From assembly GCF_000196655.1 (NCBI RefSeq), contig NC_014253.1, forward strand, positions 186,001 to 250,000: DNA of 64,000 nucleotides. Direction: 5' to 3'. Each line of letters opens with the position of its first letter. Positions within the stretch are counted from its first letter, which is position 1. This document shows positions 1 through 64,000 of the stretch, piece after piece. This DNA comes from Methanohalobium evestigatum Z-7303. Lineage in GTDB: Archaea > Halobacteriota > Methanosarcinia > Methanosarcinales > Methanosarcinaceae. A program made the position numbers and the translations under genes. Under the pieces are notes generated by a model, which had not been told where the DNA came from, ran no database searches, and was given only the letters and a program-made list of their open reading frames with translations.

Positions 1-1161
1 ATGAGATGATTCAGGTGCTGGCACAATACCTTCGGTTCTGGCAAATTTAACAGCAGAATCAAAAATCTCAACCTGGTGGTAGTTTCTGCCTTTCATCAAT
101 CCGTCGTCATATAATCTGCTTATTATTGGTGAACATCCATGATACCTAAGTCCCCCCGAGTGAATGGACGGGGGTACAAAATCATGCCCCAGTGTGTACA
201 TTTTAAGCAGTGGAGTCATCATTGCAGTATCTCCTGAATCGTATTTAAAGCTCCCTTCTGTAAGAGTGGGGCAGGCAGATGGTTCAACACCTATTATTTC
301 TGGGTCATGTTTTTTGTTTATCTTATCCTTTATATACGGAAAACTGATTCCCGCAAGGTTACTGCCTCCGCCACAACATCCTATGACAATATCTGGGTAT
401 TCATCAACTTTTTCTAACTGTTTCTGTGATTCAAGACCTATAACTGTTTGGTGTAGCATTACGTGATTTAAAACACTTCCAAGAGCGTATTTTGTATTAT
501 CGTTCTCTGATGCATCTTCAATGGCTTCACTGATGGCAATGCCAAGACTTCCTGTTGTGTCAGGATATTGTTCGAGGAATTGTTGTCCAAATTTAGTTTC
601 TTTACTGGGTGATGGAATAACAGTGGCTCCCCAGAGGTTGATTAAGGATTTTCTGAAGGGTTTTTGTTCAAAACTGGAGCGTACCATGTAAACCTTACAT
701 TCCAAGTCAAAATAGTTGCAGGCAAGTGATAGTGCACTACCCCATTGTCCTGCACCGGTTTCGGTAGTTACCCTTTCATTACCTTCTTTCATGTTGTAGT
801 ATACCTGTGCAATCGAGGTGTTGGGTTTGTGACTGCCTGCAGGGCTTACTCCTTCATTTTTGTAATAGATTTTTGCAGGGGTATCCAGCAATTCTTCAAG
901 TCTATGGGCGCGGTGAAGTGGTGAAGGTCTCCATAACTTGTAGATATCGCGAATTTCTTCAGGAATATCTATATAATTGTCAGAAGACATCTCCTGCTCA
1001 ATTAATGATTTTGGAAATATTGATTCCAGTTCTTCTGGTTTTATTGGTTCTTTTGTTTCAGGGTTAAGTGGTGGTTCAACAGGAGTAGGAAGATCTGGCA
1101 ATATATTGTACCACTGCTTTGGCATTTCATTTTCATCAAGTAAAATTTTTGTTTGTTCCAT
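1..1161 (-). CDS. trpB: Tryptophan synthase beta chain, TrpB2 type (partial)
   Basis: A PLP enzyme that condenses indole and serine to tryptophan. The reading frame starts at ATG 1161 on the minus strand and is still open at base 1, so 387 codons are present and the C-terminus lies outside the window. Visible hallmarks are the PLP-lysine segment AGSHKPNTS, the phosphate-binding loop CCGGGSN, the segment [11 protein letters not shown] and [11 protein letters not shown] at the window edge. The extended N-terminus and GSHKPN sequence are typical of the TrpB2 branch rather than the TrpA-partnered TrpB1. No trpA is visible, so it may act as a stand-alone indole-scavenging enzyme (inference). A TATA-like TTTATAATA lies about 50 bp upstream, inside the 82-bp gap after the thiamine gene, so it probably has its own promoter. 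Confidence 0.93.
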
Positions 1162-1243
1162 AGCAATCACTTATAATCCATTATTGTAAATATTAGTACA
1201 TTAGTGTAGTTGATTTATTATAAATCCATTTTGTTAATCGGTT

Positions 1244-2572
1244 TTAAACGCATTTTTCCGCAATTTTGATGGCTTTGTTAACAACATCTACTGCTGATTT
1301 GCCCAGTAAACGAACCATGGGTTCTTTACCAATACCACCTTTATCATATATTGCGTCAGGTACGGTGCCATAAGTACTTATTGCAAATGTAACTCCCCAA
1401 TCCATTGTGCTGGTTTCTTCCGGCTCATCAGCACGGTTGAATGACGAAATATCATATCCAATCTCGTTGCAAATGTCCAATATCCTTGGAGTATATTTAA
1501 TATTGATAGCAGACTTTATTTCAGGGTTGAATTTCATAGCCGCAAGAACAATCCTTGCAACATGACTGCTTGCTCCAAAATCAATAGATCCGACTGGTTT
1601 TGGATATTTTTTTAGATGTACAATTCGTCCCTCTACAGCAGCAACATCTGATATTTCTGATGCATTTGGAATCGCCATTGCTATATTGCTTCCCACTTCA
1701 GGTATCAGATTTGTAAACGCTTGGTTATTCTGTAACAGGTCCAGTGCATCCATTGAATTCTGGATAACTTTGTAGCGTTCAGAGTTGTCATGCAAATCTG
1801 CTAACTGGTTTACCGGATTAACTCCATTTCCTATATGAAGACTTTCTTTTATGGCGTTTTCAACAAACTGTTTTGCATATTTTGCAGCATCTTCAAGGCT
1901 GAAACCTTTATTTAGGTAAGATACAATTGCTGATGAGTAGGTACATCCTGAACCATGGGTACCTCCTTCAACAAATGAACCGTATATTACTGTAAAATCA
2001 TCTTTTTCGTAATCATAAACAAGGTCACAAGCTTCAAGATGTCCACCGGTAATTATCACATGACATTTTCCTTTTTCAGCAATTTTTCTGGCGGCATCAC
2101 GTGCGTCATTCAAATCCTTTATGTAAATACCAGAAAGCTTGTAGGCTTCCTCTGTGTTGGGGGTTACAATTTTACACAAAGGCAGCAATTCATCAGTCAA
2201 AAGTGGCATTGCGTCTTCCTTAAGTAGCGTGCCTCCTGCCTGTGCAGCCATGACTGGATCAAGAACAATCGAGAGGTTATGTTTTTTGATTGAATCTGCA
2301 ACGGTTTTTACTATTTCATTTGACCCAAGCATTCCGGTTTTAGTCCATCCAACATTCATATCCTTGCATACAGCATCAATTTGTTCGGAAACTATATTTT
2401 TCGGGAGGTCGTAAGAAGATATAACACCTTCTGTATTCTGGGCTGTAACCGATGTAATGGCACAGGTTCCATAAACTCCAAGAGCGGCAAAAGTTTTTAT
2501 ATCCGCTTCAATTCCTGCACCGCCACCAGAATCCGAACCAGCAATTGTAAATGCAACCGGTAGTTTATCCAT
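1244..2572 (-). CDS. thiDN: Bifunctional HMP kinase/HMP-P kinase and thiamine-phosphate synthase (ThiD-ThiN fusion)
   Basis: Two-domain thiamine biosynthesis protein. Residues about 1-265 form a ThiD ribokinase-fold domain (N-terminal FTIAGSDSGGGAGI, later EGGTHGSGCTYSSAI, the anion-hole/catalytic region). It phosphorylates hydroxymethylpyrimidine twice. Residues about 270-442 form a ThiN domain, the archaeal replacement for ThiE, which joins pyrimidine and thiazole phosphates. I place the start at ATG 2572 because an AGGTGG Shine-Dalgarno lies five bases upstream; a GTG three codons earlier sits inside that SD. Length of 442 aa is normal for the archaeal fusion. The thiazole branch enzyme Thi4 is encoded separately near 7 kb. 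The divergent upstream region carries a perfect inverted repeat (2677-2715). Confidence 0.95.
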   Translation of the reverse strand: MDKLPVAFTIAGSDSGGGAGIEADIKTFAALGVYGTCAITSVTAQNTEGVISSYDLPKNIVSEQIDAVCKDMNVGWTKTGMLGSNEIVKTVADSIKKHNLSIVLDPVMAAQAGGTLLKEDAMPLLTDELLPLCKIVTPNTEEAYKLSGIYIKDLNDARDAARKIAEKGKCHVIITGGHLEACDLVYDYEKDDFTVIYGSFVEGGTHGSGCTYSSAIVSYLNKGFSLEDAAKYAKQFVENAIKESLHIGNGVNPVNQLADLHDNSERYKVIQNSMDALDLLQNNQAFTNLIPEVGSNIAMAIPNASEISDVAAVEGRIVHLKKYPKPVGSIDFGASSHVARIVLAAMKFNPEIKSAINIKYTPRILDICNEIGYDISSFNRADEPEETSTMDWGVTFAISTYGTVPDAIYDKGGIGKEPMVRLLGKSAVDVVNKAIKIAEKCV

Positions 2573-2676
2573 ATTATCCACCTTTTAAATCATGTTAATG
2601 TACAGTTTGTTAAATAACCTGCGGAATAGTAAATTTATAAATAACAGATCATTGTTTATAATTTTATACTGTTTGT

Positions 2677-2715
2677 ATGTTGTTTCGATAATTATATATA
2701 CTGCATAAACAACAT
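2677..2715. promoter_or_regulatory. 9-bp inverted repeat in the divergent thiDN/LSm promoter region
   Basis: ATGTTGTTT at 2677-2685 is repeated as its exact reverse complement AAACAACAT at 2707-2715, with a 21-bp AT-rich spacer containing ATTATATATA. The site sits between the minus-strand thiDN and the plus-strand LSm gene and overlaps a TATA-like core, so it could be an operator. The regulator is unknown and the operator role is inference. Confidence 0.4.
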
Positions 2716-2795
2716 TGAAGCAGCAAAAATTACAAAACAATCGATTGTATTAATAAGATTAATAATTTACATACGAATAAATGTCTATTTTATAA

Positions 2796-3032
<237 letters not shown>

Positions 3033-3085
3033 ATATAATAATAACATGACAATTAAATTGAGGTTTATTAATCAGGTGGTATTAA

Positions 3086-3247
3086 ATGAGTAAAGGAACT
3101 GAATCATTTGGAAAAAGACAAAAACGAACACATACAAAATGTAGAAGATGTGGTAGCATGTCATTCAACGTACGAGACAAAGAGTGCAAGTCATGTGGGT
3201 TTGGTAAAACTAAACGAATGAGAAGTTATAACTGGAATAAAAACTAA
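3086..3247 (+). CDS. rpl37e: 50S ribosomal protein L37e
   Basis: A 53-residue basic zinc-ribbon ribosomal protein. Translation from ATG 3086 gives [14 protein letters not shown] followed by two CxxC knuckles (C19-C22 and C34-C37) and ends [10 protein letters not shown], all matching L37e. An AGGTGG Shine-Dalgarno lies at 3074-3079. It lies directly downstream of the LSm gene on the same strand. Confidence 0.95.
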
Positions 3248-3256
3248 ACGCTAATT

Positions 3257-3266
3257 ATTTATAAAT
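3257..3266 (+). promoter_or_regulatory. TATA box of purF
   Basis: ATTTATAAAT lies about 31-40 bp upstream of the purF ATG at 3297. At the usual archaeal spacing, transcription would begin within about ten bases of the start codon, so purF mRNA is probably leaderless or nearly so. No SD is visible. Confidence 0.55.
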
Positions 3267-3296
3267 TAACCCCTATAAAAAACGATAGAGATTTAA

Positions 3297-4712
3297 ATGA
3301 AAGAAGAATGCGGTGTAGTAGGAGTGGTTTTGCCTGAAGCAGAACCACAATCAAATTCATCCGCTTTCCAAATCTATTACGGATTATATGCACTACAGCA
3401 CCGGGGGCAGGAATCTACAGGTATAACCATCCATAATGGCTGTTCTGCAAATTCTATTAAAGGGATGGGGCTTGTACCCGAAGTATATGTTAAGGACGAC
3501 CTTAAAAACCTGACCGGGAATGTTGGTATCGGTCATGTGAGATATTCTACATCTGGCAATTCCGGAATTGAAAACTGTCAACCATTGGTTGTTAATTTTA
3601 AAGGTGGAACGGTTGCCATAGCGCATAACGGCAATCTTGTAAACGCCTGTGAACTCAGGGATGAACTTGAATCTGAAGGTCGTATTTTTATAACAGATTC
3701 TGATACCGAAGTGATAGCCCATTTACTTGTAAAACAGCTTTTAAAACACAACATTTTTGATTCGATTCGTCAGGTGATGCAACGGCTTGTAGGGTCTTAC
3801 TCTCTTACAATTTTAATTGATGGTCAGTTGATAGCAGTAAGAGACCCATTGGGTATTAAACCTCTTTGTATTGGAGAGGTTGAAGGTGGATATGCAGTTG
3901 CATCCGAAAGTGTAGCAATCGATACACTCAATGGCAAACTGTTAAGGGATGTATACCCCGGTGAGGTTCTGTTCTTTAATGACGGCGAAATAGAAAGTTA
4001 TCAATTGGATAATGAAAAAAGGTCAGCTCACTGTGTTTTTGAATACATCTATTTTGCACGTCCAGATTCAATAATCGATGGCAAACTGGTTTATAAAGTC
4101 AGAGAAAAAATAGGTCGGGTTCTTGCGGATGAACATCCGGTGGAATCTGATGTAGTATCACCCGTGCCTGATTCAGGAATAACTTCTGCGATAGGATATT
4201 CCAAAGAATCAGGTATCAAATACAGTGAAGGTTTGATGAAAAACCGATACATAGGTCGGACTTTTATATTGCCGGGACAGGAAATGCGTGATATAGCAGT
4301 ACGGCTTAAAATGAATACTATCTCTGATAATATTGATGGGGAACGGTTAATTTTAATCGATGATAGTATTGTACGTGGGACTACATCCAAGCGAATTGTC
4401 AATATGATTCGTGATTCGGGAGCCAAAGAAGTTCATGCAAGAATAGGAAGCCCTCCAATCATTGCACCTTGCTATCTGGGAATTGATATGGCAACCCGTG
4501 AACAGTTGATAGCATCTCAAAACACCATAGAAGGTATCAGGGATATGATTGGAGTGGATTCTATTGGATACCTGAGTATTGATGGGCTTGTAGAAGCGAT
4601 AGGAATTAATAAAAACGAATTATGCCTTGGATGTTTAACAGGTAGGTATCCTGTTGAAATCTACGGTGAAGAATGCTGTGCTCATCTACAGTCACGATTG
4701 TCTGAGTATTAA
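3297..4712 (+). CDS. purF: Amidophosphoribosyltransferase
   Basis: Catalyses the first committed step of purine synthesis, glutamine plus PRPP to phosphoribosylamine. The 471-residue protein begins MKEECGVVGVV: Cys5 is the expected N-terminal nucleophile after removal of a four-residue propeptide. The glutaminase half runs to about residue 230 (ALQHRGQEST, GHVRYSTSG, AHNGNLVN), and the phosphoribosyltransferase half carries the PRPP loop LILIDDSIVRGTTS. Late cysteines in ELCLGCLTGRYP and EECCAHL match forms carrying an Fe-S cluster (family knowledge). It is monocistronic, with a T-run 26 bp past the stop. Confidence 0.96.
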   Translation: MKEECGVVGVVLPEAEPQSNSSAFQIYYGLYALQHRGQESTGITIHNGCSANSIKGMGLVPEVYVKDDLKNLTGNVGIGHVRYSTSGNSGIENCQPLVVNFKGGTVAIAHNGNLVNACELRDELESEGRIFITDSDTEVIAHLLVKQLLKHNIFDSIRQVMQRLVGSYSLTILIDGQLIAVRDPLGIKPLCIGEVEGGYAVASESVAIDTLNGKLLRDVYPGEVLFFNDGEIESYQLDNEKRSAHCVFEYIYFARPDSIIDGKLVYKVREKIGRVLADEHPVESDVVSPVPDSGITSAIGYSKESGIKYSEGLMKNRYIGRTFILPGQEMRDIAVRLKMNTISDNIDGERLILIDDSIVRGTTSKRIVNMIRDSGAKEVHARIGSPPIIAPCYLGIDMATREQLIASQNTIEGIRDMIGVDSIGYLSIDGLVEAIGINKNELCLGCLTGRYPVEIYGEECCAHLQSRLSEY

Positions 4713-4737
4713 ATATGTTATAAACAATTTAATACCC

Positions 4738-4744
4738 TTTTTTT
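4738..4744 (+). terminator. T-run after purF
   Basis: Seven consecutive T residues begin 26 bp after the purF stop, in a 146-bp AT-rich gap with no other gene. Archaeal termination commonly needs only such a T-run; no hairpin is visible. Confidence 0.4.
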
Positions 4745-4858
4745 AATTATTTACCACTTACAAAATAACTAAAGTTATTTATAATATTGTATTAACAAAA
4801 TTAATGTAATAGCGGTTTTTGAATATTTCCATACTTTAATCATAGTTTATCGGATAAT

Positions 4859-5407
4859 ATGAGCGAACCTAATAACAATAAGTGTCGTGCAGATGACTCT
4901 GATTTTTTTCAATACTTAGTTCAATCTCTGCCGGATAATCTTGCAGTTCTTGATGAATCTGGGAATATAATTTATGTAAATGAGAACTGGAGACAATTCG
5001 CCCTCTAAAACGGTATTGACCCTTCAACATGTAGTGAAGGTACTAATTACCTTAAGTTATGTGATGAATCGAAAGGAGAATGGTCTGATGAGGCATCAGA
5101 TGCGTCTAAAGGGATAAACGAAGTTATAAACGGCGAGAAAAGTTTTTTTGAACTGGAATATCCCTACCATTCTCCATATGAATACCGCTGGTTTATGATG
5201 AAAGTGGTACCAGTATCCAATAATTATCCTGCAAAAGTTCTTGTGTACCATATAGATGTTACAAAAAAGAAACTTGAACATGAAAGACTGGTGTCTAAAA
5301 ATGAAGACCTGCAACGTTTAAACGAATTCAAAGATATTTTTGCTGACATCATGCGCCATGACCTTCTTAACCCGGTGGGGTTAATTAAAGGTTATGTCCA
5401 TTTATAA
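4859..5407 (+). pseudogene. Broken PAS sensor histidine kinase
   Basis: From ATG 4859 the frame encodes a PAS-type sensor (SLPDNLAVLDESGNIIYVNE, later YEYRWFMMKVVPV) and then a HisKA phospho-acceptor segment with the H-box MRHDLLNPVGLIKGY. A TAA at 5006-5008 interrupts the PAS domain, and the frame ends abruptly just after the H-box, exactly where the TnpB transposon begins. No ATPase domain is found beyond the transposon, so the 3' part was also lost. No function is expected. Confidence 0.85.
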
Positions 5408-5424
5408 TAATGGAAGGTAGAAAA

Positions 5425-5447
5425 CCCTGATGTCTTCAGCATCAGGG
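5425..5447 (+). repeat. Left-end hairpin of the first TnpB element
   Basis: CCCTGATG at 5425-5432 pairs with CATCAGGG at 5440-5447 around a seven-base loop, an 8-bp perfect stem. Such subterminal hairpins are the strand-specific ends recognised in IS200/IS605 transposition. Confidence 0.7.
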
Positions 5448-5508
5448 CTGAATACCGTCCAATATATAACTTAACATATAAATAATGTTAAATCATAATA
5501 ATTATGGT

Positions 5509-6627
5509 ATGTTAAAAGCTTACAAGTATCGTATGTATCCAAACCAAATCCAACAGGAGTTAATCGCAAAACATATAGGAGCTTGTAGGTTCATATACAA
5601 CTGGGCATTGGAGAACAAAATCAAATCTTATGAGCAGGATGGTAAAGCAATATCAAGATTTGAATTGAACAAACAGATAAGGGTATTAAAACAAGATCAT
5701 GAATGGTTGAATGAAATTAACTCACAATCATTACAGGGAGCTACTCTTAACCTGGAAAATGCTTTTACCAAATTTTTCAGAGAAAAATCAGGTTTTCCAA
5801 AGTTTAAATCCAAGAAAAACCCAGTACAATCGTTTTCTGTTCCTCAGTATTATAAAGTCGATTTTGAGAATAATAAAGTATACATACCTAAAATCGGCTG
5901 GATAAAAACAAGGCTGCATAGAAGTTTTGATGGTAAACAAAGGACTGCAACTATAACAAGAACACCGACAGGAAAATATTATATCAGTATTTTAGTCGAT
6001 GACGACAAACAATTACCACAAAAACAGACATTTTACGAAGTTAATACTATAGGAGTCGATGTAGGAATCAAAGATTTCGCTGTAACATCCGACGGTGAAA
6101 AAATCGATAATCCAAGATACCTGAAAAATTCAATTGAAAGATTGAAGGTATTACAGAAAAGGCTCAGCAGAAAAAAGAAGGGTTCTAACAATCACAGGAA
6201 ACTGAAACATCAGATAGCAAAATATCATGAGAAAATTGCTAATCAGAGAGAAGATTTCCAGCATAAATTAAGTTCCAGGTTGATAAGCGAGAACCAAGCT
6301 GTAGCACTGGAATGTTTGAATGTAAAAGGACTGCTGAAAAATCATAATCTGGCACAGCATATAACCGATGCTTCATGGAGTAGTTTTGTTCAGAAATTAG
6401 AGTATAAAGCAGAATGGTACGGTAAAAATATCATCAAGATAGGACGATTCGACCCATCAAGCAAAATCTGTCATGTATGTGGATATTATCATCAGGATTT
6501 AGAACTTAAAGACAGAGAATGGGAATGTCCTGACTGCAAAACGGAACATGATAGGGACATCAACGCATCAGTTAACATTAAAAAATTCGCACTGGATAAA
6601 CAGAATCTAATTTCACCTTCGGGATGA
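5509..6627 (+). CDS. tnpB: TnpB family RNA-guided endonuclease
   Basis: An intact TnpB, 372 aa from the preferred ATG at 5509 (MLKAYKYRMYPN, the usual family N-terminus); the frame extends upstream to another ATG at 5485. The split RuvC domain is complete: Asp in IGVDVGIKDFAV (residue 184), Glu in VALECLNVKG (268) and Asp in HDRDINASVN (350). A zinc finger with CHVCG and CPDCK lies between the last two motifs. Family members are guided by a transposon-end RNA to cut DNA and keep the element in place. All catalytic residues are present, so it may be active even though no tnpA partner is nearby. The kinase gene it interrupts is dead. Confidence 0.9.
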   Translation: MLKAYKYRMYPNQIQQELIAKHIGACRFIYNWALENKIKSYEQDGKAISRFELNKQIRVLKQDHEWLNEINSQSLQGATLNLENAFTKFFREKSGFPKFKSKKNPVQSFSVPQYYKVDFENNKVYIPKIGWIKTRLHRSFDGKQRTATITRTPTGKYYISILVDDDKQLPQKQTFYEVNTIGVDVGIKDFAVTSDGEKIDNPRYLKNSIERLKVLQKRLSRKKKGSNNHRKLKHQIAKYHEKIANQREDFQHKLSSRLISENQAVALECLNVKGLLKNHNLAQHITDASWSSFVQKLEYKAEWYGKNIIKIGRFDPSSKICHVCGYYHQDLELKDREWECPDCKTEHDRDINASVNIKKFALDKQNLISPSG

Positions 6628-6710
6628 GGGGTAGAGCCTGTGGACTTGTTCCCATAAGGGAAAAGGATGAAACAGGAAGCCACTTGGTCTTTAGCCAAGT
6701 GGTAGTTCAC
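6628..6710 (+). ncRNA. Candidate omegaRNA / right end of the first TnpB element
   Basis: The stretch after tnpB is GC-richer than its surroundings. It holds a short fold around CTTGTTCCCATAAGGGAA and a strong hairpin, CCACTTGG (6680-6687) with CCAAGTGG (6695-6702), then GTAGTTCAC. TnpB guide RNAs are made from the 3' end of tnpB through the right end, with the guide being flanking DNA past 6710. The RNA boundaries are inferred; its 5' part probably overlaps the tnpB coding end. Confidence 0.6.
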
Positions 6711-6820
6711 ATAAAAAGGTTGTAGATTAACATAATGGATATATCTGTCTGTATAGTAAAAAAAACGAGAAACAGCAGTGTATATCAATTTACCTGCAAA
6801 ATAATTTTAAAATTTAATAG

Positions 6821-6892
6821 GGCCGGGACCGAGAATCGAACTCGGGTCATAGCCTCCACAGGGCTACAGGATGACCGCTACCCTACCCCGGC
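6821..6892 (-). tRNA. tRNA-His (GTG anticodon)
   Basis: The minus strand folds into a full cloverleaf: acceptor GCCGGGG with TCCCGGC, anticodon stem TAGCC/GGCTA with loop CTGTGGA (anticodon GTG) and a T arm containing GTTCGATTC. The discriminator is C73, the histidine identity base. The genomic base before G1 is T, so the essential G-1 is not encoded and must be added after processing. No CCA is encoded. Its cognate synthetase hisS is at 20 kb. Confidence 0.93.
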
Positions 6893-6984
6893 ATAGATTT
6901 ATATCTTTTAGAAGCAATCTATAGATGTGCGTTTCTTAAATAAATGTTTTCCCTGAAATAATAATAGAATAATAAAACTGGAAA

Positions 6985-7761
6985 TCAATCCAGTTTTGAC
7001 ATCGCAATTTTTGCCGCCATTTCTCCAGAAAGCAGCATACCACCAAAGACTGGACCCATTCTGGGCGCACCTGCAACAGCGTTGGCTGCCATGCCCGTAA
7101 CGATAAGTCCAGGATATACTTCTCTGGTGGTTTCTTTTAGGCTTTTTTCTCCAGCGTCAGCCCACATGGGTCGTTCTCCAACAACACCTTCAAATTTGGC
7201 ATTTGGAATCTTTCTTTGAACGGTGTTGCATACTACTGCTTCATGCCCTGTGCCATCGATTACGACTTTTGCACGTATGGTAAGTGGGTCAACATGAAGG
7301 TTTGCGATGGATACTGCTGTCCAGTTGATAACAATACCTGTAACACGGTCATCTTCGCGAATCATGACATCCTCAAAATTTACCAGATTGAATACCTGAA
7401 CACCTGAAGTCACGGTTTTGTTTATGAGTCTGGATACGGATTCAATTGAATTGGCGATGTAATAACCTTTCTCATTATCGTATTCATAGTGGTTAATATC
7501 GAATTCTTCCAGTATTTTACGGGCTTCATCCTGAACAACAATACGTGGAAACATCATTCCACCGCCCCACATGCCTCCTCCAAGTGCAAGTTTTTTCTCA
7601 AAAAGTGCGACTTTATAACCTTCTTGGGCGAGGCGTGTGGCAGCAATCATGTTTGCAGGTCCTCCACCAACAAGTGCCACATCAACTTCGGTGTAGTCAA
7701 TAAATGTTTTAGAAAAATCATCAACTATGGCTTTTGTAATTGTAATGTCATCAAGCTCCAT
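6985..7761 (-). CDS. thi4: Thiazole synthase, Thi4 family
   Basis: Makes the adenylated thiazole precursor of thiamine from NAD and glycine. Residues 30-60 form the Rossmann FAD/NAD-binding fold (VDVALVGGGPANMIAA, VALFEKK), followed by GGGMWGGGMMFPR and a C-terminal GAPRMGPVFGGMLLSG that closes the nucleotide site. The start at 7761 (MELDDITITK) is chosen because GAGGT lies six bases upstream; the frame extends a few codons further. The segment after DGTGHE contains a cysteine (AVVCN), but an ungapped comparison with yeast Thi4 from memory does not put it at the suicide-Cys column, so a sulfide-dependent catalytic mode, as in other methanogens, is likely. It complements the ThiDN fusion at 1.2 kb. 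Confidence 0.93.
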   Translation of the reverse strand: MELDDITITKAIVDDFSKTFIDYTEVDVALVGGGPANMIAATRLAQEGYKVALFEKKLALGGGMWGGGMMFPRIVVQDEARKILEEFDINHYEYDNEKGYYIANSIESVSRLINKTVTSGVQVFNLVNFEDVMIREDDRVTGIVINWTAVSIANLHVDPLTIRAKVVIDGTGHEAVVCNTVQRKIPNAKFEGVVGERPMWADAGEKSLKETTREVYPGLIVTGMAANAVAGAPRMGPVFGGMLLSGEMAAKIAMSKLD

Positions 7762-8012
7762 ATTATTCGACCTCATCAATCATCAATAGGTGAATGGAAT
7801 CTGTGTAATTAATCTTAAAGTTGTTGGGCTTTTTTTATTCAATAAATAGTATAGGATTACCGATATGTTTATTTTATAGGTAGTGCTTATTTATAATTGT
7901 TGAAGTAAATTGAATATATTGGGGTAATATTTAACTAATTCTTTATTTCTTTTATTATATATAACAATCAAGAGTTGGTATTATAGTACGATACTATCAA
8001 AAATATCAAAAT

Positions 8013-9095
8013 ATGACACTGAATAGTGATGCCGATTTTATGGATAATATTGCAGAGAAAATAATTCTAAAACCTGTAGGTTACCCTCTATCAGGTATAT
8101 TTGAGGATTATCCAGAAATAGAAAATCCTGAAGTTTTTGAATGCTATGCACGAGAACAATGGGAAGAACATCTTGCACGAAAAGGTGAATATCTTTTTGA
8201 CCGCAGAATGTATCCTGATTTTGCCTATAAAATAATAGATGTTGATCCACCAGAGTCGGTGATTGGTCCATACACGACTATTATTGTAATGGAAGATAAC
8301 AACAATGTGGAAACTTCAGAACTTAACACCGATATAAACTTTGATGATGTAATAGGTCAGGATAATGCACGTAAAAAATGCAAGCTTGTTGAGAAATTCC
8401 TTGAAAATCCTGATAAATTTGGTAAATGGGCACCAAGAAATATATTGTTCTATGGTCCATCTGGAACTGGAAAAACTATGCTTGCAAAGGGACTTGCAAA
8501 TAAAACTGATGTACCTATAATCACTATAAAGGCGACTGAACTTATAGGTGAATATGTAGGAGAAGGAGCAAAACAGATTCATCAGGTTTATGACCGTGCA
8601 GAGAATATGGCTCCGTGTATAATATTTATCGATGAACTTGATGCAGTTGCACTTGACAGAAGGTATCAGGAGCTTAGAGGGGATGTTGCTGAAATTGTAA
8701 ATGCTCTGCTTACTGAGATGGATGGAATCATTGAACGTAAAGGGGTATGTACAATAGGTGCAACCAATCGAAAAGATACACTTGATTCAGCTGTTAGTAA
8801 CAGATTTGAAGAAGAGATTGAATTTGTCCTTCCTGATGAGAATGAGCGTTTAAAAATTATTGAAACCAACATAAAGACGTTTCCGTTGCCCATTAAAAAT
8901 GTTAATATATCCAAAATCGCAAAGCTTACACAGGGTTTTTCGGGCAGAGATATTGTAGAAAAAGTATTGAAAGTATCGCTTCACCAGACTATCATTGATG
9001 ATAAAGAAGAAGTTAATGGCAGATATCTGGAAGACACCGTTTCCAGGTTGCAAAAGAAAAACAACTCAAAAACAGAAAATCGTATGTATATCTGA
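8013..9095 (+). CDS. AAA ATPase, possibly AMA-type
   Basis: A single-module AAA protein of 360 aa. The N-terminal ~105 residues are a distinct domain with YPDFAYKIIDVDPPESVIG; the AAA core follows (DVIGQDNARKK, Walker A GPSGTGKT at 148-155, Walker B IIFIDELDA at 203-211, sensor-1 IGATNR, arginine region SNRFEEE) and a C-terminal helical lid with FSGRDIVEKV. The architecture fits the AMA proteins described from methanogens and Archaeoglobus, thought to be hexameric unfoldases/chaperones, but that sub-family call is from memory. No proteasome gene is adjacent. There is no SD at ATG 8013; a TATA-like TTATATATAA near 7955 would give a short leader. Confidence 0.8.
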   Translation: MTLNSDADFMDNIAEKIILKPVGYPLSGIFEDYPEIENPEVFECYAREQWEEHLARKGEYLFDRRMYPDFAYKIIDVDPPESVIGPYTTIIVMEDNNNVETSELNTDINFDDVIGQDNARKKCKLVEKFLENPDKFGKWAPRNILFYGPSGTGKTMLAKGLANKTDVPIITIKATELIGEYVGEGAKQIHQVYDRAENMAPCIIFIDELDAVALDRRYQELRGDVAEIVNALLTEMDGIIERKGVCTIGATNRKDTLDSAVSNRFEEEIEFVLPDENERLKIIETNIKTFPLPIKNVNISKIAKLTQGFSGRDIVEKVLKVSLHQTIIDDKEEVNGRYLEDTVSRLQKKNNSKTENRMYI

Positions 9096-9137
9096 TTCTA
9101 TTTTTAATTCTATTAAACCAAAATCCAAGGTGTTTGT

Positions 9138-9410
9138 ATGAGTGAACCCAGTCCAAGATATTTAAAATGCAGAGTGGTAAATGTAGTTGATAATCCACTC
9201 GGATTTAAAGGAATAGTTGTAGAAGACATTGACACAGAGGGTCGTATATACTTTGGAAGGACAAAACCCAAAGATTGTACTCTCCAGCAGGGGGACACGG
9301 CTTATGTCTATGTGAATCCAGTAAACATGGTTTTTGAGGATGATGAAAGGACAATGGAAGTTACTTTGTATGATGAAAACAACAATAAGCTCGACTGGAC
9401 GATAATTTAA
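9138..9410 (+). CDS. Small conserved-looking hypothetical protein
   Basis: A 90-residue acidic protein without cysteines or membrane segments, starting MSEPSPRYLKCRVVNVVDNP. Alternating hydrophobic residues suggest an all-beta, barrel-like fold (KCRVVNVV, GIVVEDID, GRIYFGR, TAYVYVNP, MEVTLYDE). A good AAGGTG Shine-Dalgarno at 9127-9132 supports the start. It lies 42 bp after the AAA ATPase on the same strand and could be its operon partner. I do not recognise the family. Confidence 0.7.
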   Translation: MSEPSPRYLKCRVVNVVDNPLGFKGIVVEDIDTEGRIYFGRTKPKDCTLQQGDTAYVYVNPVNMVFEDDERTMEVTLYDENNNKLDWTII

Positions 9411-9416
9411 AATTCT

Positions 9417-10331
9417 TTATTTTTTATACGGGATGTTGATTTCCATCAGGTCGTCTGCAATAACAACATTTTCAAATATTTCATTTGCGTCGTTTAAAAG
9501 AGGACTTTCATCTTCGGTGTATCTTGAACTAATATGTGTAAGAACCAGTTTAATAACACCGGCTTTTTTAGCCAACTCTGCAGCTTCACTTGCAGTAGAG
9601 TGCATGGATTCAGCCGCCCATTCGGATTGGCTGTCATCCAAAGACCCGTCGTGGATTAATACATCAGCTTCCAAGCTTGCATTGAATACATCCTCACAGG
9701 GTCTGGTGTCCCCGCTGTATACAACAGTTCTTCCGGGTCTTGGTTCACCTACCACTTCTTCTGGATGCACAGTTCTACCGTCTACTTCAACAGGATTTCC
9801 CTTTTGCAATTTCGAAAACAATGGTCCCGGGGGTACTCCAAGAGATACTGCTTTATCCCTGTCGAATTTACCGGGGCGTTTATTTTCAACAAGTGAATAC
9901 CCAATGCTTTTGACACCATGTTCTGTTTTTAATGCTTTTATATGGTATCCGTTTTTTTCTATGATGTCTCCTGGTTTTAACTCTACAGTTTTTATTTCAT
10001 AACCCAGCTGACAGTATCCGAGAGCAGTAAGTATCTGGATGAATACGTCTATTTTTTCAGGTCCATAGATATATAGAGGTTCTGTGCGACCCTGAAACGA
10101 CATTGTTTGTAAAAGTCCGGGTATTCCAAGGACATGGTCAGCATGGAAATGTGTAATAAATATGGATGACAATGACATCATCCCGGTCCTTGCACGCATC
10201 ATCTGCTGCTGTGCACCTTCACCACAGTCAAACATTAAAAGTTCGCTATCTTTTTTAATTAATATTGAAGGTGGATTACGGTATGGTGTCGGTAATGAAC
10301 CGGCAGTTCCGAGGAAAGTGATTTTTAACAT
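9417..10331 (-). CDS. rnz: Ribonuclease Z (tRNA 3'-end endonuclease)
   Basis: A metallo-beta-lactamase nuclease that removes the 3' trailer of pre-tRNAs so that CCA can be added. Family motifs are MLKITFLGTAGSLPT at the N-terminus, the zinc motif FITHFHADHVLG (HxHxDH), and later metal-ligand segments VVYSGDTRP and VLTHISSRY. The start at 10331 matches the usual family N-terminus; an ATG two codons earlier is possible. Length of 304 aa is typical. Neither tRNA gene in this window encodes CCA, consistent with a need for this enzyme. It converges with the hypothetical gene ending at 9410. Confidence 0.95.
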   Translation of the reverse strand: MLKITFLGTAGSLPTPYRNPPSILIKKDSELLMFDCGEGAQQQMMRARTGMMSLSSIFITHFHADHVLGIPGLLQTMSFQGRTEPLYIYGPEKIDVFIQILTALGYCQLGYEIKTVELKPGDIIEKNGYHIKALKTEHGVKSIGYSLVENKRPGKFDRDKAVSLGVPPGPLFSKLQKGNPVEVDGRTVHPEEVVGEPRPGRTVVYSGDTRPCEDVFNASLEADVLIHDGSLDDSQSEWAAESMHSTASEAAELAKKAGVIKLVLTHISSRYTEDESPLLNDANEIFENVVIADDLMEINIPYKK

Positions 10332-10430
10332 TGACATGTCCGATTAATAATGGCTGGAGAAATATTTAGCTATTGCTAAAAATTGTTCGAATCCATGTAG
10401 TATAGTAAAACCCAACTTGATATAACAAAT

Positions 10431-10742
10431 TCAGGTGTCCAGTGATTTCTGCAGGTCTAATGTTTCTATATTTCTATTATCGGCGTCCTTTATTATGCTA
10501 ATTATTTTCATGAGTAAATTCTCTATATCATCGCATTTCAGTTTACTATAAGGTATGTCAAAGTAATCATTTGCATCAAATATGTAATGTCTACAGCCAT
10601 CGATTGTGGACACTTCAACAGCCAAGTTCCTCCGGTTAAGGTTTAATTCTATATGCATGATATGTTTCGAATTTATAAAATATGGTATATTAAGACCCGA
10701 TAAATCCTTACATCCTGTTGTTGATGCCTTAATCCAAGTCAT
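10431..10742 (-). CDS. Hypothetical protein
   Basis: A 103-residue protein that I do not recognise. It begins MTWIKASTTGCKDLSGLNIP and has alternating strand-like segments (AVEVSTIDGCRHYIF) followed by an amphipathic helix (CDDIENLLMKIISIIKDADN). No metal motif or membrane segment is visible. The start is well supported by GGGGAG six bases before ATG 10742. It is a single gene, divergent from rps8e. Confidence 0.65.
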   Translation of the reverse strand: MTWIKASTTGCKDLSGLNIPYFINSKHIMHIELNLNRRNLAVEVSTIDGCRHYIFDANDYFDIPYSKLKCDDIENLLMKIISIIKDADNRNIETLDLQKSLDT

Positions 10743-10948
10743 AAGTAACTCCCCTTGATTTATAATCCCCTACTTTAAGGAATAGTTTATTTGTACGTTA
10801 CATATAATTATTTACACAAATTTACTTATTTGTGTTTGTTTTTTAAAAATCGAATTATAGAGTAGTAACGGCGGTAACCATTCGAAAACTTCTTATACAA
10901 TCCATCAAGTAATAAAATCTCCAGTTGATATAATATAATTCTACAAGC

Positions 10949-10961
10949 TTTATAAATATGA
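10949..10961 (+). promoter_or_regulatory. TATA box of rps8e
   Basis: CTTTATAAATATG in the 258-bp divergent gap matches an archaeal TATA box and precedes the rps8e start by about 40 bp. The rest of the gap is AT-rich and shows no other gene. Confidence 0.5.
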
Positions 10962-11000
10962 ATTACATTTTATATATTCAATAATACAAGAGGATAAATT

Positions 11001-11378
11001 ATGAAGTGGCAAGGAAGATCAAAAAGAACACCAAGTGGAGCCAAAATAACACCTGTCCGTGGGAAAAGGAAGCATGAAATAGGAAGAGAATCAACAGAAA
11101 CATATGTGAGTGAGACCAAAAGGAAAAATATAGCATCAAGGGGATGTAACCGCAAATACAGGCTTCTCAGATGCAATGAAGCTAATGTAACCAATCCTGC
11201 TGATGGAACAACCCAGAAATCAACTATTGAAAATGTGGTTGAGAATCCGGCAAATGTACACTACATGAGACGTAATATCATTACAAAAGGCTCAGTAATC
11301 AAAACAGGATTGGGCAATGCTAAAGTGACAAGTCGTCCTGGTCAGGATGGCGTTGTAAATGCAGTTTTGATTGAATAA
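11001..11378 (+). CDS. rps8e: 30S ribosomal protein S8e
   Basis: Small-subunit ribosomal protein of 125 aa, very basic at the N-terminus ([20 protein letters not shown]) and ending [17 protein letters not shown], both diagnostic of archaeal S8e. A GAGGAT Shine-Dalgarno lies nine bases before the ATG. It is followed by an Lrp-type regulator 50 bp downstream. Confidence 0.96.
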
Positions 11379-11428
11379 ATAACAAAAACCCGCCTCTCTT
11401 ATTGATTTTGTTTTAAAAGGAATGAAGT

Positions 11429-11920
11429 ATGGATAAACATACCTGGCACATACTGGAAATACTGGAAGAGAATGCTCGTGCAACGCCTGAAGATATAGCC
11501 TCTCAAACAGGTTTGCCTGTAACTGAAGTCAATGATATAATCTCAAAGCTTGAAAAGGATAAAATCATTCGCAAGTACAAGACTATTATTGACTGGGAGC
11601 AGGCGGGTGAAGATTATGTCTATGCGATTATCGAGTTAAAAGTTGTACTTGAGAGGAAGCAGGGTTATCAGGCGATAGCGGAGCGTCTCTACAAGTTTCC
11701 AGAAGTACGCTCGGTAAGGTTGATTTCAGGAGACCACGATATATCTATTACTGTGCGCGGCAGGTCTATGAAGGAAGTAGCATTTTTTGTAGCAGAAAAA
11801 ATAGCAACCCTTGAACAGATACATAGTACATCCACTCACTTTGTTTTAAAAACCTATAAAGAAGACGGTTTTATATTCGATGAACCTGAAAAGATTAAAC
11901 GTTTGCCCGTATCCCCATAA
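11429..11920 (+). CDS. Lrp/AsnC family transcriptional regulator
   Basis: A 163-residue feast/famine regulator: N-terminal winged helix (DIASQTGLPVTEVNDIISKLEKDKII) and a C-terminal RAM ligand-binding ferredoxin-like domain (VRSVRLISGDHDISITVRG). It lies 22 bp upstream of an aminotransferase on the same strand, so it probably controls, or senses the product of, that enzyme. This pairing is frequent in methanogens. The ligand is unknown. Confidence 0.9.
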   Translation: MDKHTWHILEILEENARATPEDIASQTGLPVTEVNDIISKLEKDKIIRKYKTIIDWEQAGEDYVYAIIELKVVLERKQGYQAIAERLYKFPEVRSVRLISGDHDISITVRGRSMKEVAFFVAEKIATLEQIHSTSTHFVLKTYKEDGFIFDEPEKIKRLPVSP

Positions 11921-11942
11921 AAAAACATAAGGTGACGAATTA

Positions 11943-13118
11943 TTGAGGCCGCAATGTGATCCTTCCTGTTTTGTTGCAGACCATCTAAAGAAAGTACCAC
12001 CATCTGGAATCAGACGTTTTTTCGATATTGTATGCGAGGCTGATGATGTTATATCTCTTGGTGTAGGAGAACCTGATTATATAACTCCGTGGCACATAAG
12101 AGAATCCTGCATACATTCAATTGAACAGGGAGAAACATCCTACACATCAAACTATGGACTTTTAGAGCTTAGAGAACAGATATCTGAATTGTTCTCAAAA
12201 AAGTACAATGTTGAATACAACCCTGAATCTGAAGTGCTTGTAACAACAGGTGTCAGTGAGGCACTTGATATTGCAATCCGTGCGATTGTTAATCCTGGTG
12301 ATGAAGTAATAGTTGTTCAGCCGTCTTATGTTGCATATGTACCATCGATAATATTTGCAGGCGGAGTGCCGGTTACTGTTTCTACAAAAATGTCCAATAA
12401 TTTCAAAATAACACCTGAAGAACTGAAAAATGTCATTACTGAAAATACAAAGGCTGTAGTACTGAACTACCCTAACAATCCGACAGGAGCCACCATGGAT
12501 AAAGCTGACCTTGAGGCTATAGCTGACGTGGTGGTTGATAATGACCTGATGGTTATTTCAGATGAGGTGTATGATTGCCTGACGTATGAAGGTGAACACA
12601 CCTGTTTTTCGTCTCTTGAAGGTATGCGAAACCGCACGATATTGTTGAACGGTTTTTCAAAATCGTATGCAATGACGGGTTTCAGGATAGCCTACGCACT
12701 CGGTGATTCCGAGATTATAAACTCAATGATGTTGATACATCAGTATACCATGCTCTGTGCACCAATCGTAGCCCAGCTTGGAGCGATGGAAGCATTGAGA
12801 AACGGTAATGATGAACTTGACAAAATGATTCGTGAATACGACAGACGAAGGAATCTCATCGTAGATGGTCTCAACAGAATAGGATTGGAATGCTTTGAGC
12901 CAAAAGGGGCGTTCTATGCATTTCCATCAATCCAAAGTACCGGTATGACATCATCCGAATTTGCAGAAAATCTGCTGGATGACCAGAAAGTAGTAACCAT
13001 TCCTGGAGATGTTTTTGGTGAAGCAGGACAGGGATTTTTGCGATGTTCTTATGCGGCATCAAAAGATGAGATACAGGAAGCACTTGAGAGAATTGAAACG
13101 TTTGTTAACAAAACCTGA
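11943..13118 (+). CDS. Class I/II PLP-dependent aminotransferase
   Basis: A 391-residue fold-type I aminotransferase, probably acting on aspartate or aromatic amino acids. Seen are GVGEPDYITPWHI, the PLP-binding NYPNNPTGATM and SDEVYDCLTYEG, the Schiff-base lysine region NGFSKSYAMTGFRIAY and the substrate-carboxylate arginine near FLRCSYA. It begins with TTG at 11943, supported by AAGGTGA seven bases upstream. It follows the Lrp regulator and is likely co-transcribed with it. Substrate preference cannot be read from the sequence. Confidence 0.9.
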   Translation: MRPQCDPSCFVADHLKKVPPSGIRRFFDIVCEADDVISLGVGEPDYITPWHIRESCIHSIEQGETSYTSNYGLLELREQISELFSKKYNVEYNPESEVLVTTGVSEALDIAIRAIVNPGDEVIVVQPSYVAYVPSIIFAGGVPVTVSTKMSNNFKITPEELKNVITENTKAVVLNYPNNPTGATMDKADLEAIADVVVDNDLMVISDEVYDCLTYEGEHTCFSSLEGMRNRTILLNGFSKSYAMTGFRIAYALGDSEIINSMMLIHQYTMLCAPIVAQLGAMEALRNGNDELDKMIREYDRRRNLIVDGLNRIGLECFEPKGAFYAFPSIQSTGMTSSEFAENLLDDQKVVTIPGDVFGEAGQGFLRCSYAASKDEIQEALERIETFVNKT

Positions 13119-13127
13119 TTGATATTA

Positions 13128-13502
13128 TCAATCCACAGCCAGTTCCTCATCGATGTTGTCGATAAGCGAACTTACTTTTTTGTACCAGTCATCGATGTTG
13201 TCCTGCATCATTTTTTTGACGGATTCGGGGCTGATTGCCACGTATTCGTAATAATATCCTCCAACATCAATCGACCGGCTTTCACGATAAACAAGTCCGC
13301 ATGATATAAGATTTTGCAGTGAACGGTAGGATGTGCTGCGTTCTCTGTCCAGCAGTTTTCCCAGTTTTTCGGCTGTCATGGGACCGTTTACAAGTAACAG
13401 TTTGTATGCCTGTAAATCAAGTTCTTTTAGTCCAAGGATACATTTTGCTACATCATCACAATTAAAATTTGCTCTCAGCATTTCGGGAATAGAATGTGCC
13501 AT
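13128..13502 (-). CDS. TrmB-like winged-helix transcriptional regulator
   Basis: A 124-residue DNA-binding protein. Residues 20-80 form a TrmB/MarR-like winged helix (GLKELDLQAYKLLLVNGPMTAEKLGKLLDRERSTSYRSLQ is the helix-turn-helix span), followed by a wing with GGYYYEYVAIS and a C-terminal helix (DNIDDWYKKVSSLIDNID) probably used for dimerisation. No effector domain is present. It converges on the aminotransferase gene and is divergent from the DUF5591 gene. Confidence 0.85.
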   Translation of the reverse strand: MAHSIPEMLRANFNCDDVAKCILGLKELDLQAYKLLLVNGPMTAEKLGKLLDRERSTSYRSLQNLISCGLVYRESRSIDVGGYYYEYVAISPESVKKMMQDNIDDWYKKVSSLIDNIDEELAVD

Positions 13503-13612
13503 TTATAAATCACTCGTTTTATGGATTGATAGTTTTTGTATAGTTTATCCAAAACCATAATAAACATATCGTTAATTATATATATAATTTGCCAAGTTCA
13601 CCCGCAATTAAA

Positions 13613-14296
13613 ATGGAACCCATAATTCCTGAAGACGAGCGTTCTGATAAACCACTGGATACAGACGAGATTATTTATCATCCGGATATGAAACGTGCAA
13701 ATGACTGGATACTGGATGAATATGAACCACCTGAAAGAGATGTCTGTATTTTTGTGCCCTGTGCCAAGAAGAAACCGTATCATGAAAGTCCTTCGCACCA
13801 AACCTTTGATAAGGTAATATTCGGTTTGCTGAACCCTGAACAGGTTCATGTGGTCGTTTTTGGTACATGTGGTGTAACACCCCGAGAACTTGATAACCAG
13901 TATCCTTTCATGCATTATCAGTTTATGCTTGGTAAATGTGATGTACCGAAAATAAAACGGGATTTCATAAAAATGGAAAGCGAACGTCTGGCACGCTATC
14001 TTGAAAAAACAAGGTACAAATACAAACACAGGATAGCTTATTGTATAGGGGATTTCAGAAAGGCAATGGAAAAAGCAGTTGAAATGGTGGATATAGATGT
14101 AAAAATCGTTCCTAAAGAAGATACGATTCAGAAAAACATCCATCTGGATAAAAAATTTATCTATGGAAGCCTCAACCAGAAGGACTATCTTCAGGATTTC
14201 TCTGATGCCATAACAACAAAAATGGGACTTGAAAAAAAGACAGTTGCAATAGATAAAGAGCATTCAGAAAACGATAATGACTGGTACCTTTTCTAA
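13613..14296 (+). CDS. DUF5591 protein related to archaeosine synthase
   Basis: A 227-residue protein whose core VCIFVPCAKKKPYHESPSHQ is the signature of the DUF5591 domain found in ArcS, the archaeosine synthase that modifies G+ at position 15 of tRNA. Here the domain stands alone, without the TGT-like and PUA domains of full ArcS, so tRNA modification is only an inference. I prefer ATG 13613: TATATATAA at 13579-13587 would place transcription initiation at about this codon, giving a leaderless mRNA. A TTG at 13589 falls on the TATA itself. Confidence 0.8.
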   Translation: MEPIIPEDERSDKPLDTDEIIYHPDMKRANDWILDEYEPPERDVCIFVPCAKKKPYHESPSHQTFDKVIFGLLNPEQVHVVVFGTCGVTPRELDNQYPFMHYQFMLGKCDVPKIKRDFIKMESERLARYLEKTRYKYKHRIAYCIGDFRKAMEKAVEMVDIDVKIVPKEDTIQKNIHLDKKFIYGSLNQKDYLQDFSDAITTKMGLEKKTVAIDKEHSENDNDWYLF

Positions 14297-14324
14297 ATTT
14301 TAAAATGAATTTGATAAAAATAGG

Positions 14325-15065
14325 TTAAAGGTATGGAGATTGTGCAAGTACACCCATACCGTTATCCGATATATTAAGCACTCTGATTTCATTAATGGTT
14401 TTTGAACCCCGCATTTTCATGACATAGATCGAACGCTGGAGAGTGTTTCCAGTTTTGAAACGTTCAAGCTTTATGACTGAATCAGCACCGTATTCAACTA
14501 CATCGTTAAGCTCAAAAAGAGTTCCTACTGTAACAACTGAAGTTACACCGTGGCTTCTGAATACACTGAATACATCATCAACCATTGTCCTTAGTTTATA
14601 ATTTGATTCTATCGCCAGGAAGAGAGCTTCTATTGAATCAACAAAAACGCGTTCCGGTTTTTCTTTTTCTATTTTACTCTCAACCAGTTTTTTAAAGCTT
14701 TTTATAAGCTCTGATGGTGCGATTTCCACACTTTTTTGTAGACGAAGGCTTGGGTCTGTTATATCCACAAATGAAATGTATCCCTGTTGTTCCATTTCTT
14801 TCAAATCCCAACCAAAAGAGGTTTTCATTTCTCTAACCAGTGATTTGGATTCTTCAGACGTTATTATAAGCATTCCTTTTTCGCCTTTTTTAGCCCCCTC
14901 ATACAAAAATTGTGACCCAAATATAGTTTTTCCAGTACCTGAATTACCAGAAACTACATTAACAGTTTCTGTAAAGAATCCCCCATGTAACATATCGTCC
15001 AAGCCTGGTATCTCTGTACTAACTCTCTCTGGTTGAGATGTCTCTTCCTGTGGTGTTTCTGCCAT
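14325..15065 (-). CDS. KaiC-like RecA-superfamily ATPase
   Basis: A single-domain KaiC/GvpD-type ATPase of 246 aa. The N-terminus TEIPGLDDMLHGGFFTE is the KaiC signature; Walker A is GNSGTGKT near residue 43 and Walker B is RVFVDSIEAL. It lacks the second KaiC domain and any autokinase evidence. Such single-domain homologues are abundant in archaea and usually relate to signalling or motility, but no partner is adjacent. AGGTGAT six bases before the ATG supports the start. Confidence 0.88.
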   Translation of the reverse strand: MAETPQEETSQPERVSTEIPGLDDMLHGGFFTETVNVVSGNSGTGKTIFGSQFLYEGAKKGEKGMLIITSEESKSLVREMKTSFGWDLKEMEQQGYISFVDITDPSLRLQKSVEIAPSELIKSFKKLVESKIEKEKPERVFVDSIEALFLAIESNYKLRTMVDDVFSVFRSHGVTSVVTVGTLFELNDVVEYGADSVIKLERFKTGNTLQRSIYVMKMRGSKTINEIRVLNISDNGMGVLAQSPYL

Positions 15066-15235
15066 TTATAATCACCTGATAGGTCTATCAATAAACTTGG
15101 TTTTTAACCTTAAGTAATTAATTCAATTATTTGGAGTGTCATGTATATACATTTTTGTGTTTACACAGATATAATTTTATTTTTTGTTGGATTTATTCAA
15201 ATAGTTTATTATGAGAGGTTAATATATAAATTAAT

Positions 15236-15862
15236 TTATTGAGATGTTTGTCCAGACCTTTCCAGTAATTTTTTCTTACAACGTTCCAGATCATCAGCAG
15301 TATTAATATTAAGTGCAAGTTCGGGATGATCCATTATAAGGTTGTGATCATCTTGTTCTTGCCTGATGTATTTTCCATCCAGGATATTAACACCAGTAGG
15401 AACAATCAGGTTTCCATCTCTGTGAAATACTGTATCAGGTCTTATGCCAAGATTTTTGCATACGGATATCGGAATGTGTACAGAAAGAGCAGGTTTACCA
15501 CATTCGCGATACTCATCTACGATTTTGTCAATTAATTCGGGGGTTATCAGAGCAAGGTCAGACATTATAATCATGACAGGTTCTTTTATACCTGCGTTTT
15601 CAACTGCATATATCATATCGCCTACATAATCTCCGCCTGCGGTTTCTATAACGTTTACCCTGTTTTGATATTGATTGGATACATAAATTTCAGTGTTAGG
15701 GGTAGCCTGAGATACAGCAACATATATGTTGTCAATATTATCTGCTTTTTCGAGAGCGTCAATAACGTAGCTTATCAACGGTGACCCAAGAAGCTGTACA
15801 CAGGGTTTTTCTCCCATTCCGAGTCTTGTTCCCCGTCCACCAGCCATTACAACAACGTCCAT
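15236..15862 (-). CDS. cobY: Adenosylcobinamide-phosphate guanylyltransferase
   Basis: Archaeal non-orthologous replacement of the bacterial CobU guanylyltransferase. It activates adenosylcobinamide phosphate with GTP during assembly of the cobamide nucleotide loop. The nucleotidyltransferase motif VMAGGRGTRLGMGEKP is at the N-terminus, with MSDLALITPEL as the metal-binding strand. Length of 208 aa is typical. The start has an excellent GGAGGTG, and the gene overlaps the end of cobS by 16 bases. It is the last gene of the cob operon. Confidence 0.95.
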   Translation of the reverse strand: MDVVVMAGGRGTRLGMGEKPCVQLLGSPLISYVIDALEKADNIDNIYVAVSQATPNTEIYVSNQYQNRVNVIETAGGDYVGDMIYAVENAGIKEPVMIIMSDLALITPELIDKIVDEYRECGKPALSVHIPISVCKNLGIRPDTVFHRDGNLIVPTGVNILDGKYIRQEQDDHNLIMDHPELALNINTADDLERCKKKLLERSGQTSQ

Positions 15863-16665
15863 ATCATCACACCTCCAGTATAGCCTCCTTTTATCATTAA
15901 AAATACGGCTAACAATGTAATTATCCGACCGACTTCATTGGATGTGCCCAGTCCATCACCAGTCACACCACCAAAATGGCGGTTTGTAATATTTAATATT
16001 ATTAATGCAGATATCATTGCTGCAATAAACCCAACTATACCAAAAATTCCAAGCACCAACCAGCAGAAGAAACCTCCACCGGCAAGTCCTATAATGAATT
16101 TAGGAAATGTGGTATTATCAATAACCATTGATCCAAGTCCCTCATGTATGGATTTGCCAAATGCTGCAATCGTGAGCATCGATTGTTTTGCTGATATCTC
16201 TGCAACAACCAGAGAGGAAAATATCAACAAGCTGGTGCTCAAATTAATATTCTGAACCAGACTTTCATCCAGTAAAGTGGTTATAACAGCGTATAATGAG
16301 ACAAGTCCCAGTACACAGAACGCCGCTCCGCCGATTCCTAATGATACGTCTTTCATGGCATTTATTTTCTTTTCACGTGACCCATGAGCTGTCAGTCCAT
16401 CTCCAAAATCAGCAAGCCCGTCAAGATGGTTAAATCCTGTAAAATAATATACCGTGATGATAATGGCGACAGCACTGATAACAGGGGGGAATACAAAACC
16501 AAAAAGATAAGCAAATGTACCTATAATAAGACCGATAACAATGCCTACAAACGGAAACAGGTATATTCTTTTTACCAGTTCATCAAGACCTTCCATTGTG
16601 AGTCCGAAAGGTATGGTGGACAGAAATCCGAAACCTGATTTTACTGCAAGTAAATATGAATTCAT
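15847..16665 (-). CDS. cobS: Adenosylcobinamide-GDP ribazoletransferase (cobamide synthase)
   Basis: Polytopic membrane enzyme that joins AdoCbi-GDP to alpha-ribazole phosphate. The 272-residue sequence has about six to seven hydrophobic segments and the CobS hallmark segment FNHLDGLADFGDGLTAHGS, whose acidic residues bind metal, plus GGVTGDGLGTSNEVGR near the C-terminus. It sits between cobZ and cobY in a same-strand run, overlapping cobY. Confidence 0.95.
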   Translation of the reverse strand: MNSYLLAVKSGFGFLSTIPFGLTMEGLDELVKRIYLFPFVGIVIGLIIGTFAYLFGFVFPPVISAVAIIITVYYFTGFNHLDGLADFGDGLTAHGSREKKINAMKDVSLGIGGAAFCVLGLVSLYAVITTLLDESLVQNINLSTSLLIFSSLVVAEISAKQSMLTIAAFGKSIHEGLGSMVIDNTTFPKFIIGLAGGGFFCWLVLGIFGIVGFIAAMISALIILNITNRHFGGVTGDGLGTSNEVGRIITLLAVFLMIKGGYTGGVMIWTLL

Positions 16666-16686
16666 TCCACAACCACACCAGTCGTT

Positions 16687-17244
16687 TTATTCACTAGAAT
16701 CATTATTGTTGTCCATTTCTGCTATGGCTCTTGTATACATATTTGCAGAAACACCGCCTACAATACCTGCAACTACATCATCCATAAATGGTCCAAGCTT
16801 TGAAAGAATACCTGGTTTTTCCTTATCAAAACGGACATATTCAAACATCCCTTTATCTCCACTTATGTATTTTGAAATGCTCATACCGAGTACTTCATCG
16901 GCAATAATAAAAGAGAGGTCTTTTTCATAGGAACTCTTACTCAGATTGGGGAGTGAGCCTTCTTTACCTTCTTTTTCAAGCAATATTCCTGAATATACCA
17001 GTATACAGAGGTTGGGGTCTGAAAATGCGATGTCTAGTTCTCTTATGAATATACTTTCTGCTTTTTCTTTGGTTTCAAGTCCTGGATGTGAAAAATACAA
17101 TTCCATTGCAGTATCTATAATATCTTTTTTACTTACACCGTTTTTTTCCATAACATTATATATTTCATTATCGTATTTTTCTTCTTCAAGTTCTTCAGGC
17201 TGTTCGCCTTTCAGGTCTTTTTCATCTACATCTGATAATTTCAT
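16687..17244 (-). CDS. cobZ: Alpha-ribazole phosphatase CobZ
   Basis: The archaeal replacement for bacterial CobC, characterised in Methanosarcina mazei, which removes the phosphate from alpha-ribazole phosphate or adenosylcobalamin phosphate. It is related to phosphatidylglycerophosphatase A; the core contains IADEVLGMSISKYISG and a C-terminal GPFMDDVVAGIVGG. It has an acidic N-terminal extension of about 25 residues (EEKYDNEIYN). I start at ATG 17244, preceded by AGAGG at six bases, rather than at an upstream TTG; this gives 185 aa. Its position inside the cob operon supports the call. Confidence 0.88.
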   Translation of the reverse strand: MKLSDVDEKDLKGEQPEELEEEKYDNEIYNVMEKNGVSKKDIIDTAMELYFSHPGLETKEKAESIFIRELDIAFSDPNLCILVYSGILLEKEGKEGSLPNLSKSSYEKDLSFIIADEVLGMSISKYISGDKGMFEYVRFDKEKPGILSKLGPFMDDVVAGIVGGVSANMYTRAIAEMDNNNDSSE

Positions 17245-17273
17245 AACAATCCTCTTTAACAAAACCTTTTGGA

Positions 17274-18266
17274 TTAGATATAACCAATTAGATTCATAAT
17301 ACCATAAATAATCAATGAAAATATAATTATGGATATTATTGCTGCAGATATAATAATTTGGGATACCCTCTTAATGTCAGAGGGTTCAGGTCCGGGGAAG
17401 CTATCACCGAGAGTATAGGTATCCGGTTTTTCAAGTTTGACTCTGAGAGCCCCAGATACAGCAGCCATGGGGTATCCAGAATTAGGTGATGATGTGAGCC
17501 CACCTTCATAGTAGGCACATTTTAATGAATCGATGATGCTGAGTTTTTTCTCGACAAAAATATTGACCACAAACGCGGATAATGCGATAAATACTACCGA
17601 TATTCGAGCGGGAATCCAGTTTAGTATATCATCAAGTTTTGCGGATACATACCCCAATTCTTTGTAGGCATCATTTTTGTAACCGATCATTGAATCCAGC
17701 GTATTAACCGCTTTGTAGGCATATACAGCCACAAGTCCAAAGGGTCCAAGAATTGAATAATAAAATATTGGGCTTAAAATTCCATCTGTAAAGTTTTCAG
17801 ATGTTGATTCTATCACAGCGGATGACATCTGACTACTGTTTAGTTCGGATGGGTCTCTGCTGACAAATATTTTTAATTTTGAACGAACATCATCCAGACG
17901 ATTTTGAATCAAATCATTGTAAATATCCTGACCTGGTGTGATAAGACTTCGTATAGCGAATGTGGATTTTAAAAAATAGGCTGAGATGAGAATAGCAACA
18001 GTCTCTGGTATATATGATGCTGCAGTAAACAATGTGATAATATAACCAATAGCTGATGCAAACACTATACATATAGCAGCAAGAAATATCCCGTATAATT
18101 TTCTGGATTTATCGGGGGATGATTTATCCATGAAGGCTATAAATTTGCCTATCCAGACCACAGGATGGATTGAAGCTGGAGGTTCACCAACAAGCAAATC
18201 AAAAACTGTTGCTATAATAAGAACCGATATAAAGAATTCAGCATCAGGTGTTAGAAAACCAATCAT
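17274..18266 (-). CDS. cbiB: Adenosylcobinamide-phosphate synthase CbiB
   Basis: Membrane enzyme that attaches aminopropanol phosphate to adenosylcobyric acid. Family motifs are VFDLLVGEPPASIHPVVWIG near the N-terminus, VIESTSENFTDGILSPIFYY in the middle, and GLTSSPNSGYPMAAVSGALR. Several transmembrane segments are visible. ATG 18266 overlaps the cobD stop as ATGA, so translational coupling decides the start; a TTG nine codons earlier lacks an SD. Length is 330 aa. Its substrate partner CobD is directly upstream. Confidence 0.94.
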   Translation of the reverse strand: MIGFLTPDAEFFISVLIIATVFDLLVGEPPASIHPVVWIGKFIAFMDKSSPDKSRKLYGIFLAAICIVFASAIGYIITLFTAASYIPETVAILISAYFLKSTFAIRSLITPGQDIYNDLIQNRLDDVRSKLKIFVSRDPSELNSSQMSSAVIESTSENFTDGILSPIFYYSILGPFGLVAVYAYKAVNTLDSMIGYKNDAYKELGYVSAKLDDILNWIPARISVVFIALSAFVVNIFVEKKLSIIDSLKCAYYEGGLTSSPNSGYPMAAVSGALRVKLEKPDTYTLGDSFPGPEPSDIKRVSQIIISAAIISIIIFSLIIYGIMNLIGYI

Positions 18267-19750
18267 AGAAGAGGCTCCACTATCCTTTCCCAAGCTTTAT
18301 TCAGGTTTTGTTTTGTATCACCATTTTCATCCATGAGAACATCCAGTACCTGCTCTACAATTTTTTCCCTGTGGATAATATGACAGTCAGAACAGCTCCA
18401 TACTTTTCCCCCACCAGTACTTTTAATGTATTGGCCGCCTGTCCTCTCATCTTCGCATGGATAGAAAGGACAGAAACAAAAAGTACAATCCTGCCCTGGA
18501 TAGTGGCAGGGATAATATTCACAGGTGCTTCTGCCTGAATGGTTACCTGTTGATGCAGATTCCAGTTTGGATTCCAAATATTTGTTTCCCTGCTCCTGTC
18601 CCCATTCAGTAAGCAATTCACCGATATTTTTGGCCAGTTTATCGGTATCCTCCGAATTTCTGACAGCGACTCTGATAAACTCGTCACCAAGTGAACAGAA
18701 CGAACTGCAGTCTCTTACAAGTATGCCTCTTGCAGCCAGTCTCTGTGAGAGTTCTTTAGAATCCATCACAGATTCACTCACATCCACAAGTATATAGTTC
18801 ACACTGCTGTCCAGTGGAGTAAACCCGTGAATCCGTGAAATTCTGTCGATGAGATACTTGCGTTCCCTGTCAATCATTTTCCTTGAATCCCTGAAATATG
18901 AACTGTAAACACCGCCTTTCATCTTCAGTAATTTAGTACCTACAACATCGGATACAAAACCCATGTTCCATGACAATCTAGCATTGTCAAGCACATTTGC
19001 CAGTTTTTGTGATGCAACACCGAACCCTACACGTATGCCCGGTATAGCAAACGATTTTGTTAGTGAGCGCATGACAAACACAAAATTGTTGTCCTTTACG
19101 AGTTCAGCAACGCTTTGCTCAGGGTCTGAAAGTTCGATAAACGCCTCGTCCACAAACAGAAGGGTACTGGTTTCTGCACACCGGTCCGCCAAATCCTTTA
19201 GTATAGACCTTGACAGCAGTTCACCTGTAGGATTGTTGGGGTTGCAAACAAAAAGAATCTTTGAGCTGTTAAGGAGTTCGTCTGAAATCTGGGGAATCTC
19301 ACTATAATTGATATATACGGGTCTGGCACCGAAAATCCTGCACTGGAGTTCATACTCATCAAAAGTTGGCTGGGGTATTATCACCTGGTCGCCCTTTTCG
19401 ACCACGCATTCTGCCACCAGTCTAATAAGTTCACACGAACCGTTTCCGGGTATAATGTTTTCCCTATCCTGATTACCGATAAACCCTGCTGCAGCATCCC
19501 TGAATTCAAGATAACGGTTGTCAGGATAACGGGTAAGCTTTTCCGTATTGTTGCTTACAAGTTCCTCGAGACTGCAGTTGTAGTACTGGAAAGGTGTGCC
19601 AAGCGGATTCAGACTTGCACTGAAATCAAGTAAATCTGATTCATCCAGGTTGTATTTCTGGGCGGTTTCGCGAACCAATCCTCCATGTACGCATGGTTGC
19701 AGTTGCAGGATTTCTGACCTTACAGGTAGACCGGTGTTTTCAGATGACAA
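18263..19750 (-). CDS. cobD: L-threonine-O-3-phosphate decarboxylase with C-terminal metal domain
   Basis: Makes (R)-1-amino-2-propanol phosphate for cobamide assembly. Residues 20-385 are a fold-type I PLP enzyme (DFSASLNPLG, FVCNPNNPTGE, FVDEAFIELSD, the lysine in RSLTKSFAIPGIRVGF). A cysteine-rich tail follows (CEYYPCHYPGQDCTFCFCPFYPC, then WSCSDCHIIHR). The M. mazei homologue carries a metal centre there and also has threonine kinase activity. The start is uncertain: TTG 19750 has AAGGT eight bases upstream, while TTG 19759 is too close to it. It heads the cobD-cbiB-cobZ-cobS-cobY operon. Confidence 0.93.
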   Translation of the reverse strand: MSSENTGLPVRSEILQLQPCVHGGLVRETAQKYNLDESDLLDFSASLNPLGTPFQYYNCSLEELVSNNTEKLTRYPDNRYLEFRDAAAGFIGNQDRENIIPGNGSCELIRLVAECVVEKGDQVIIPQPTFDEYELQCRIFGARPVYINYSEIPQISDELLNSSKILFVCNPNNPTGELLSRSILKDLADRCAETSTLLFVDEAFIELSDPEQSVAELVKDNNFVFVMRSLTKSFAIPGIRVGFGVASQKLANVLDNARLSWNMGFVSDVVGTKLLKMKGGVYSSYFRDSRKMIDRERKYLIDRISRIHGFTPLDSSVNYILVDVSESVMDSKELSQRLAARGILVRDCSSFCSLGDEFIRVAVRNSEDTDKLAKNIGELLTEWGQEQGNKYLESKLESASTGNHSGRSTCEYYPCHYPGQDCTFCFCPFYPCEDERTGGQYIKSTGGGKVWSCSDCHIIHREKIVEQVLDVLMDENGDTKQNLNKAWERIVEPLL

Positions 19751-20034
19751 ATTAATCAAACCTTCTTAATTTGGTGCAAATATATTAATTTATTTATGGT
19801 TTGCGATAAGGTTTATTTTAGTTATAATTACACCACATCCGCAAGTGTCGGATTTTGATATATTAAAATAATTAAAAACATAAAATAAAGTTTAACTTTG
19901 TTATCAGTGGTCTATATTTTCCGACTATGTATAATTGAAATGACATAAGATTTATCATGTTTAACTAGCATTCAACAAATCCAAATAACTTTTATCAACT
20001 AATTACAATCCAAAGCCATTAAGGTACGATCCAG

Positions 20035-21261
20035 ATGAAGCTCAGCAAACCAAGAGGAACACGAGACTTTTTACCCGGTGAAACTGCACGCAGGAGATAT
20101 GTAGAGAATACAATTCGAGATGTGGTTATAAAATGGGGATACAGTGAAGTCATGACCCCTACATTTGAAACACTGGAATTATTTACGTTAAAATCCGGGG
20201 ATGATATAATTGGTGAGCTATATAATTTCACAGATAAAGGCGGAAGGGAAATTGCACTTCGTCCTGAACTTACAGCCCCGGTTATGAGGATGTATGTAAA
20301 TAAACTCCAATCAGAACCGCACCCGTTGAAACTGTTCTATTTTGAAAATTGTTTTAGATATGAACGCCCTCAAAAAGGAAGATTTAGAGAGTTCTGGCAG
20401 TTTGGCACTGAAGTAATTGGAAGTGATAAACCTGAAGCTGATGCGGAAGTTATAGCACTTGCAGTTAATATACTTGATTCAGTTGGTGTTAACGGTGCCC
20501 TTCACGTTGGAGACCTGAGAATAATCCGTCACATATTAAGCGGACTGGATAATGAACAGCAGACAAAAGTTATGAGATATGTAGATAAAAATGATGATAA
20601 AGGTCTTGATGATTATCTTGAAGAAATAGAGGTGCCAGCAGAAACAAGGAGAAACCTGTTTGAACTTATCTCTCTACAGGGTAATGATGCACTGGAAAAA
20701 GCTCGTGAAATCACAGGTGACATACCCGAACTTGATAATTTTGAAGAATTGTTAAAACTTCTGGATGTTTACGGACTTGATTACACGATAGATTTTGGTA
20801 TTGCCAGAGGACTTGATTATTATACCGGTATGGTTTTTGAAATATATGCTGAAGGTCTTGGTGCACAGAATCAGGTTTGTGGAGGGGGTTCGTACCAGTT
20901 GATTAAGTTGTTTGGTGGTGGAGAAGTACCATCCACAGGTTTTGGTATTGGTTTTGACCGTATTATGGAAGTAGCCAGTATAGAACCAGAAGAGACCAAG
21001 AAACTGGTCGTAGTATCCACTGATTCGACCCGTTTTGAAGCCATAGATATAGCAAACCGATTGAGGGAAGTATACCCAACACATGTAGATATAATGGAAC
21101 GCAATTTCAAATCTCAGTTGTCGTTTGCAAATATGGTGGAAGCGGACTATGCAGTTATAGTTGGTGAACGTGAAATTGAATCAGGAAAGTTAACTCTCAA
21201 AAACATGCATACCGGGGAACAGTGTTCAATGACAGTTGACGAGATTTTAAATATGGATTAA
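20035..21261 (+). CDS. hisS: Histidyl-tRNA synthetase
   Basis: Class II synthetase of 408 aa that charges tRNA-His. Motif 1 lies in [11 protein letters not shown], motif 2 in [18 protein letters not shown], the histidine signature is [12 protein letters not shown] and motif 3 is [10 protein letters not shown]. The C-terminal ~95 residues are the anticodon-binding Rossmann-like domain ([20 protein letters not shown]). It is preceded by a 285-bp gap with AT-rich sequence and no gene. The tRNA-His gene is at 6.8 kb. Confidence 0.97.
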
Positions 21262-21457
21262 ATATTTTAGTATCTATTCTGTAATATTCCCTTTTCAATC
21301 ATAAATTATATATTATAGGTCGGGGTTATTTAATCCACTTCGCAACATAAGAACTTTAACAACATCAAGTTATTTCTCCCGGTCCGTTACTGTTAACTTG
21401 ATTATATGTTTACCTGTTATCATAAGTATCATTTATAATATATTCGGAGGAATTTTT

Positions 21458-21916
21458 ATGGCAAAAATGCACACCCGCAGAAAAGGGCAGTCAGGGTCTA
21501 CCAGACCAATGAGAAATGAAGTACCTGAATGGTCGCCACTGGACGTCAATGAGATAGAACAGAAAGTTATAGAACTCTGGAAAAATGGCTATTCTTCAAG
21601 CGAGATAGGTATGATTTTAAGAGACATTCATGGAGTTCCGGATGTAAAACTTGCCACTGGTAAAAAAATAACCAGCATACTGGTGGAAAACAACGAAGAA
21701 TTCCATGTACCTGAAGACCTGTACAACCTTGTTGTAAAGGCTATTCGTATTAGAAAACACCTTGATATCAACCCTCATGATATACACAACAAACGTTCAC
21801 TGCAGAACATAGAAGCCAAAATAAGAAGGCTTGCCAAATATTACCGTTCAAACAATGTATTACCATCTGACTGGAAATACAAACCAGAAACAGCAGAAAT
21901 GCTGATTACCAGATAA
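21458..21916 (+). CDS. rps15: 30S ribosomal protein S15
   Basis: Archaeal S15 of 152 aa: [17 protein letters not shown], then [18 protein letters not shown] and the C-terminal [20 protein letters not shown] that binds 16S rRNA. The open frame extends upstream, but ATG 21458 is the real start because a perfect GGAGG at 21446-21450 sits seven bases before it. It leads the block rps15-recJ-pcc1-serS-rps3ae, close to an arrangement conserved in euryarchaea. Confidence 0.97.
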
Positions 21917-22020
21917 ATTCTGGTATTTTTTTCTGTTTTTACAATAAACAAAGTTTATTCATAAAAACTGGTTATAGGTTAATAGGGTGGTTTAAAGATA
22001 TTATATTTTGAGTGGTATAA

Positions 22021-23373
22021 TTGACCGGGAACAGCGAATCATTGGATGAATTAATTTCCACTGCAAAGCAGGTTTCTGAAACTATCCTTAAATACAGTAA
22101 TGTAAGAGTTGTGTCCCATAATGATACCGATGGTATAACATCAGCTGCTATAATCTGTCAGGCACTTTTAAGGGAAAAAATTCGTTATCATGCTACCATT
22201 GTCAGCCGTCTGGATGAAAGTGTAATAGAAGATGTTAACAATACAATTTCTGAAGGCGACCTTGTGATTTTTTGTGATATGGGTAGTGGACAGCCCGACC
22301 TTATATCTAATGTATCTGAAGATACAGTGGTAATAGATCATCATAATCCTGAAGGTGAATCAACTGCAAAAGCTGTGTTAAACCCTCATTTTTCGGAAAT
22401 CGATGGCTCAACTTATCTATCTGCATCAGGAAGTACCTATATGGTTGCAAGAGAGATGGATTCATCAAATGTTGACCTATCAGGTCTTGCAGTCACAGGT
22501 GCTATAGGTGACAAGCAGGTATTTGAATCTGCAAACGAGTTTATTCTTGATGAATCAGTTAAAAACAGTGTAATATCTGTAAAAAAAGGTTTAAAAATCG
22601 GTGAGGGAGATATTGCACAATTACTGGAAAACGTTCCTGAACCTTATCTTGATATATCCGGTGACCGTGAAAAAATCGATGAGTTCTTGAGTTCTTTAAA
22701 TGTTCACGGTAATATCAATGATTTGGATTCTGAAGATTTTAAAAAACTGGCGTCAGCAATCACGTTAAAGATAATAAAAAATGCCAGTACAGAGGCTGTT
22801 GAATCTGTCATCGGTGATGTATATACCCTGAATAAAGAACCTGTCCAGGATATCTATGAATTCATCCGTATCCTTAATGCATGCGGTAAAGTAAAAAAAG
22901 GAGGGCTTGGATTAACACTGTGCCTTAGGGATACATCGGTGCTTGATGAAGCACGCCAGATATCATTGGAATATAATAGAAATATAGTAGACCAGATTAA
23001 AAAAGCAGAAAGTTTGATTCAATGTGGTAGCAATATCAGGTACTTAAATGCTGAAAGTATGGATTCTATAGGTATTGTTGCAGGTGTAATAATCAGGTAT
23101 ATGTATCCTGATATGCCGGTTATTGCTACAAATGAAGTTGAAGACGTTGTTAAGGTATCAGCACGTGCAACCCATCATCTGATTGAAAAAGGGGTTGACC
23201 TGAACTATGCCATGCGAGAAGCAGCAAAACTTACCGTTGGCAGTGGTGGAGGGCATAATATTGCAGCAGGAGCAGCCATTGAAAAGGGACAGGTTGAAAA
23301 TTTTATAAATATCGTGGATGATATTATAGGAAAACAATTAAATCCAGACACGGAGTCCAGTGATGAAGATTAA
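22021..23373 (+). CDS. DHH family phosphoesterase, archaeal RecJ-like
   Basis: A single-strand nuclease/phosphoesterase of 450 aa. DHH motifs are VSHNDTDGITSA, IFCDMGSG, VIDHHNPEG and TGAIGDKQ; the DHHA1 substrate-binding domain ends with GSGGGHNIAAGAAI. Archaeal relatives associate with the GINS/CMG replisome (GAN) or degrade RNA; which applies here cannot be decided. The start is TTG 22021, eight bases after a weak GAG. Its stop overlaps the start of pcc1, indicating coupled translation. Confidence 0.9.
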   Translation: MTGNSESLDELISTAKQVSETILKYSNVRVVSHNDTDGITSAAIICQALLREKIRYHATIVSRLDESVIEDVNNTISEGDLVIFCDMGSGQPDLISNVSEDTVVIDHHNPEGESTAKAVLNPHFSEIDGSTYLSASGSTYMVAREMDSSNVDLSGLAVTGAIGDKQVFESANEFILDESVKNSVISVKKGLKIGEGDIAQLLENVPEPYLDISGDREKIDEFLSSLNVHGNINDLDSEDFKKLASAITLKIIKNASTEAVESVIGDVYTLNKEPVQDIYEFIRILNACGKVKKGGLGLTLCLRDTSVLDEARQISLEYNRNIVDQIKKAESLIQCGSNIRYLNAESMDSIGIVAGVIIRYMYPDMPVIATNEVEDVVKVSARATHHLIEKGVDLNYAMREAAKLTVGSGGGHNIAAGAAIEKGQVENFINIVDDIIGKQLNPDTESSDED

Positions 23374-23599
23374 CTGCAGAATCATATTTGAAGATGATGA
23401 ATCAACAGGGATTGCAAAATTTGCAGCTTATTCCCTGCAGCCGGATAATCTGCCAAGTATGTGTACCGAGGTTGATGAGTATGGAGCAACTACGTATTTT
23501 TATACTGAAAAGATAACAACTCTTATTTCAACACTGGACGATTTTCTGATGAACACAAAAATAGCAGAAGATGTCTACACATCCCTGAAGAAAAATTAA
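23363..23599 (+). CDS. pcc1: KEOPS complex subunit Pcc1
   Basis: A 78-residue protein with the Pcc1 profile: MKINCRIIFEDDESTGIAKFAAYSLQPDNL and a C-terminal helix TLISTLDDFLMNTKIAEDVY. Pcc1 dimerises the KEOPS complex that makes t6A on ANN-decoding tRNAs. ATG 23363 overlaps the recJ-like stop and has GGAG seven bases upstream. Its placement between rps15/recJ and rps3ae matches a common archaeal order. Confidence 0.88.
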   Translation: MKINCRIIFEDDESTGIAKFAAYSLQPDNLPSMCTEVDEYGATTYFYTEKITTLISTLDDFLMNTKIAEDVYTSLKKN

Positions 23600-23677
23600 T
23601 GAAATCCATAGTATCCTGTCTCCTGTCAATCTAAATCCTATGTAATAACTATCAAAAACATCCAAATGAGGAATATC

Positions 23678-25189
23678 ATGGAATTGAAATTTAACATAAA
23701 AGGTTCATTCAAAACAAGTGATGATGCTTCACCTGCCACAGAGGCTATTGATGAATTTATCAATGAGGCAAATGAAACCATTCTCAAAAAAGGAGCTCCT
23801 GAAGGTGAAGGTGCAAATGTAGTGGACTGGAATGTTGATGGTAGCAAAATCAACATTACCATTGAATCAGGACGGTATGTGAGGGCACATGATGCTCTTT
23901 TACGTATGCGGAAACCACTTGCCAAAAAACTGGGTAAAGATTACCGTATCGGAATACGTGGTATTGAAATTGACTCCTTTAATATCAGTATACCTTCAGA
24001 AAATCAGGACCTTGGTGAATTGAAGATCCCATATGTTACAGATATTGATTATAATGATAGTGTAATCAAACTCTCACTGGATGTAGGTGAATCTGAACTT
24101 CAAAACAGAGTTCCTGACAGGATACTTACTCTGATGGAGGATAAAATTGCAGCCTTGAGATACGGTGGCAAGGCAGAGCACTGGGAAGTTCTGTGGCAGA
24201 GTGGGAAAAAAGAACCAAAATTCTTTGATGACCCGACAAAAGAAATGATGAACAGAGGCTGGATTAAAAGAGGTGCCAGTAGGGGACAGTGGATACATGG
24301 TCCACAGCTTGCCAAGTTGTTCAGGACGTTTGAAAAAATCGTGATTGAAGAAATGCTTGAACCACTTGGCTACAAAGAAATGATGTTCCCAAAACTGATA
24401 CCATGGGATGTATGGAAAAAATCAGGGCATGCAAAAGGGGTATATCCTGAAATTTATTATGTCTGTCCGCCAAAATCCAGAGACCCAGAATATTGGGAAG
24501 AGGTTACAGATTATTATAATGTAACCCATGAAGTACCCACTGAAAAGATAAAAGAAAAAATCGGTGAGCCAATAGGAGGGTTATGTTATGCACAATGTCC
24601 ACCCTTCTGGATATATCTACAGGGTGAAACCATACCCACAAATGAGTTCCCTCTGAAAGTGTTTGATCATTCAGGCACATCTCACAGATATGAAAGTGGC
24701 GGAATACATGGAATTGAGCGTGTAGATGAATTCCACAGAATAGAGATTGTCTGGCTGGGAACCCATGACCAGGTTGTTAGCGAATCGAAAGCACTTCAGG
24801 ATAAATACAGACATATATTTGATGATATACTCGATCTTGAATGGAGAAAAGCGGGAGTAACACCCTGGTTCATGGCACAGGAAGGACTTACTGGGACTTC
24901 AGAACAGACTGATGTAGGAACCATTGATTATGAAGCTCCTCTGCCTTACAGAGGAGATGATGGAGAATGGCTTGAATTCCAGAATGTAAGTATTAATGGT
25001 AATAAATACCCAAAAGGTTTTAATGTGAAAAGCCAATCAGGTGATGAACTATGGTCAGGATGTTCGGGTGTTGGACTTGAGAGATGGGCATCAGTATTTC
25101 TTGCACAGAAAGGACTTGACCCAGAAAACTGGCCAGATGAATTTGTGAAAAGGTTCGGTGAATTACCCGAAGGAATTCACTTCCTGTAA
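23678..25189 (+). CDS. serS: Seryl-tRNA synthetase, methanogen type (SerS2)
   Basis: The atypical SerRS found almost only in methanogens, 503 aa. It has a distinct N-terminal tRNA-binding domain ([19 protein letters not shown]), and a class II core with an active-site zinc coordinated by Cys-Glu-Cys (within [20 protein letters not shown] and [11 protein letters not shown]). Start ATG 23678 follows GAGG at six bases; the earlier ATG at 23666 overlaps that SD. This gene is strong evidence for a methanogenic host. Confidence 0.96.
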
Positions 25190-25330
25190 TATTAACCTTT
25201 AAAAATTGAAAACTGACCGATTTGTTTATATATTGATATGAAAACTATGTATATCCTTATAAATAATAGAATTACTTATAATAAAGCCATATCACATTAA
25301 CAAAAATCATTAATTATTTGGAGGAATCAC

Positions 25331-25921
25331 TTGGCAAGAAAAGTACAAAAGAAATTAGATAAATGGAAATCCAAAAACTGGTACAACATAGAACCGCCAG
25401 AATTTCTCAGTAGTAGTTATATCGGTGTAACACCAGCTGAAAACACCAAAGACCTGCTGGGACGTGTAGTTGAAACAACAGTTGGACAATTAACAAACGA
25501 CATTACCAAAGAAAAGACCAAACTAAGGCTCCAGATAGATAATGTCGTTGGGGATTCTGCAAAAACAAGGTTTATAGGTCATGAAATCACCACTGATTAC
25601 CTTCGTTCCATTGTAAAACGTCAAACATCAAGGATAGATAATAATGTTGTTGTAACAACCAACGACGGTAACAAGGTTCGTGTAAAGCCAATATGTTTCA
25701 CTGTAAAAAGAGCACACTCAAGTCAGATAAAAGCCATCAGAAAAGTAATGAAGGATGTTGTCAAAGCTCGGGCTTCTGAAGTTGATTATGGACAGTTTAT
25801 CGATGAAGCCATCTCAGGAAAACTTGCTGCCAATATCTACAGGAATACAAAGAAAGTATATCCGATAAGGAGAGCCGAAATCAGGAAAACTGAAGTTCAG
25901 GCAGAACCAATAACTGCCTGA
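25331..25921 (+). CDS. rps3ae: 30S ribosomal protein S3Ae (S1e)
   Basis: Small-subunit protein of 196 aa: [25 protein letters not shown], then [14 protein letters not shown] and the C-terminal [16 protein letters not shown]. It starts with TTG 25331, six bases after a perfect GGAGG (25320-25324). The 141-bp upstream gap contains TATA-like TTATAAATAATA, so an additional promoter is likely. Confidence 0.96.
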
Positions 25922-25926
25922 ATCTC

Positions 25927-26148
25927 TCAACTACCTTCTTTTGATTCCTTTTTACGTTTATAATCTTGTTTTATGGCGTCAATCATTTCCTGATTCGCTT
26001 CTACAATAAGGGGTCCGATGTACCCGCAGTTTTTGCAGTGGTATAGTTTTCCAGTATATCCACCAGCTTCGTAATACCAATGAGAACTGCCGCATACAGG
26101 GCATACTTCAATATACTCTTCTTCAGTCAAATGACCACTTATGTTCAA
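25927..26148 (-). CDS. Small zinc-ribbon protein
   Basis: A 73-residue protein with two metal knuckles, CPVCGSSHWYYEAGG and CKNCGYIGPL, the rubredoxin-like zinc ribbon common in small archaeal proteins of unknown function, followed by a charged helix (QEMIDAIKQDYKRKKESKEGS). The start is TTG 26148, immediately after the stop of the DUF523 gene; another TTG at 26130 is possible. It is co-directional and probably co-transcribed with that gene. Confidence 0.78.
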   Translation of the reverse strand: MNISGHLTEEEYIEVCPVCGSSHWYYEAGGYTGKLYHCKNCGYIGPLIVEANQEMIDAIKQDYKRKKESKEGS

Positions 26149-27096
26149 TTATATTATATAATCAGTTTCCATTAATTTTCCGGGATAGGGATTGAAAAAA
26201 CTCTGGTCTGCATAGGATGTGTTACCAGCTCTTTGTATCAATGATTTCAGGAGTTTCCTGTTAGTTGACAACGTTATTTTTCCTTCTTTATATCTTTGTA
26301 TATTTTCCATAAAAAGCAATTTTTCTTGGTTGCTTATAAGATTGGAGAATTGATTAAATATCTCTATCATAAACTCTATATAGTCATTGGGTTTGGGTGG
26401 ATGAACAAATAATTTGTACAGATGATTGCGATATTCTTCAACCACATTAACAGGATTATTGCTTTCAATTTTTGAGATGATATTGTCCATTATCTTTTTT
26501 TCATCAGGGTTATAGGCTTTAAACAGCAGGAAGTTGTTTTTATGGAAATCTATTAGATTTTTGAAACTGCATATTTTTCTAAATTTAGCCAGAGTAAATA
26601 TTTTTATTAAAAAATGTTCACGCCTGTACATATCCGTCAGACTGTTTTCATCTTCTCTGGCAAGTGATGGATAATAATTAACCACTTCATCTCCAAAAAA
26701 ACCGTTTTCAGTAGTTGTAATAAGTTTTAATTTTTTGCTGTCAGCATATGCTTTGACGTTTCCTATCCCGCAGGATGGGGATTTGGATTTGAGAAGGAAT
26801 CCATCAATATTATTAAGCGATTTAAAATATGAATAATTAAATCTGTGCATTTTTTCTGTAAAATCTTTGCCGGTAGAGGTCTGGATAAGTCTTTTTTTGT
26901 TGCCTTCTATTATTATATCTATGGGTTCACGCGGAACTCCCATACCGATGGCACATTCCGGACAAACAGGAATGAAATTCATATATGGTTTGGTTTTTTC
27001 AATAAAAGGACATTTGATAATCTGCCCATTGTACCTGCAGACTTCAAATTCAATGCATTTGCTTATAACTATATTGGGTGTTATGAATCCTTCCAA
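26149..27096 (-). CDS. DUF523-DUF1722 fusion protein (TudS/YbgA-like)
   Basis: A 315-residue two-domain protein. Residues 1-150 are DUF523, with Cys residues in SKCIEFEVCRYNG, VCPECAIGMGVPREP and LKSKSPSCGIG that bind a 4Fe-4S cluster; stand-alone bacterial TudS desulfurises thiouracil. Residues 165-280 are DUF1722 (YbgA-like; REHFLIKIFTLAKFRKI, LIDFHKNNFLLFKAYN). The fusion is known in bacteria and archaea. TTG 27096 is supported by AAGGAG five bases upstream. The physiological substrate is not known. Confidence 0.85.
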   Translation of the reverse strand: MEGFITPNIVISKCIEFEVCRYNGQIIKCPFIEKTKPYMNFIPVCPECAIGMGVPREPIDIIIEGNKKRLIQTSTGKDFTEKMHRFNYSYFKSLNNIDGFLLKSKSPSCGIGNVKAYADSKKLKLITTTENGFFGDEVVNYYPSLAREDENSLTDMYRREHFLIKIFTLAKFRKICSFKNLIDFHKNNFLLFKAYNPDEKKIMDNIISKIESNNPVNVVEEYRNHLYKLFVHPPKPNDYIEFMIEIFNQFSNLISNQEKLLFMENIQRYKEGKITLSTNRKLLKSLIQRAGNTSYADQSFFNPYPGKLMETDYII

Positions 27097-27146
27097 TTTA
27101 ACTCCTTATAAATATTAAATAGAAAAACAAAATCAAAAGTTTTGTT

Positions 27147-28856
27147 TTACTTATGAGCAAAAAATGCGATGATTTTATCATCTACTGAATCTATTCTGCA
27201 GAATCCAAATCTTTCAAATTGTACTACAGAATCGACTTCATCAGCAATACCATGTTCACCAAATCCTTCATATTGACCATCTGGCGCTATCACTTTAACA
27301 GATACTCCATTTACCGGGATCCAGTGTATTATCGGCAGGTTTGCTTTTTTAATCCTTTCTACCGAATCATCAAGGTATCGGGCTTTGAGCGGATTCAGTG
27401 ATGTAACCTCTATATTGTAGAGGTCTTTCAGACGCAATTTATCTCCAACATTGATGCTGTCTATATCTTCCTGACATACGTACAGTTTTGAACCAATTTC
27501 TAATTCTCTGTAACCTCTTTTTTCTTTTGGATGAAGTGAAAGTTTCACATTACGGGGTTCAACACCTGTAATCTCCAGTTCAACAGGGTTCCAAACAAAG
27601 AAATAACGGTTTGCATTTGAATCAACCAGCTTTCTGTTTTCTGCATAAAGGGACTCAAGGCTTATGCTTATATCTGTTTCACCAACCCCCATATCTATCA
27701 TGAATTTGCGGATGGCTTCCGGCTGGATGCCACGTCTTCGAAGGGCTCTGATTGTGGGGAGTGCAGGGTCATCCCAGCCCAGATATTCGCCGTTTTCAAT
27801 GGATTTTGCAATTGAACTGGTGCTGAATTTACCGAATTCATGTATTTTAACACGTCCCCAGTGGGTGGTTTTGGGATATTTCCATCCGAAGTATTCATAG
27901 ATATAACGCTGGCGTCTTTCACTATCTCTCAGGTCTTTACCACGGATAATATGATTTACTTCGCATTCGAGGTCTTCAATAGCACCTTCAAAATCAAGGA
28001 GTGGCCATACAACATACTTTCCATCAACTTCTGGACGTGGGTGACTGGTTTTTATGATTCTGAAAGCTCCAAAATCTCTTAGTGCAGGGTCTTTGTGCTG
28101 GATATCTGTTTTTATACGAAGTACAGCCTCTTTTTCACCATATTCACCGTTCAGCATATTATTCCAGTAATAGAGATTGTCTTCTGGGCTCTGGTTTCGA
28201 TGAGGGCAGGCTTTTTTGTTGTCTTTGTATTTTTTAAATTCGTCACCTTTACAGAAACAGACATACGCGTTGCCCATTTCAATGAGCTTTTCTGCATATT
28301 CATAATATACAGGGATTCTATCGGATGCGTAAACTACTTTGTCAGGTTCTGCACCGAGCCATTTGCAGTCCTCTATATACCAGTCATAGGCTTCCATCAT
28401 GGGACGTTTTGTTTGTGGGTCGGTATCATCAAAACGGATTATGAATGTTCCATTGTATTTTTTTACGTATTCTGAATTTACTACGATTCCCCTTGTACTT
28501 CCCAGTGTTGGAGGACCGTTGGGATTTGGAGCAAAACGCATAACAACTTCTTCACCTTCTTCAACATCCAGAGGTTTTAACCCTTTTGTAGGTTCTTTTT
28601 TGGTATATAACTCCTGCAAAAGCTCTGGAGCAATTTTGTTAAGTTCTTCCTTCCAGACATCAGGTGTGCCTTCAGATACTTCATTCAATACATCTTCCAC
28701 CAAAGGTTTTACTTCTTTTGCCATTTGTCGAAGGTGGGGGGATTCACTCATCACTTTACCCATGACTGCTCCTGTTTTTGGAGGTTGTGAATATTTGACA
28801 GCGTTTTGTAATGCATATTTTCTTATTGTTAATTTATCCTCTTCATTTAATGTCAT
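27147..28856 (-). CDS. gltX: Glutamyl-tRNA synthetase, archaeal type
   Basis: Class I synthetase of 569 aa. It charges tRNA-Glu and, in archaea, mischarges tRNA-Gln for the amidotransferase route. The N-terminal ~100-residue archaeal extension is followed by the active site FAPNPNGPPTLGSTRG, where the usual HIGH signature reads TLGS. FIIRFDDTDP, LECEVNHIIRGKDL and FGKFSTSSIAK follow, then the beta-barrel anticodon-binding half. ATG 28856 has AAGGAG upstream at seven bases; a TTG two codons earlier is too close to it. It also supplies Glu-tRNA to HemA. Confidence 0.95.
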   Translation of the reverse strand: MTLNEEDKLTIRKYALQNAVKYSQPPKTGAVMGKVMSESPHLRQMAKEVKPLVEDVLNEVSEGTPDVWKEELNKIAPELLQELYTKKEPTKGLKPLDVEEGEEVVMRFAPNPNGPPTLGSTRGIVVNSEYVKKYNGTFIIRFDDTDPQTKRPMMEAYDWYIEDCKWLGAEPDKVVYASDRIPVYYEYAEKLIEMGNAYVCFCKGDEFKKYKDNKKACPHRNQSPEDNLYYWNNMLNGEYGEKEAVLRIKTDIQHKDPALRDFGAFRIIKTSHPRPEVDGKYVVWPLLDFEGAIEDLECEVNHIIRGKDLRDSERRQRYIYEYFGWKYPKTTHWGRVKIHEFGKFSTSSIAKSIENGEYLGWDDPALPTIRALRRRGIQPEAIRKFMIDMGVGETDISISLESLYAENRKLVDSNANRYFFVWNPVELEITGVEPRNVKLSLHPKEKRGYRELEIGSKLYVCQEDIDSINVGDKLRLKDLYNIEVTSLNPLKARYLDDSVERIKKANLPIIHWIPVNGVSVKVIAPDGQYEGFGEHGIADEVDSVVQFERFGFCRIDSVDDKIIAFFAHK

Positions 28857-28954
28857 CAACAATCTCCTTGGTATGGATTATTTTATTAACACGGTTATAA
28901 TAATTGTAATTAAAAACAGTTGCTGTGAAGCAATATATAAACTTGGATTTAGAT

Positions 28955-29260
28955 TTAATGCTCAATGGAATTCCTTATTTCCCGGATACGTGCGGTTTTC
29001 TCCTGAATGCTTTTAGTTTTTTGTTCAAATTCGGATAGGAACTTGTCAACCATATCGCCTTCAGTTGCTCCGTGAATGGATGGTTTTATAAGATTTTCCT
29101 GTTCAAGTATACGAAGCGAATATCTCACCTTATGAGTTGGCATTTCAGTCTCTTCAGCCAGCCTCAATATTCCTATAGGTCCCTTTTCAATTACCTTTTT
29201 AAGAACCAAAAGATGGCGTTCGGTGAGTTCCAGTTCTTTATTTACCTGATCAAGTAACAT
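28955..29260 (-). CDS. Small winged-helix protein
   Basis: A 101-residue predicted DNA-binding protein: residues 12-60 form a winged helix (HLLVLKKVIEKGPIGILRLAEETEMPTHKVRYSLRILEQENLI), followed by a coiled-coil tail (DKFLSEFEQKTKSIQEKTARIREIR). Related proteins occur widely in methanogens but lack a defined target. Its ATG overlaps the stop of the FAH-family gene by one base (TAATG), so the two are translated together. Confidence 0.8.
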   Translation of the reverse strand: MLLDQVNKELELTERHLLVLKKVIEKGPIGILRLAEETEMPTHKVRYSLRILEQENLIKPSIHGATEGDMVDKFLSEFEQKTKSIQEKTARIREIRNSIEH

Positions 29261-30003
29261 TATTCAACAACCTCATTACTTAAAGTCCCGATTCCCTCGA
29301 TTTCGATTTCTACAATATCACCACTATGTATTTTTCCAACACCTGGTGGAGTACCAGTGGCTATAATATCTCCGGGTTGTAATGTCATAATATCGGATAT
29401 GAATTCTATAAGGTGTGGAACACCAAAGATTAAATTGGATGTATTTGAATTCTGACACGTTATTCCATTCACACGGCACTTAATATTTGCATTGTGTAGG
29501 TTGATATCATCTGCAGTTGCTATAAAGGGACCTACTGGTGCAAATGTATCAAAACTTTTTGCGCGTGTCCATTGTCCGTCCTGTTTTTGTAGGTCTCTGG
29601 CAGTAACATCATTAAAACATGTGTAACCGGCAATTACATTATTTGTACTATCTGCTTTAACATGTTTACATTTTTTACCTATAACAACACCCAGTTCAGC
29701 TTCGTACTCTATATGGTTGCTTGTTTTTGGATGTACGATCTTATCACAATTACCGATAATTGATGATGAAGGCTTTAAAAAAATGAGTGGTTTATTAGGG
29801 ATATCCAACCCGAGTTCATTTGCATGGTCCTGATAATTTAACCCTACACAGATAATTTTAGATGGATTTACAGGTGGGAGTACCTCTATATCAGATAATT
29901 TAAAAATCAATCTGTTACATTCACCTCTCCCGGTAACATGCTCTTTATCATTATCAACATCACCATAGAATATCTCATTTTTGTATTTGAACCGACCAAA
30001 CAT
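29260..30003 (-). CDS. Fumarylacetoacetate hydrolase family protein
   Basis: A 247-residue FAH-fold enzyme acting on 2-keto acids, as hydrolase, decarboxylase or isomerase. The motifs are KIICVGLNYQDHANELG, the metal ligands in HIEYEAELGVVIGKK, the catalytic segment KSFDTFAPVGP, and the C-terminal GDIIATGTPPGVGKI. I choose ATG 30003 (MFGRFKYKN); a GTG at 30012 preceded by AGGT is also possible. A catabolic role in a methanogen is unclear; it may repair oxaloacetate tautomers (inference). Confidence 0.88.
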   Translation of the reverse strand: MFGRFKYKNEIFYGDVDNDKEHVTGRGECNRLIFKLSDIEVLPPVNPSKIICVGLNYQDHANELGLDIPNKPLIFLKPSSSIIGNCDKIVHPKTSNHIEYEAELGVVIGKKCKHVKADSTNNVIAGYTCFNDVTARDLQKQDGQWTRAKSFDTFAPVGPFIATADDINLHNANIKCRVNGITCQNSNTSNLIFGVPHLIEFISDIMTLQPGDIIATGTPPGVGKIHSGDIVEIEIEGIGTLSNEVVE

Positions 30004-30126
30004 GGTATACACATATTACCTAATTATTATTAAATCCTGCTGGGGAGATAATTATTACAGGTTTCAAATAACTTTTTATTATATCTGTACCATGATTTAT
30101 CGTATAGTTTGTGGAGGGAGTTAACC

Positions 30127-30768
30127 ATGAATGTTTTGTATGTATATGCACACCAAGAACCAAAATCATTTAACAGCTCAATGAAAGATACAGCATTAGA
30201 GGCTTTTGAAGAAAGAGGGGACAGTGTAAAAGTGTCAGACCTGTATGCAATGAATTTTGACCCTGTACTGGATGAAAATGATTTTAAAAACAGGAAATAC
30301 ACAGATATATTCAACCCGTTTTTAGAACAACTCCATGCAAATAAAACAGATGGTTTTGCACCTGATATAAAGGCAGAAATGGACAAAATAAACTGGGCTG
30401 ATATGCTAATTTTCCAATTCCCGATTTATTTTACAGGTTTTCCTGCGATTATGAAAGGTTGGATAGATAGGGTTTTCTCACCGGGATTTGCTTTTAATCC
30501 GTTAACACAAAGCGCTTATGAGACAGGTCTTTTAAAAGGTAAAAAATCGATGCTTGTCACAACAGCGGGAGCAGATAAGGATTGGTATTCTAAAGGAGGA
30601 ATGCATGGGGATATTCACGAATTGCTCAAAAGCATAACACACTGCACACTGGAGTTTACCGGGCTGGAAGTTTTACCAACCCATGTGGTATACGGAGCAA
30701 GCAATCTATCAGAAGATGATGCTAAAAAAGAACTTGAGAGATACAGAGAGCTTATATTATCTCTTTAA
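30127..30768 (+). CDS. Flavodoxin-like NAD(P)H-quinone oxidoreductase
   Basis: A 213-residue flavoprotein of the NQO1/MdaB/KefF type. It begins MNVLYVYAHQEPKSFNSSMK (FMN/FAD phosphate-binding loop) and carries LIFQFPIYFTGFPAIMKGWIDRVFSPGFAF, the classical segment around the flavin, and VTTAGADKDWYSKGG. It probably performs two-electron reduction of quinones or other acceptors. GGAGGGAG six bases before ATG 30127 fixes the start. Its 3' end overlaps by four bases the convergent zinc-finger gene. Confidence 0.9.
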   Translation: MNVLYVYAHQEPKSFNSSMKDTALEAFEERGDSVKVSDLYAMNFDPVLDENDFKNRKYTDIFNPFLEQLHANKTDGFAPDIKAEMDKINWADMLIFQFPIYFTGFPAIMKGWIDRVFSPGFAFNPLTQSAYETGLLKGKKSMLVTTAGADKDWYSKGGMHGDIHELLKSITHCTLEFTGLEVLPTHVVYGASNLSEDDAKKELERYRELILSL

Positions 30769-30881
30769 CCACTTTCATGATGTTTTTTCATATGCCTTTC
30801 ATAATCCTGTCTGGTAGGAAAAGTCATTTCACACACTTTGCATTCAAACTTGTTTTCTTTTTTTTCTGATTTATCACCCAT
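30765..30881 (-). CDS. Single C2H2 zinc-finger microprotein
   Basis: A 38-residue frame from ATG 30881 to TAA 30765 reads MGDKSEKKENKFECKVC and so on. It contains one textbook classical zinc finger: F12-x-C14-x2-C17-x3-F21-x5-Y27-x2-H30-x3-H34, with a lysine-rich N-terminus. GGGGGAT lies five bases before the ATG. It starts 20 bases after the GH15 stop, so it may be co-transcribed. Short C2H2 proteins are known in archaea but mostly uncharacterised. DNA, RNA or protein binding are all possible. Confidence 0.8.
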   Translation of the reverse strand: MGDKSEKKENKFECKVCEMTFPTRQDYERHMKKHHESG

Positions 30882-30901
30882 TTAGTATCCCCCGATTAAA
30901 T

Positions 30902-32881
30902 TCATGTTTTGCTTTCTAATTTTTTTGTTTTATCAATGTATTTTGTAACTGTATCAACAAATTCTGCATGACTCCATGTAAGAGGTGCAACTGATATTGA
31001 TTCTCTGGTTAACGGATTAACTTGTTCGGGCATAATACCGGTTTCAAATGAACAATCTGCAACCCAATTAATAAGGTTCAGTGCTTTATCCAGTTCAGCA
31101 AAGTTCTCTGATTTTTTTATATACCACTTGGCAAGCCAGAGGGTGCATATAATCCAGGGATTACCAGTGGATTTATCTGATACTTTATGATAGTGGTCGT
31201 TTTCATATCTGGCAACTCCCCCACTTTTGTTTACCCACAGCTTGCTCTCAATGTTTTTCATAGTGTTTTTAACTTTTTCATCATCTGCTGATAGGAGTCC
31301 AAATTCAAATATTGCATAAATACTGCTGTCAATAGTATGGTCTATCTCTTTTTGGTCTGGGTTACTTTTTTGATATTTTAAACCTCGTATAAATATCTCT
31401 TTATCCCTATCAAACAATTCTTTTAATATAGCGTTTCTTAGGGGAAAGTATCTGCTACGGCATATATTGCAGATTTCAGTATCATTAAAAAGGTAGCTTA
31501 TTTTTTCAGCAGATGCCAAACCTGCATACACTGTGGCAGAAGTAAATGTATATATGCCTCTCCTCTCCTCCCAAAGGTCATAACTTTCTCTTGGGAGTGA
31601 ATTGGGATATCTGTAGTCATCCATAAAAAAAACAGCTTTTTTTATTAGAGGCTCATAAAGTTGTTTTATAAAATCGAGGTCACCGGTGGATTCATAATAT
31701 TTCCAGAGTGCATATATCACCAGTGCTGTTTCATCTTCCTGAATAGGTAAAGCGGGTTTACCGTCTTCTACCCATGGATGCCAGCTGCTTCCAAGGGTTT
31801 TGTCAGGATTGTATTTGTGGAGCATGCATCCTTCCCACCAGAGAACATCCCTGCAGAATCTGAAAAAGGGTTTTGTAAATTCTGCAAACCCAGCGTTTAT
31901 TAGAGTGATGGCAACAAGTGCCCCATCCCTTGACCACATATAACTGTAGGTGTCTCTGTTGAACTGGAGATTATCCGAATCGTTTGCTGCAATTATAGCA
32001 CCGTGGGTATCATATTGGGTTTTTATAATTAACAGTGACCTTTTGTAAAGAGTGGCGAGTCGGGAATCGAGATTTGAAAGGTCTGTAGAAGTATGATTGA
32101 CCCATGAACGCTGACATTCCTCGGAATGGTCCAAGATAGCTTCAGCTCCAACATCCATTAGATAATCGTGCAACCGATATACATCATCAAAATTTTGCCC
32201 GACAGTCATATAGTAATAAGCAGTGTTTGATGAATTTCCGGGAACTTCAAGGGACACTCCAACTGTTGAATCTACAGAGCCTTGAGCTACAGGGTTTCTG
32301 GACAGGACTCCATCTTCTGCATCTCTAAAAGTTCCTTCAAGGTAACCGGTTTCAGATTCTCCGATGGCATAATCCTCGATATCACTGGCAAATCCGTTTT
32401 TTTCATCTGATTTGAGAGCCCCAACCAGAAAGTATCTCGACCTCTTGTAATGTATTATGACATTATGGTCCATCTGATATACTGCGGTGTCCCCTATACC
32501 GGTTCCATAGAGATGAAAATCCTGGTTGAAAAACAATCGAATATTTCGTTTATAACTACGTTCATTTTTGATAGTTATTTTTCGCAGGAAAATATTATCC
32601 TCACAATAGACATTTTCCTCAAGAATCAGTTTTAATCCAAGATTTTTATTTGTTGCTTTATTTTCTGTAATAAGTGTATCGTTTTTATATGCAGGTAATT
32701 TTATCCAGTCATCTTCGTTAATCCATGAGAATATTCCATCAACAAATATCCCTATTTTGTGAGCGTGTCCAAGCACATGATTTTCCAGACCAACATAGGG
32801 ATAGTAAATATCCCTTACCTGAAACCATTTATCTATGTTAACCAGCAATGACTGGTTGCCGAGAACGATATGTCGTGTCAT
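30902..32881 (-). CDS. Glycoside hydrolase family 15 protein (glucoamylase/trehalase-like)
   Basis: A 659-residue cytoplasmic enzyme without a signal peptide. Residues 1-260 are the archaeal/bacterial N-terminal beta-sandwich (MTRHIVLGNQSLLVNIDKWF, NQDFHLYGTGIGDTAVYQ); the rest is the (alpha/alpha)6 barrel with YSYMWSRDGALVAI, the acid region LPIQEDETALVIYALW, and the catalytic-base region GIMPEQVNP. Substrates of this family include maltodextrin and trehalose. In a methanogen it could mobilise glycogen. AAGGGGATA precedes the ATG. Confidence 0.92.
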   Translation of the reverse strand: MTRHIVLGNQSLLVNIDKWFQVRDIYYPYVGLENHVLGHAHKIGIFVDGIFSWINEDDWIKLPAYKNDTLITENKATNKNLGLKLILEENVYCEDNIFLRKITIKNERSYKRNIRLFFNQDFHLYGTGIGDTAVYQMDHNVIIHYKRSRYFLVGALKSDEKNGFASDIEDYAIGESETGYLEGTFRDAEDGVLSRNPVAQGSVDSTVGVSLEVPGNSSNTAYYYMTVGQNFDDVYRLHDYLMDVGAEAILDHSEECQRSWVNHTSTDLSNLDSRLATLYKRSLLIIKTQYDTHGAIIAANDSDNLQFNRDTYSYMWSRDGALVAITLINAGFAEFTKPFFRFCRDVLWWEGCMLHKYNPDKTLGSSWHPWVEDGKPALPIQEDETALVIYALWKYYESTGDLDFIKQLYEPLIKKAVFFMDDYRYPNSLPRESYDLWEERRGIYTFTSATVYAGLASAEKISYLFNDTEICNICRSRYFPLRNAILKELFDRDKEIFIRGLKYQKSNPDQKEIDHTIDSSIYAIFEFGLLSADDEKVKNTMKNIESKLWVNKSGGVARYENDHYHKVSDKSTGNPWIICTLWLAKWYIKKSENFAELDKALNLINWVADCSFETGIMPEQVNPLTRESISVAPLTWSHAEFVDTVTKYIDKTKKLESKT

Positions 32882-32988
32882 TATCCCCTTAGAGTCTTTT
32901 AGGCTGATTATTATTTATATTTTGTTTTTGGTGGTGGTAGAAACAATATATATATGTGGTAAAACAAATCTGTATATAGGAAGATTAT

Positions 32989-33426
32989 ATGTCGTCAGAA
33001 GATACAGTGGAAACCGGTAATCCTTCAACTGAAAACAATAAAGCATTAATCCGTCAAGTAGTTGAAAAAGCCTGGAAGCCGTCGGTAATCAAGGAAGTCT
33101 GTGCTTCTGATTATGTGATTCATTTTGGAAGAGAGACACTTACCCGTGATGATTTAATTGAATTTATGAGCATGTTGCATTCAGCACTAATGGATCTGCG
33201 TTTTACTGCTGATGATATTATTGCCGAGGGTGATAAAGTAGTAACACGCTGGACAGCAAGCGGAACTCATCAGGGAGTATTTCAGGGGATACAGCCGACA
33301 GGAAATCATGTGGTTTTTACAGGTATTACTATAAGCCGGATTGAAAATGGAATTATTGTCGAAGACTGGGAGGAAGTTGACCAGTTAAATTTTACCCAGC
33401 AATTTGGTGTATTTCCGGAAGTTTAA
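32989..33426 (+). CDS. SnoaL-like ester cyclase family protein
   Basis: A 145-residue NTF2-fold protein. The sequence [30 protein letters not shown] followed by [26 protein letters not shown] is the standard SnoaL-like (ester cyclase) pattern, with a conserved central Asp/His pocket. Such proteins rarely have a known substrate outside polyketide clusters, and none is present here. AGGAAG precedes the ATG. It converges on pyrK with a four-base overlap. Confidence 0.85.
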
Positions 33427-34202
33427 ATTTTAACCCTTTTTCCGCTGGCATCTCGTTTGTATTCACCAAATTCTGAATCTATGAGTTCAGTACCTTTAAA
33501 AACCGGTCCGTCTTTACATACTCTTAATCCCTTAGGGTCTATACAGCACGCACCACATACACCTATACCGCACTTAAAATACCGGTGGAGATTGAACTCG
33601 GTTTTTTCAAGGACGTATTTTTCATCCTGCAGCATATTGAATATGCACCTCAGCATAACTTCAGGACCACAGGTATATATTCTGTCATAATCAGAAAGAT
33701 TCAGGTTGGTTAGTATATCAGTCACAAATCCACAGGTTCCTGATGTACCGTCATCGGTTGTTATGTACAAATCCCCTGCACTGGAAAATCGTTCTCCAAA
33801 TATTAATTCGGTAGAACTGCGAGCACCAAGTATAGTAGTCACATCAACACCATTTTTAAAAGAATATTCTGCCAGTGGTGCCAGTGGTGCAGCACCCAAA
33901 CCACCGGCTACTAACAATATTTTGTCACTCTTTTCAGGAAGTGTAAAACCGTTCCCAAACGGACCTCTCAAACCAATTGTATCCCCTTTTTCCAGTTCGA
34001 ATAGTCTGGATGTGGCATCTCCTACTTTTTGGACAGTTATTCCGCTGTTATATGACAGTGTCATAGGAATCTCGTCCACACCATGAACCCACACCATCAG
34101 GAACTGACCTGCATTTGCATCAAAATATCTGTCAAAGAAAAAAGTCTTTGTTGAGGGTGATTCCTGTACGATATCTATTAATCTTGTATTAAGTGGATAC
34201 AT
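33423..34202 (-). CDS. pyrK: Dihydroorotate dehydrogenase electron transfer subunit
   Basis: Iron-sulfur flavoprotein that takes electrons from PyrD. It has a ferredoxin-reductase FAD domain, an NAD-binding domain ([27 protein letters not shown]), and a C-terminal 2Fe-2S site with cysteines in [12 protein letters not shown] and [11 protein letters not shown]. Length of 259 aa is normal. It follows pyrD six bases downstream, so the two subunits are co-expressed. Confidence 0.95.
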
Positions 34203-34208
34203 AAAACA

Positions 34209-35117
34209 TCAGCCCATTTTGTGTGAAAATCCTATGATTTCATCTATTGTTGAATACTCATTTGCAGAAAGATAATCTTCAATCCCTGATGATATTGATT
34301 TAAAAACATCCATACTTTGTGATACTGCAGAACCCACTTGTACAGCACTTGCACCTGCCATAATCATTTCCACAGCATCCTGCCAGCAGGATACACCTCC
34401 TACCCCCACAACAGGGATATCCAGTGAGGCATACAGGTCATATACACATTTTACAGCAATTGGTCTTATAGCCCGGCCTGAAAGTCCACCGTATCGGTTA
34501 CCAAGTATCGGATAACCAGTGTTGATATCTATGGACATTCCCCTTACAGTGTTTATTGAAACAACGGCATCAGCTCCCCCTCTTTCAGCAGCTTTACCAA
34601 TATCTACAATATTTGTGACATTTGGTGTAAGTTTGACCCATACCGGAACATCAATCACATCACAAACACTGGCTGTAATTTCTTCTACAAGGCATGAATC
34701 ACAGCCGATTGTGGCACCATAACCTTCAGCATGAGGGCAGCTTACATTCAATTCAAAACCATCGGGGTTGGCTGAACTCAATTCTTCAGCAACTTTGACA
34801 AAACCTTCTGTATCACCCGCAAAAATGCTTGCTATAATCGGAGTTGATGTATTATTTTTTGCGTTTTCAATTTCCTGCACAAATTCAGTGTATGAAGGAT
34901 TTGGGAGTCCCATAGCGTTCAGGAAACCATTTTCCAGTTCAATCATAGTGGGGTTGGAATGTCCTTTTTTTGGGACAGGCCCTATGGATTTGGTCACCAC
35001 TGCACCTGCACCATTGTATGCCATCCGTGTAAGTGATGCACCAGTTGTACCCATAATACCTGAAGCCAGTATAACCGGATTTTTTGGATGAGGGTAAAGA
35101 GATTTTTTTGCAACCAT
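34209..35117 (-). CDS. pyrD: Dihydroorotate dehydrogenase, catalytic subunit (class 1B)
   Basis: FMN enzyme oxidising dihydroorotate in pyrimidine synthesis, 302 aa. Family segments are PVILASGIMGTTGAS, NAMGLPNPSY, FELNVSCPHAEGYG (containing the catalytic Cys of the class 1 enzymes), VWVKLTPNVTNIVDI, and PVVGVGGVSCWQDAVEMIMAGASAVQVG. The presence of pyrK next to it shows the heterotetrameric, NAD-linked 1B form. Its ATG lies nine bases after the hemC stop, joining the pyrimidine and heme genes in one same-strand run. Confidence 0.96.
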   Translation of the reverse strand: MVAKKSLYPHPKNPVILASGIMGTTGASLTRMAYNGAGAVVTKSIGPVPKKGHSNPTMIELENGFLNAMGLPNPSYTEFVQEIENAKNNTSTPIIASIFAGDTEGFVKVAEELSSANPDGFELNVSCPHAEGYGATIGCDSCLVEEITASVCDVIDVPVWVKLTPNVTNIVDIGKAAERGGADAVVSINTVRGMSIDINTGYPILGNRYGGLSGRAIRPIAVKCVYDLYASLDIPVVGVGGVSCWQDAVEMIMAGASAVQVGSAVSQSMDVFKSISSGIEDYLSANEYSTIDEIIGFSHKMG

Positions 35118-35126
35118 GTTAACCAG

Positions 35127-36053
35127 TTATTCTGCATTTGCCATTTTATCGAGTGCTTCCTGAACTAGCTTTTTACCGCCTTTTCGAACCAGTTCCTCTC
35201 CTAATTCATTGGCTTCTTCTTTATAATTGTCAGCTGATATAACATCATCAACTGCAACATAATGAGACCCGTCCAAAGCCAGTACTTCTGAACGGATATG
35301 TATCTTTTCATCATTTACAAATTCAGCATACGCACCTATTGGAACTATACATCCTCCACCGACATTACCTATTAGTATGCGTTCAATTTCTGTTTCGATT
35401 TTGGTCTGTGGATGGTTTATACGTGAAACTACATTTTCTGATTCATCACCGGATTTTGCAACTACTGCAATAGCACCCTGATTGGCTGAAGGACAGAAAT
35501 GGTCAGTATCAAGCTGGTGCACAGGTATGTCCCATCCCATACGTCTTAATCCTGCTTCTGCAAGTATAATGCCGTCATATATTCCAGACTCCAGCTTTTT
35601 TAACCGGGTGTCTATATTCCCCCTGAGGCTCTGGACATCAAAGTCGGGTCTGTATCTTAAAACTTGGGATTTTCTGCGAAGTGATGTTGTGCCGATAACT
35701 GCACCTTCAGGCAGTTCATCCAGTGTAGAACCATCTCTGGTAAGTAGAGCATCAAACGGGGAATCGCGTTTAAGTACCGCAGAGGTTGGCAGTTCTTCTG
35801 GACGTTCGGTGGGCAGGTCTTTCATAGAATGCACTGCTATATCGAGTTCGCCAGATAACATCCTTTCATCAATTTCTCTTACAAATGCACCTACACCGCC
35901 CAGTTCATGCAGTGGACGGTCTGTAAAAGAGTCTCCAGATGTTTTTATTATTTTTAGGAACGTATTAACGCCCTCTTCTTTAAGCATCTGAGAGACTCTT
36001 CTTGTTTGTGTAAGTGCAAGGGAACTTCCACGTGTGCCTATTATTAAATCCAT
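35127..36053 (-). CDS. hemC: Hydroxymethylbilane synthase (porphobilinogen deaminase)
   Basis: Polymerises four porphobilinogens into hydroxymethylbilane. The 308-residue protein has IGTRGSSLALTQTRRV, HSMKDLPTERPEEL, GTTSLRRKSQVLRYRPDF, LRGNIDTRLKKLESG and the dipyrromethane-attachment cysteine in GGGCIVPIGAYAE. It lies 21 bp after hemL and 9 bp before pyrD on the same strand. No uroporphyrinogen-III synthase gene is visible in the window. Confidence 0.96.
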   Translation of the reverse strand: MDLIIGTRGSSLALTQTRRVSQMLKEEGVNTFLKIIKTSGDSFTDRPLHELGGVGAFVREIDERMLSGELDIAVHSMKDLPTERPEELPTSAVLKRDSPFDALLTRDGSTLDELPEGAVIGTTSLRRKSQVLRYRPDFDVQSLRGNIDTRLKKLESGIYDGIILAEAGLRRMGWDIPVHQLDTDHFCPSANQGAIAVVAKSGDESENVVSRINHPQTKIETEIERILIGNVGGGCIVPIGAYAEFVNDEKIHIRSEVLALDGSHYVAVDDVISADNYKEEANELGEELVRKGGKKLVQEALDKMANAE

Positions 36054-36074
36054 CTAATATTATTCTCCTTATAA

Positions 36075-37352
36075 TCAGGATTGTTTCAGGTTGCTTTCAT
36101 ACGCATTAAGTAATTTCTGGATGTCTGAATCACTGTGTGCATATGAGAGGAAATTCGTTTCAAACTGGGATGGAGGCAGGAAAATACCATCATTAAGCAT
36201 TCGTTTAAAGAAGTCAAAATAGCCTGATTTGTCGCATTTAAGAGTTTCCTGATAGTTAGTTGGAGCTTTTCCGAAAAATACCTTAAACATGGATGAAATG
36301 CCTGATACCTCATAATCCAATCCTGCATCTGATATTATATCTGATAGGCAGGAGCGTATTTCATCACCTTTCTTATTCAGAGTGTCATGAACGTTTTCGT
36401 TTTCAAGGACGTCCATTGTAGCAATTCCTGCGGAAAGAGTCGCAGGGTTTCCACTGAAAGTACCTGCCTGATAGACATTTCCATTTGGTGCAACCATATC
36501 CATGATTTCCCGTTTTCCACCGAAAACACCGACAGGCATACCTCCACCTACAATCTTTCCAAGAGTGGTCATATCAGGTGTAACGTTATAGTATTCCTGA
36601 GCTCCTCCCATTGCAAGTCTGAATCCTGTTATTACTTCATCAAAAATAAGAACAACATCGTTTTCTTCAGTTACTTTACGTACTTCTTTCAGGTAGTTTT
36701 CTTTTGGTAGAATGGGACCGATGTTGCCCATGACAGGTTCCATTATGACAGCAGCCATGTCATCTCTGTTTTTCTCAATAAGCTCTGTCATTGATTCGAT
36801 ATCATTAAATGGTGCCTGAAGTGTATGTTTTGTTACTTCTTCTGGTACTCCTTTCGAGTTTGGTTTACCAAGAGTAGTAGCACCTGAACCCGCTTTAACA
36901 AGGACTGAATCATGGGTGCCGTGGAATCCACCTTCAATTTTTAATATTTTGTTTTTTCCGGTATATCCGCGTGCTGTACGTATAGCACTCATTGTAGCTT
37001 CAGAACCAGATGAAACAAATCTTAGCATATCCATGCTCGGATATGCATCTGTTACTTTTTCAGCCAGTTTGACCTCGTTCTCAAGCGGGGTTCCATAAAG
37101 CCAGCCGTTATCCAGTTGTTCAGCAATTGCCTGTTTGATTTCTGGATGGGCGTGTCCGAGTAAATTAGGTCCGTAACCCATACAGAAATCAATGTATTCG
37201 TTTCCATCTACATCTTTTATTCTTGATCCTTGAGCAGATTCGGTATAAAACGGATAGGGCTGTATAGCACGTACAGGGCTGCTTACACCACCTGATATTA
37301 TTTTTTTAGCCTGCTCGTATAATTGTTTTGATTTTGTATTTTCGCCTTCCAT
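36075..37352 (-). CDS. hemL: Glutamate-1-semialdehyde 2,1-aminomutase
   Basis: PLP enzyme converting glutamate semialdehyde to 5-aminolevulinate, 425 aa. Seen are [53 protein letters not shown]-like sequence and the Schiff-base lysine segment [18 protein letters not shown]. It follows hemB and uses the product of HemA from the same run; together they give the C5 pathway of ALA synthesis. Confidence 0.97.
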
Positions 37353-37423
37353 GGTATCGCCTGTAATTATTATTTTAACTGATAACTAATCATAATGTAA
37401 TTATATATAAAATTGCCAAAGTT

Positions 37424-38401
37424 TTATTTCAAAAGCTTTGCCATATCTTTGGCAAAGTAGGTAAGTATCATATCCGCTCCGGCACGTTTAATGGATGTAA
37501 TTGATTCATAAATTATTTTGTTCTCGTCCATCCATCCGTTCTGTGCAGCGGCTTTTATCATCGCATATTCACCACTTACATTATATGCAGCAGTCGGCAT
37601 TTCAAGTTCATCTTTGATTCGGTATAGTATGTCAAGGTACGGGAGTGCGGGTTTGACCATTACAATGTCAGCACCTTCATCAATGTCCAGTTCCACTTCA
37701 CGGATTGCTTCATTGGAATTTGAAGGGTTCATCTGATAACTTGACCTGTCGCCAAAGGAATAACCTGATTCAGCGGCATCTCTAAAAGGACCGTAGAAAG
37801 CCGAGAAATACTTAGCCGCATAGGACATTATAGGAATGTTTTCAAAATTATTGTTATCAAGTTCGGACCTGATGGATTCTACCATGCCATCCATCATCCC
37901 GGATGGAGCAACCATATCTGCACCTGCTTCTGCATGGCTTACAGCAGTTTTTCCAAGTAATGGTAAAGTGGGGTCGTTCAATATTTCTTCTTTATCATAG
38001 TCCACAACACCGCAATGTCCGTGGGTTGTGTATTCACAAAGACAGACATCGGTAATTATAGCCATATCCCTGCTTGAAATATCGTTTCTGATGTTTCTGA
38101 CAGCACGCTGTACAACTTCATTGTTACCCCACGCAGAACTCCCAGACTCATCTTTTCTGGCAGGAACTCCAAAAATCATTATCGATGGAATACCAAGATC
38201 TGAGATTTCTTTAGCTTCGTCTGCTGCATAATCGACCGGTAATTTATAAGTACCCGGCATTGAGGGCACTTCCTGTGGTGTCTCAATATTTTCATCGACA
38301 AAAACAGGACATATCAGGTCATCTGCAGTAATTGTTGTCTCACGTACAAGATTTTGTAGCTTCCCTTGCCTTAATCTTCTCATCCGTACCTGTGGAAACA
38401 T
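37424..38401 (-). CDS. hemB: Porphobilinogen synthase (ALA dehydratase)
   Basis: Condenses two ALA molecules to porphobilinogen; 325 aa from the ATG giving MFPQVRMRRLRQ, with another ATG three codons earlier. Metal-site region is DVCLCEYTTHGHCGVV (Cys-rich, zinc type). Schiff-base lysines lie in SYAAKYFSAFYGPFRDA and DIVMVKPALPYLD. It is placed between hemA and hemL. Confidence 0.96.
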   Translation of the reverse strand: MFPQVRMRRLRQGKLQNLVRETTITADDLICPVFVDENIETPQEVPSMPGTYKLPVDYAADEAKEISDLGIPSIMIFGVPARKDESGSSAWGNNEVVQRAVRNIRNDISSRDMAIITDVCLCEYTTHGHCGVVDYDKEEILNDPTLPLLGKTAVSHAEAGADMVAPSGMMDGMVESIRSELDNNNFENIPIMSYAAKYFSAFYGPFRDAAESGYSFGDRSSYQMNPSNSNEAIREVELDIDEGADIVMVKPALPYLDILYRIKDELEMPTAAYNVSGEYAMIKAAAQNGWMDENKIIYESITSIKRAGADMILTYFAKDMAKLLK

Positions 38402-38433
38402 GTAAACCATCTCTCATTTGTTATATATCTGTG

Positions 38434-39684
38434 TTATTTTTTGTTATCAAGATTAAACAACCGAGAAGCGGTATCCATTAGTTCGTCTTCATCGTTTTCG
38501 GCTGCTTTTCTGAGCATTTTAGTGGGTTCTGCCAGAATTTTGTTAACAATAGAATGTGTAAGGTCATCCAGTACTTCAGATTCGATATCACCAATTGTGT
38601 GATAGGAACTTAAACGGTTGATTGCACGCTGTTTTTCTCTTTCACGAACATTATGCACCTGTCCATACAATTGTGAAATCAATCCATCAGCTTTCTGGCG
38701 TTTATACTGGGTATTCAGCAGTTCGAATTCTTCTTCTATCAGAGCATCCACTTTCTTTGCTTCGCCCCTTCTCATCTCCATATTTTTTTCATTTATCCTG
38801 CGAAGGCTATCGATATTGTGCAATTTCACATGTTCAATCTCTGAAATTTCAGGTTCGATGTCTCTGGGGGTTGCAATATCTATCAGAAGCAATTCTTTGT
38901 TTCTGTCATCCATTGCTTTTTCAATAGTGGATTTCCTCAAAACAAAATGCGGAGCAGCGGTTGCACATATAACTACATCAGCGTTTCTAATGCATTCATC
39001 GATATTATCAAACAAAACTGCATCTCCGCCAATTTCTTCGGCAAGCTGTTTGGCGGTTTCAAAGGTTCGGTTTGCAAGATATACCACATCCATATCTTTA
39101 TGAGCAAGGGCACGTGCAACAAGTGTACCCATTTCACCTGTACCTATAACAAGAATATTTTTACCGGTAAGTCCTCCAAGGATTTCATCAGCAAGGTCAA
39201 CAGCAGCAGATCCGATAGATACAGAACCTTTGTTTATTCGGGTCTCGGTACGAGCCTTTTTTCCAACCTGTATGGCTTTGGAAAACGCAGTATCAAGGGC
39301 AGGACCAATTGTACCCACGTTTTTGGCAGTGGTATATAAATCCTTAATCTGTCCAAGTATCTGGTCTTCTCCCACTATCATGGATTCCAGGCCCGATGCC
39401 AGTCTCAGAAGATGTTTTAATGAATCCTCATGGTCATAAAACTCAACGATATGGGAAGAAGCTCCCATATCTTTAGCAAAATGGAATAATACACTACTTG
39501 CTTTTGGTGATACTACATAAACTTCCACACGGTTACATGTTTTAAGAACCGCACATTCATAAACGTATTCATGAGAATAAAGCGATTTCAGCACATATTC
39601 TATATCACCATGCCATGCTTTTTCCATTTCCTCGATACTTGCTTTTGTATGGGTAATTACCATACTTGATATCTGCTGTGTCAC
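38434..39684 (-). CDS. hemA: Glutamyl-tRNA reductase
   Basis: First committed enzyme of tetrapyrrole synthesis, reducing Glu-tRNA to glutamate semialdehyde; 416 aa. The catalytic cysteine is in LKTCNRVEVYVV, followed by GLESMIVGEDQILGQIK, the NADPH fold ILVIGTGEMGTLVARAL, and a long helical dimerisation domain. It begins with GTG 39684, six bases after GGAGG. It heads the hemA-hemB-hemL-hemC run and follows the precorrin-2 dehydrogenase gene by 52 bases. Confidence 0.97.
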   Translation of the reverse strand: MTQQISSMVITHTKASIEEMEKAWHGDIEYVLKSLYSHEYVYECAVLKTCNRVEVYVVSPKASSVLFHFAKDMGASSHIVEFYDHEDSLKHLLRLASGLESMIVGEDQILGQIKDLYTTAKNVGTIGPALDTAFSKAIQVGKKARTETRINKGSVSIGSAAVDLADEILGGLTGKNILVIGTGEMGTLVARALAHKDMDVVYLANRTFETAKQLAEEIGGDAVLFDNIDECIRNADVVICATAAPHFVLRKSTIEKAMDDRNKELLLIDIATPRDIEPEISEIEHVKLHNIDSLRRINEKNMEMRRGEAKKVDALIEEEFELLNTQYKRQKADGLISQLYGQVHNVREREKQRAINRLSSYHTIGDIESEVLDDLTHSIVNKILAEPTKMLRKAAENDEDELMDTASRLFNLDNKK

Positions 39685-39736
39685 CAGGATCCTCCGGGTA
39701 AAAATAAATGTGGTTATTACGGGTTAAAAAATCATT

Positions 39737-40420
39737 TTAATCAATTTTTTCGCTTCTTAACTGTTCATCCACTATATTTAATGCTATATTATACGCTTTT
39801 TCATATGAATCAGAAAGAGCACTCCATACTGAATCATCTTCTATAATGTTCCAGAGGATTTGTTTTCGTTTTCTCTGGTCGGATATGACTTCTTTCAGGT
39901 AAGTACGTATGTCATTTTGAATTTCTGCCATTTCACTGTACTCTGGAGTAATCGTCTGTTCTATATTTTCACGGGTAAATTTTGAAATAGCGGGGCTGGA
40001 ACCAAGAGTGGAAATTCCGATTGTAAGGTCCCCTCTTTTAATAACAGATGGAACTATCACATCACCGATGTCATCCACCTGATTAACCAGGATATTTTTA
40101 TCTGTTTTATTTGCAACTTCTGTTATCCTTTGGTTTAATTGTCTGTTATTGGTGGCAGGTATGACCATAAATGCATCGTAAATTAAATCTTTTATTTGTG
40201 AATCATTGAGAGAATTGATATTTGATGTTATTAATTTGATTTTTCTGCTGTTTTCGAGTTCTTTTATACTGGATGTAAACGATGTACTTATAATGGTTGT
40301 ATCGGCATACGCGGAAAAAAATAGGGCTTTACGTTCACCCACAGAACCAGCTCCAAAAATTATGATTTTTTTGCCGCTTAGATCTATCATCAATGGAGTA
40401 AAGTTTTTATCAGAATTCAT
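39737..40420 (-). CDS. Precorrin-2 dehydrogenase/sirohydrochlorin ferrochelatase-like protein
   Basis: A 227-residue CysG-N/Met8-like protein that oxidises precorrin-2 to sirohydrochlorin; some members also insert iron or cobalt. It begins with LMIDLSGKKIIIFGAGSVGERKALFF (NAD-binding loop) and contains DAFMVIPATNNRQLNQRI, LVNQVDDIGDVIVPSVIKRGDLTIGISTLGSSPAIS. Its placement between ahbB and hemA links the upstream ring-building genes to siroheme, the precursor used by the Ahb enzymes. Confidence 0.92.
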   Translation of the reverse strand: MNSDKNFTPLMIDLSGKKIIIFGAGSVGERKALFFSAYADTTIISTSFTSSIKELENSRKIKLITSNINSLNDSQIKDLIYDAFMVIPATNNRQLNQRITEVANKTDKNILVNQVDDIGDVIVPSVIKRGDLTIGISTLGSSPAISKFTRENIEQTITPEYSEMAEIQNDIRTYLKEVISDQRKRKQILWNIIEDDSVWSALSDSYEKAYNIALNIVDEQLRSEKID

Positions 40421-40434
40421 ATTACCATTCTTTA

Positions 40435-40938
40435 TTATAATCTTACACCAGTTTTTTTAAATTCATGTTCGCTGAACAGTAGTTTATAATCAGTTATACC
40501 GGTAGCTTTTGATATTTCCTCTGCAACATATTCGCAGTCTCTTTTTGAATACGAATGAACCATTGTGAATAAATTATAGGGCCAATCTGGATACCTTGGA
40601 CGTTCATAGCAATGGGTAACCTCAGAAAAGCCTGCCATTATAGCACCTACCTCTTCAACTTTTTCATCAGGTACATTCCATATACACATGGCGTTGGCTG
40701 TAATTCCAATGGCTCTGTGGCCTATGGATGCTCCAAATCTTCTTATAATACCCTTATTTTCCATTTCTTTTATGATGTTTATAACTTCATCCTCACTAAT
40801 ACCCAGATAGCTGGCAATTTGGGCAAAAGGGGAGTGGGTAAATGGTATCCCATCTTGGGTGAGTTTAATAATTTTTGTATATATATTGTCCTTGTTGTCA
40901 ATATAACAGGATGAATTATTAGAGGTTTCATCTGACAT
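40435..40938 (-). CDS. ahbB: Siroheme decarboxylase subunit AhbB
   Basis: Lrp/AsnC-fold enzyme subunit. With AhbA it decarboxylates siroheme to 12,18-didecarboxysiroheme. Residues 20-75 form the winged helix ([33 protein letters not shown]), and the second domain carries [15 protein letters not shown] and [26 protein letters not shown] 38 bases inside the family pattern at 40938 is supported by GGGGTGA six bases upstream and overlaps the ahbA 3' end. Length is 167 aa. It is an enzyme despite resembling a regulator. Confidence 0.93.
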
Positions 40939-41383
40939 CAAATTTCACCCCGATTTTGAAAAGGCGTTTTGTGGGCAGATTTATAAGTGGGCATCCGGTT
41001 TCATTCCTTATTTCTTCAAGAATTTCATCAAGGCGCTGTTTGCTAGATGCTGATACTGTAAACCAGAGATTGTATTTATCAGGACGTAGGTAGTTGTGTG
41101 ATACTTCAGGATACTGATTGATATAATCAGCTATATCTGAAACCTGGGAATCTGGTGCTTTAACAGCAACAAGTGTACTTATACCACCTGTTTTTCTGGT
41201 ATTAATTATTGGACCTATTCTTCTGACTGCTCCTTTATAATAAAGGTCTTCTAATCTCTTTATAACTTCTTCTTCACTAATTCCAAGTCTCTCAGCCAGT
41301 TTTTCATAAGGATGGGTATCAAGAGGAAAATCAAGCTGTATCTCATTCAGGATTTTTTTGTCAGTCTCATCCAGCTGTATCAT
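40928..41383 (-). CDS. ahbA: Siroheme decarboxylase subunit AhbA
   Basis: The partner of AhbB, 151 aa, with the same two-domain Lrp-like fold ([55 protein letters not shown]). The histidine in SHNY corresponds to the heme-binding region of this family. Its ATG overlaps the ahbD stop as ATGA, so ahbD, ahbA and ahbB are translationally coupled. Confidence 0.93.
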
Positions 41384-42441
41384 TTGGATACCCTTGATTT
41401 CTGTTTCGGATTGTAAATACAGTACGGCTCTTCATCCATATAGTCACCGGTTCCAGCATAGGCACGAGCCCTGCAGCCGCCACAGATATTTTTGTATTCA
41501 CAGATACCGCATTTACCTTTCAGTTTTGTGACATCGCGAAGGTCATTAAATACCTTTGAATAGTTCCAGATCTCTTCAAATTTTTCGTCTCTTATATTAC
41601 CGGCAAGTGCTGGAAGATACCCACATGGATATACTTCACCTTTACTGGATACGAAGCAGAAACCTGTCCCACCAAGACACCCTCTTGTCATTGCATTGTA
41701 TCCCTCTTTTTTAAATGGTGGATTTTTATTCTCTTCCTGTGAACGTTGTAATGCGATTCTGAAATAATGTGGGGCACATGTAGCTTTTAATTGAATGGGT
41801 GAGGATTTTTGTTTTTCATAAAACCAGTTAAGTATATCTTCGTATTCTTCAGGTGGGATTTCATCTTTTTCGATTTCTTTACCTCTTCCAGTGGGTACGA
41901 GCATAAATATGTGTAGAGCATCAGACCCAATGTTTTTTGCAAATTCAAAAATATCTGGTATTTCTTTGATGTTGCGTTTTGTAATTGTAGTGTTAATCTG
42001 TATACCTATACCGGTATTTTTTAAAATCTCAATGCCATTTAAGGCACCCTCAAAAGCACCGGGCATACCCCGAAATTCATCATGGGTACGGGCGGTAGCA
42101 CCATCAATGCTTATACTCACTCTTTGTATGCCGGACCGTTTTAATTTATCAGCAATATTGGATGTAACCATTGTACCGTTTGTAGCCATTACAACTCTTA
42201 ATCCTTTATGAGTACCATAACTGGCTATTTCGAAGATGTCGCTGCGAACAAGTGGTTCTCCTCCACTTAAAATAAGGATAGGTTTTCCGAAATTTGCAAT
42301 TTCATCAATAAAACGCTTTGATTCACCTGTTGATAATTCATCTTTATCCATTTTGGATGTGGACGACCCTCTGCAATGTGCGCATGATAGGTTGCAGCTT
42401 TTTGTAAACTCCCATGCAATAAGTTTTGGTGGTTGTGCCAT
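41380..42441 (-). CDS. ahbD: Radical SAM heme synthase AhbD
   Basis: Oxidatively decarboxylates Fe-coproporphyrin III to heme b at the end of the alternative pathway. The radical SAM cluster cysteines are C16, C20 and C23 in [16 protein letters not shown] follows, and the C-terminal SPASM-like motif has [23 protein letters not shown] and [13 protein letters not shown]. The N-terminus [14 protein letters not shown] resembles AhbD better than AhbC; AhbC is not in the window. A TATA-like ATATTTATAA 24 bases before the ATG suggests a near-leaderless mRNA. It heads the heme run and is divergent from the cytochrome c genes. Confidence 0.88.
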
Positions 42442-42687
42442 GTTACCATTTCTATCAGGTTTTTATAAATATCTTAAAATTAATCCATGAGGTATATAAG
42501 GTATATAATATTGATTTTATAATCATTATTCAATTTGGTTAAATATGATGTGTTAAATTTACTATAGCCTGTATTAATAGTTATGTTTAATACAGCAAAA
42601 TTAATATTTACAGTATATGATTTTGAATACAGCAAATTTATAAATTTATAGCCGTGTAATAGAGATAAATAAAATGGTTTTATAACA

Positions 42688-42810
42688 ATGAATGCGTTAT
42701 ATATAGCGTTTGTTATTACATGGGTAACAATTTTAATATATGCAATATACCTGATACGAACACGTTTAAATCTAAATCGCGAACTTAAACGACTGAAAAA
42801 ACATCAATAA
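42688..42810 (+). CDS. ccmD: CcmD-like small membrane protein
   Basis: A 40-residue protein (MNALYIAFVITWVTILIYAI, then a basic tail with LNRELKRLKKHQ): one transmembrane helix followed by a charged cytoplasmic helix, the CcmD pattern. CcmD helps release heme-loaded CcmE from the CcmABC transporter. It ends 13 bases before ccmE, which strongly supports the call. TATA-like AATTTATAAATTTATAG at about 42636 would give a leader of roughly 20 bases; no SD is visible. Confidence 0.75.
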   Translation: MNALYIAFVITWVTILIYAIYLIRTRLNLNRELKRLKKHQ

Positions 42811-42823
42811 ACGGTATTTATAG

Positions 42824-43216
42824 ATGAACAAGGGCAAAAAAATACTAACAGCAATGGTTTTTATTGCAATAGTTGCAATTGTTGGACTCTGGAATGTAGA
42901 TTTTTCTGATGGTTACCTTATGGTATCAGAACTAAAATCTAATCCTAAAGATTATGTCGGTGGTAAGGTCAATACGATGGGGTCCATTAAAAACGGTACG
43001 CTTAACAAAACACCCGAATCTACAAGTTTTATACTAAAAGATGCAGAAAGCAAAACATATCAAATTTATATTGAATATACGGGCGATTTACCAGCAAACC
43101 TTGCAGAAGGTAAAAGAATCAGTCTAAGCGGAACAATGATAAATGATAAAAAAATCAAAGCTAATAAAATTGTAATGGGATGTCCGTCAAAATATAATGA
43201 AAAAACCAGTAGTTAA
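42824..43216 (+). CDS. ccmE: Cytochrome c maturation heme chaperone CcmE, CxxxY type
   Basis: A 130-residue membrane-anchored OB-fold protein: one N-terminal transmembrane helix (residues 7-23), then beta-strands (YVGGKVNTMGSIKNG, SFILKDAESKTYQIYIEYTGDLPANLAEGKRISLSG). The C-terminal IVMGCPSKY carries Cys120 and Tyr124, the CxxxY heme-attachment variant described for archaeal and Desulfovibrio CcmE in place of the bacterial His. It would hold heme for transfer to c-type cytochromes. ccmA, ccmB, ccmC and ccmF are not visible here. Its genes face the heme biosynthesis run. Confidence 0.88.
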   Translation: MNKGKKILTAMVFIAIVAIVGLWNVDFSDGYLMVSELKSNPKDYVGGKVNTMGSIKNGTLNKTPESTSFILKDAESKTYQIYIEYTGDLPANLAEGKRISLSGTMINDKKIKANKIVMGCPSKYNEKTSS

Positions 43217-43253
43217 ATTTAATATCAATTTTTAAAATGAATGAGGGCGCTTG

Positions 43254-44120
43254 ATGAATATTGAAAAATGGGATGAATATATACGCATTACAGATGCTAT
43301 GGACGAATTAATTGAAAATATGGATGATTCATCCCAAATAAAAAACGTTGTTAGCCATGTATGTAATTATGGTGGCAAAAGGATTAGACCAATTATATTG
43401 ATGCTTTCAACAGATATATGTGGTGGTGATTCAAAAACCAGTATTAATGCGGCTCTTGCGGTTGAATTAATGCATTCAGCATCTCTTATACATGATGACC
43501 TTATTGATGATGGGATAATTCGCAGAGGTGTACCTTCAGCTCATAAAAAATTTGGGCATTCAGCAGCCATGTTATGTGGTGATTTTTTAATATCCAAATC
43601 CATCGAACTCATGTCTTCTTACGGTCATAATGCGATAACTGAATTCGGGCAAGCAGGTATGTCAATGGCACATGGAGAAACCATTGATTTGGGCGGAGAT
43701 GATGCAGGTTTTGTAGAGGTTAATTATTTTGATTGCATATACAAAAAAACTGCATCACTTTTTGCTGCATGTGCCTCCATCGGAGCCTATATAAGTGGGG
43801 CAGATGATGAAATGGTACACAGATGCCGGTTATATGGTGAATATATGGGTACCGCTTATCAGATTGTAGATGATTTGCTTGAATATTTACATGAAATTGA
43901 TGACAAAAGTTCTGTTCGAAAATCTGTAACCCTTCCACAGATATATACAAAACAAATGACTCATGAAGAAGCAGTAAATAAAACAGTAGATAAAGTCGAT
44001 GAATATGTAACTCAGGCTAAAAACATAATCGTCGGGTTTGAATCAGAAAATGGAAAGGATAAGTTATTACAGATAACCAACCATATAACAATAGATATGC
44101 TCCCTGAAAACTATTTTTAA
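43254..44120 (+). CDS. Trans-isoprenyl diphosphate synthase
   Basis: A 288-residue prenyl transferase. The lysine-arginine substrate site is GGKRIRPI, the first Asp-rich motif is HDDLIDDG, and the second is YQIVDDLLEY, where the last Asp of the DDxxD motif is Glu. The usual GK-rich loop after it is shortened (DDKSSVRKSVTLP). ATG 43254 has GAGGG six bases upstream. Chain length cannot be deduced safely; Methanosarcina relatives make geranylfarnesyl diphosphate for methanophenazine. It lies 37 bp after ccmE and 25 bp before a radical SAM gene, suggesting a shared pathway. Confidence 0.88.
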   Translation: MNIEKWDEYIRITDAMDELIENMDDSSQIKNVVSHVCNYGGKRIRPIILMLSTDICGGDSKTSINAALAVELMHSASLIHDDLIDDGIIRRGVPSAHKKFGHSAAMLCGDFLISKSIELMSSYGHNAITEFGQAGMSMAHGETIDLGGDDAGFVEVNYFDCIYKKTASLFAACASIGAYISGADDEMVHRCRLYGEYMGTAYQIVDDLLEYLHEIDDKSSVRKSVTLPQIYTKQMTHEEAVNKTVDKVDEYVTQAKNIIVGFESENGKDKLLQITNHITIDMLPENYF

Positions 44121-44145
44121 ACTATCTTGTTAACAAAGGTGTAAT

Positions 44146-45330
44146 ATGCGAGTCTACGACAGGTCAACAATTAAAGTAAATGCAACTACCAAAAACAATA
44201 GAGTTGTGCTTGATGCAGAAGGTACTTTTTCTCCGGTAGTTAAACCTATATTAACACATATTAACAATGTATTCGGGGAAGAAAAACCTGTATCTGCTGA
44301 TGAAGACAGGATAATTTTTTCAACATGGCTCCCTCCGATACCCAGCAGTATATTTGGCAGGGTTGTTAGTTCACAGATAGGGTCTGTTTTTAAAAGACGG
44401 ATTCCAGACCAGTTTTCAATAGGAATCACTATGAAATGCCCTAACAACTGCATACATTGTGGGGCAGCAGATGTAGTTGCAAATCCTGAATTATCGCTGG
44501 ATGAAATAAATAATGCTGTAACCCAATCTATAGACCTTGGGTCTTATCTAATTTCTTTTGATGGCGGAGAAACCATGCTTCGAAAAGACCTTGAAGATAT
44601 GGTGGAAAATGTTGATAAAGAACGTGCGATAGCGACTGTCTTTACTTCGGGTTATGGTTTGACCGAACAGAGAGCGCAGAGCCTTAAAAATGCTGGACTG
44701 TACGCAGTAAGGGTAAGTTTTGATAGTCCGTTTGAAGATGAACATGATAAAGTTCGCGGTAGAGACGGTGCTTATCAGGATGCTATAAGTGCTGTAAAAA
44801 ATGCCAAATCAGCAAATTTACTTACCGATATGTTTGTTGTAGTGTCACCGGATAATATAGACAATCTCAAAGAATTTTACGACCTTGCGGTTGATCTTGG
44901 TGTGGACGAAATATCACTTTATGAAATAGTGGCTGTAGGGAGATGGCTCCACCAGGAAGACCAGATTTTGAATGATAGTGATGTATCACGTCTTGAAACA
45001 TTCCAGAAAAATATGAATGCAAAATCAGAAGGTCCAAGGGTTACAGCATTCCCCTATATTATGGGTCCAAAACAGTTTGGTTGTTTTGCAGGAAGGCGGT
45101 GGATACATGTAACATCTGCTGGGGATGTTTTGCCCTGTGCGTATACACCGCTTTCATTTGGAAATATACGTGAGGACAATTTGAAAGATATATGGAAACG
45201 TATGGGTAAACATTCAGCATATAAGAACCATGCTGATTACTGCATGATGAGAAATCCTGAATTCAGGAAAAAGTATATTCATACATTACCTGATGATGTA
45301 CAGATGCCTTACAGGATGGATAAAAATTAA
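44146..45330 (+). CDS. Radical SAM protein of unknown substrate
   Basis: A 394-residue radical SAM enzyme with C98, C102 and C105 in MKCPNNCIHCGAAD as the cluster ligands, SFDGGETML as the GGE-like motif, and a C-terminal SPASM-like segment (FGCFAGRRWIHVTSAGDVLPCAYTPLSFGNI). About 90 residues precede the cluster, longer than average. Distinct from AhbC/AhbD. Because it follows ccmD, ccmE and a prenyl synthase, I infer a role in a membrane cofactor or heme-related modification; nothing in the sequence proves the substrate. Confidence 0.85.
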   Translation: MRVYDRSTIKVNATTKNNRVVLDAEGTFSPVVKPILTHINNVFGEEKPVSADEDRIIFSTWLPPIPSSIFGRVVSSQIGSVFKRRIPDQFSIGITMKCPNNCIHCGAADVVANPELSLDEINNAVTQSIDLGSYLISFDGGETMLRKDLEDMVENVDKERAIATVFTSGYGLTEQRAQSLKNAGLYAVRVSFDSPFEDEHDKVRGRDGAYQDAISAVKNAKSANLLTDMFVVVSPDNIDNLKEFYDLAVDLGVDEISLYEIVAVGRWLHQEDQILNDSDVSRLETFQKNMNAKSEGPRVTAFPYIMGPKQFGCFAGRRWIHVTSAGDVLPCAYTPLSFGNIREDNLKDIWKRMGKHSAYKNHADYCMMRNPEFRKKYIHTLPDDVQMPYRMDKN

Positions 45331-45405
45331 AATTGATACGTTTGGTTACATAAAATTTATATTTGATAAATAATATCAGGGAAATTAATCATAAACCGCT
45401 CTTCA

Positions 45406-45441
45406 ATGATACAGTTGTATCATATGCAATTTTTATAAATA
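45406..45441 (+). promoter_or_regulatory. Inverted repeat and TATA box upstream of the A1AO operon
   Basis: ATGATAC (45406-45412) and GTATCAT (45417-45423) form a perfect 7-bp inverted repeat around AGTT, followed by TTTTTATAAATAC near 45430-45441. The repeat sits where a regulator could affect TBP/TFB binding. A second TATA-like TTAGATATATAAAA at about 45535 is closer to the first gene, so there may be two promoters, the distal one giving a leader of about 100 bases. Confidence 0.45.
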
Positions 45442-45566
45442 CAATGAAATGATAAATCATTAAAAACATCAGTAACTAGAGGATTTAAACCGAATAACTT
45501 ATATTCAGGTTTATTATTTAGGATTGATAACTATTTAGATATATAAAATAACAAAAGAGGATTTGC

Positions 45567-45888
45567 ATGGCCAAAGATGACGTCTTATTGAAGATCAAAG
45601 AGGCAGAACAAAGTGCGGAGAAAACTGTGGAGGAGAGCGTCAAAGAAAAAAATGAACGCATCTCTAATGCAAAGGCTGAAGCTGATGAAATCATCAAACA
45701 GGCCAAAAAGGATGCTGAAGAATCAGCAAACAATTCGTACAAGTCTGAAGAAGAAAAAATACGTAATGAAAATGCAAAGATTATCGAAGATGGTAAAAAT
45801 GAGGCCGAATCAATTAAACAAAAGGCCCGAGAAAACGAAGATAAAGCTGTTGATTACTTAATCAAAGAGTTCGAGAGGGCAATCACAA

Positions 45889-45896
<8 letters not shown>
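45567..45896 (+). CDS. ahaH: A1AO ATP synthase subunit H
   Basis: Peripheral-stalk subunit of 109 aa, almost entirely a charged coiled coil (EAEQSAEKTVEESVKEKNERI and following). It pairs with subunit E to link the A1 head to the membrane sector. AGAGGATTTGC precedes the ATG. Its end overlaps the ahaI start by eight bases. First gene of the ATP synthase operon. Confidence 0.92.
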
Positions 45897-48181
<2,285 letters not shown>

Positions 48182-48286
48182 TCGTCGATGGATAAAATTC
48201 AACCGATGTAAGCCAGAAATAAAACAAGAAAATTAAAGAGCATTCTATTTTACTTTTTGCTCTTTAATTTATTAGGGTGTGAGAGT

Positions 48287-48838
48287 ATGGGTCTGGAAAC
48301 AGTAGTAAACGATATAATGGATGTTGCACATGCCGAAGCGGCCCAAAAGAAAGAAGAAGCTGATACTGAGGCAGCTCAAATAATCGAAGATGCCAAGGAA
48401 AAAGCAAAAAAAATCAAGGGTGACCGGCTCGCAGAAACAGAAGCAAAAATTGAGCGTCTAAGGAGACAGGAAATTTCCAGTGCGAATCTGGAAGTTAAAC
48501 GTGTCAAACTTAACGCACGTAAGGAAATACTCGATGAAGTATATAACAAAGCAGTTGATTCAGTTTCAAACTTATCACCATCAAAGAATGAAGAATTGCT
48601 AAAATCTCTCATAGACAAATATGAGCAACACGGTACCAGGGTATATTCAAATAAGGAATCCGAAGAAATTGTAAAAAAATTATCATCACTTGAGTACGCT
48701 GGAAATATAGATTGTATCGGTGGTATTGTCATCGAAAACAGTGATGGTTCTGTTAGACTGAATTATACTTACGATACAATTCTAAAAAGCGTATATGATC
48801 AATCATTAAAACAAATATCTGATATTCTATTCGGGTGA
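48287..48838 (+). CDS. ahaE: A1AO ATP synthase subunit E
   Basis: Peripheral-stalk subunit of 183 aa: a long charged helix (AHAEAAQKKEEADTEAAQII) followed by a globular C-terminal domain (YAGNIDCIGGIVIENSDGSVRLNYTYDTIL), typical of subunit E. I choose ATG 48287 with GTGAG just upstream; the longer frame from a TTG at 48257 lacks family sequence. The 105-bp gap after ahaK has no gene. Confidence 0.93.
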   Translation: MGLETVVNDIMDVAHAEAAQKKEEADTEAAQIIEDAKEKAKKIKGDRLAETEAKIERLRRQEISSANLEVKRVKLNARKEILDEVYNKAVDSVSNLSPSKNEELLKSLIDKYEQHGTRVYSNKESEEIVKKLSSLEYAGNIDCIGGIVIENSDGSVRLNYTYDTILKSVYDQSLKQISDILFG

Positions 48839-48843
48839 TCTCC

Positions 48844-49914
48844 ATGCATCTTTTTTCAAAACTAAGACGTAAAAGTGGAGGAGAAAACCTTCGGACTTCT
48901 AATTATTCGTACGTTACTGCACGCGTTCGTGCAATGAAAAGCAAGCTTTTACCAGCTGATACATATTCCAAATTTTTGAATATGGGCATTGATGAAATCA
49001 CCAGAACAATTGAAGAGTTGGAATACAAACAGGATATTGATGTACTGGCAAGACAGTATAGTGGTGCAGATTTAATAGAACATGCACTTAACCGTAATCT
49101 TGCAGTAACATTTACAAAAGTATTGAATATGGCCGAAGGGGAACCAAACTACCTTTTAAGCAAATACCTAAAAAGATATGATGTATGGAGTCTCAAAACA
49201 ATACTGCGTGGAAAACATTATAATGCGTCTCCTAATAAAATCGAGGAAAATATAATTTCAGCTGGTAAATACAGTTTTGACTTTTTATCAGATCTTGCAA
49301 ACAAAGATTCTTATACTGATGTTATATCAACATTAGAAAATACAGAATATTATCCCATATTAAAACAGTATGATGGAACCAATTTATCTGATATTGAAAA
49401 TGAACTTGAAAAAGAATACTATAAAGACCTTTTCATATCAGTATCTAAACTTAAATCTAAAAATAGTCGAATTTTTTCAGAGTTTGTTGGAACTGAAATT
49501 GATATTAAAAACCTTAGGACACTGTTCAGGTTGAAAATGTCAGGCATAGAACCTGAAGAAACCAGGAAACTGATGATTGAAGGTGGACATAGAGTTAAAA
49601 TGAAAGACATAGAGAGTCTATTGCCACTTTCGTTTGATGAATTTTTAAGTGCAGTTGATAAGTATTCGTACTGGTACAATTTCTCGGATGTAGTAAGTTC
49701 TGAGATGGAATCTTTGATAGACCTGGAAACTCAACTTCTAAAACAAAATGTGAAATTTGCATCCAGTATATCACATGTTTATCCACTATCAATAGTTCCA
49801 ATCATGGATTACATATTGAATAAGAAAATAGAAGTTGATAACCTCAGGATAATTATTCGGGGTAAATCAGCAGGTCTTGATAAGGAAGTAATCAGAAAAC
49901 AGTTGGTGATTTGA
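48844..49914 (+). CDS. ahaC: A1AO ATP synthase subunit C
   Basis: Central-stalk adaptor (V-ATPase subunit d-like), 356 aa, mostly helical with three similar helical domains. It begins [37 protein letters not shown]. It couples the c ring to subunits D and F. ATG 48844 follows GGTGAT; a GTG at 48835 overlapping the ahaE stop is an alternative start. Confidence 0.93.
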
Positions 49915-50213
49915 TGGAACTATCCGTTGTAGGTAATGGTGAGTTTGTGACAGGGTTCAGGCTGGCTGGTATCAGAAAGATACATGAAGTCAGTGATGAA
50001 AACCTTGAATCTGCAGTAAAAGAAGTAATAAAAGACCCTGAAGTAGGTATTTTAGTAATGCATGATGATGATTTTAATAAATTACCTCAAAATTTGAGAG
50101 ACAAACTCAATGAATCAGTAGAACCAACAGTAGTAACACTTGGTGGTACTGGTCAAAGTTCTAATTTAAGAGAAAAAATAAAACAATCGGTAGGTGTCGA
50201 CTTGTGGAAGTAA
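49914..50213 (+). CDS. ahaF: A1AO ATP synthase subunit F
   Basis: Rotor subunit of 99 aa with a Rossmann-like fold: [20 protein letters not shown], then [15 protein letters not shown] and a C-terminal helix. ATG 49914 overlaps the ahaC stop as TGATG, and the 3' end overlaps ahaA by ten bases. Confidence 0.94.
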
Positions 50214-51940
50214 AAGGTGAAATTTATCGTGTCTCAGGACCTGTAGTTATAGCCACAGGTATTAGACCAAAAATGTATGACGTGGTGAAAGTCGGCCACG
50301 AAGGATTAATGGGCGAAGTAATTAAAATTGAAGGTGATAAATCAACAATTCAGGTATATGAAGATACATCCGGTATAAAACCCGGAGAACCTGTTGAAAA
50401 TACAGGATTACCTTTATCAGTTGAACTCGGACCAGGATTGCTGGAAAGCATTTATGATGGTATCCAGAGACCCCTTCAGGTACTCCAAGATAAAATGGGG
50501 GATTTCATTGCAAGAGGTGCTACCGCTAACGGTATTGACCGTGAAAAACAGTGGGAATTTAAACCCATTGTTGACAAAGGCGACAAGGTAGAGCCTGGAG
50601 ATATAATTGGAGTTGTTCAGGAAACTCCAAATCTTGAGCATCAGATCATGGTACCTCCTAATATGCAGGGTGGTACTGTCAGTGATATCTATAGTGGAAA
50701 ATTCACTGTAGATGAAACTGTCTGTGTACTATCAAATGGAAAAGAGCTTTCCATGCTGCAAAAATGGCCGGTAAGAACTCCCCGTCCAACAAAAAGAAAA
50801 CTCAAACCAGACAAACCACTGTTGACCGGTCAGAGGATTCTTGACGGAATGTTTCCTGTAGCAAAAGGAGGAACAGCCGCTATTCCAGGACCATTTGGGT
50901 CTGGAAAAACAGTCACTCAGCAGCAGCTTGCAAAATGGAGTGATACCGATATTGTTGTATATGTCGGCTGTGGAGAACGTGGTAACGAAATGGCAGACGT
51001 TCTTGATGAATTTCCAGAACTCGAAGATCCAAAAGCTGGGCGTCCTCTGATGGAACGTACTGTACTCATAGCAAATACCTCCAACATGCCAGTTGCTGCA
51101 CGAGAAGCATCTGTTTATACAGGAATTACTATTTCTGAATATTACAGAGATATGGGATATGATGTAGCATTAATGGCTGACTCTACTTCACGATGGGCAG
51201 AAGCAATGAGAGAAATTTCATCCCGTCTTGAAGAAATGCCTGGTGAGGAAGGTTATCCAGCATATCTGGCTGCAAGACTGTCCGAATTCTATGAAAGAGC
51301 AGGATATGTAAAATCCAATTCTGGTTACGATGGTTCTATTACAGTGATAGGAGCAGTATCACCACCTGGAGGAGATTTCTCTGAACCTGTAACTCAGAAC
51401 ACATTACGTATTGTGAAGGTTTTCTGGGCACTTGATGCCAAATTGTCTCAGAGGCGCCACTTCCCTGCAATCAACTGGCTTACAAGTTACAGTCTTTATA
51501 CAGAAAGTTTGTCTGATTGGCTTTCAGAGAATGTGGCATCAGACTGGATAGATCTCAGAAATTATGCAATGGATATTCTTGAGGAAGAATCAGAACTACA
51601 GGAAATTGTACAGCTTGTGGGATCTGATGCACTTCCCGAGAGTCAACAACTAAAACTTGAAGTAGCACGTATGTTCAGGGAATATTTCCTTCAGCAGAAT
51701 GCATTCCATGAAATCGATAGATATTGTCCGTTCTACAAACAGTATAAGTTAGTTCAGGCAATTCACAAGTTCTCTGAAACAGCAAATTCAAAACTTGAAG
51801 CCGGGTATTCAATAAATGATATCATGGCTATGGAATCAAAGGATGAACTTGCAAAAGTAAGATATGAAGAAGATTTCGATGGTGCACTCAACAAAGTATT
51901 ATCCAAGATGGATGATGAATTCTCACAGATTGGAGGATAA
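50204..51940 (+). CDS. ahaA: A1AO ATP synthase catalytic subunit A
   Basis: Catalytic subunit of 578 aa. It contains the Walker A loop [11 protein letters not shown], preceded by the archaeal/V-type insertion (the non-homologous region, near residues 110-190), the [27 protein letters not shown] segment and the C-terminal helical domain. It starts with GTG 50204, seven bases after AGGTG, and overlaps ahaF. Confidence 0.97.
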
Positions 51941-51946
51941 TAAACA

Positions 51947-53374
51947 ATGACTAAAGAATACAAAACAATCACCCAAATTTCTGGTCCTTTGATTTTCCTC
52001 GAGAAAACCGAACCGGTTGGCTATGGAGAGCTGGTTCAGATTAATACAGAAGATGGTTCCACAAAAAGAGGACAGGTTCTTGATACCTCTGGAGATACAG
52101 TGGTTGTACAGGTTTTTGAAGGTACAGGAGGTCTTAATGATTCAGCTGGTGTAGTATTCACCGGTGAAACCATCAAACTTCCAGTATCAAAGGACATGCT
52201 TGGAAGAATCCTTTCAGGTTCAGGTGAACCACTGGATGAAGGACCACACATTGTACCGGATAAACGGCTGGATATCAATGGAGCAGCAATGAATCCGTAT
52301 TCCAGAAGACCTCCTGAAGAATTCATTCAAACAGGTATCTCTACAATAGATGGTACCAATACCCTTGTCAGAGGGCAGAAACTTCCAATTTTCTCTGGTT
52401 CAGGACTTCCTCATAATGAAATTGCACTCCAGATTGCAAGACAGTCGACAGTACTGGGTTCTGAAGAAGAATTCGCTGTTGTTTTTGCGGCAATGGGTAT
52501 TACCCATGAAGAATCTCAGACTTTCATGGATGACTTTGAGAAAACAGGAGCACTTGAAAGGGCAGTAGTATTCCTTAACCATGCTGATGACCCTGCAGTC
52601 GAGCGTATGATTACACCAAGAATGGCTCTTACCGCAGCTGAATACCTTGCATATGAGCATGATATGCATGTACTTGTAATCCTTACGGATATGACAAACT
52701 ATGCAGAAGCACTTCGTCAGATGGGTGCTGCTCGTGAAGAGGTACCTGGTAGACAGGGTTATCCGGGATATATGTATACAGACCTTGCATCTCTCTATGA
52801 AAGAGCAGGTGTTATAAAGGGTAGAAAAGGGTCTGTAACCCAGATTCCAATTCTGACCATGCCTGGTGATGATATTACACATCCTATTCCAGACCTTTCT
52901 GGATACATTACCGAAGGACAAATTGTGGTTTCAAGAGAACTCCACAGAAAGGGAATCTATCCACCGATTAATGTATTGCCTTCGCTGTCCCGCTTGATGG
53001 GTAGTGGTATAGGAGAAGGTAAAACCAGGGACGACCACAAAAAGGTATCTGACCAGCTCTATGCAGGGTATGCAGAAGGTAGAGACCTTAGAGGTCTTGT
53101 AGCTATTGTTGGTAAAGAAGCACTGTCTGAAAGAGATAGAAAGTTCCTTGAATTTGCCGACCATTTTGAAGATCGGTTTGTCAGACAGGGTAGAGATGAA
53201 AACAGAAGTGTAGAAGACACTTTGAATATATCATGGGATATTCTTTCCGAGCTTCCGATCAAACAGCTTACAAGAATTGATGATAAAATCATTGAAAAAT
53301 ACCACCCTGCAAAACAGACAACATCAAAGTCTGAATACCAGCCACAAGAACAGGAAGTATCTGGTGAGCAATAA
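51947..53374 (+). CDS. ahaB: A1AO ATP synthase regulatory subunit B
   Basis: Non-catalytic nucleotide-binding subunit of 475 aa. Characteristic segments are [40 protein letters not shown] (degenerate P-loop, as expected for subunit B), and [31 protein letters not shown]. The C-terminus has an extra glutamine-rich tail ([19 protein letters not shown]), slightly longer than usual. Confidence 0.97.
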
Positions 53375-53394
53375 ATAAGAACAGGTGGTTAATA

Positions 53395-54015
53395 ATGGCA
53401 GTAGAAGATGTAAAACCAACTCGGTCAGAACTTCTTGAAATCAAAAAGAAGATTAAACTTTCAGAAGACGGCCATAAGCTTTTGAAGAAAAAAAGAGATG
53501 GTCTTATTCTGGAATTTTTTGATATCCTCAATCAGGCAAAGGACGTACGATCCGAGTTGGATGATGCCTATAAGGATGCCAATAGTAAAATAGGTATAGC
53601 TAAATCTGTTGAGGGAACTATTACTGTTAACTCTACTGCCTTCTCTTTAAAGGATTATCCCAAAATCCATCTCCAGAGCAATAATATAATGGGTGTTGTT
53701 GTACCAAAGATTGAGTCTTCCAGTGTACGCAAACCCATAAATCAGCGTGGATATGGTATACTGGGAACCAGTTCTTATATAGATGAGGCAACAGATGCCT
53801 ATGAAACACTGGTTGAAAAGATAATTCAGGCTGCAGAGATGGAAACCACCATGAAAAGGCTTCTTGCAGAGATTGAAAAAACCAAACGCCGTGTCAATGC
53901 TTTAGAGTTCAAGGTAATACCTGAACTAAAAGAAGCCCGTGATTTCATCAAACTGCGTCTTGATGAAATGGAAAGAGAAGGCACATTCAGGCTCAAAAAG
54001 ATTAAAAAATCCTGA
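53395..54015 (+). CDS. ahaD: A1AO ATP synthase subunit D
   Basis: Central rotor shaft of 206 aa, two long helices forming an antiparallel coiled coil ([36 protein letters not shown] at the N-terminus; [26 protein letters not shown] near the C-terminus), the defining pattern of V/A-type subunit D. AGGTGG eight bases before the ATG supports the start. Confidence 0.95.
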
Positions 54016-54026
54016 ATTTTGTAAAC

Positions 54027-54194
54027 ATGAAATCCAATCTTGAATCTTCAACTCGGCCAACACTGGCCGATCGATTTATTTCCTATCTGCTCAAGCCGGA
54101 AAATAAGGCAAGGGTGTTTAGATGGGCTTGGTTAATATCGTTGATAATGATGATATTCGGTTTTATGATTATTGTTTATCTTATTCTGAGTTAA
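54027..54194 (+). CDS. ahaG: A1AO ATP synthase-associated small membrane protein AhaG
   Basis: A 55-residue frame 11 bases after ahaD encodes MKSNLESSTRPTLADRFISY, a cationic stretch (LLKPENKARVFRWAW) and one transmembrane helix (LISLIMMIFGFMIIVYLILS). Its size, place as the last gene and single helix match AhaG of Methanosarcina, whose function in the enzyme is uncertain. No clear SD; translation may be coupled to ahaD. Confidence 0.8.
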   Translation: MKSNLESSTRPTLADRFISYLLKPENKARVFRWAWLISLIMMIFGFMIIVYLILS

Positions 54195-54197
54195 TAC

Positions 54198-54213
54198 TTT
54201 TTTTTAATTTTTT
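54198..54213 (+). terminator. T-rich terminator after the A1AO operon
   Basis: Two T-runs (eight Ts at 54198-54205 and six at 54208-54213) begin four bases after the ahaG stop. They fit archaeal T-run termination and precede a new promoter (TTATATACATTT near 54240) for the TRAM gene. Confidence 0.55.
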
Positions 54214-54400
54214 AACTTAAAAGCGGACTTTTCAAAACCCTTATATACATTTAAAGTATAAAGAAGATGGCTTTAAGAGATTAGTAATTTGGTTAAACGT
54301 ATAGGTATTAAATGGTGTCATGTTATTTATACATACTGTTTTTCCATTATGTTTTTTAACATAGTTTAATCTTTTAGCTTAATACAAGGACGTGAAGATT

Positions 54401-54607
54401 TTGTTTGACAGAAATGAATCAATTGCTCCAGTACAGTCTGGAGAAATGTATGATGTAGAAATAGAAAATATTGCAAGTAAAGGCGATGGAATTGCCAGAG
54501 TAAATGGATTTGTTATTTTTGTACCGGATACCTCAGTCGGTGATGAAGTAACAATTAAAGTTACCAAAGTGATGCAAAAGTTTGCATTTGCAGAATTAGC
54601 CGCATAA
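54401..54607 (+). CDS. TRAM domain protein (RNA chaperone-like)
   Basis: A 68-residue stand-alone TRAM domain (GEMYDVEIENIASKGDGIARVNGFVIFVPDTSVGDEVTIKVTKV) with conserved Gly-Asp-Gly-Ile loop. Archaeal TRAM proteins bind RNA and some act as cold-shock chaperones, replacing bacterial Csp. The start is uncertain: TTG 54401 gives MFDRNESIAPV, the common family N-terminus, with GTGA five bases upstream; GTG 54392 is possible. The promoter near 54240 would leave a leader of more than 100 bases, unusual for an archaeal mRNA. Confidence 0.85.
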   Translation: MFDRNESIAPVQSGEMYDVEIENIASKGDGIARVNGFVIFVPDTSVGDEVTIKVTKVMQKFAFAELAA

Positions 54608-54662
54608 AACAGTTTTTGAATAATTTAATGGAACTCCAGTTGTACTGGACTTTCTATTTTAT

Positions 54663-54702
54663 CTGGTACATTTGGTTTAGCGGTTTAAATTTAAAGTACC
54701 AG
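54663..54702 (+). promoter_or_regulatory. Stem-forming inverted repeat before the DEAD-box helicase
   Basis: CTGGTAC (54663-54669) pairs with GTACCAG (54696-54702), with a smaller hairpin CCAGT-TGT-ACTGG just upstream. The region lies between the TRAM stop and the helicase ATG and could be a structured 5' leader, or an operator, since a TATA-like TTTAAATTTAAA lies inside the loop. Confidence 0.4.
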
Positions 54703-54738
54703 CAAACCTACCTTATTTATTTTGTAAGGAATTTTATT

Positions 54739-56034
54739 ATGGAAATCTCAACATTTAACGAATTAAATTTATCAAGGGACATAGAAAAAGCAATTGAAGA
54801 CCTTGGTTATGAAGAACCTACACCGATACAGGCACGATCAATTCCCTATATTATGCAGGGGAGAGATGTAATCGGACAGGCACAGACAGGTACAGGAAAA
54901 ACAGCCGCATTCGGAATACCGGCACTTGAAAAGGTGGATAGGAATAGCAAAAAAGTACAGACTATCGTCCTATGTCCGACAAGAGAACTTGCAAACCAGG
55001 TTGCTGATGAGCTGAACAAACTTGCAAGGTACAAGAAAATAAAAGTACTACCTATATACGGTGGTCAACCTATTGAAAGACAAATCAAGGCACTAAACAA
55101 AGGTGCACAGATAGTAATAGGCACACCAGGACGAATACTGGATCACATGGAACGCCATACTCTGAGTCTTGATAATGTTAAAATGACGGTGCTTGATGAA
55201 GCAGATGAAATGCTTGATATGGGATTTAGAGAGGATATTGAGTTAATTCTTAGTAAACTACCTGATAAAAGACAGACTACACTTTTCTCAGCTACAATGC
55301 CCGGACCTATAATGAAAATGACCAAGAAATATCAGGATAATCCGGAATTGATAAAAACGGTTCATAAAAAACTGACAGTCCCGCAGGTAGAGCAGACATA
55401 TTTTGAGGTCAAAGAGCGGTCAAAACCAGAAGCATTGTGCCGTTTAACAGACTTTTATAATATAAAATCATCTCTTGTATTCTGTAATACTAAAAAAGGA
55501 GTAGACAACCTTGTAGAAACTCTTAAAACAAGAGGCTATTTGGCAGACGGTCTCCATGGGGATATGAAGCAGAAACAGAGAGATAAAGTAATGTCCAATT
55601 TCAAAAATGGAGAAATTGAGACACTTGTCGCAACCGATGTAGCAGCCCGGGGTATAGATGTCGAAAATATCGAAGTGGTTTTTAACTATGATGTACCACA
55701 GGATGAAGAATCCTATGTACACCGGATAGGAAGAACAGGTAGAGCTGGAAAACAGGGTAAAGCTTTTACATTTGCATTCGGTAAAGAAATTTACAAAATT
55801 AAAGACATCCAGAAATATACCCAAACAAAAATACACAGTGGTAGAATACCTTCACAAAGTGATGTCGAAGACTTCAGGGCAAATATGCTGTCTCAGAAGG
55901 TGAAAGAAACAATTGACTCTGGACATCTTGGTAAATATGTCCATTGGGTAGAAAACCTACTGGAGGAAGATTACACATCCATTGATGTTGCTGCTGGTCT
56001 TGTAAAAGTAATGCTGTCTGATGAATTTAAATAA
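54739..56034 (+). CDS. DEAD-box RNA helicase
   Basis: A 431-residue ATP-dependent RNA helicase with all motifs: Q motif PTPIQARSIPYI, motif I AQTGTGKT, PTRELANQ, TPGRILDH, DEAD, SATMPGP, then VFCNTKKGV, ATDVAARGIDVE and HRIGRTGRAG. The C-terminal tail is short and lacks an RNA-recognition motif. ATG 54739 has AAGGA eight bases upstream; upstream read-through codons (Trp/Tyr-rich) are not coding. Following an RNA-chaperone TRAM gene, it resembles cold-induced RNA remodelling helicases of Methanosarcinales (inference). Confidence 0.95.
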   Translation: MEISTFNELNLSRDIEKAIEDLGYEEPTPIQARSIPYIMQGRDVIGQAQTGTGKTAAFGIPALEKVDRNSKKVQTIVLCPTRELANQVADELNKLARYKKIKVLPIYGGQPIERQIKALNKGAQIVIGTPGRILDHMERHTLSLDNVKMTVLDEADEMLDMGFREDIELILSKLPDKRQTTLFSATMPGPIMKMTKKYQDNPELIKTVHKKLTVPQVEQTYFEVKERSKPEALCRLTDFYNIKSSLVFCNTKKGVDNLVETLKTRGYLADGLHGDMKQKQRDKVMSNFKNGEIETLVATDVAARGIDVENIEVVFNYDVPQDEESYVHRIGRTGRAGKQGKAFTFAFGKEIYKIKDIQKYTQTKIHSGRIPSQSDVEDFRANMLSQKVKETIDSGHLGKYVHWVENLLEEDYTSIDVAAGLVKVMLSDEFK

Positions 56035-56154
56035 GTTAATAGGATAATTTTAGGTATTTATTAAATAAAATATCATTTAACTTAAAGTGGCACTGTAGAA
56101 AACCTTTATAATCAAATCATTTCAGAATTGGATTTCTACAGAGCCAAGATAACT

Positions 56155-56334
56155 TTATTCTTCATAAAAGAAAAAGTCTTCAAATCTTGCCAGTTTAAAA
56201 GCCAGCTGTATACTTGGGTCGTATTTATCTCGTTCTATAGCATTGATTGTCTGCCTTGTCACACCCATTTCTTTAGCACGATACTCCTGTGTGATGTCTT
56301 TTTTTGCTATCCAGACTTTTAGATTGTTCTTCAT
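56155..56334 (-). CDS. Small XRE-family transcriptional regulator
   Basis: A 59-residue helix-turn-helix protein (MKNNLKVWIAKKDITQEYRA; GVTRQTINAIERDKYDPS), the compact Cro-like type often encoded beside DUF2178 membrane proteins. AGAAGGTAAC lies before ATG 56334. It is the second gene of a minus-strand pair whose first gene is truncated; the strong palindrome at 56634-56651 could be its operator. Confidence 0.88.
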   Translation of the reverse strand: MKNNLKVWIAKKDITQEYRAKEMGVTRQTINAIERDKYDPSIQLAFKLARFEDFFFYEE

Positions 56335-56354
56335 TATGTTACCTTCTCAAATAA

Positions 56355-56606
56355 TTACATATGCCTCTTGTACCAGTAATAGAATCCAGCATAGATAAGC
56401 ATTGTAATAGCAAACAGAAATGATACCACAGGTTGTGCCTGAATATTTGATTTAGTGACACCGATACCTGCCATCAGTACACCTTCCAGAATAATTATAA
56501 AGGTCAGGGCTTTATGGCTGGCTTTTTCAGCAATACGATAAACTCTTTCATCTTCTACAACTCCTTTTTTCTTTCTGACCTGGATGTATAAACTAAATTT
56601 TATTTT
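56355..56606 (-). pseudogene. Truncated DUF2178 membrane protein remnant
   Basis: The frame reads VRKKKGVVEDERVYRIAEKA and two transmembrane helices (LTFIIILEGVLMAGIGV; VVSFLFAITMLIYAGFYYWY), the C-terminal two-thirds of DUF2178. No ATG, GTG or TTG occurs in frame before it, and a stop at 56607-56609 closes the frame upstream, so the normal N-terminal membrane segments and start codon are missing. Probably a decayed partner of the adjacent XRE gene. Confidence 0.65.
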
Positions 56607-56633
56607 TCAGTGTTTCTGATTTATTACGATAGC

Positions 56634-56651
56634 GTTAGGTGATAACCTAAC
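56634..56651. promoter_or_regulatory. Palindromic candidate operator
   Basis: GTTAGGT (56634-56640) and ACCTAAC (56645-56651) form a perfect 7-bp inverted repeat around GATA. It lies upstream of the XRE/DUF2178 pair on the minus strand and near TATA-like ATTATATAC sequences, and also upstream of the plus-strand lipoprotein gene. It is a plausible XRE-protein binding site. Confidence 0.45.
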
Positions 56652-56712
56652 AAAATGTATACCATTATATACATGCTATTTTAAATTATAAACTTTATAA
56701 ACCAAATTTACT

Positions 56713-56717
56713 GGAGG
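56713..56717 (+). promoter_or_regulatory. Ribosome binding site in front of an ACG codon
   Basis: GGAGG lies exactly seven bases before ACG 56725, which is in frame with the lipoprotein gene. The first ATG in frame is 25 bases away from the SD, much too far. Confidence 0.6.
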
Positions 56718-56742
56718 ACTATAAACGTCTAAATTACAGCTA

Positions 56743-57813
56743 ATGATAGTATTCTTATTAATGGGTTCGGTATTATTGATTACAGGATGTACAGAACAAC
56801 CAGAACCGTCTGAAAAAGAAGTTGTAAACAATACAATTGAAAAATTTGAATCCGCTAATGATTATTCCTATTTAATAATTCTAAATTCGTCTGAGTATGA
56901 GGAGGTAAATAATGTAACGATTGAAATGTTTTATGAATCATCAGGAAAAGGAAAAATGATTATAGAAAAATCCTATGAGGATCTAATGTATGTTGTAGTA
57001 AATAATGGAAATAATATATTGACCTATGATTCCGAACATGACGTAGTTACAAGAAATCCAGACCCCATATCAAATGTATTCCAAGAAAATCCATTAACGT
57101 ATTATTCTTTAATGGAAAGAATTATAGAAAACAACAAACCAGTGTTACAGGGAACTGAAACAATTAATGGTAATAAAACCTATATTCTGGAATTTGTATT
57201 TGAATCATCCATTTCTGATTTTCCAGTAGATAGCACAAAATTATGGATTAATTCTGATAATTGGTCACCTGTTAAATATGAATTGTATAAAAATGAGAAA
57301 ATTGTTATCAGTGCAGCATTTAAAAATTTCAGATTCAACACAGGAATTTCTGATAAGAAATTTGAATATCAACCACCTAAAAACGCGAAAGTTATAGAAC
57401 AACAAAAATCTGCACCTCAAACTGTAACTCTTGAGGAAGTGAAAAATAGCGTTGATTATGAACTAAAAAAGCCATCATATGTACCAGATGAATTTGAATT
57501 TGACCATGTACAGTATACTCCGAGCACATCCTCAGTTGTGATTTATTATGAAAATGATGTCATGAGAAGTGTTCTTGCGGTTGTGCAGATGCCCTATGAA
57601 TCCAGTCAGAAACCAGAGGTGGCTGGTCAGGAAAACACAACAATCGGAACTACAAAAGGGAATTACTTTGAATCTACCAATTCTAAACATCTTAAGTGGA
57701 GTGAAAACAATATAGAATATACAATAATGTTGAATCCACCGCTTGAAAGAGATAATGAGATTGATAAAAGAGAAATGATTAAAATAGCAGAATCATTAGA
57801 GCCTGTTGAATAA
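56743..57813 (+). CDS. Putative lipoprotein with LolA-like and DUF4367-like domains
   Basis: An exported lipid-anchored protein: hydrophobic leader ending LLITGC (lipobox), an acidic linker, a LolA/outer-membrane-sorting-like beta domain (about residues 25-220; LWINSDNWSPVKYELYKNEK), and a C-terminal DUF4367-like domain (KKPSYVPDEFEFDHVQY ... YTIMLNPP). From ATG 56743 the protein has 356 aa but no positive charge before the hydrophobic core. Starting at ACG 56725 would restore an ideal N-terminus (SKLQLM) placed seven bases from a perfect SD. Function unknown; archaea have no outer membrane, so it probably acts on surface lipoproteins or the S-layer. Confidence 0.82.
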   Translation: MIVFLLMGSVLLITGCTEQPEPSEKEVVNNTIEKFESANDYSYLIILNSSEYEEVNNVTIEMFYESSGKGKMIIEKSYEDLMYVVVNNGNNILTYDSEHDVVTRNPDPISNVFQENPLTYYSLMERIIENNKPVLQGTETINGNKTYILEFVFESSISDFPVDSTKLWINSDNWSPVKYELYKNEKIVISAAFKNFRFNTGISDKKFEYQPPKNAKVIEQQKSAPQTVTLEEVKNSVDYELKKPSYVPDEFEFDHVQYTPSTSSVVIYYENDVMRSVLAVVQMPYESSQKPEVAGQENTTIGTTKGNYFESTNSKHLKWSENNIEYTIMLNPPLERDNEIDKREMIKIAESLEPVE

Positions 57814-57847
57814 TAATTATATCATTCTTTTTTTAGGAGGTAAGAAA

Positions 57848-58075
57848 TTGTTTGGTGCGATGGGATTTCCATTTTATATGTTAATTTTTATCCTTATAGG
57901 AATATTAGCAACTGTATTCTGGATTTGGATGCTTATAGATTGTGCAACTAAAGAACCAAGTCAGGGTAATGATAAGGTAGTTTGGATTATAATCATTGTT
58001 TTTACGCAGGTTATAGGTGCTTTGATATACTATTTTGTAAGAAGACCAAAACGAAAAGCAGAATTTGATGAATGA
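57848..58075 (+). CDS. PLDc_N domain small membrane protein
   Basis: A 75-residue protein with two transmembrane helices separated by a short acidic-polar loop (WIWMLIDCATKEPSQGNDK, then VVWIIIIVFTQVIGALIYYFVRRPKRK), the phospholipase D-nuclease N-terminal (PLDc_N) module, which alone has no catalytic site. Starts at TTG 57848, seven bases after AGGAGG, a strong SD. It lies 34 bp after the lipoprotein gene. Confidence 0.85.
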   Translation: MFGAMGFPFYMLIFILIGILATVFWIWMLIDCATKEPSQGNDKVVWIIIIVFTQVIGALIYYFVRRPKRKAEFDE

Positions 58076-58094
58076 TTAGGGAGGTGTAGTTATT

Positions 58095-58592
58095 ATGGCT
58101 CATAACTTACTTTTTCAGGAGACACAAAGTTTTCGTAATACTTGGATGTTTTTTATAATTCTGGGTATTGCAGTATTTGCATGGTATAATGCTATCCAGC
58201 AATTTGTCTATGTTGTAGAAATAGGGTCCAATCCAGTATCCGACTTGGGGTTGGTAATCTTATTAATTGTGTTTGGTGTGATATTACCAGTATTGTTCTA
58301 TATTAACAAACTTGAAACAAGGGTATATGAAGACGGAATATATGTCCGATATTTTCCATTTCATCTATTATACAGAAAATACAGTTTTGGCGATATAAAA
58401 AATTTCAAATTAATAACCTACAGTGCTCTTAAAGATTATGGAGGTTGGGGAATACGCTATAAATTCAAGGATAGAACTAAAGCTTACAATGTAAGTGGTA
58501 ATAGTGGAGTACTGCTTGAGTTTAAAAATGGAAATAAATTGTTAATCGGTTCTCAGAGACCGGATGAGCTATGCAATTCGATAAAGACCTAA
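58095..58592 (+). CDS. DUF6141-like membrane protein
   Basis: A 165-residue protein with two transmembrane helices near the N-terminus (TWMFFIILGIAVFAWY; LVILLIVFGVILPVLFYI) and a C-terminal soluble beta-rich region (TRVYEDGIYVRYFPF ... GVLLEFKNGNKLLIGSQRP) resembling a PH-like domain. The family assignment is tentative. GGGAGGTG upstream supports the ATG. It follows the PLDc_N gene directly. Confidence 0.75.
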   Translation: MAHNLLFQETQSFRNTWMFFIILGIAVFAWYNAIQQFVYVVEIGSNPVSDLGLVILLIVFGVILPVLFYINKLETRVYEDGIYVRYFPFHLLYRKYSFGDIKNFKLITYSALKDYGGWGIRYKFKDRTKAYNVSGNSGVLLEFKNGNKLLIGSQRPDELCNSIKT

Positions 58593-58690
58593 TTTAAATC
58601 TTATTTTTAATTGTAATCAGATTGAAATATGTAGATTAAACTTTAATCCAGTAATCGATTTTACAGCGCTTTTTGTTAATTAAGTAGTGT

Positions 58691-58894
58691 ATGTTTAGGT
58701 TTGGTTTACCTGATAAGGTCATCAGGAACAGTCAGCTTAATATAAGGATTCTAAATAAATCAGATGAAACTTGGGATATTTATTTTTTATGTCCAGATTA
58801 TCAAACTGAATATCTTATAGTTTGTAACAGTTTGACGGTTTGGAGACAAATTGTTTATAATTTTCTGCAGTTAAATGGGTGCATCAATAGATAA
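58691..58894 (+). CDS. Doubtful small ORF
   Basis: A 67-residue frame (MFRFGLPDKVIRNSQLNIRI ...) in the 327-base gap between the DUF6141 gene and the next gene. It has no SD, no recognisable domain and no obvious codon preference, and its end falls just before the next gene. The remainder of the gap is AT-rich sequence with nothing I recognise. Confidence 0.25.
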   Translation: MFRFGLPDKVIRNSQLNIRILNKSDETWDIYFLCPDYQTEYLIVCNSLTVWRQIVYNFLQLNGCINR

Positions 58895-58919
58895 TTTTGA
58901 TACTGAGGGGGTAAATAGC

Positions 58920-59267
58920 ATGGGAGAAGACAATAAAGGAATCTACATATTGTTACTGGCTTTGGTAGGTACACTTGCCGTTCTTGCACCTTTCATGTAT
59001 GATGCTTATGTGAAAACTACAGATGATTATTATGTATCTGCCCATCTATCTGATATTACACCAGACGATTACACAGGTATCTCTGATGAAGACTTAGATA
59101 AGCATCCAAAGTTAAAGGAAGCATTTGATAAAAAAGACATTGTTGAATTAACAGAGTCCGAGTACAGCAAAATGGATGAATTTCTTGCAGAAGGTGATGA
59201 CGGTATCACATATATCAAGTACAAGGACGAATACTACGGAATATGGCTGCAGCATATTGCCCGTTGA
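58920..59267 (+). CDS. Hypothetical membrane-anchored protein
   Basis: A 115-residue protein with one N-terminal transmembrane helix (GIYILLLALVGTLAVLAPFMY) and an acidic outer domain (SDEDLDKHPKLKEAFDKKDIVELTESEYSKMDEFLAEGDDGITYIKYKDEYYGIWL). ATG 58920 is chosen because of GAGGGGG eight bases upstream. I recognise no family. It belongs to the accessory envelope-protein cluster that also contains the lipoprotein. Confidence 0.7.
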   Translation: MGEDNKGIYILLLALVGTLAVLAPFMYDAYVKTTDDYYVSAHLSDITPDDYTGISDEDLDKHPKLKEAFDKKDIVELTESEYSKMDEFLAEGDDGITYIKYKDEYYGIWLQHIAR

Positions 59268-59364
59268 TCACTACTGAATATTACAATGGCAGAGATATCA
59301 AATACAAATGGAGTATTATATGGTTGACCTAACACATTCAACTGCTTGATAAGAGAAATGCTTT

Positions 59365-59755
59365 ATGAATGAGAAGAAAAAGAACAGTATCAATTGGCTC
59401 CTTACCTCGGTTGCGATTTTGTTGGTTTTATCAGCTGTTATTTTGAGTCTGTGGGAGAAACAATCTGATGGAGAACTTGATTTTACTTTAAAACTTGATA
59501 AAGAACAGGTAAAAAGGGTATGATTTCCAGACTCAGGTTATCTTAACAAACACTGGAAATTATACATTCAATGTTTGGGAATTAAAGCATCAAATCAGTT
59601 ATGATATACATATCTATGGTTCTGATGGGTCCAGAATAAAATATGTAGGTGGAGTAATACAGAGAACTCAGTTGGGAAACGATTTTTTAAGATAATTAAG
59701 TCCTGGAGAATCTATTAAGTCAACTAGGGAATTCGAAACAGAAGACAGGGAATAA
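59365..59755 (+). pseudogene. Disrupted secreted/membrane protein gene, 5' part
   Basis: From ATG 59365 the frame encodes a cytoplasmic basic stretch, a transmembrane helix (WLLTSVAILLVLSAVILSLW) and an extracellular start, then hits TGA at 59521. The coding continues in another frame (YDFQTQVILTNTGNYTFNVW ...), interrupted by TAA at 59693 and ended by TAA at 59753. The 3' end reappears after the transposon (61348-61482). Dead gene with a frameshift, a stop and an insertion. Confidence 0.75.
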
Positions 59756-59884
59756 AACAGTTCCCAAATTATGCAACAAATTTGTATAATATTAGACGCA
59801 ATATGTAATAATTGTAAAAAGTGTTAAAATATAAATAATCAATCAAACAGAAGACAAAACATACGAAAACGAATGAGTTGAAGA

Positions 59885-59946
59885 TGTTCTTACTATCATC
59901 ACGGTTTTTTCCGCAAAACTTTACGGAAGTCGAAGTCATAAGAACA
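59885..59946 (+). repeat. Left-end stem of the second TnpB element
   Basis: TGTTCTTA (59885-59892) pairs with TAAGAACA (59939-59946), and inside it TTCCG (59909-59913) pairs with CGGAA (59924-59928). The imperfect subterminal hairpin matches IS200/IS605-type ends. Confidence 0.65.
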
Positions 59947-59978
59947 AAAAATTAAGGAGACAAACGAAAAACTATTTG

Positions 59979-61292
59979 ATGGTTATAATGTCGTTTCGGA
60001 ATAAAGATAAATTTAAAAATACAGTTACATTCACTCTAAAACAGGAGATTTATTTCTCCAGTGAAGATGAGAATATCCTCGATGGACAATCGAAGATATG
60101 TAACTGGTTATATAATTATCTTTACGACATGGTCGAATATGACTATAAGTATAATGATGGTAAGAACAAACTCATCAATAAATACAACTTGAGAAACTAG
60201 GTTCCACGTTTAAAAGAAGAAAAACCATTCTTGAAAACTGTTTATTCTTCAGTTCTGAAAAACGTGGCGATAAGGTTAGCAAAATCTTATGAAAACTTTT
60301 TCCAGATACCTGAAGTAGGACATCCTCAACACAGAAGTTGGAAAAACAAATGGTTCTCACTCGAATATGAAGAAAAAAGTGGATGGAAGATAGATGGTAA
60401 AACCGTAATCATAAGTTTAGGTAAAGACAAATATTCCAAACAACTAAAAGTCGTTGGAACTCTAAATGAGAAACCAAAACTTGATGGTGGTGAACCAAGA
60501 GCATTCAGATTGGTGAAACAACGGGGGAAATTTTATGCTATATTTACAGTTGTAAAAGAAAAACCTCCAAAAAAAGATGTGGAAAAATGGATTGCTCTCG
60601 ACCCTAATCATAAGAACTTCTTAACAGCTTATGATTACAGAGGAAATACAATCGAATTCCAGAATTTAGACGAGATAAAATACTGGGATGGCGTGATTGA
60701 TGATTTAATGTCTAAACGAGATAACTGCAAACGCAAATCTCAATTTATACCTATAAGTGAAACAAGAGGGTATTGGGAACCAAGTAATAACTGGAAAAGA
60801 TACGACAAAGCGCTGGAAAAAGCACTGCATACCAAACGAGAACAGACAAAGTTGGGTATGTTTACAATAGCAAACTATCTTTGCAAAAACTACGATAAAA
60901 TCCTAATGGGTGATTATACGCCATCGAAAGAAGTTTCACCGCATAAAAAAGCAAATCGCAGTATCTTAAATCAAACTCTCATCGCAAAATTGCGTGGAAC
61001 AATTGAATGGGTTTGTGAAAAATCAGGAAAAACATTCAAAAAAGTTGATGAGAAAAATACAACAAAAAAATGCTGTATTTGTGGAGACGTAGAACAGAAG
61101 GATCCAGATGTAAGATCTTTTACCTGTAAAAAATGCGGTCAGGCCCTTTCGAGAGATATAAACAGCGCTGTAAATATTGCTAAAAAAGAAATGCATTTGT
61201 CTGGCACGGACTACAAAGGTAATCTCAAAGAACCTTTGTATATTGCATATTGGAGATACAATAACTCGAAAATAAATATGCAAACGAGTTAA
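59979..61292 (+). CDS. tnpB: TnpB-like protein read through an in-frame UAG (candidate pyrrolysine)
   Basis: The frame from ATG 59979 encodes the N-terminal TnpB domain, reaches TAG at codon 74 (60198-60200), and continues in the same frame with no other disruption for 363 codons to TAA, total 437 residues. After the TAG come VPRLKEEKPF, the RuvC-I Asp in KWIALDPNHKNF (about residue 208), a motif-II region ILMGDYTPS with Asp where Glu is usual (312), the zinc finger CCICG and CKKCG, and RuvC-III Asp in SRDINSAVNI (393). If UAG is decoded as pyrrolysine the protein is intact; if not it is a two-piece pseudogene. The homologous residue is probably Leu (TTG to TAG). Confidence 0.7.
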
Positions 61293-61294
61293 AC

Positions 61295-61347
61295 GAGAAA
61301 GATGATACTTTCTCACCTAAGTTTACATGATTTTATGTAAATTTAGG
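61295..61347 (+). ncRNA. Right-end hairpins / candidate omegaRNA of the second TnpB element
   Basis: GAGAAAG (61295-61301) pairs with CTTTCTC (61308-61314). Immediately after, a 13-bp stem with one G-T pair is formed by 61316-61328 and 61335-61347 around GATTTT. Two stacked hairpins directly after tnpB are typical of the structured 3' transposon end from which the TnpB guide RNA derives. Confidence 0.55.
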
Positions 61348-61482
61348 AGTGCGGGAACTACTCTTGACAGGGGAAATTATACCATTAATGCAGTATATCA
61401 TACTCATTTTGGTGAAAACATCTGGATACCTTACTGGATTGGAAGCGTGGAATTCAATAATGCAACTCTTGTTGTAAAATGA
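61348..61482 (+). pseudogene. Disrupted secreted protein gene, 3' part
   Basis: After the transposon a frame of 44 codons reads SAGTTLDRGNYTINAVYHTH and FGENIWIPYWIGSVEFNNATLVVK before TGA 61480. It has no start codon and looks like the C-terminal beta-sandwich of the protein begun at 59365. Confidence 0.65.
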
Positions 61483-61584
61483 TTTTTCAATTTAATAATC
61501 TAAAGTTAGGGTTAATACAGGGATTTCATGGGTGTAAAAAGCAAAGAAAGCCTTATATTACTTTTTAAGGAGTGGATTAGCTGA

Positions 61585-62017
61585 GTATTCTTAAAAAAAA
61601 TTAACAAGGTTAACAATTTCTTTAGTTTTATTAACCATATTAGCAATAATGAACTTTGCGCCAGTAGCAATAATAGGTGTGGAACCGCTTTATACGATTG
61701 AGAATACTGATGAATATCCTCATAAAGCAACTGTCAAGGTCAATGGTTATGGAGAAGAGTAATTTAAAAACATAACTTATCATCTTGAATCAGAAGAATA
61801 TGTTAGTGTAGAAAAAACAGTAATCCTCTTAATAAAATGGTCAAATCCATTTAAAAAGGGATTTTAGTACTATGCACCCGCTGGTTATCGGTATCATGTT
61901 ACATTTAAAAACAGTTCAGCAACCTACTATTCTACTCTACATCTTGTAAATACTATAGAGATTGAATTAGTCAACAAAAGTGGAAATTTTGATGTACACG
62001 TTAGTGAATCTACTTGA
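61585..62017 (+). pseudogene. Second decayed secreted/membrane protein gene
   Basis: One frame encodes a hydrophobic leader (LTRLTISLVLLTILAIMNFA) and extracellular beta-rich sequence (VEPLYTIENTDEYPHKATVKV; YYAPAGYRYHVTFKNSSATYYS; LVNTIEIELVNKSGNFDVHV), broken by TAA at 61760 and TAG at 61865. A run of eight As at 61593-61600 probably hides a frameshift after the original start, which would follow AAGGAG at 61567-61572. Most of this 600-bp stretch is this remnant. Confidence 0.6.
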
Positions 62018-62091
62018 AACCAAGTTTTATTCATGAGGGTAGTTATATTATCAAACCTAACATTTCATAGGTTAATCTAAAAAATTTTTTA

Positions 62092-62163
62092 TGGACTCGG
62101 CGGGATTCGAACCCGCGGCCTTTACGTTGCGAACGTAACGATCTTCCGCTGATCTACGAGCCC
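62092..62163 (-). tRNA. tRNA-Ala (CGC anticodon)
   Basis: Minus-strand cloverleaf: acceptor GGGCTCG with CGAGTCC, including the G3:U70 pair that is the alanine identity element; anticodon stem TTACG/CGTAA with loop TTCGCAA (anticodon CGC); T arm GCGGGTTCGAATCCCGC. Discriminator A, no encoded CCA. Confidence 0.94.
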
Positions 62164-62218
62164 ACTTTATTTTAAAAACAAATTAAAAAAAGCAATTCAA
62201 TTTTAAAAGCTTAGGGGT

Positions 62219-62488
62219 TTAAAGACCCCTGCCAAGCCCAACTACCTGAACGTTGTCCACGCCGGGAACGTTCATAAAGGCTTCTTCAACTTCTTCGGTT
62301 CCGCCTTCTTTGTCACTTACAGAAATATCAAGCATAAGTGCTTTTAACCCGAAGGCTATTGGTTCTTCAGATGTACCGTGTAATTCAGTCTCTTCTGGTA
62401 ACGCTTCTTCAATCTTCTTTTTAAGCTCTTCAAGGTCGGTATCTACACTTTCAGGCATTACTTTAATTTTTGCGGCGACTTGTCCCAT
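62219..62488 (-). CDS. ef1b: Translation elongation factor aEF-1 beta
   Basis: Nucleotide-exchange factor for aEF1A, 89 aa: MGQVAAKIKVMPESVDTDLEEL, then ELHGTSEEPIAFGLKALMLDISVSDKEGGTEEVEEAF and GVDNVQVVGLGRGL, matching the EF-1 beta GEF domain in full. AGAGGTGT lies before the ATG. It follows a zinc-ribbon gene 28 bases upstream, a typical archaeal pairing. Confidence 0.95.
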   Translation of the reverse strand: MGQVAAKIKVMPESVDTDLEELKKKIEEALPEETELHGTSEEPIAFGLKALMLDISVSDKEGGTEEVEEAFMNVPGVDNVQVVGLGRGL

Positions 62489-62516
62489 TATTTACACCTC
62501 TGAATATAAAAATACT

Positions 62517-62687
62517 TCATGGTCCCTCAAACCCACAATTAGGACATGTATATGGGTTACTTTGCTGTCTACAGTTTATACATCTACCAAGTTCAGTAGA
62601 GCACGAAGGACACGGAAAACGTACAAACCCACGTTCTGCCAGATGTACTCCGCATGTTGTACAGTATTTGACTTCTGGTTTTGCCAT
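62517..62687 (-). CDS. Small zinc-ribbon protein (DUF1610-type)
   Basis: A 56-residue protein with four zinc knuckles: CTTCG, CPSCS, CINC and CPNCG, the double-ribbon pattern of archaeal DUF1610 / Zn-ribbon RNA-binding proteins commonly encoded beside aEF-1 beta. AGGAG seven bases before ATG 62687 supports the start. Likely involved in translation, but function is not established. Confidence 0.88.
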
Positions 62688-62801
62688 TAGATCTCTCCTA
62701 TGTTATTTTTTAGTTTGGGATCAATATGAGATTATAGTATATCAATCTGAATTATTTTTTAATATATTATGCAGTTTTCAATTAAATAAGCGGTATATAA
62801 T

Positions 62802-63437
62802 TTAAATATTCCCCTTGATGTAAGTTCCAGTCACCGGTTTATTCCTTAGTGCGGCAGTGATTCTTTCTGGATGGTAACCGTTTACAATATAACAATTCAT
62901 ACGGTTATCTTTTAAAAATTCTGGCATGTACTTATCTGTACAGGACAGACCTGATTTGTCAATATCTGATGCATTAATTTCTGATACAAGAGATTGTTCT
63001 TTAAATATCCCGTCTACATCAGTGATCTTTACGAATGAAGCATCAAGTTTTTTTGCTATCCATGCTCCAATAGTGTCAGAAGTAACATTCCATCCGTGTG
63101 GAAGTTCATCGTTATTTTTTAAATACTGATACGGCTTTAATACCATTATTCCAGAATATAATTCTGATAATGTATCTATACTTTCCAATCCTGTTTTATC
63201 AATAATGTAATAGGCATACTGTTCCATACTTGCGATTGCTATCCAATGAGAGGCATCATTGCTTATATGGTATTTTTTACTGATATCCCTGACACAATCA
63301 GCAAAAATACCTCCTCCGGGAACAATAACAACAGATTTCATCTCTTCGGAGGTAGTGTTGATGTATTCAATCACATGATTTACAATTTCAGTGATGTTGT
63401 CCATCAAACTGCCGCCTAATTTTAAAACAATATTCAT
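62802..63437 (-). CDS. mfnE: Methanofuran biosynthesis kinase MfnE
   Basis: An amino-acid-kinase-family enzyme that phosphorylates 5-(aminomethyl)-3-furanmethanol phosphate to its diphosphate. The N-terminus MNIVLKLGGSLMDN, VVIVPGGGIFADCVRD, the region VTSDTIGAWIAKKLDASFVKITDVDGIF and the absence of a regulatory domain fit MfnE. I choose ATG 63437, 211 aa; the frame extends upstream but only into mfnF. It follows mfnF by 17 bases. Confidence 0.85.
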   Translation of the reverse strand: MNIVLKLGGSLMDNITEIVNHVIEYINTTSEEMKSVVIVPGGGIFADCVRDISKKYHISNDASHWIAIASMEQYAYYIIDKTGLESIDTLSELYSGIMVLKPYQYLKNNDELPHGWNVTSDTIGAWIAKKLDASFVKITDVDGIFKEQSLVSEINASDIDKSGLSCTDKYMPEFLKDNRMNCYIVNGYHPERITAALRNKPVTGTYIKGNI

Positions 63438-63454
63438 CTTTAAAATCCATCCGT

Positions 63455-64000
63455 TTATAAGTCGTAAATGTTTGCTGCAGCATAGGCTGGGAAAACTTTT
63501 GACACATTTGGTCCCCATATATCAGTAACAGAAAGACACTCAAATCCAAGCTGTTCTACAGCGTTTTTGATTATATATTCACCTATTCCTGCAGTGACTA
63601 TTTTATCCAGATTGTACTGTTTTGAAACTGATGAAATGGCTTCTCTTATAAGGGATATTTGTTTTTCTTTAACACTTTGTGCAATCTTTTCTATGTCATC
63701 ATTTGATATTTCATTAAGATCTGAACAAACCACACGTGCCAATCGGCGCAATGCATCGTTTTTCTCAACACCTGCATTGTCGGCAGGTTCACAGGTGTAC
63801 ATATCACTGCTTATATCGCCTAACATTAGATAGGCATCAGCAGTTGTGGCAAAAAGTTCCGATGAAGGTCTGCAGGAACCTTCATTTAAATCCATTTTAT
63901 CTACTACTGTAGCAATGTTTGTTCTCAAAAGTCCTGTATATAACAGTTCATCATGTAACAACCGTTTGAAATCGGTATATTGTGCTTTATGTTTTCCGTC
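63455..64000 (-). CDS. mfnF: Methanofuran biosynthesis protein MfnF (partial)
   Basis: ASKHA-superfamily enzyme (formerly 'H4MPT-linked C1 transfer pathway protein') that couples the furan diphosphate to glutamyl-tyramine in methanofuran synthesis. The 181 codons present include ADAYLMLGDISSDMYTCEPADNAG and VTAGIGEYIIKNAVEQLGF. The frame is open to base 64000, so the N-terminus lies outside the window. It forms an operon with mfnE. Confidence 0.85.
   Translation of the reverse strand, partial: DGKHKAQYTDFKRLLHDELLYTGLLRTNIATVVDKMDLNEGSCRPSSELFATTADAYLMLGDISSDMYTCEPADNAGVEKNDALRRLARVVCSDLNEISNDDIEKIAQSVKEKQISLIREAISSVSKQYNLDKIVTAGIGEYIIKNAVEQLGFECLSVTDIWGPNVSKVFPAYAAANIYDL

Follow-up and report, generated by a model that had tools for sequence, protein, structure and literature searches.

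Six genes of Methanohalobium evestigatum Z-7303 probably encode enzymes that make methanophenazine: a geranylfarnesyl diphosphate synthase (GFPS), a UbiA-type prenyltransferase (UbiA-M), a geranylgeranyl-reductase-family flavoprotein (GGR-M), and the radical SAM proteins rSAM-A, rSAM-B and rSAM-C, which would act on the phenazine headgroup through reactions that we infer. GFPS and rSAM-A are encoded in the 64,000-nucleotide stretch of DNA analyzed here (the window). Methanogens with cytochromes use methanophenazine, which has a C25 tail, as their membrane electron carrier. Its biosynthesis has been stated to be unknown (PMC6315138, PMC8546582), which has been said to preclude genome mining for the carrier (PMC4683180). 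The linkage of GFPS with heme and ATP synthase genes (PMC3017947) and a putative operon shared by ccmE and GFPS (PMC9084895) have already been published. We found no paper that assigns these methanophenazine functions to the candidate genes, and they are not mentioned in a transcriptome paper on HdrED repression. With genes that are deletable in Methanosarcina, the six-gene set makes methanophenazine biosynthesis directly testable; it may also serve as a genomic marker for methanophenazine versus menaquinone in uncultured archaea, and its three radical SAM members point to a family without an assigned function.

Gene neighborhood in the window

The first-pass annotation had described four same-strand open reading frames, ccmD, ccmE, a prenyl synthase gene and a radical SAM gene, all of which were confirmed in place (Table 1). 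The divergent heme operon that it had placed opposite them was likewise recovered through the AhbD match, but its gene list had omitted a siroheme-synthase-type dehydrogenase; the heme operon genes other than ahbD and this dehydrogenase had been named from sequence in that annotation and were matched to relatives. Between the two gene groups, the TATA-like TTTATA elements (42637 and 42645) could be those of ccmD. On the other side of rSAM-A, the first ATP synthase gene resembles V-ATPase subunit G/H (Pfam match, H-subunit-like), the remaining subunits were assigned by ORF order and sequence, and an ATP synthase neighbor is likewise present at the Methanosarcina locus. Since the gene block is seen again in relatives, its arrangement in the window is not due to chance. 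Although the neighboring heme and ccmDE genes serve the same respiratory chain, they would stand outside the proposed methanophenazine pathway.

Table 1 Features of the window locus and of the candidate genes elsewhere in the same genome
Feature	Coordinates	Strand	Basis or location
Rest of heme operon: ahbA, ahbB, siroheme-synthase-type dehydrogenase, hemA, hemB, hemL, hemC	35127..41383	-	
Siroheme-synthase-type dehydrogenase, between ahbB and hemA	39737-40420	-	TIGR01470 104 bits
ahbD, heme b synthase, first gene of divergent heme operon	41380..42441	-	TIGR04545 581 bits, cut-off 500
Divergent intergenic region, ahbD to ccmD	42442..42687	.	Sequence
ccmD, 40 aa, one membrane-helix-like stretch	42688..42810	+	TIGR04391 48 bits; family in relatives
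ccmE, 130 aa, CxxxY type (Cys120, Tyr124)	42824..43216	+	PF03100 51.6 bits
Geranylfarnesyl (C25) diphosphate synthase ortholog (predicted)	43251..44120	+	NF040627 377 bits; DDxxD motif
rSAM-A, 394 aa, radical SAM and C-terminal SPASM-type match	44146..45330	+	Pfam, motifs, AlphaFold
A-type ATP synthase genes, downstream of rSAM-A	45567..53374	+	ORF order and sequence
rSAM-C	G000:C1:486868-487977		Window's genome
rSAM-B	G000:C1:1735303-1736421		Window's genome
GGR-M, geranylgeranyl-reductase-family flavoprotein	G000:C1:1736457-1737611		Window's genome
UbiA-M, UbiA-type prenyltransferase	G000:C1:1737637-1738575		Window's genome

Gene order and sequence make M. mazei MM_0789 the syntenic ortholog of the window prenyl synthase. 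MM_0789 is a characterized C25 synthase according to the accounts of Ogawa et al. (2010) given in PMC3017947 and PMC9478090; it has an ATP synthase neighbor in Methanosarcina and a C25 product proposed for methanophenazine. The best NCBIfam model for the window protein is that of the same family, geranylfarnesyl diphosphate synthase NF040627 (GFPS_Meth), but the protein differs from MM_0789 in that its C25 product is predicted and its 377 bits remain under the equivalog cut-off of 600, a shortfall that counts against the pathway reading; orthologs at the equivalent Methanosarcina locus score 604–625 bits, above the cut-off. Both catalytic Asp-rich motifs, DDLID and DDLLE, are present, the polyprenyl synthetase match reaches 175 bits, and the ATG at 43254 is a likelier start than the TTG at 43251 with which the open reading frame begins.

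In every examined locus with both genes, rSAM-A lies directly 3′ of GFPS on the same strand; these loci come from the Methanosarcinaceae, from the Methanothrix family (f7) and from G186, a single genome of a further family. Heme, Ccm, GFPS and ATP synthase genes, which belong to different pathways, share this region (see also PMC3017947), and the locus might thus be a respiratory-chain island without shared biochemistry in which the function of rSAM-A is unrelated to that of its neighbors. We regard this as very unlikely, because the adjacency to GFPS persists in f7 after the heme, Ccm and ATP synthase neighbors have been lost, and because UbiA and GGR genes accompany its paralog rSAM-B. Family f3 counts against the pathway reading, with no GFPS ortholog found (best match 1e-37) despite the presence of rSAM-A, -B and -C, UbiA-M and GGR-M.

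Family and fold of rSAM-A

The rSAM-A protein scores above the cut-offs of both Radical_SAM (PF04055, 70.5 versus 29.5 bits) and SPASM (PF13186, 40.4 versus 21.5 bits), and it combines a CxxxCxxC cluster motif (Cys98/102/105) with an N-terminal domain of ~88 aa that bears the family signature STWxPPIPSxxFxRL. In a full SPASM set, two auxiliary clusters are held by seven C-terminal Cys. Beyond its core, rSAM-A conserves only Cys313, Cys331 and Cys366 and should therefore hold at most one auxiliary cluster. Its best NCBIfam matches are cofactor-building enzymes that share its radical SAM core and have a cluster region at the C terminus, but it can be assigned to none of them: it falls far below the equivalog cut-offs for the heme b synthase AhbD (126.8 bits versus 500, TIGR04545) and PqqE (122.5 bits versus 381, TIGR02109), is likewise far under the cut-off for the NirJ family (121 bits, NirJ2), and differs from all three in its own N-terminal domain and its three conserved C-terminal Cys. 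The GTP 3′,8-cyclase MoaA resembles it in fold (Z 21.5), but the MoaA model gives 83 bits against a cut-off of 325. MoaA also carries a three-Cys C-terminal cluster, which binds substrate.

In the AlphaFold model (pLDDT 93.5), the closest solved folds are those of the RiPP maturases SkfB (Z 26.2, 3.5 Å over 289 residues) and SuiB (Z 24.0), with 16–19% identity, and SkfB is also the best PDB sequence match (1.6e-29). That these are peptide-modifying enzymes counts against the pathway reading and would suit an enzyme that matures peptides or proteins, such as a RiPP-like peptide or an electron-transport enzyme. Yet the N-terminal domain predicted alone had no confident structure match (best Foldseek E 1.1, best VIA Z 4.2), no RiPP recognition element was recognized among these weak matches, and PqqE, BlsE and MoaA, not all of them peptide enzymes, score nearly as high. 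Modification of Mcr is unlikely, since families f12, f18 and f22 carry radical SAM proteins of this family without an McrA match, and a maturase role as a whole appears decidedly improbable.

Distribution, paralogs and a second locus

Within the Methanosarcinia, rSAM-A tracks the lineages with methanophenazine and is lacking where a menaquinone pathway occurs. Counted by hand from a search at E ≤ 1e-60 over ~240 genomes, it is present in 197 of 198 genomes outside family f2 and the f5 genera g25 and g26 and in none of the 39 inside, a distribution that may reflect only one or two independent losses within the class and for which Fisher p values ignore shared ancestry. MqnE scored over its cut-off in every f2 and g25/g26 genome of a 61-genome panel and in 0/39 panel genomes with the rSAM trio; the genome of the window fails the model (TIGR03700, best match 340 bits versus 434.55). 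Methanophenazine was not found in a Methanoperedens enrichment (PMC4683180). The earlier suggestion that connects the prenyl synthase and the radical SAM protein with methanophenazine as the product is thus upheld by the syntenic C25 ortholog and by the lineages that rSAM-A follows. The co-occurrence check against cytochrome-free methanogens that the first-pass annotation had proposed did not refute it: no match at E ≤ 1e-40 was obtained in G237, G238, G244, G247, G253 and G256, which are sampled Mcr-bearing genomes of other orders and presumably cytochrome-free methanogens.

The same annotation had also considered heme or cytochromes c as targets of the radical SAM protein, a role to which the neighboring ccmDE genes and heme operon and the weak similarity to AhbD and NirJ2 (127 and 121 bits) would lend themselves. 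A tie to cytochrome c maturation was rejected on distribution: 87 genomes have rSAM-A without CcmE (every one of the 50 Methanothrix-family genomes is among them, as are those of the M. barkeri group and of gut genera), and 37 have CcmE without rSAM-A. With the AhbD model failed by far, action on heme or in cytochrome c maturation is scarcely credible.

rSAM-A is one of three ancient paralogs that form three clades, each supported in the tree. Neither rSAM-B and rSAM-C nor the second locus with UbiA and a geranylgeranyl-reductase-family gene had been noticed in the first-pass annotation. At this locus, UbiA, GGR and rSAM-B are clustered in the genome of the window, in Methanosarcina, in gut genera and in one further family, with gaps of −4 to 186 nt in ten examined loci (f1 and G186). 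This cluster shares the distribution of rSAM-A. In the 61-genome panel, GGR-M accompanies the trio in 38/39 genomes and occurs in 0/22 without it, and UbiA-M, which retains the NDxxDxD and DxxxD motifs, is found in 31/32 Methanosarcinia with the trio. The M. acetivorans counterparts lie at C1:5067457-5068632 (rSAM-A), 5458914-5460026 (rSAM-B), 5457549-5458703 (GGR-M), 5456614-5457528 (UbiA-M) and 208764-209849 (rSAM-C). Counting against the pathway reading are the location of rSAM-C among housekeeping genes and a lone rSAM-B in the menaquinone-type genome G307. These housekeeping neighbors and those of Methanothrix rSAM-B (trpS, pheS, aIF2-beta-like, ribosomal L10e-type, HrcA/CBS regulator and NOG1 GTPase) were judged unrelated. 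The cluster ligands of rSAM-C are lost in the two Methanosarcina genomes examined, so that it could only be a structural partner there.

Three family radical SAM genes are also clustered, independently, with GGR and UbiA in the unrelated families f12, f18 and f22, which favors the pathway reading; on the other side, the clustered relatives in f12, f16, f18 and f22 belong to other UbiA and radical SAM subfamilies, which counts against the pathway reading. A further gene of the f12/f18/f22 cluster, encoding a cytosolic protein with a binding-protein fold, was rejected as a general pathway member, with strong matches only there and in f16, as was the assignment of f16 (G254) to ANME-1, where the CCx4Cx5C McrA motif was not found.

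Going by their family names, UbiA and GGR proteins also work in archaeal membrane-lipid synthesis, and the archaeal lipid enzyme GDGT-MAS is among the fold matches of rSAM-A (Z 20.0). The rSAM/UbiA/GGR set could accordingly make or modify another lineage-specific isoprenoid, such as hydroxyarchaeol or another prenyl lipid, with only GFPS serving methanophenazine. We hold this to be unlikely, because the linkage of GFPS with rSAM-A extends over two orders, because second, separate GGR- and UbiA-family proteins with far lower scores occur in the genomes and are likely the membrane-lipid enzymes, and because the set is absent from Methanoperedens-type genomes, although Methanoperedens-type archaea still make archaeol-type lipids.

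Proposed pathway and the CcmD proteins

In the methanophenazine pathway that we propose, GFPS would make the C25 diphosphate, as others have shown for the M. mazei ortholog, and UbiA-M would join this chain to the phenazine headgroup. The chain of methanophenazine is 2,3-dihydro and therefore requires saturation of a double bond, a step that GGR-M may carry out. Oxygen-independent steps that build or oxidize the headgroup would fall to rSAM-A, -B and -C; for rSAM-A, the likeliest mechanism would be 5′-deoxyadenosyl radical chemistry on a headgroup precursor, with an auxiliary Fe-S cluster at its three conserved C-terminal Cys that may bind substrate or accept an electron, as in MoaA-like enzymes. 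The scheme resembles the futalosine menaquinone pathway (MqnE, MqnC and the UbiA-type MqnP), where radical SAM steps build the ring and a UbiA enzyme adds the chain, but the radical SAM families differ and MqnE above its cut-off never occurs with the trio in the panel. More tentatively, and with the balance somewhat against it, the pathway could be unrelated to bacterial phenazine synthesis, the trio (one member being degenerate in Methanosarcina) building the ring without oxygen and the same enzyme family producing a related redox lipid in archaea that lack methanogenesis genes, e.g., the serpentinite-spring archaeon Met12. A PhzF domain, part of the bacterial phz pathway, is present in only some methanophenazine makers (PMC5244752).

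Apart from this pathway, the window encodes predicted cytochrome c maturation proteins that score above their family cut-offs: CcmE (cut-off 24.6 bits) with its CxxxY heme site, and CcmD (TIGR04391 curated cut-off 24). CcmD has been reported absent from archaea, with CcmABCEF sufficient in M. barkeri (PMC9084895), and the CcmD proteins predicted here speak against this, so that the claim of CcmD-free archaeal cytochrome c maturation deserves re-examination. Like the CcmD of bacterial System I, they are small single-helix proteins encoded beside ccmE and matched by TIGR04391, but the archaeal versions are 34–46 aa long. In M. acetivorans, too, ccmE is preceded by an unannotated CcmD, a 34-aa ORF (L064:7946-8050) that scores 35.5 bits against the same cut-off.

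Distribution of the radical SAM family

Among 237 genomes of the class (hand counts; presence means rSAM-A, the radical SAM gene of the window, or a family paralog at E ≤ 1e-60), the family occurs in 197 of the 198 genomes outside family f2 and genera g25 and g26 of family f5, the sole missing genome (G125) being 57% complete, and at that threshold in none of the 39 genomes of f2 (6) and g25/g26 (33). The menaquinone enzyme MqnE scored above cut-off in all eight f2 and g25/g26 members of a 61-genome panel and also in G307, a member of another class. Given that its McrA matches are divergent only, f2 would fit an alkane oxidiser, and g25/g26 would fit Methanoperedens; methanophenazine was undetectable in a Methanoperedens enrichment (PMC4683180). 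Mcr-bearing genomes of other orders gave no match to the rSAM-A family at E ≤ 1e-40. The menaquinone-type G307, with four divergent McrA-like matches, has a lone copy of the paralog rSAM-B, which groups with f4 copies and looks like an acquisition through transfer.

The first-pass annotation had coupled heme supply, cytochrome c maturation and a prenylated product in one locus. Between rSAM-A and c-type cytochromes the relation found is the opposite: 87 of the 237 genomes carry rSAM-A without CcmE and 37 the reverse, next to 110 with both and three with neither (hand counts).

The prenyl synthase and UbiA-M loci

The window covers bases 186001-250000 of contig 1 (2,242,317 bases) of a two-contig genome (2,406,232 bases in all). 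The four same-strand genes first reported (ccmD, ccmE, prenyl synthase and radical SAM gene) are present as described, as is the divergent heme operon, in which, however, a siroheme-synthase-type dehydrogenase had been overlooked. The closest named relative, a Methanohalobium MAG, has a 97% identical radical SAM protein.

The top model for the window prenyl synthase (GFPS) is the methanogen geranylfarnesyl diphosphate synthase, at 377 bits and thus short of the 600-bit cut-off. Because orthologs adjoining rSAM-A at the same position in 20 Methanosarcina-genus genomes exceed this cut-off, and MM_0789 of M. mazei is a characterised geranylfarnesyl diphosphate synthase (PMC3017947), a predicted C25 product is well supported through orthology to the M. 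mazei enzyme. In M. acetivorans (G074), the GFPS above the cut-off lies at 5.07 Mb, adjoining ccmE; MA0606, named the homolog of MM0789 (PMC8546582), may be another prenyl synthase.

In all fetched loci with both genes, certain genomes being represented more than once, GFPS is followed by rSAM-A on the same strand, the gap ranging between about -157 and 255 nt (figures below zero reflect longest-ORF start choices). This adjacency was seen in Methanosarcinaceae (f1), G186 of f5 and the Methanothrix family (f7) of another order; in f3, rSAM-A is instead kept with ccmD-ccmE, without GFPS. The f3 genomes (L073-L076) contain all three radical SAM paralogs (the trio of rSAM-A, -B and -C), UbiA-M and GGR-M and no GFPS ortholog.

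The order of UbiA-M (a UbiA prenyltransferase), GGR-M (geranylgeranyl-reductase-family) and rSAM-B recurs in M. acetivorans, barkeri-type G076, G078, G081, G010, G033, G043 and G186, and the three are separated in the Methanothrix genome G233. By hand count in the 61-genome panel, GGR-M (E ≤ 1e-60) occurs in 38/39 genomes with the trio and 0/22 without, and UbiA-M (E ≤ 1e-80) in 31/32 trio-bearing Methanosarcinia and no menaquinone-type ones; p values for these co-occurrences ignore shared ancestry. Additional weaker GGR- and UbiA-family matches in many panel genomes are probably membrane-lipid enzymes.

Coordinates of the features discussed (L, fetched locus; C1, contig 1)
Feature	Position	Strand	Context
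Siroheme-synthase-type dehydrogenase	39737-40420		Window, heme operon
CcmD, unannotated	42688-42810		Window, upstream of ccmE
rSAM-A	44146-45330	+	Window
ATP synthase genes	from 45567		Window, downstream of the four genes
rSAM-B	C1:1735303-1736421	-	Window's genome
GGR-M	C1:1736457-1737611		Ahead of rSAM-B
UbiA-M	C1:1737637-1738575		Same locus, ahead of rSAM-B
GFPS	G074:C1:5066461-5067315		M. acetivorans
CcmD, unannotated	L064:7946-8050		M. acetivorans; MEPFILAFAISWILIFAYLLSLLKTYAEFNKRLM
Decayed ccmD and ccmE	L065:7700-8349; L066, upstream of GFPS		Barkeri-type genomes
rSAM-C lacking CxxxCxxC	L123:9746-10960; L162:2758-3996		Two Methanosarcina genomes
Lone rSAM-B	L127:7707-8837		G307
Three family radical SAM genes, another radical SAM gene, GGR-family, UbiA-family, cytosolic NMT1-fold protein	L117:9836-17545; also L114, L116		Genomes without McrA; L117 from G241, equal to Met12 in length

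Paralogs, clusters and a candidate pathway

Three strong family members occur in nearly all methanophenazine-type genomes (17 genomes searched). In a tree of 48 members with AhbD as outgroup, clades A, B and C are each supported and each span f1, f3, f4, f5 (G186), f6 and f7, and the signature STWxPPIPSxxFxRL marks an N-terminal domain common to all three proteins. Conserved cysteines of rSAM-A are 98, 102 and 105 (SAM cluster), then 313, 331 and 366. In the two Methanosarcina genomes examined, rSAM-C looks catalytically dead, a pseudo-radical-SAM protein, since CxxxCxxC and also C-terminal cysteines are lost. The confident AlphaFold model of rSAM-A (pLDDT 93.5, pTM 0.92) is nearest to the solved folds of SkfB (Z 26.2; 3.5 Å, 289 residues), SuiB (24.0), BlsE (23.0), PqqE (22.9) and MoaA (21.5); its N-terminal domain, searched alone against solved structures, gave no confident match.

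In f12, f18 and f22, three family radical SAM genes (one of clade C, the others forming clades of their own) cluster with a further radical SAM gene, a cytosolic binding-protein-fold gene and one gene each of the UbiA and GGR families, the latter a relative of GGR-M at E values between 1e-82 and 1e-92; in f16 the same set is divided between two places. This independent clustering supports a joint action of the radical SAM, GGR and UbiA proteins and would predict a putative redox lipid in archaea like Met12, which lacks Mcr and has a genome of 1,067,436 bases (PMC11176372).

In the candidate pathway, UbiA-M would join the chain to the headgroup, GGR-M would saturate the chain and the radical SAM proteins would work on the headgroup; it draws on gene presence, order, distribution, paralogy and motifs seen directly here and, for the C25 product of the GFPS ortholog, on the work of others. 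Hydroxylation of bacterial phenazines is oxygen-dependent; as methanophenazine makers use no oxygen, that route is barred to them, and radical SAM steps are therefore a plausible replacement. We consider participation of rSAM-A in methanophenazine synthesis somewhat probable, and any particular reaction for it less so. No paper on this link was found in the literature on methanophenazine and radical SAM enzymes within reach of our search, outside which most subscription papers and preprints lie.

An archaeal CcmD

TIGR04391 matches occur in 72 of 111 Methanosarcinaceae genomes (72/83 with CcmE, 0/28 without; hand count), most loci read having an ORF of 34-46 aa, separated from the ccmE that follows by between a few and about 40 nt; the family was also found in f3. 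With a dN/dS of about 0.15 within Methanosarcina, this unannotated CcmD is under purifying selection. In barkeri-type genomes, ccmD is a tail relic only and ccmE is broken, next to adjoining, intact GFPS and rSAM-A. CcmD has been stated to be absent from archaea, with CcmABCEF sufficient in M. barkeri (PMC9084895); the sequences say otherwise as to the absence, and the sufficiency of CcmABCEF is not contradicted.

What the first reader, a model, noticed from the sequence alone, without database searches (positions are those of the whole stretch)
60198..60200. In-frame UAG inside an otherwise intact TnpB, in a region with no verified TAG stop
A TAG at codon 74 splits a TnpB gene; the frame continues with all downstream domains and no second lesion. 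I read the stop of every gene I list and found only TAA or TGA. In Methanosarcinales UAG is read as pyrrolysine, and in-frame UAGs in transposase-type genes have been noted in that lineage. This would be a pyrrolysine-containing RNA-guided nuclease whose full-length form depends on Pyl status, or a freshly arising pseudogene. The alternative is simple decay.
Basis: partly seen in the sequence, partly recalled or inferred. Interest (0 to 1): 0.72.

Follow-up and report, generated by a model that had tools for sequence, protein, structure and literature searches.

The report
TnpB gene with one pyrrolysine codon
A mobile-element nuclease-family gene (TnpB) in a salt-loving methanogen carries an in-frame TAG that would end it in most organisms, but this microbe has all but stopped using TAG as a stop and has the full pyrrolysine machinery, so the codon is most likely a one-letter glutamine-to-pyrrolysine change rather than a broken gene.

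Summary
The TAG at 60198-60200 is real. It is codon 71 of a 434-codon TnpB (codon 74 from the upstream ATG), with no other lesion. The genome holds a second copy of the whole 1.6-kb element, 95% identical and intact, with CAG (Gln) there; two copies in a sister species also have CAG. So the TAG is a single C-to-T change unique to this copy. The genome (almost certainly Methanohalobium evestigatum) encodes pylT(CUA), pylS and pylBCD. In 483 kb sampled, TAG ends 1 of 229 ORFs of 250 aa or more, against 17.5% in a pylS-negative relative and 8-11% in two other pyl-positive relatives. Two single-copy chromosomal genes also run through in-frame TAG; in one, the TAG is at the same column in the sister species. 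TAG is therefore effectively a pyrrolysine sense codon here, and this TnpB is best read as a full-length Gln71-to-Pyl variant. The substitution looks incidental: copies are decaying generally, TAG is not over-represented among their nonsense changes, it is not conserved, and the residue is variable. The subfamily also lacks the canonical RuvC-II Glu, so nuclease activity is unproven. Translation was not tested.

The parts
59748..61354 (+). Whole IS200/IS605-type (IS1341-like, TnpB-only) element; a second full-length copy with 95% nt identity lies at about C1:480.5-482 kb
   Evidence: blastn of L001 vs L002: 1529/1608 identical, ends shared at both sides
59748..59765 (+). Left-end palindrome GGGAATAAAACAGTTCCC
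   Evidence: sequence; shared start of both copies
59988..61292 (+). tnpB, 434 codons if TAG is read as sense (ATG 59988, TAA 61290-61292)
   Evidence: NF040570 guided_TnpB 147 bits over cut-off 100; Pfam PF07282; profile match to ISDra2 TnpB 8bf8/8h1j E=7e-16
60198..60200 (+). In-frame TAG, codon 71; CAG (Gln) in the intact sister copy, in the decayed copy L003 and in two copies of a sister species
60600..60602 (+). RuvC-I Asp205 codon (aligns with the first catalytic Asp of ISDra2 TnpB)
60909..60914 (+). RuvC-II site: Gly308-Asp309 where ISDra2 TnpB has its catalytic Glu; same in the intact copies
61155..61157 (+). RuvC-III Asp390 codon
61316..61347 (+). Right-end hairpin CCTAAGTTTACATGATTTTATGTAAATTTAGG; expected position of the 3' part of an omega/reRNA (inferred)
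   Evidence: fold z=-3.7; conserved in both copies

Best explanation
The tnpB copy carries a single C-to-T change, CAG to TAG, at codon 71. In this organism TAG is no longer used as a normal terminator and is decoded as pyrrolysine by tRNA-Pyl(CUA)/PylS, with Pyl made by PylBCD. Whenever the gene is transcribed and Pyl is available, the ribosome therefore inserts Pyl and makes full-length TnpB with Pyl in place of Gln71, in the N-terminal part of the protein, far in sequence from the RuvC residues. In effect this is a missense change under a Pyl-reassigned code, not a nonsense change, and most likely selectively near-neutral. Shown: the TAG, the CAG in sister copies, the pyl genes, the near-absence of TAG stops, TAG in two other conserved chromosomal genes, and purifying selection on the frame downstream of the TAG. 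Inferred: that this mRNA is expressed, that Pyl is inserted efficiently here, and that the protein works.
For: pylS 367 bits, over cut-off; tRNA-Pyl anticodon CUA next to pylS; pylBCD cluster at C1:894 kb. TAG ends 0.4% of ORFs of at least 250 aa versus 17.5% in a pylS-negative relative (Fisher P=3e-8), 7.8% and 11.3% in two pyl-positive relatives that still use TAG stops (P=0.002 and 0.0002). A FAD/NAD oxidoreductase gene runs through an in-frame TAG with its NAD-binding domain continuing, and the sister species has CAG there. A PAS/histidine-kinase gene has TAG at the same column in both Methanohalobium species. The two convincing non-mobile genes in the sample that end in TAG have a TAA or TGA within 3 codons. 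dN/dS between the TAG copy and the intact copy is 0.17 overall and 0.15 downstream of the TAG; the TAG copy's own branch has 9 nonsynonymous to 8 synonymous changes, below the neutral expectation (P=0.01-0.09 by transition bias). Position 71 is Gln or Asn in relatives, not invariant.
Against: No protein-level data. Other TnpB copies in this genome carry in-frame TAA and TGA too, so TnpB decay is going on. TAG makes up about 4 of 10 nonsense changes in TnpB copies, just the 33-44% expected from codon usage, so TnpB copies alone give no sign that TAG is better tolerated. Three TnpB copies end in TAG where siblings end in TAA, so TAG at an ORF end is tolerated. No significant structure downstream of the TAG (z=-0.7 to -1.3), though none is required for Pyl insertion (PMC9499178).
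Confidence: 0.8

Rival explanations
1. A freshly arising pseudogene: the CAG-to-TAG change inactivates or strongly reduces the copy because aRF1 still terminates at most UAGs. The element survives on TnpB supplied in trans by the intact copy.
For: Other TnpB copies carry TAA, TGA and frameshifts; nonsense types in TnpB follow neutral expectation; an intact aRF1 is present. Rother and Krzycki 2010 (PMC2933860) describe 20-30% readthrough of an introduced UAG in Methanosarcina acetivorans.
Against: That reporter is from a lineage that still uses TAG as a stop (7.8% in G074, by size probably M. acetivorans); here TAG stops are nearly gone, and chromosomal genes with conserved downstream domains rely on TAG readthrough.
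Confidence: 0.15
2. A Pyl-dependent switch: full-length TnpB is made only when Pyl is made (methylamine growth), and the UAG is kept by selection for that coupling.
For: pyl machinery present; supply of Pyl could vary with growth (PMC9499178 gives competition between Pyl-tRNA and release factor as the likely control).
Against: TAG is private to one copy; the intact copy in the same genome and the sister-species copies have CAG; no enrichment of TAG in TnpBs; the intact CAG copy would bypass any switch.
Confidence: 0.03
3. Sequencing error at one base (C read as T).
For: Cannot be excluded without reads; the difference is one base.
Against: Genome is 2 contigs with 99.89% completeness; independent TAG/CAG cases in the same genome, and a TAG shared with the sister species, show that such codons are real here.
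Confidence: 0.02

Closest known systems
Methanosarcina transposases with in-frame amber codons (reviewed in PMC2933860; clusters transposase1/2 in PMC3639795)
   Same: Mobile-element gene in a Pyl-using Methanosarcinaceae with a single in-frame UAG
   Different: There the amber codon is conserved among family members; here it is private to one copy and the gene is an IS605-type TnpB
Pyl-reassigned archaeal code, all TAG read as Pyl (Kivenson and colleagues, Science 2025; from memory, not held in the library)
   Same: TAG nearly eliminated as terminator, in-frame TAG in otherwise ordinary genes, complete pyl set
   Different: I could not check whether M. evestigatum or this gene is in that study; no proteomics here
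ISDra2 TnpB (PDB 8bf8, 8h1j), IS200/IS605 family
   Same: RuvC-I and RuvC-III Asp, Zn-ribbon (TNB) domain, element with end hairpins
   Different: RuvC-II Glu replaced by Gly (followed by Asp) in this subfamily; only about 30% identical to its nearest other TnpB group in the genome; Pyl codon in one copy

Membership tests
TnpB (IS200/IS605, guided_TnpB) | Match to curated TnpB profile over its cut-off | tested here: met
   NF040570: 147 bits vs cut-off 100; PF07282 60 bits vs 26.3
TnpB (IS200/IS605, guided_TnpB) | RuvC D-E-D catalytic triad | tested here: inconclusive
   D205 and D390 align; the catalytic Glu of ISDra2 aligns with Gly308, next to Asp309, in this copy and in intact relatives. 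The canonical Glu is absent; a shifted or rearranged acid is possible but not shown. So: a TnpB by descent, nuclease activity not claimed
TnpB (IS200/IS605, guided_TnpB) | Zn-ribbon CxxC...CxxC within RuvC | tested here: met
   Cys362/365/380/383 invariant
TnpB (IS200/IS605, guided_TnpB) | omega/reRNA from the right end and RNA-guided cleavage | not testable with these tools
   Right-end hairpin present and conserved; no transcript or assay
Pyrrolysine-encoding organism | pylT with CUA anticodon, pylS, pylB, pylC, pylD | tested here: met
   Profile or tRNA-finder matches for pylS, pylT, pylD; pylC and pylB recognised by reading the ORFs next to pylD
Pyl-reassigned code (TAG as sense) | TAG near-absent as gene terminator | tested here: met
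   0.4% of ORFs >=250 aa vs 17.5% in pylS-negative relative; sample of 20% of the genome, not all of it
Pyl-reassigned code (TAG as sense) | In-frame TAG in conserved non-methyltransferase genes | tested here: met
   Oxidoreductase and histidine-kinase genes
Pyl-reassigned code (TAG as sense) | Pyl detected in peptides at TAG positions | not testable with these tools
   needs mass spectrometry

The most novel reading that the evidence does not exclude
A TnpB-type RNA-guided protein that contains pyrrolysine and whose full-length production depends on the cell's Pyl supply, so that a mobile element's homing or retention function is coupled to methylamine metabolism.
Probability: 0.05. Interest if true: 0.75.

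Novelty: new member of a known kind. Interest (0 to 1): 0.42.

Why it matters
It shows how 'nonsense' should be read in a Pyl-reassigned genome: one-base CAG-to-TAG changes in mobile and housekeeping genes behave as Gln-to-Pyl missense changes, and gene finders that use the standard code would wrongly split or discard such genes. It also gives natural test sites (TnpB codon 71, the oxidoreductase, the histidine kinase whose TAG is shared by two species) for whether Pyl outside methyltransferases is functional or only tolerated.

Tried and rejected
TnpB copies as a test of TAG tolerance: I tallied nonsense codons in about 70 TnpB loci; TAG is not enriched, so this gave no support. Copy L069 first looked like a second intact TAG TnpB, but an internal deletion removes its C-terminus. 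PYLIS-like structure after the TAG: not significant. AlphaFold2 model of the TnpB: mean pLDDT 47.8, too poor to place residue 71, so no fold search was run. Coding-score scan for in-frame TAG genes missed this TnpB itself, so it undercounts. Literature: no paper in the held library joins TnpB with pyrrolysine except one hit that names each word once; the Pyl-code paper is not held.

Full report
Observation. The TAG stands at 60198-60200 inside an open frame of 434 codons from ATG 59988 to TAA 61290-61292. The protein matches the TnpB profile NF040570 (147 bits, cut-off 100), Pfam PF07282 and, as a small profile, ISDra2 TnpB of known structure (E=7e-16).

Copies. The same genome holds a second, intact copy of the entire element (1,529 of 1,608 bases identical, both ends shared), a decayed fragment (L003), and an internally deleted derivative (L006). 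The intact copy and L003 have CAG at this codon, and so do the two copies of a sister species that cover it (L086, L087). The TAG is therefore one C-to-T change on the branch to this copy. Between the two copies dN=0.020 and dS=0.121 (ratio 0.17), with 0.15 downstream of the TAG. With the sister-species copy as third sequence, the TAG branch has 9 nonsynonymous (TAG left out) and 8 synonymous changes, below neutral expectation at P=0.01 to 0.09 depending on transition bias. The gene was under constraint for at least much of that branch; the age of the TAG within it is unknown.

Decoding machinery. The genome (chromosome 2,242,317 bp plus a 163,915-bp contig) encodes PylS with tRNA-Pyl(CUA) beside it, and pylD next to pylC and pylB about 595 kb away. 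A split into pylTS and pylBCD is reported as peculiar to Methanohalobium evestigatum among Methanosarcinaceae (PMC9499178; PMC3941956), and the replicon sizes agree with what I remember of strain Z-7303, so the organism is almost certainly that one. One full-length aRF1 is present.

TAG as a stop. In 483 kb (20 spaced 20-kb stretches, the window and the pylTS region) TAG ends 7 of 447 ORFs of at least 100 aa and 1 of 229 of at least 250 aa, while 17.7% of stop-type triplets in the DNA are TAG. I inspected the seven: mtmB (the known Pyl enzyme); a FAD/NAD oxidoreductase interrupted by TAG; a TnpB ending in TAG; two genes with TGA or TAA within 3 codons; two that look spurious. With the same method TAG ends 17.5% in a pylS-negative relative (G117), 7.8% in G074, 11.3% in G041, 3.6% in G073, and 0% in G031 and G017 (Fisher tests). 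Amber avoidance in Methanosarcinaceae is known (PMC3941956); the near-complete loss here is shared with two other genera.

TAG as sense in other genes. The oxidoreductase is found in 71 of 112 genomes of the family, one match each; only this genome and one large genome (G074) have a TAG inside it. Pfam's NAD-binding domain runs across the TAG. The sister species has CAG at that codon, more distant relatives AAA or ACA. A PAS/histidine-kinase gene has TAG at codon 66, and the sister species, 86% identical in the searched part, has TAG at exactly the same column with diverged flanks. A shared TAG with intact frame on both sides is hard to explain unless TAG is translated.

Mechanism. Taken together, the likeliest course is that UAG at codon 71 is read by Pyl-tRNA and the full-length TnpB carries Pyl at position 71. 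In a genome where TAG has left the set of terminators, CAG to TAG is a missense change. Position 71 lies in the N-terminal part, well before the RuvC residues, and is Gln or Asn in relatives. Steps shown: sequence, copies, machinery, stop avoidance, other TAG genes. Steps inferred: expression, efficiency at this site, and protein function.

Limits. Within TnpB genes as a class there is no sign that TAG is tolerated better than TAA or TGA: about 4 of 10 nonsense changes are TAG, and codon usage alone predicts 33-44%. Many copies are decaying. So I find no support for a selected Pyl switch. The nuclease label also needs care: the catalytic Glu of ISDra2 TnpB aligns with Gly308 in this copy and in the intact copies. 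They may use another acid (Asp309 or a rearranged one) or may be nuclease-dead.

Position relative to known systems. In-frame amber codons in Methanosarcina transposases are published (PMC2933860; PMC3639795), there conserved across family members. A fully Pyl-reassigned archaeal code has, from my memory, been published in 2025 (not held here). This case is a new member of that known kind: the first TnpB I know of in it, with no conserved role visible.

Noticed in passing
L054:10847-11545 (C1:2138847-2139542): FAD/NAD oxidoreductase gene with in-frame TAG at codon 175; CAG in the sister species. A better-suited test gene for Pyl decoding than the TnpB.
   Followed up: yes
L055:12875-14290 (C1:2222875 onward); L203 in the sister species: PAS/histidine-kinase gene with TAG at codon 66, at the same column in two Methanohalobium species: candidate conserved non-methyltransferase Pyl site.
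   Followed up: partly
Loci L170-L181 (genomes G031, G017): Two other pyl-positive genera show no TAG-ended ORF of 250 aa or more in 120-kb samples, whereas G074 and G041 show 8-11%: TAG loss as a stop differs sharply among pyl-positive genera.
   Followed up: partly
L210 (G020:C1:10399-11460): A near-intact TnpB in another pyl-positive genus with a single TAG where relatives have Trp in a conserved stretch (KLEYKAE-W-YGK).
   Followed up: partly
L111, L099, L115: Three TnpB copies of one family end in TAG where siblings end in TAA; if TAG is always sense they gain C-terminal extensions from right-end sequence and beyond.
   Followed up: partly
whole genome: About 75 TnpB loci over the profile cut-off in a 2.4-Mb genome, in several families, an unusually high load.
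   Followed up: no
window 59365-59747 and 61355-61482: The element sits inside an older gene: joining the flanks gives one frame (...STREFETED / RGNYTINAV...), itself with an in-frame TAA, so the target was probably already decaying.
   Followed up: partly
L006 (C1:1154764-1154996): Internally deleted derivative of the same element keeping both ends and the 3' end of tnpB, as expected of a trans-mobilised remnant.
   Followed up: no
L222 (C1:957112-957900): Second aRF1-like stretch (134 bits, below cut-off) with one TAA inside; may be a decayed release-factor paralogue or a related protein.
   Followed up: no
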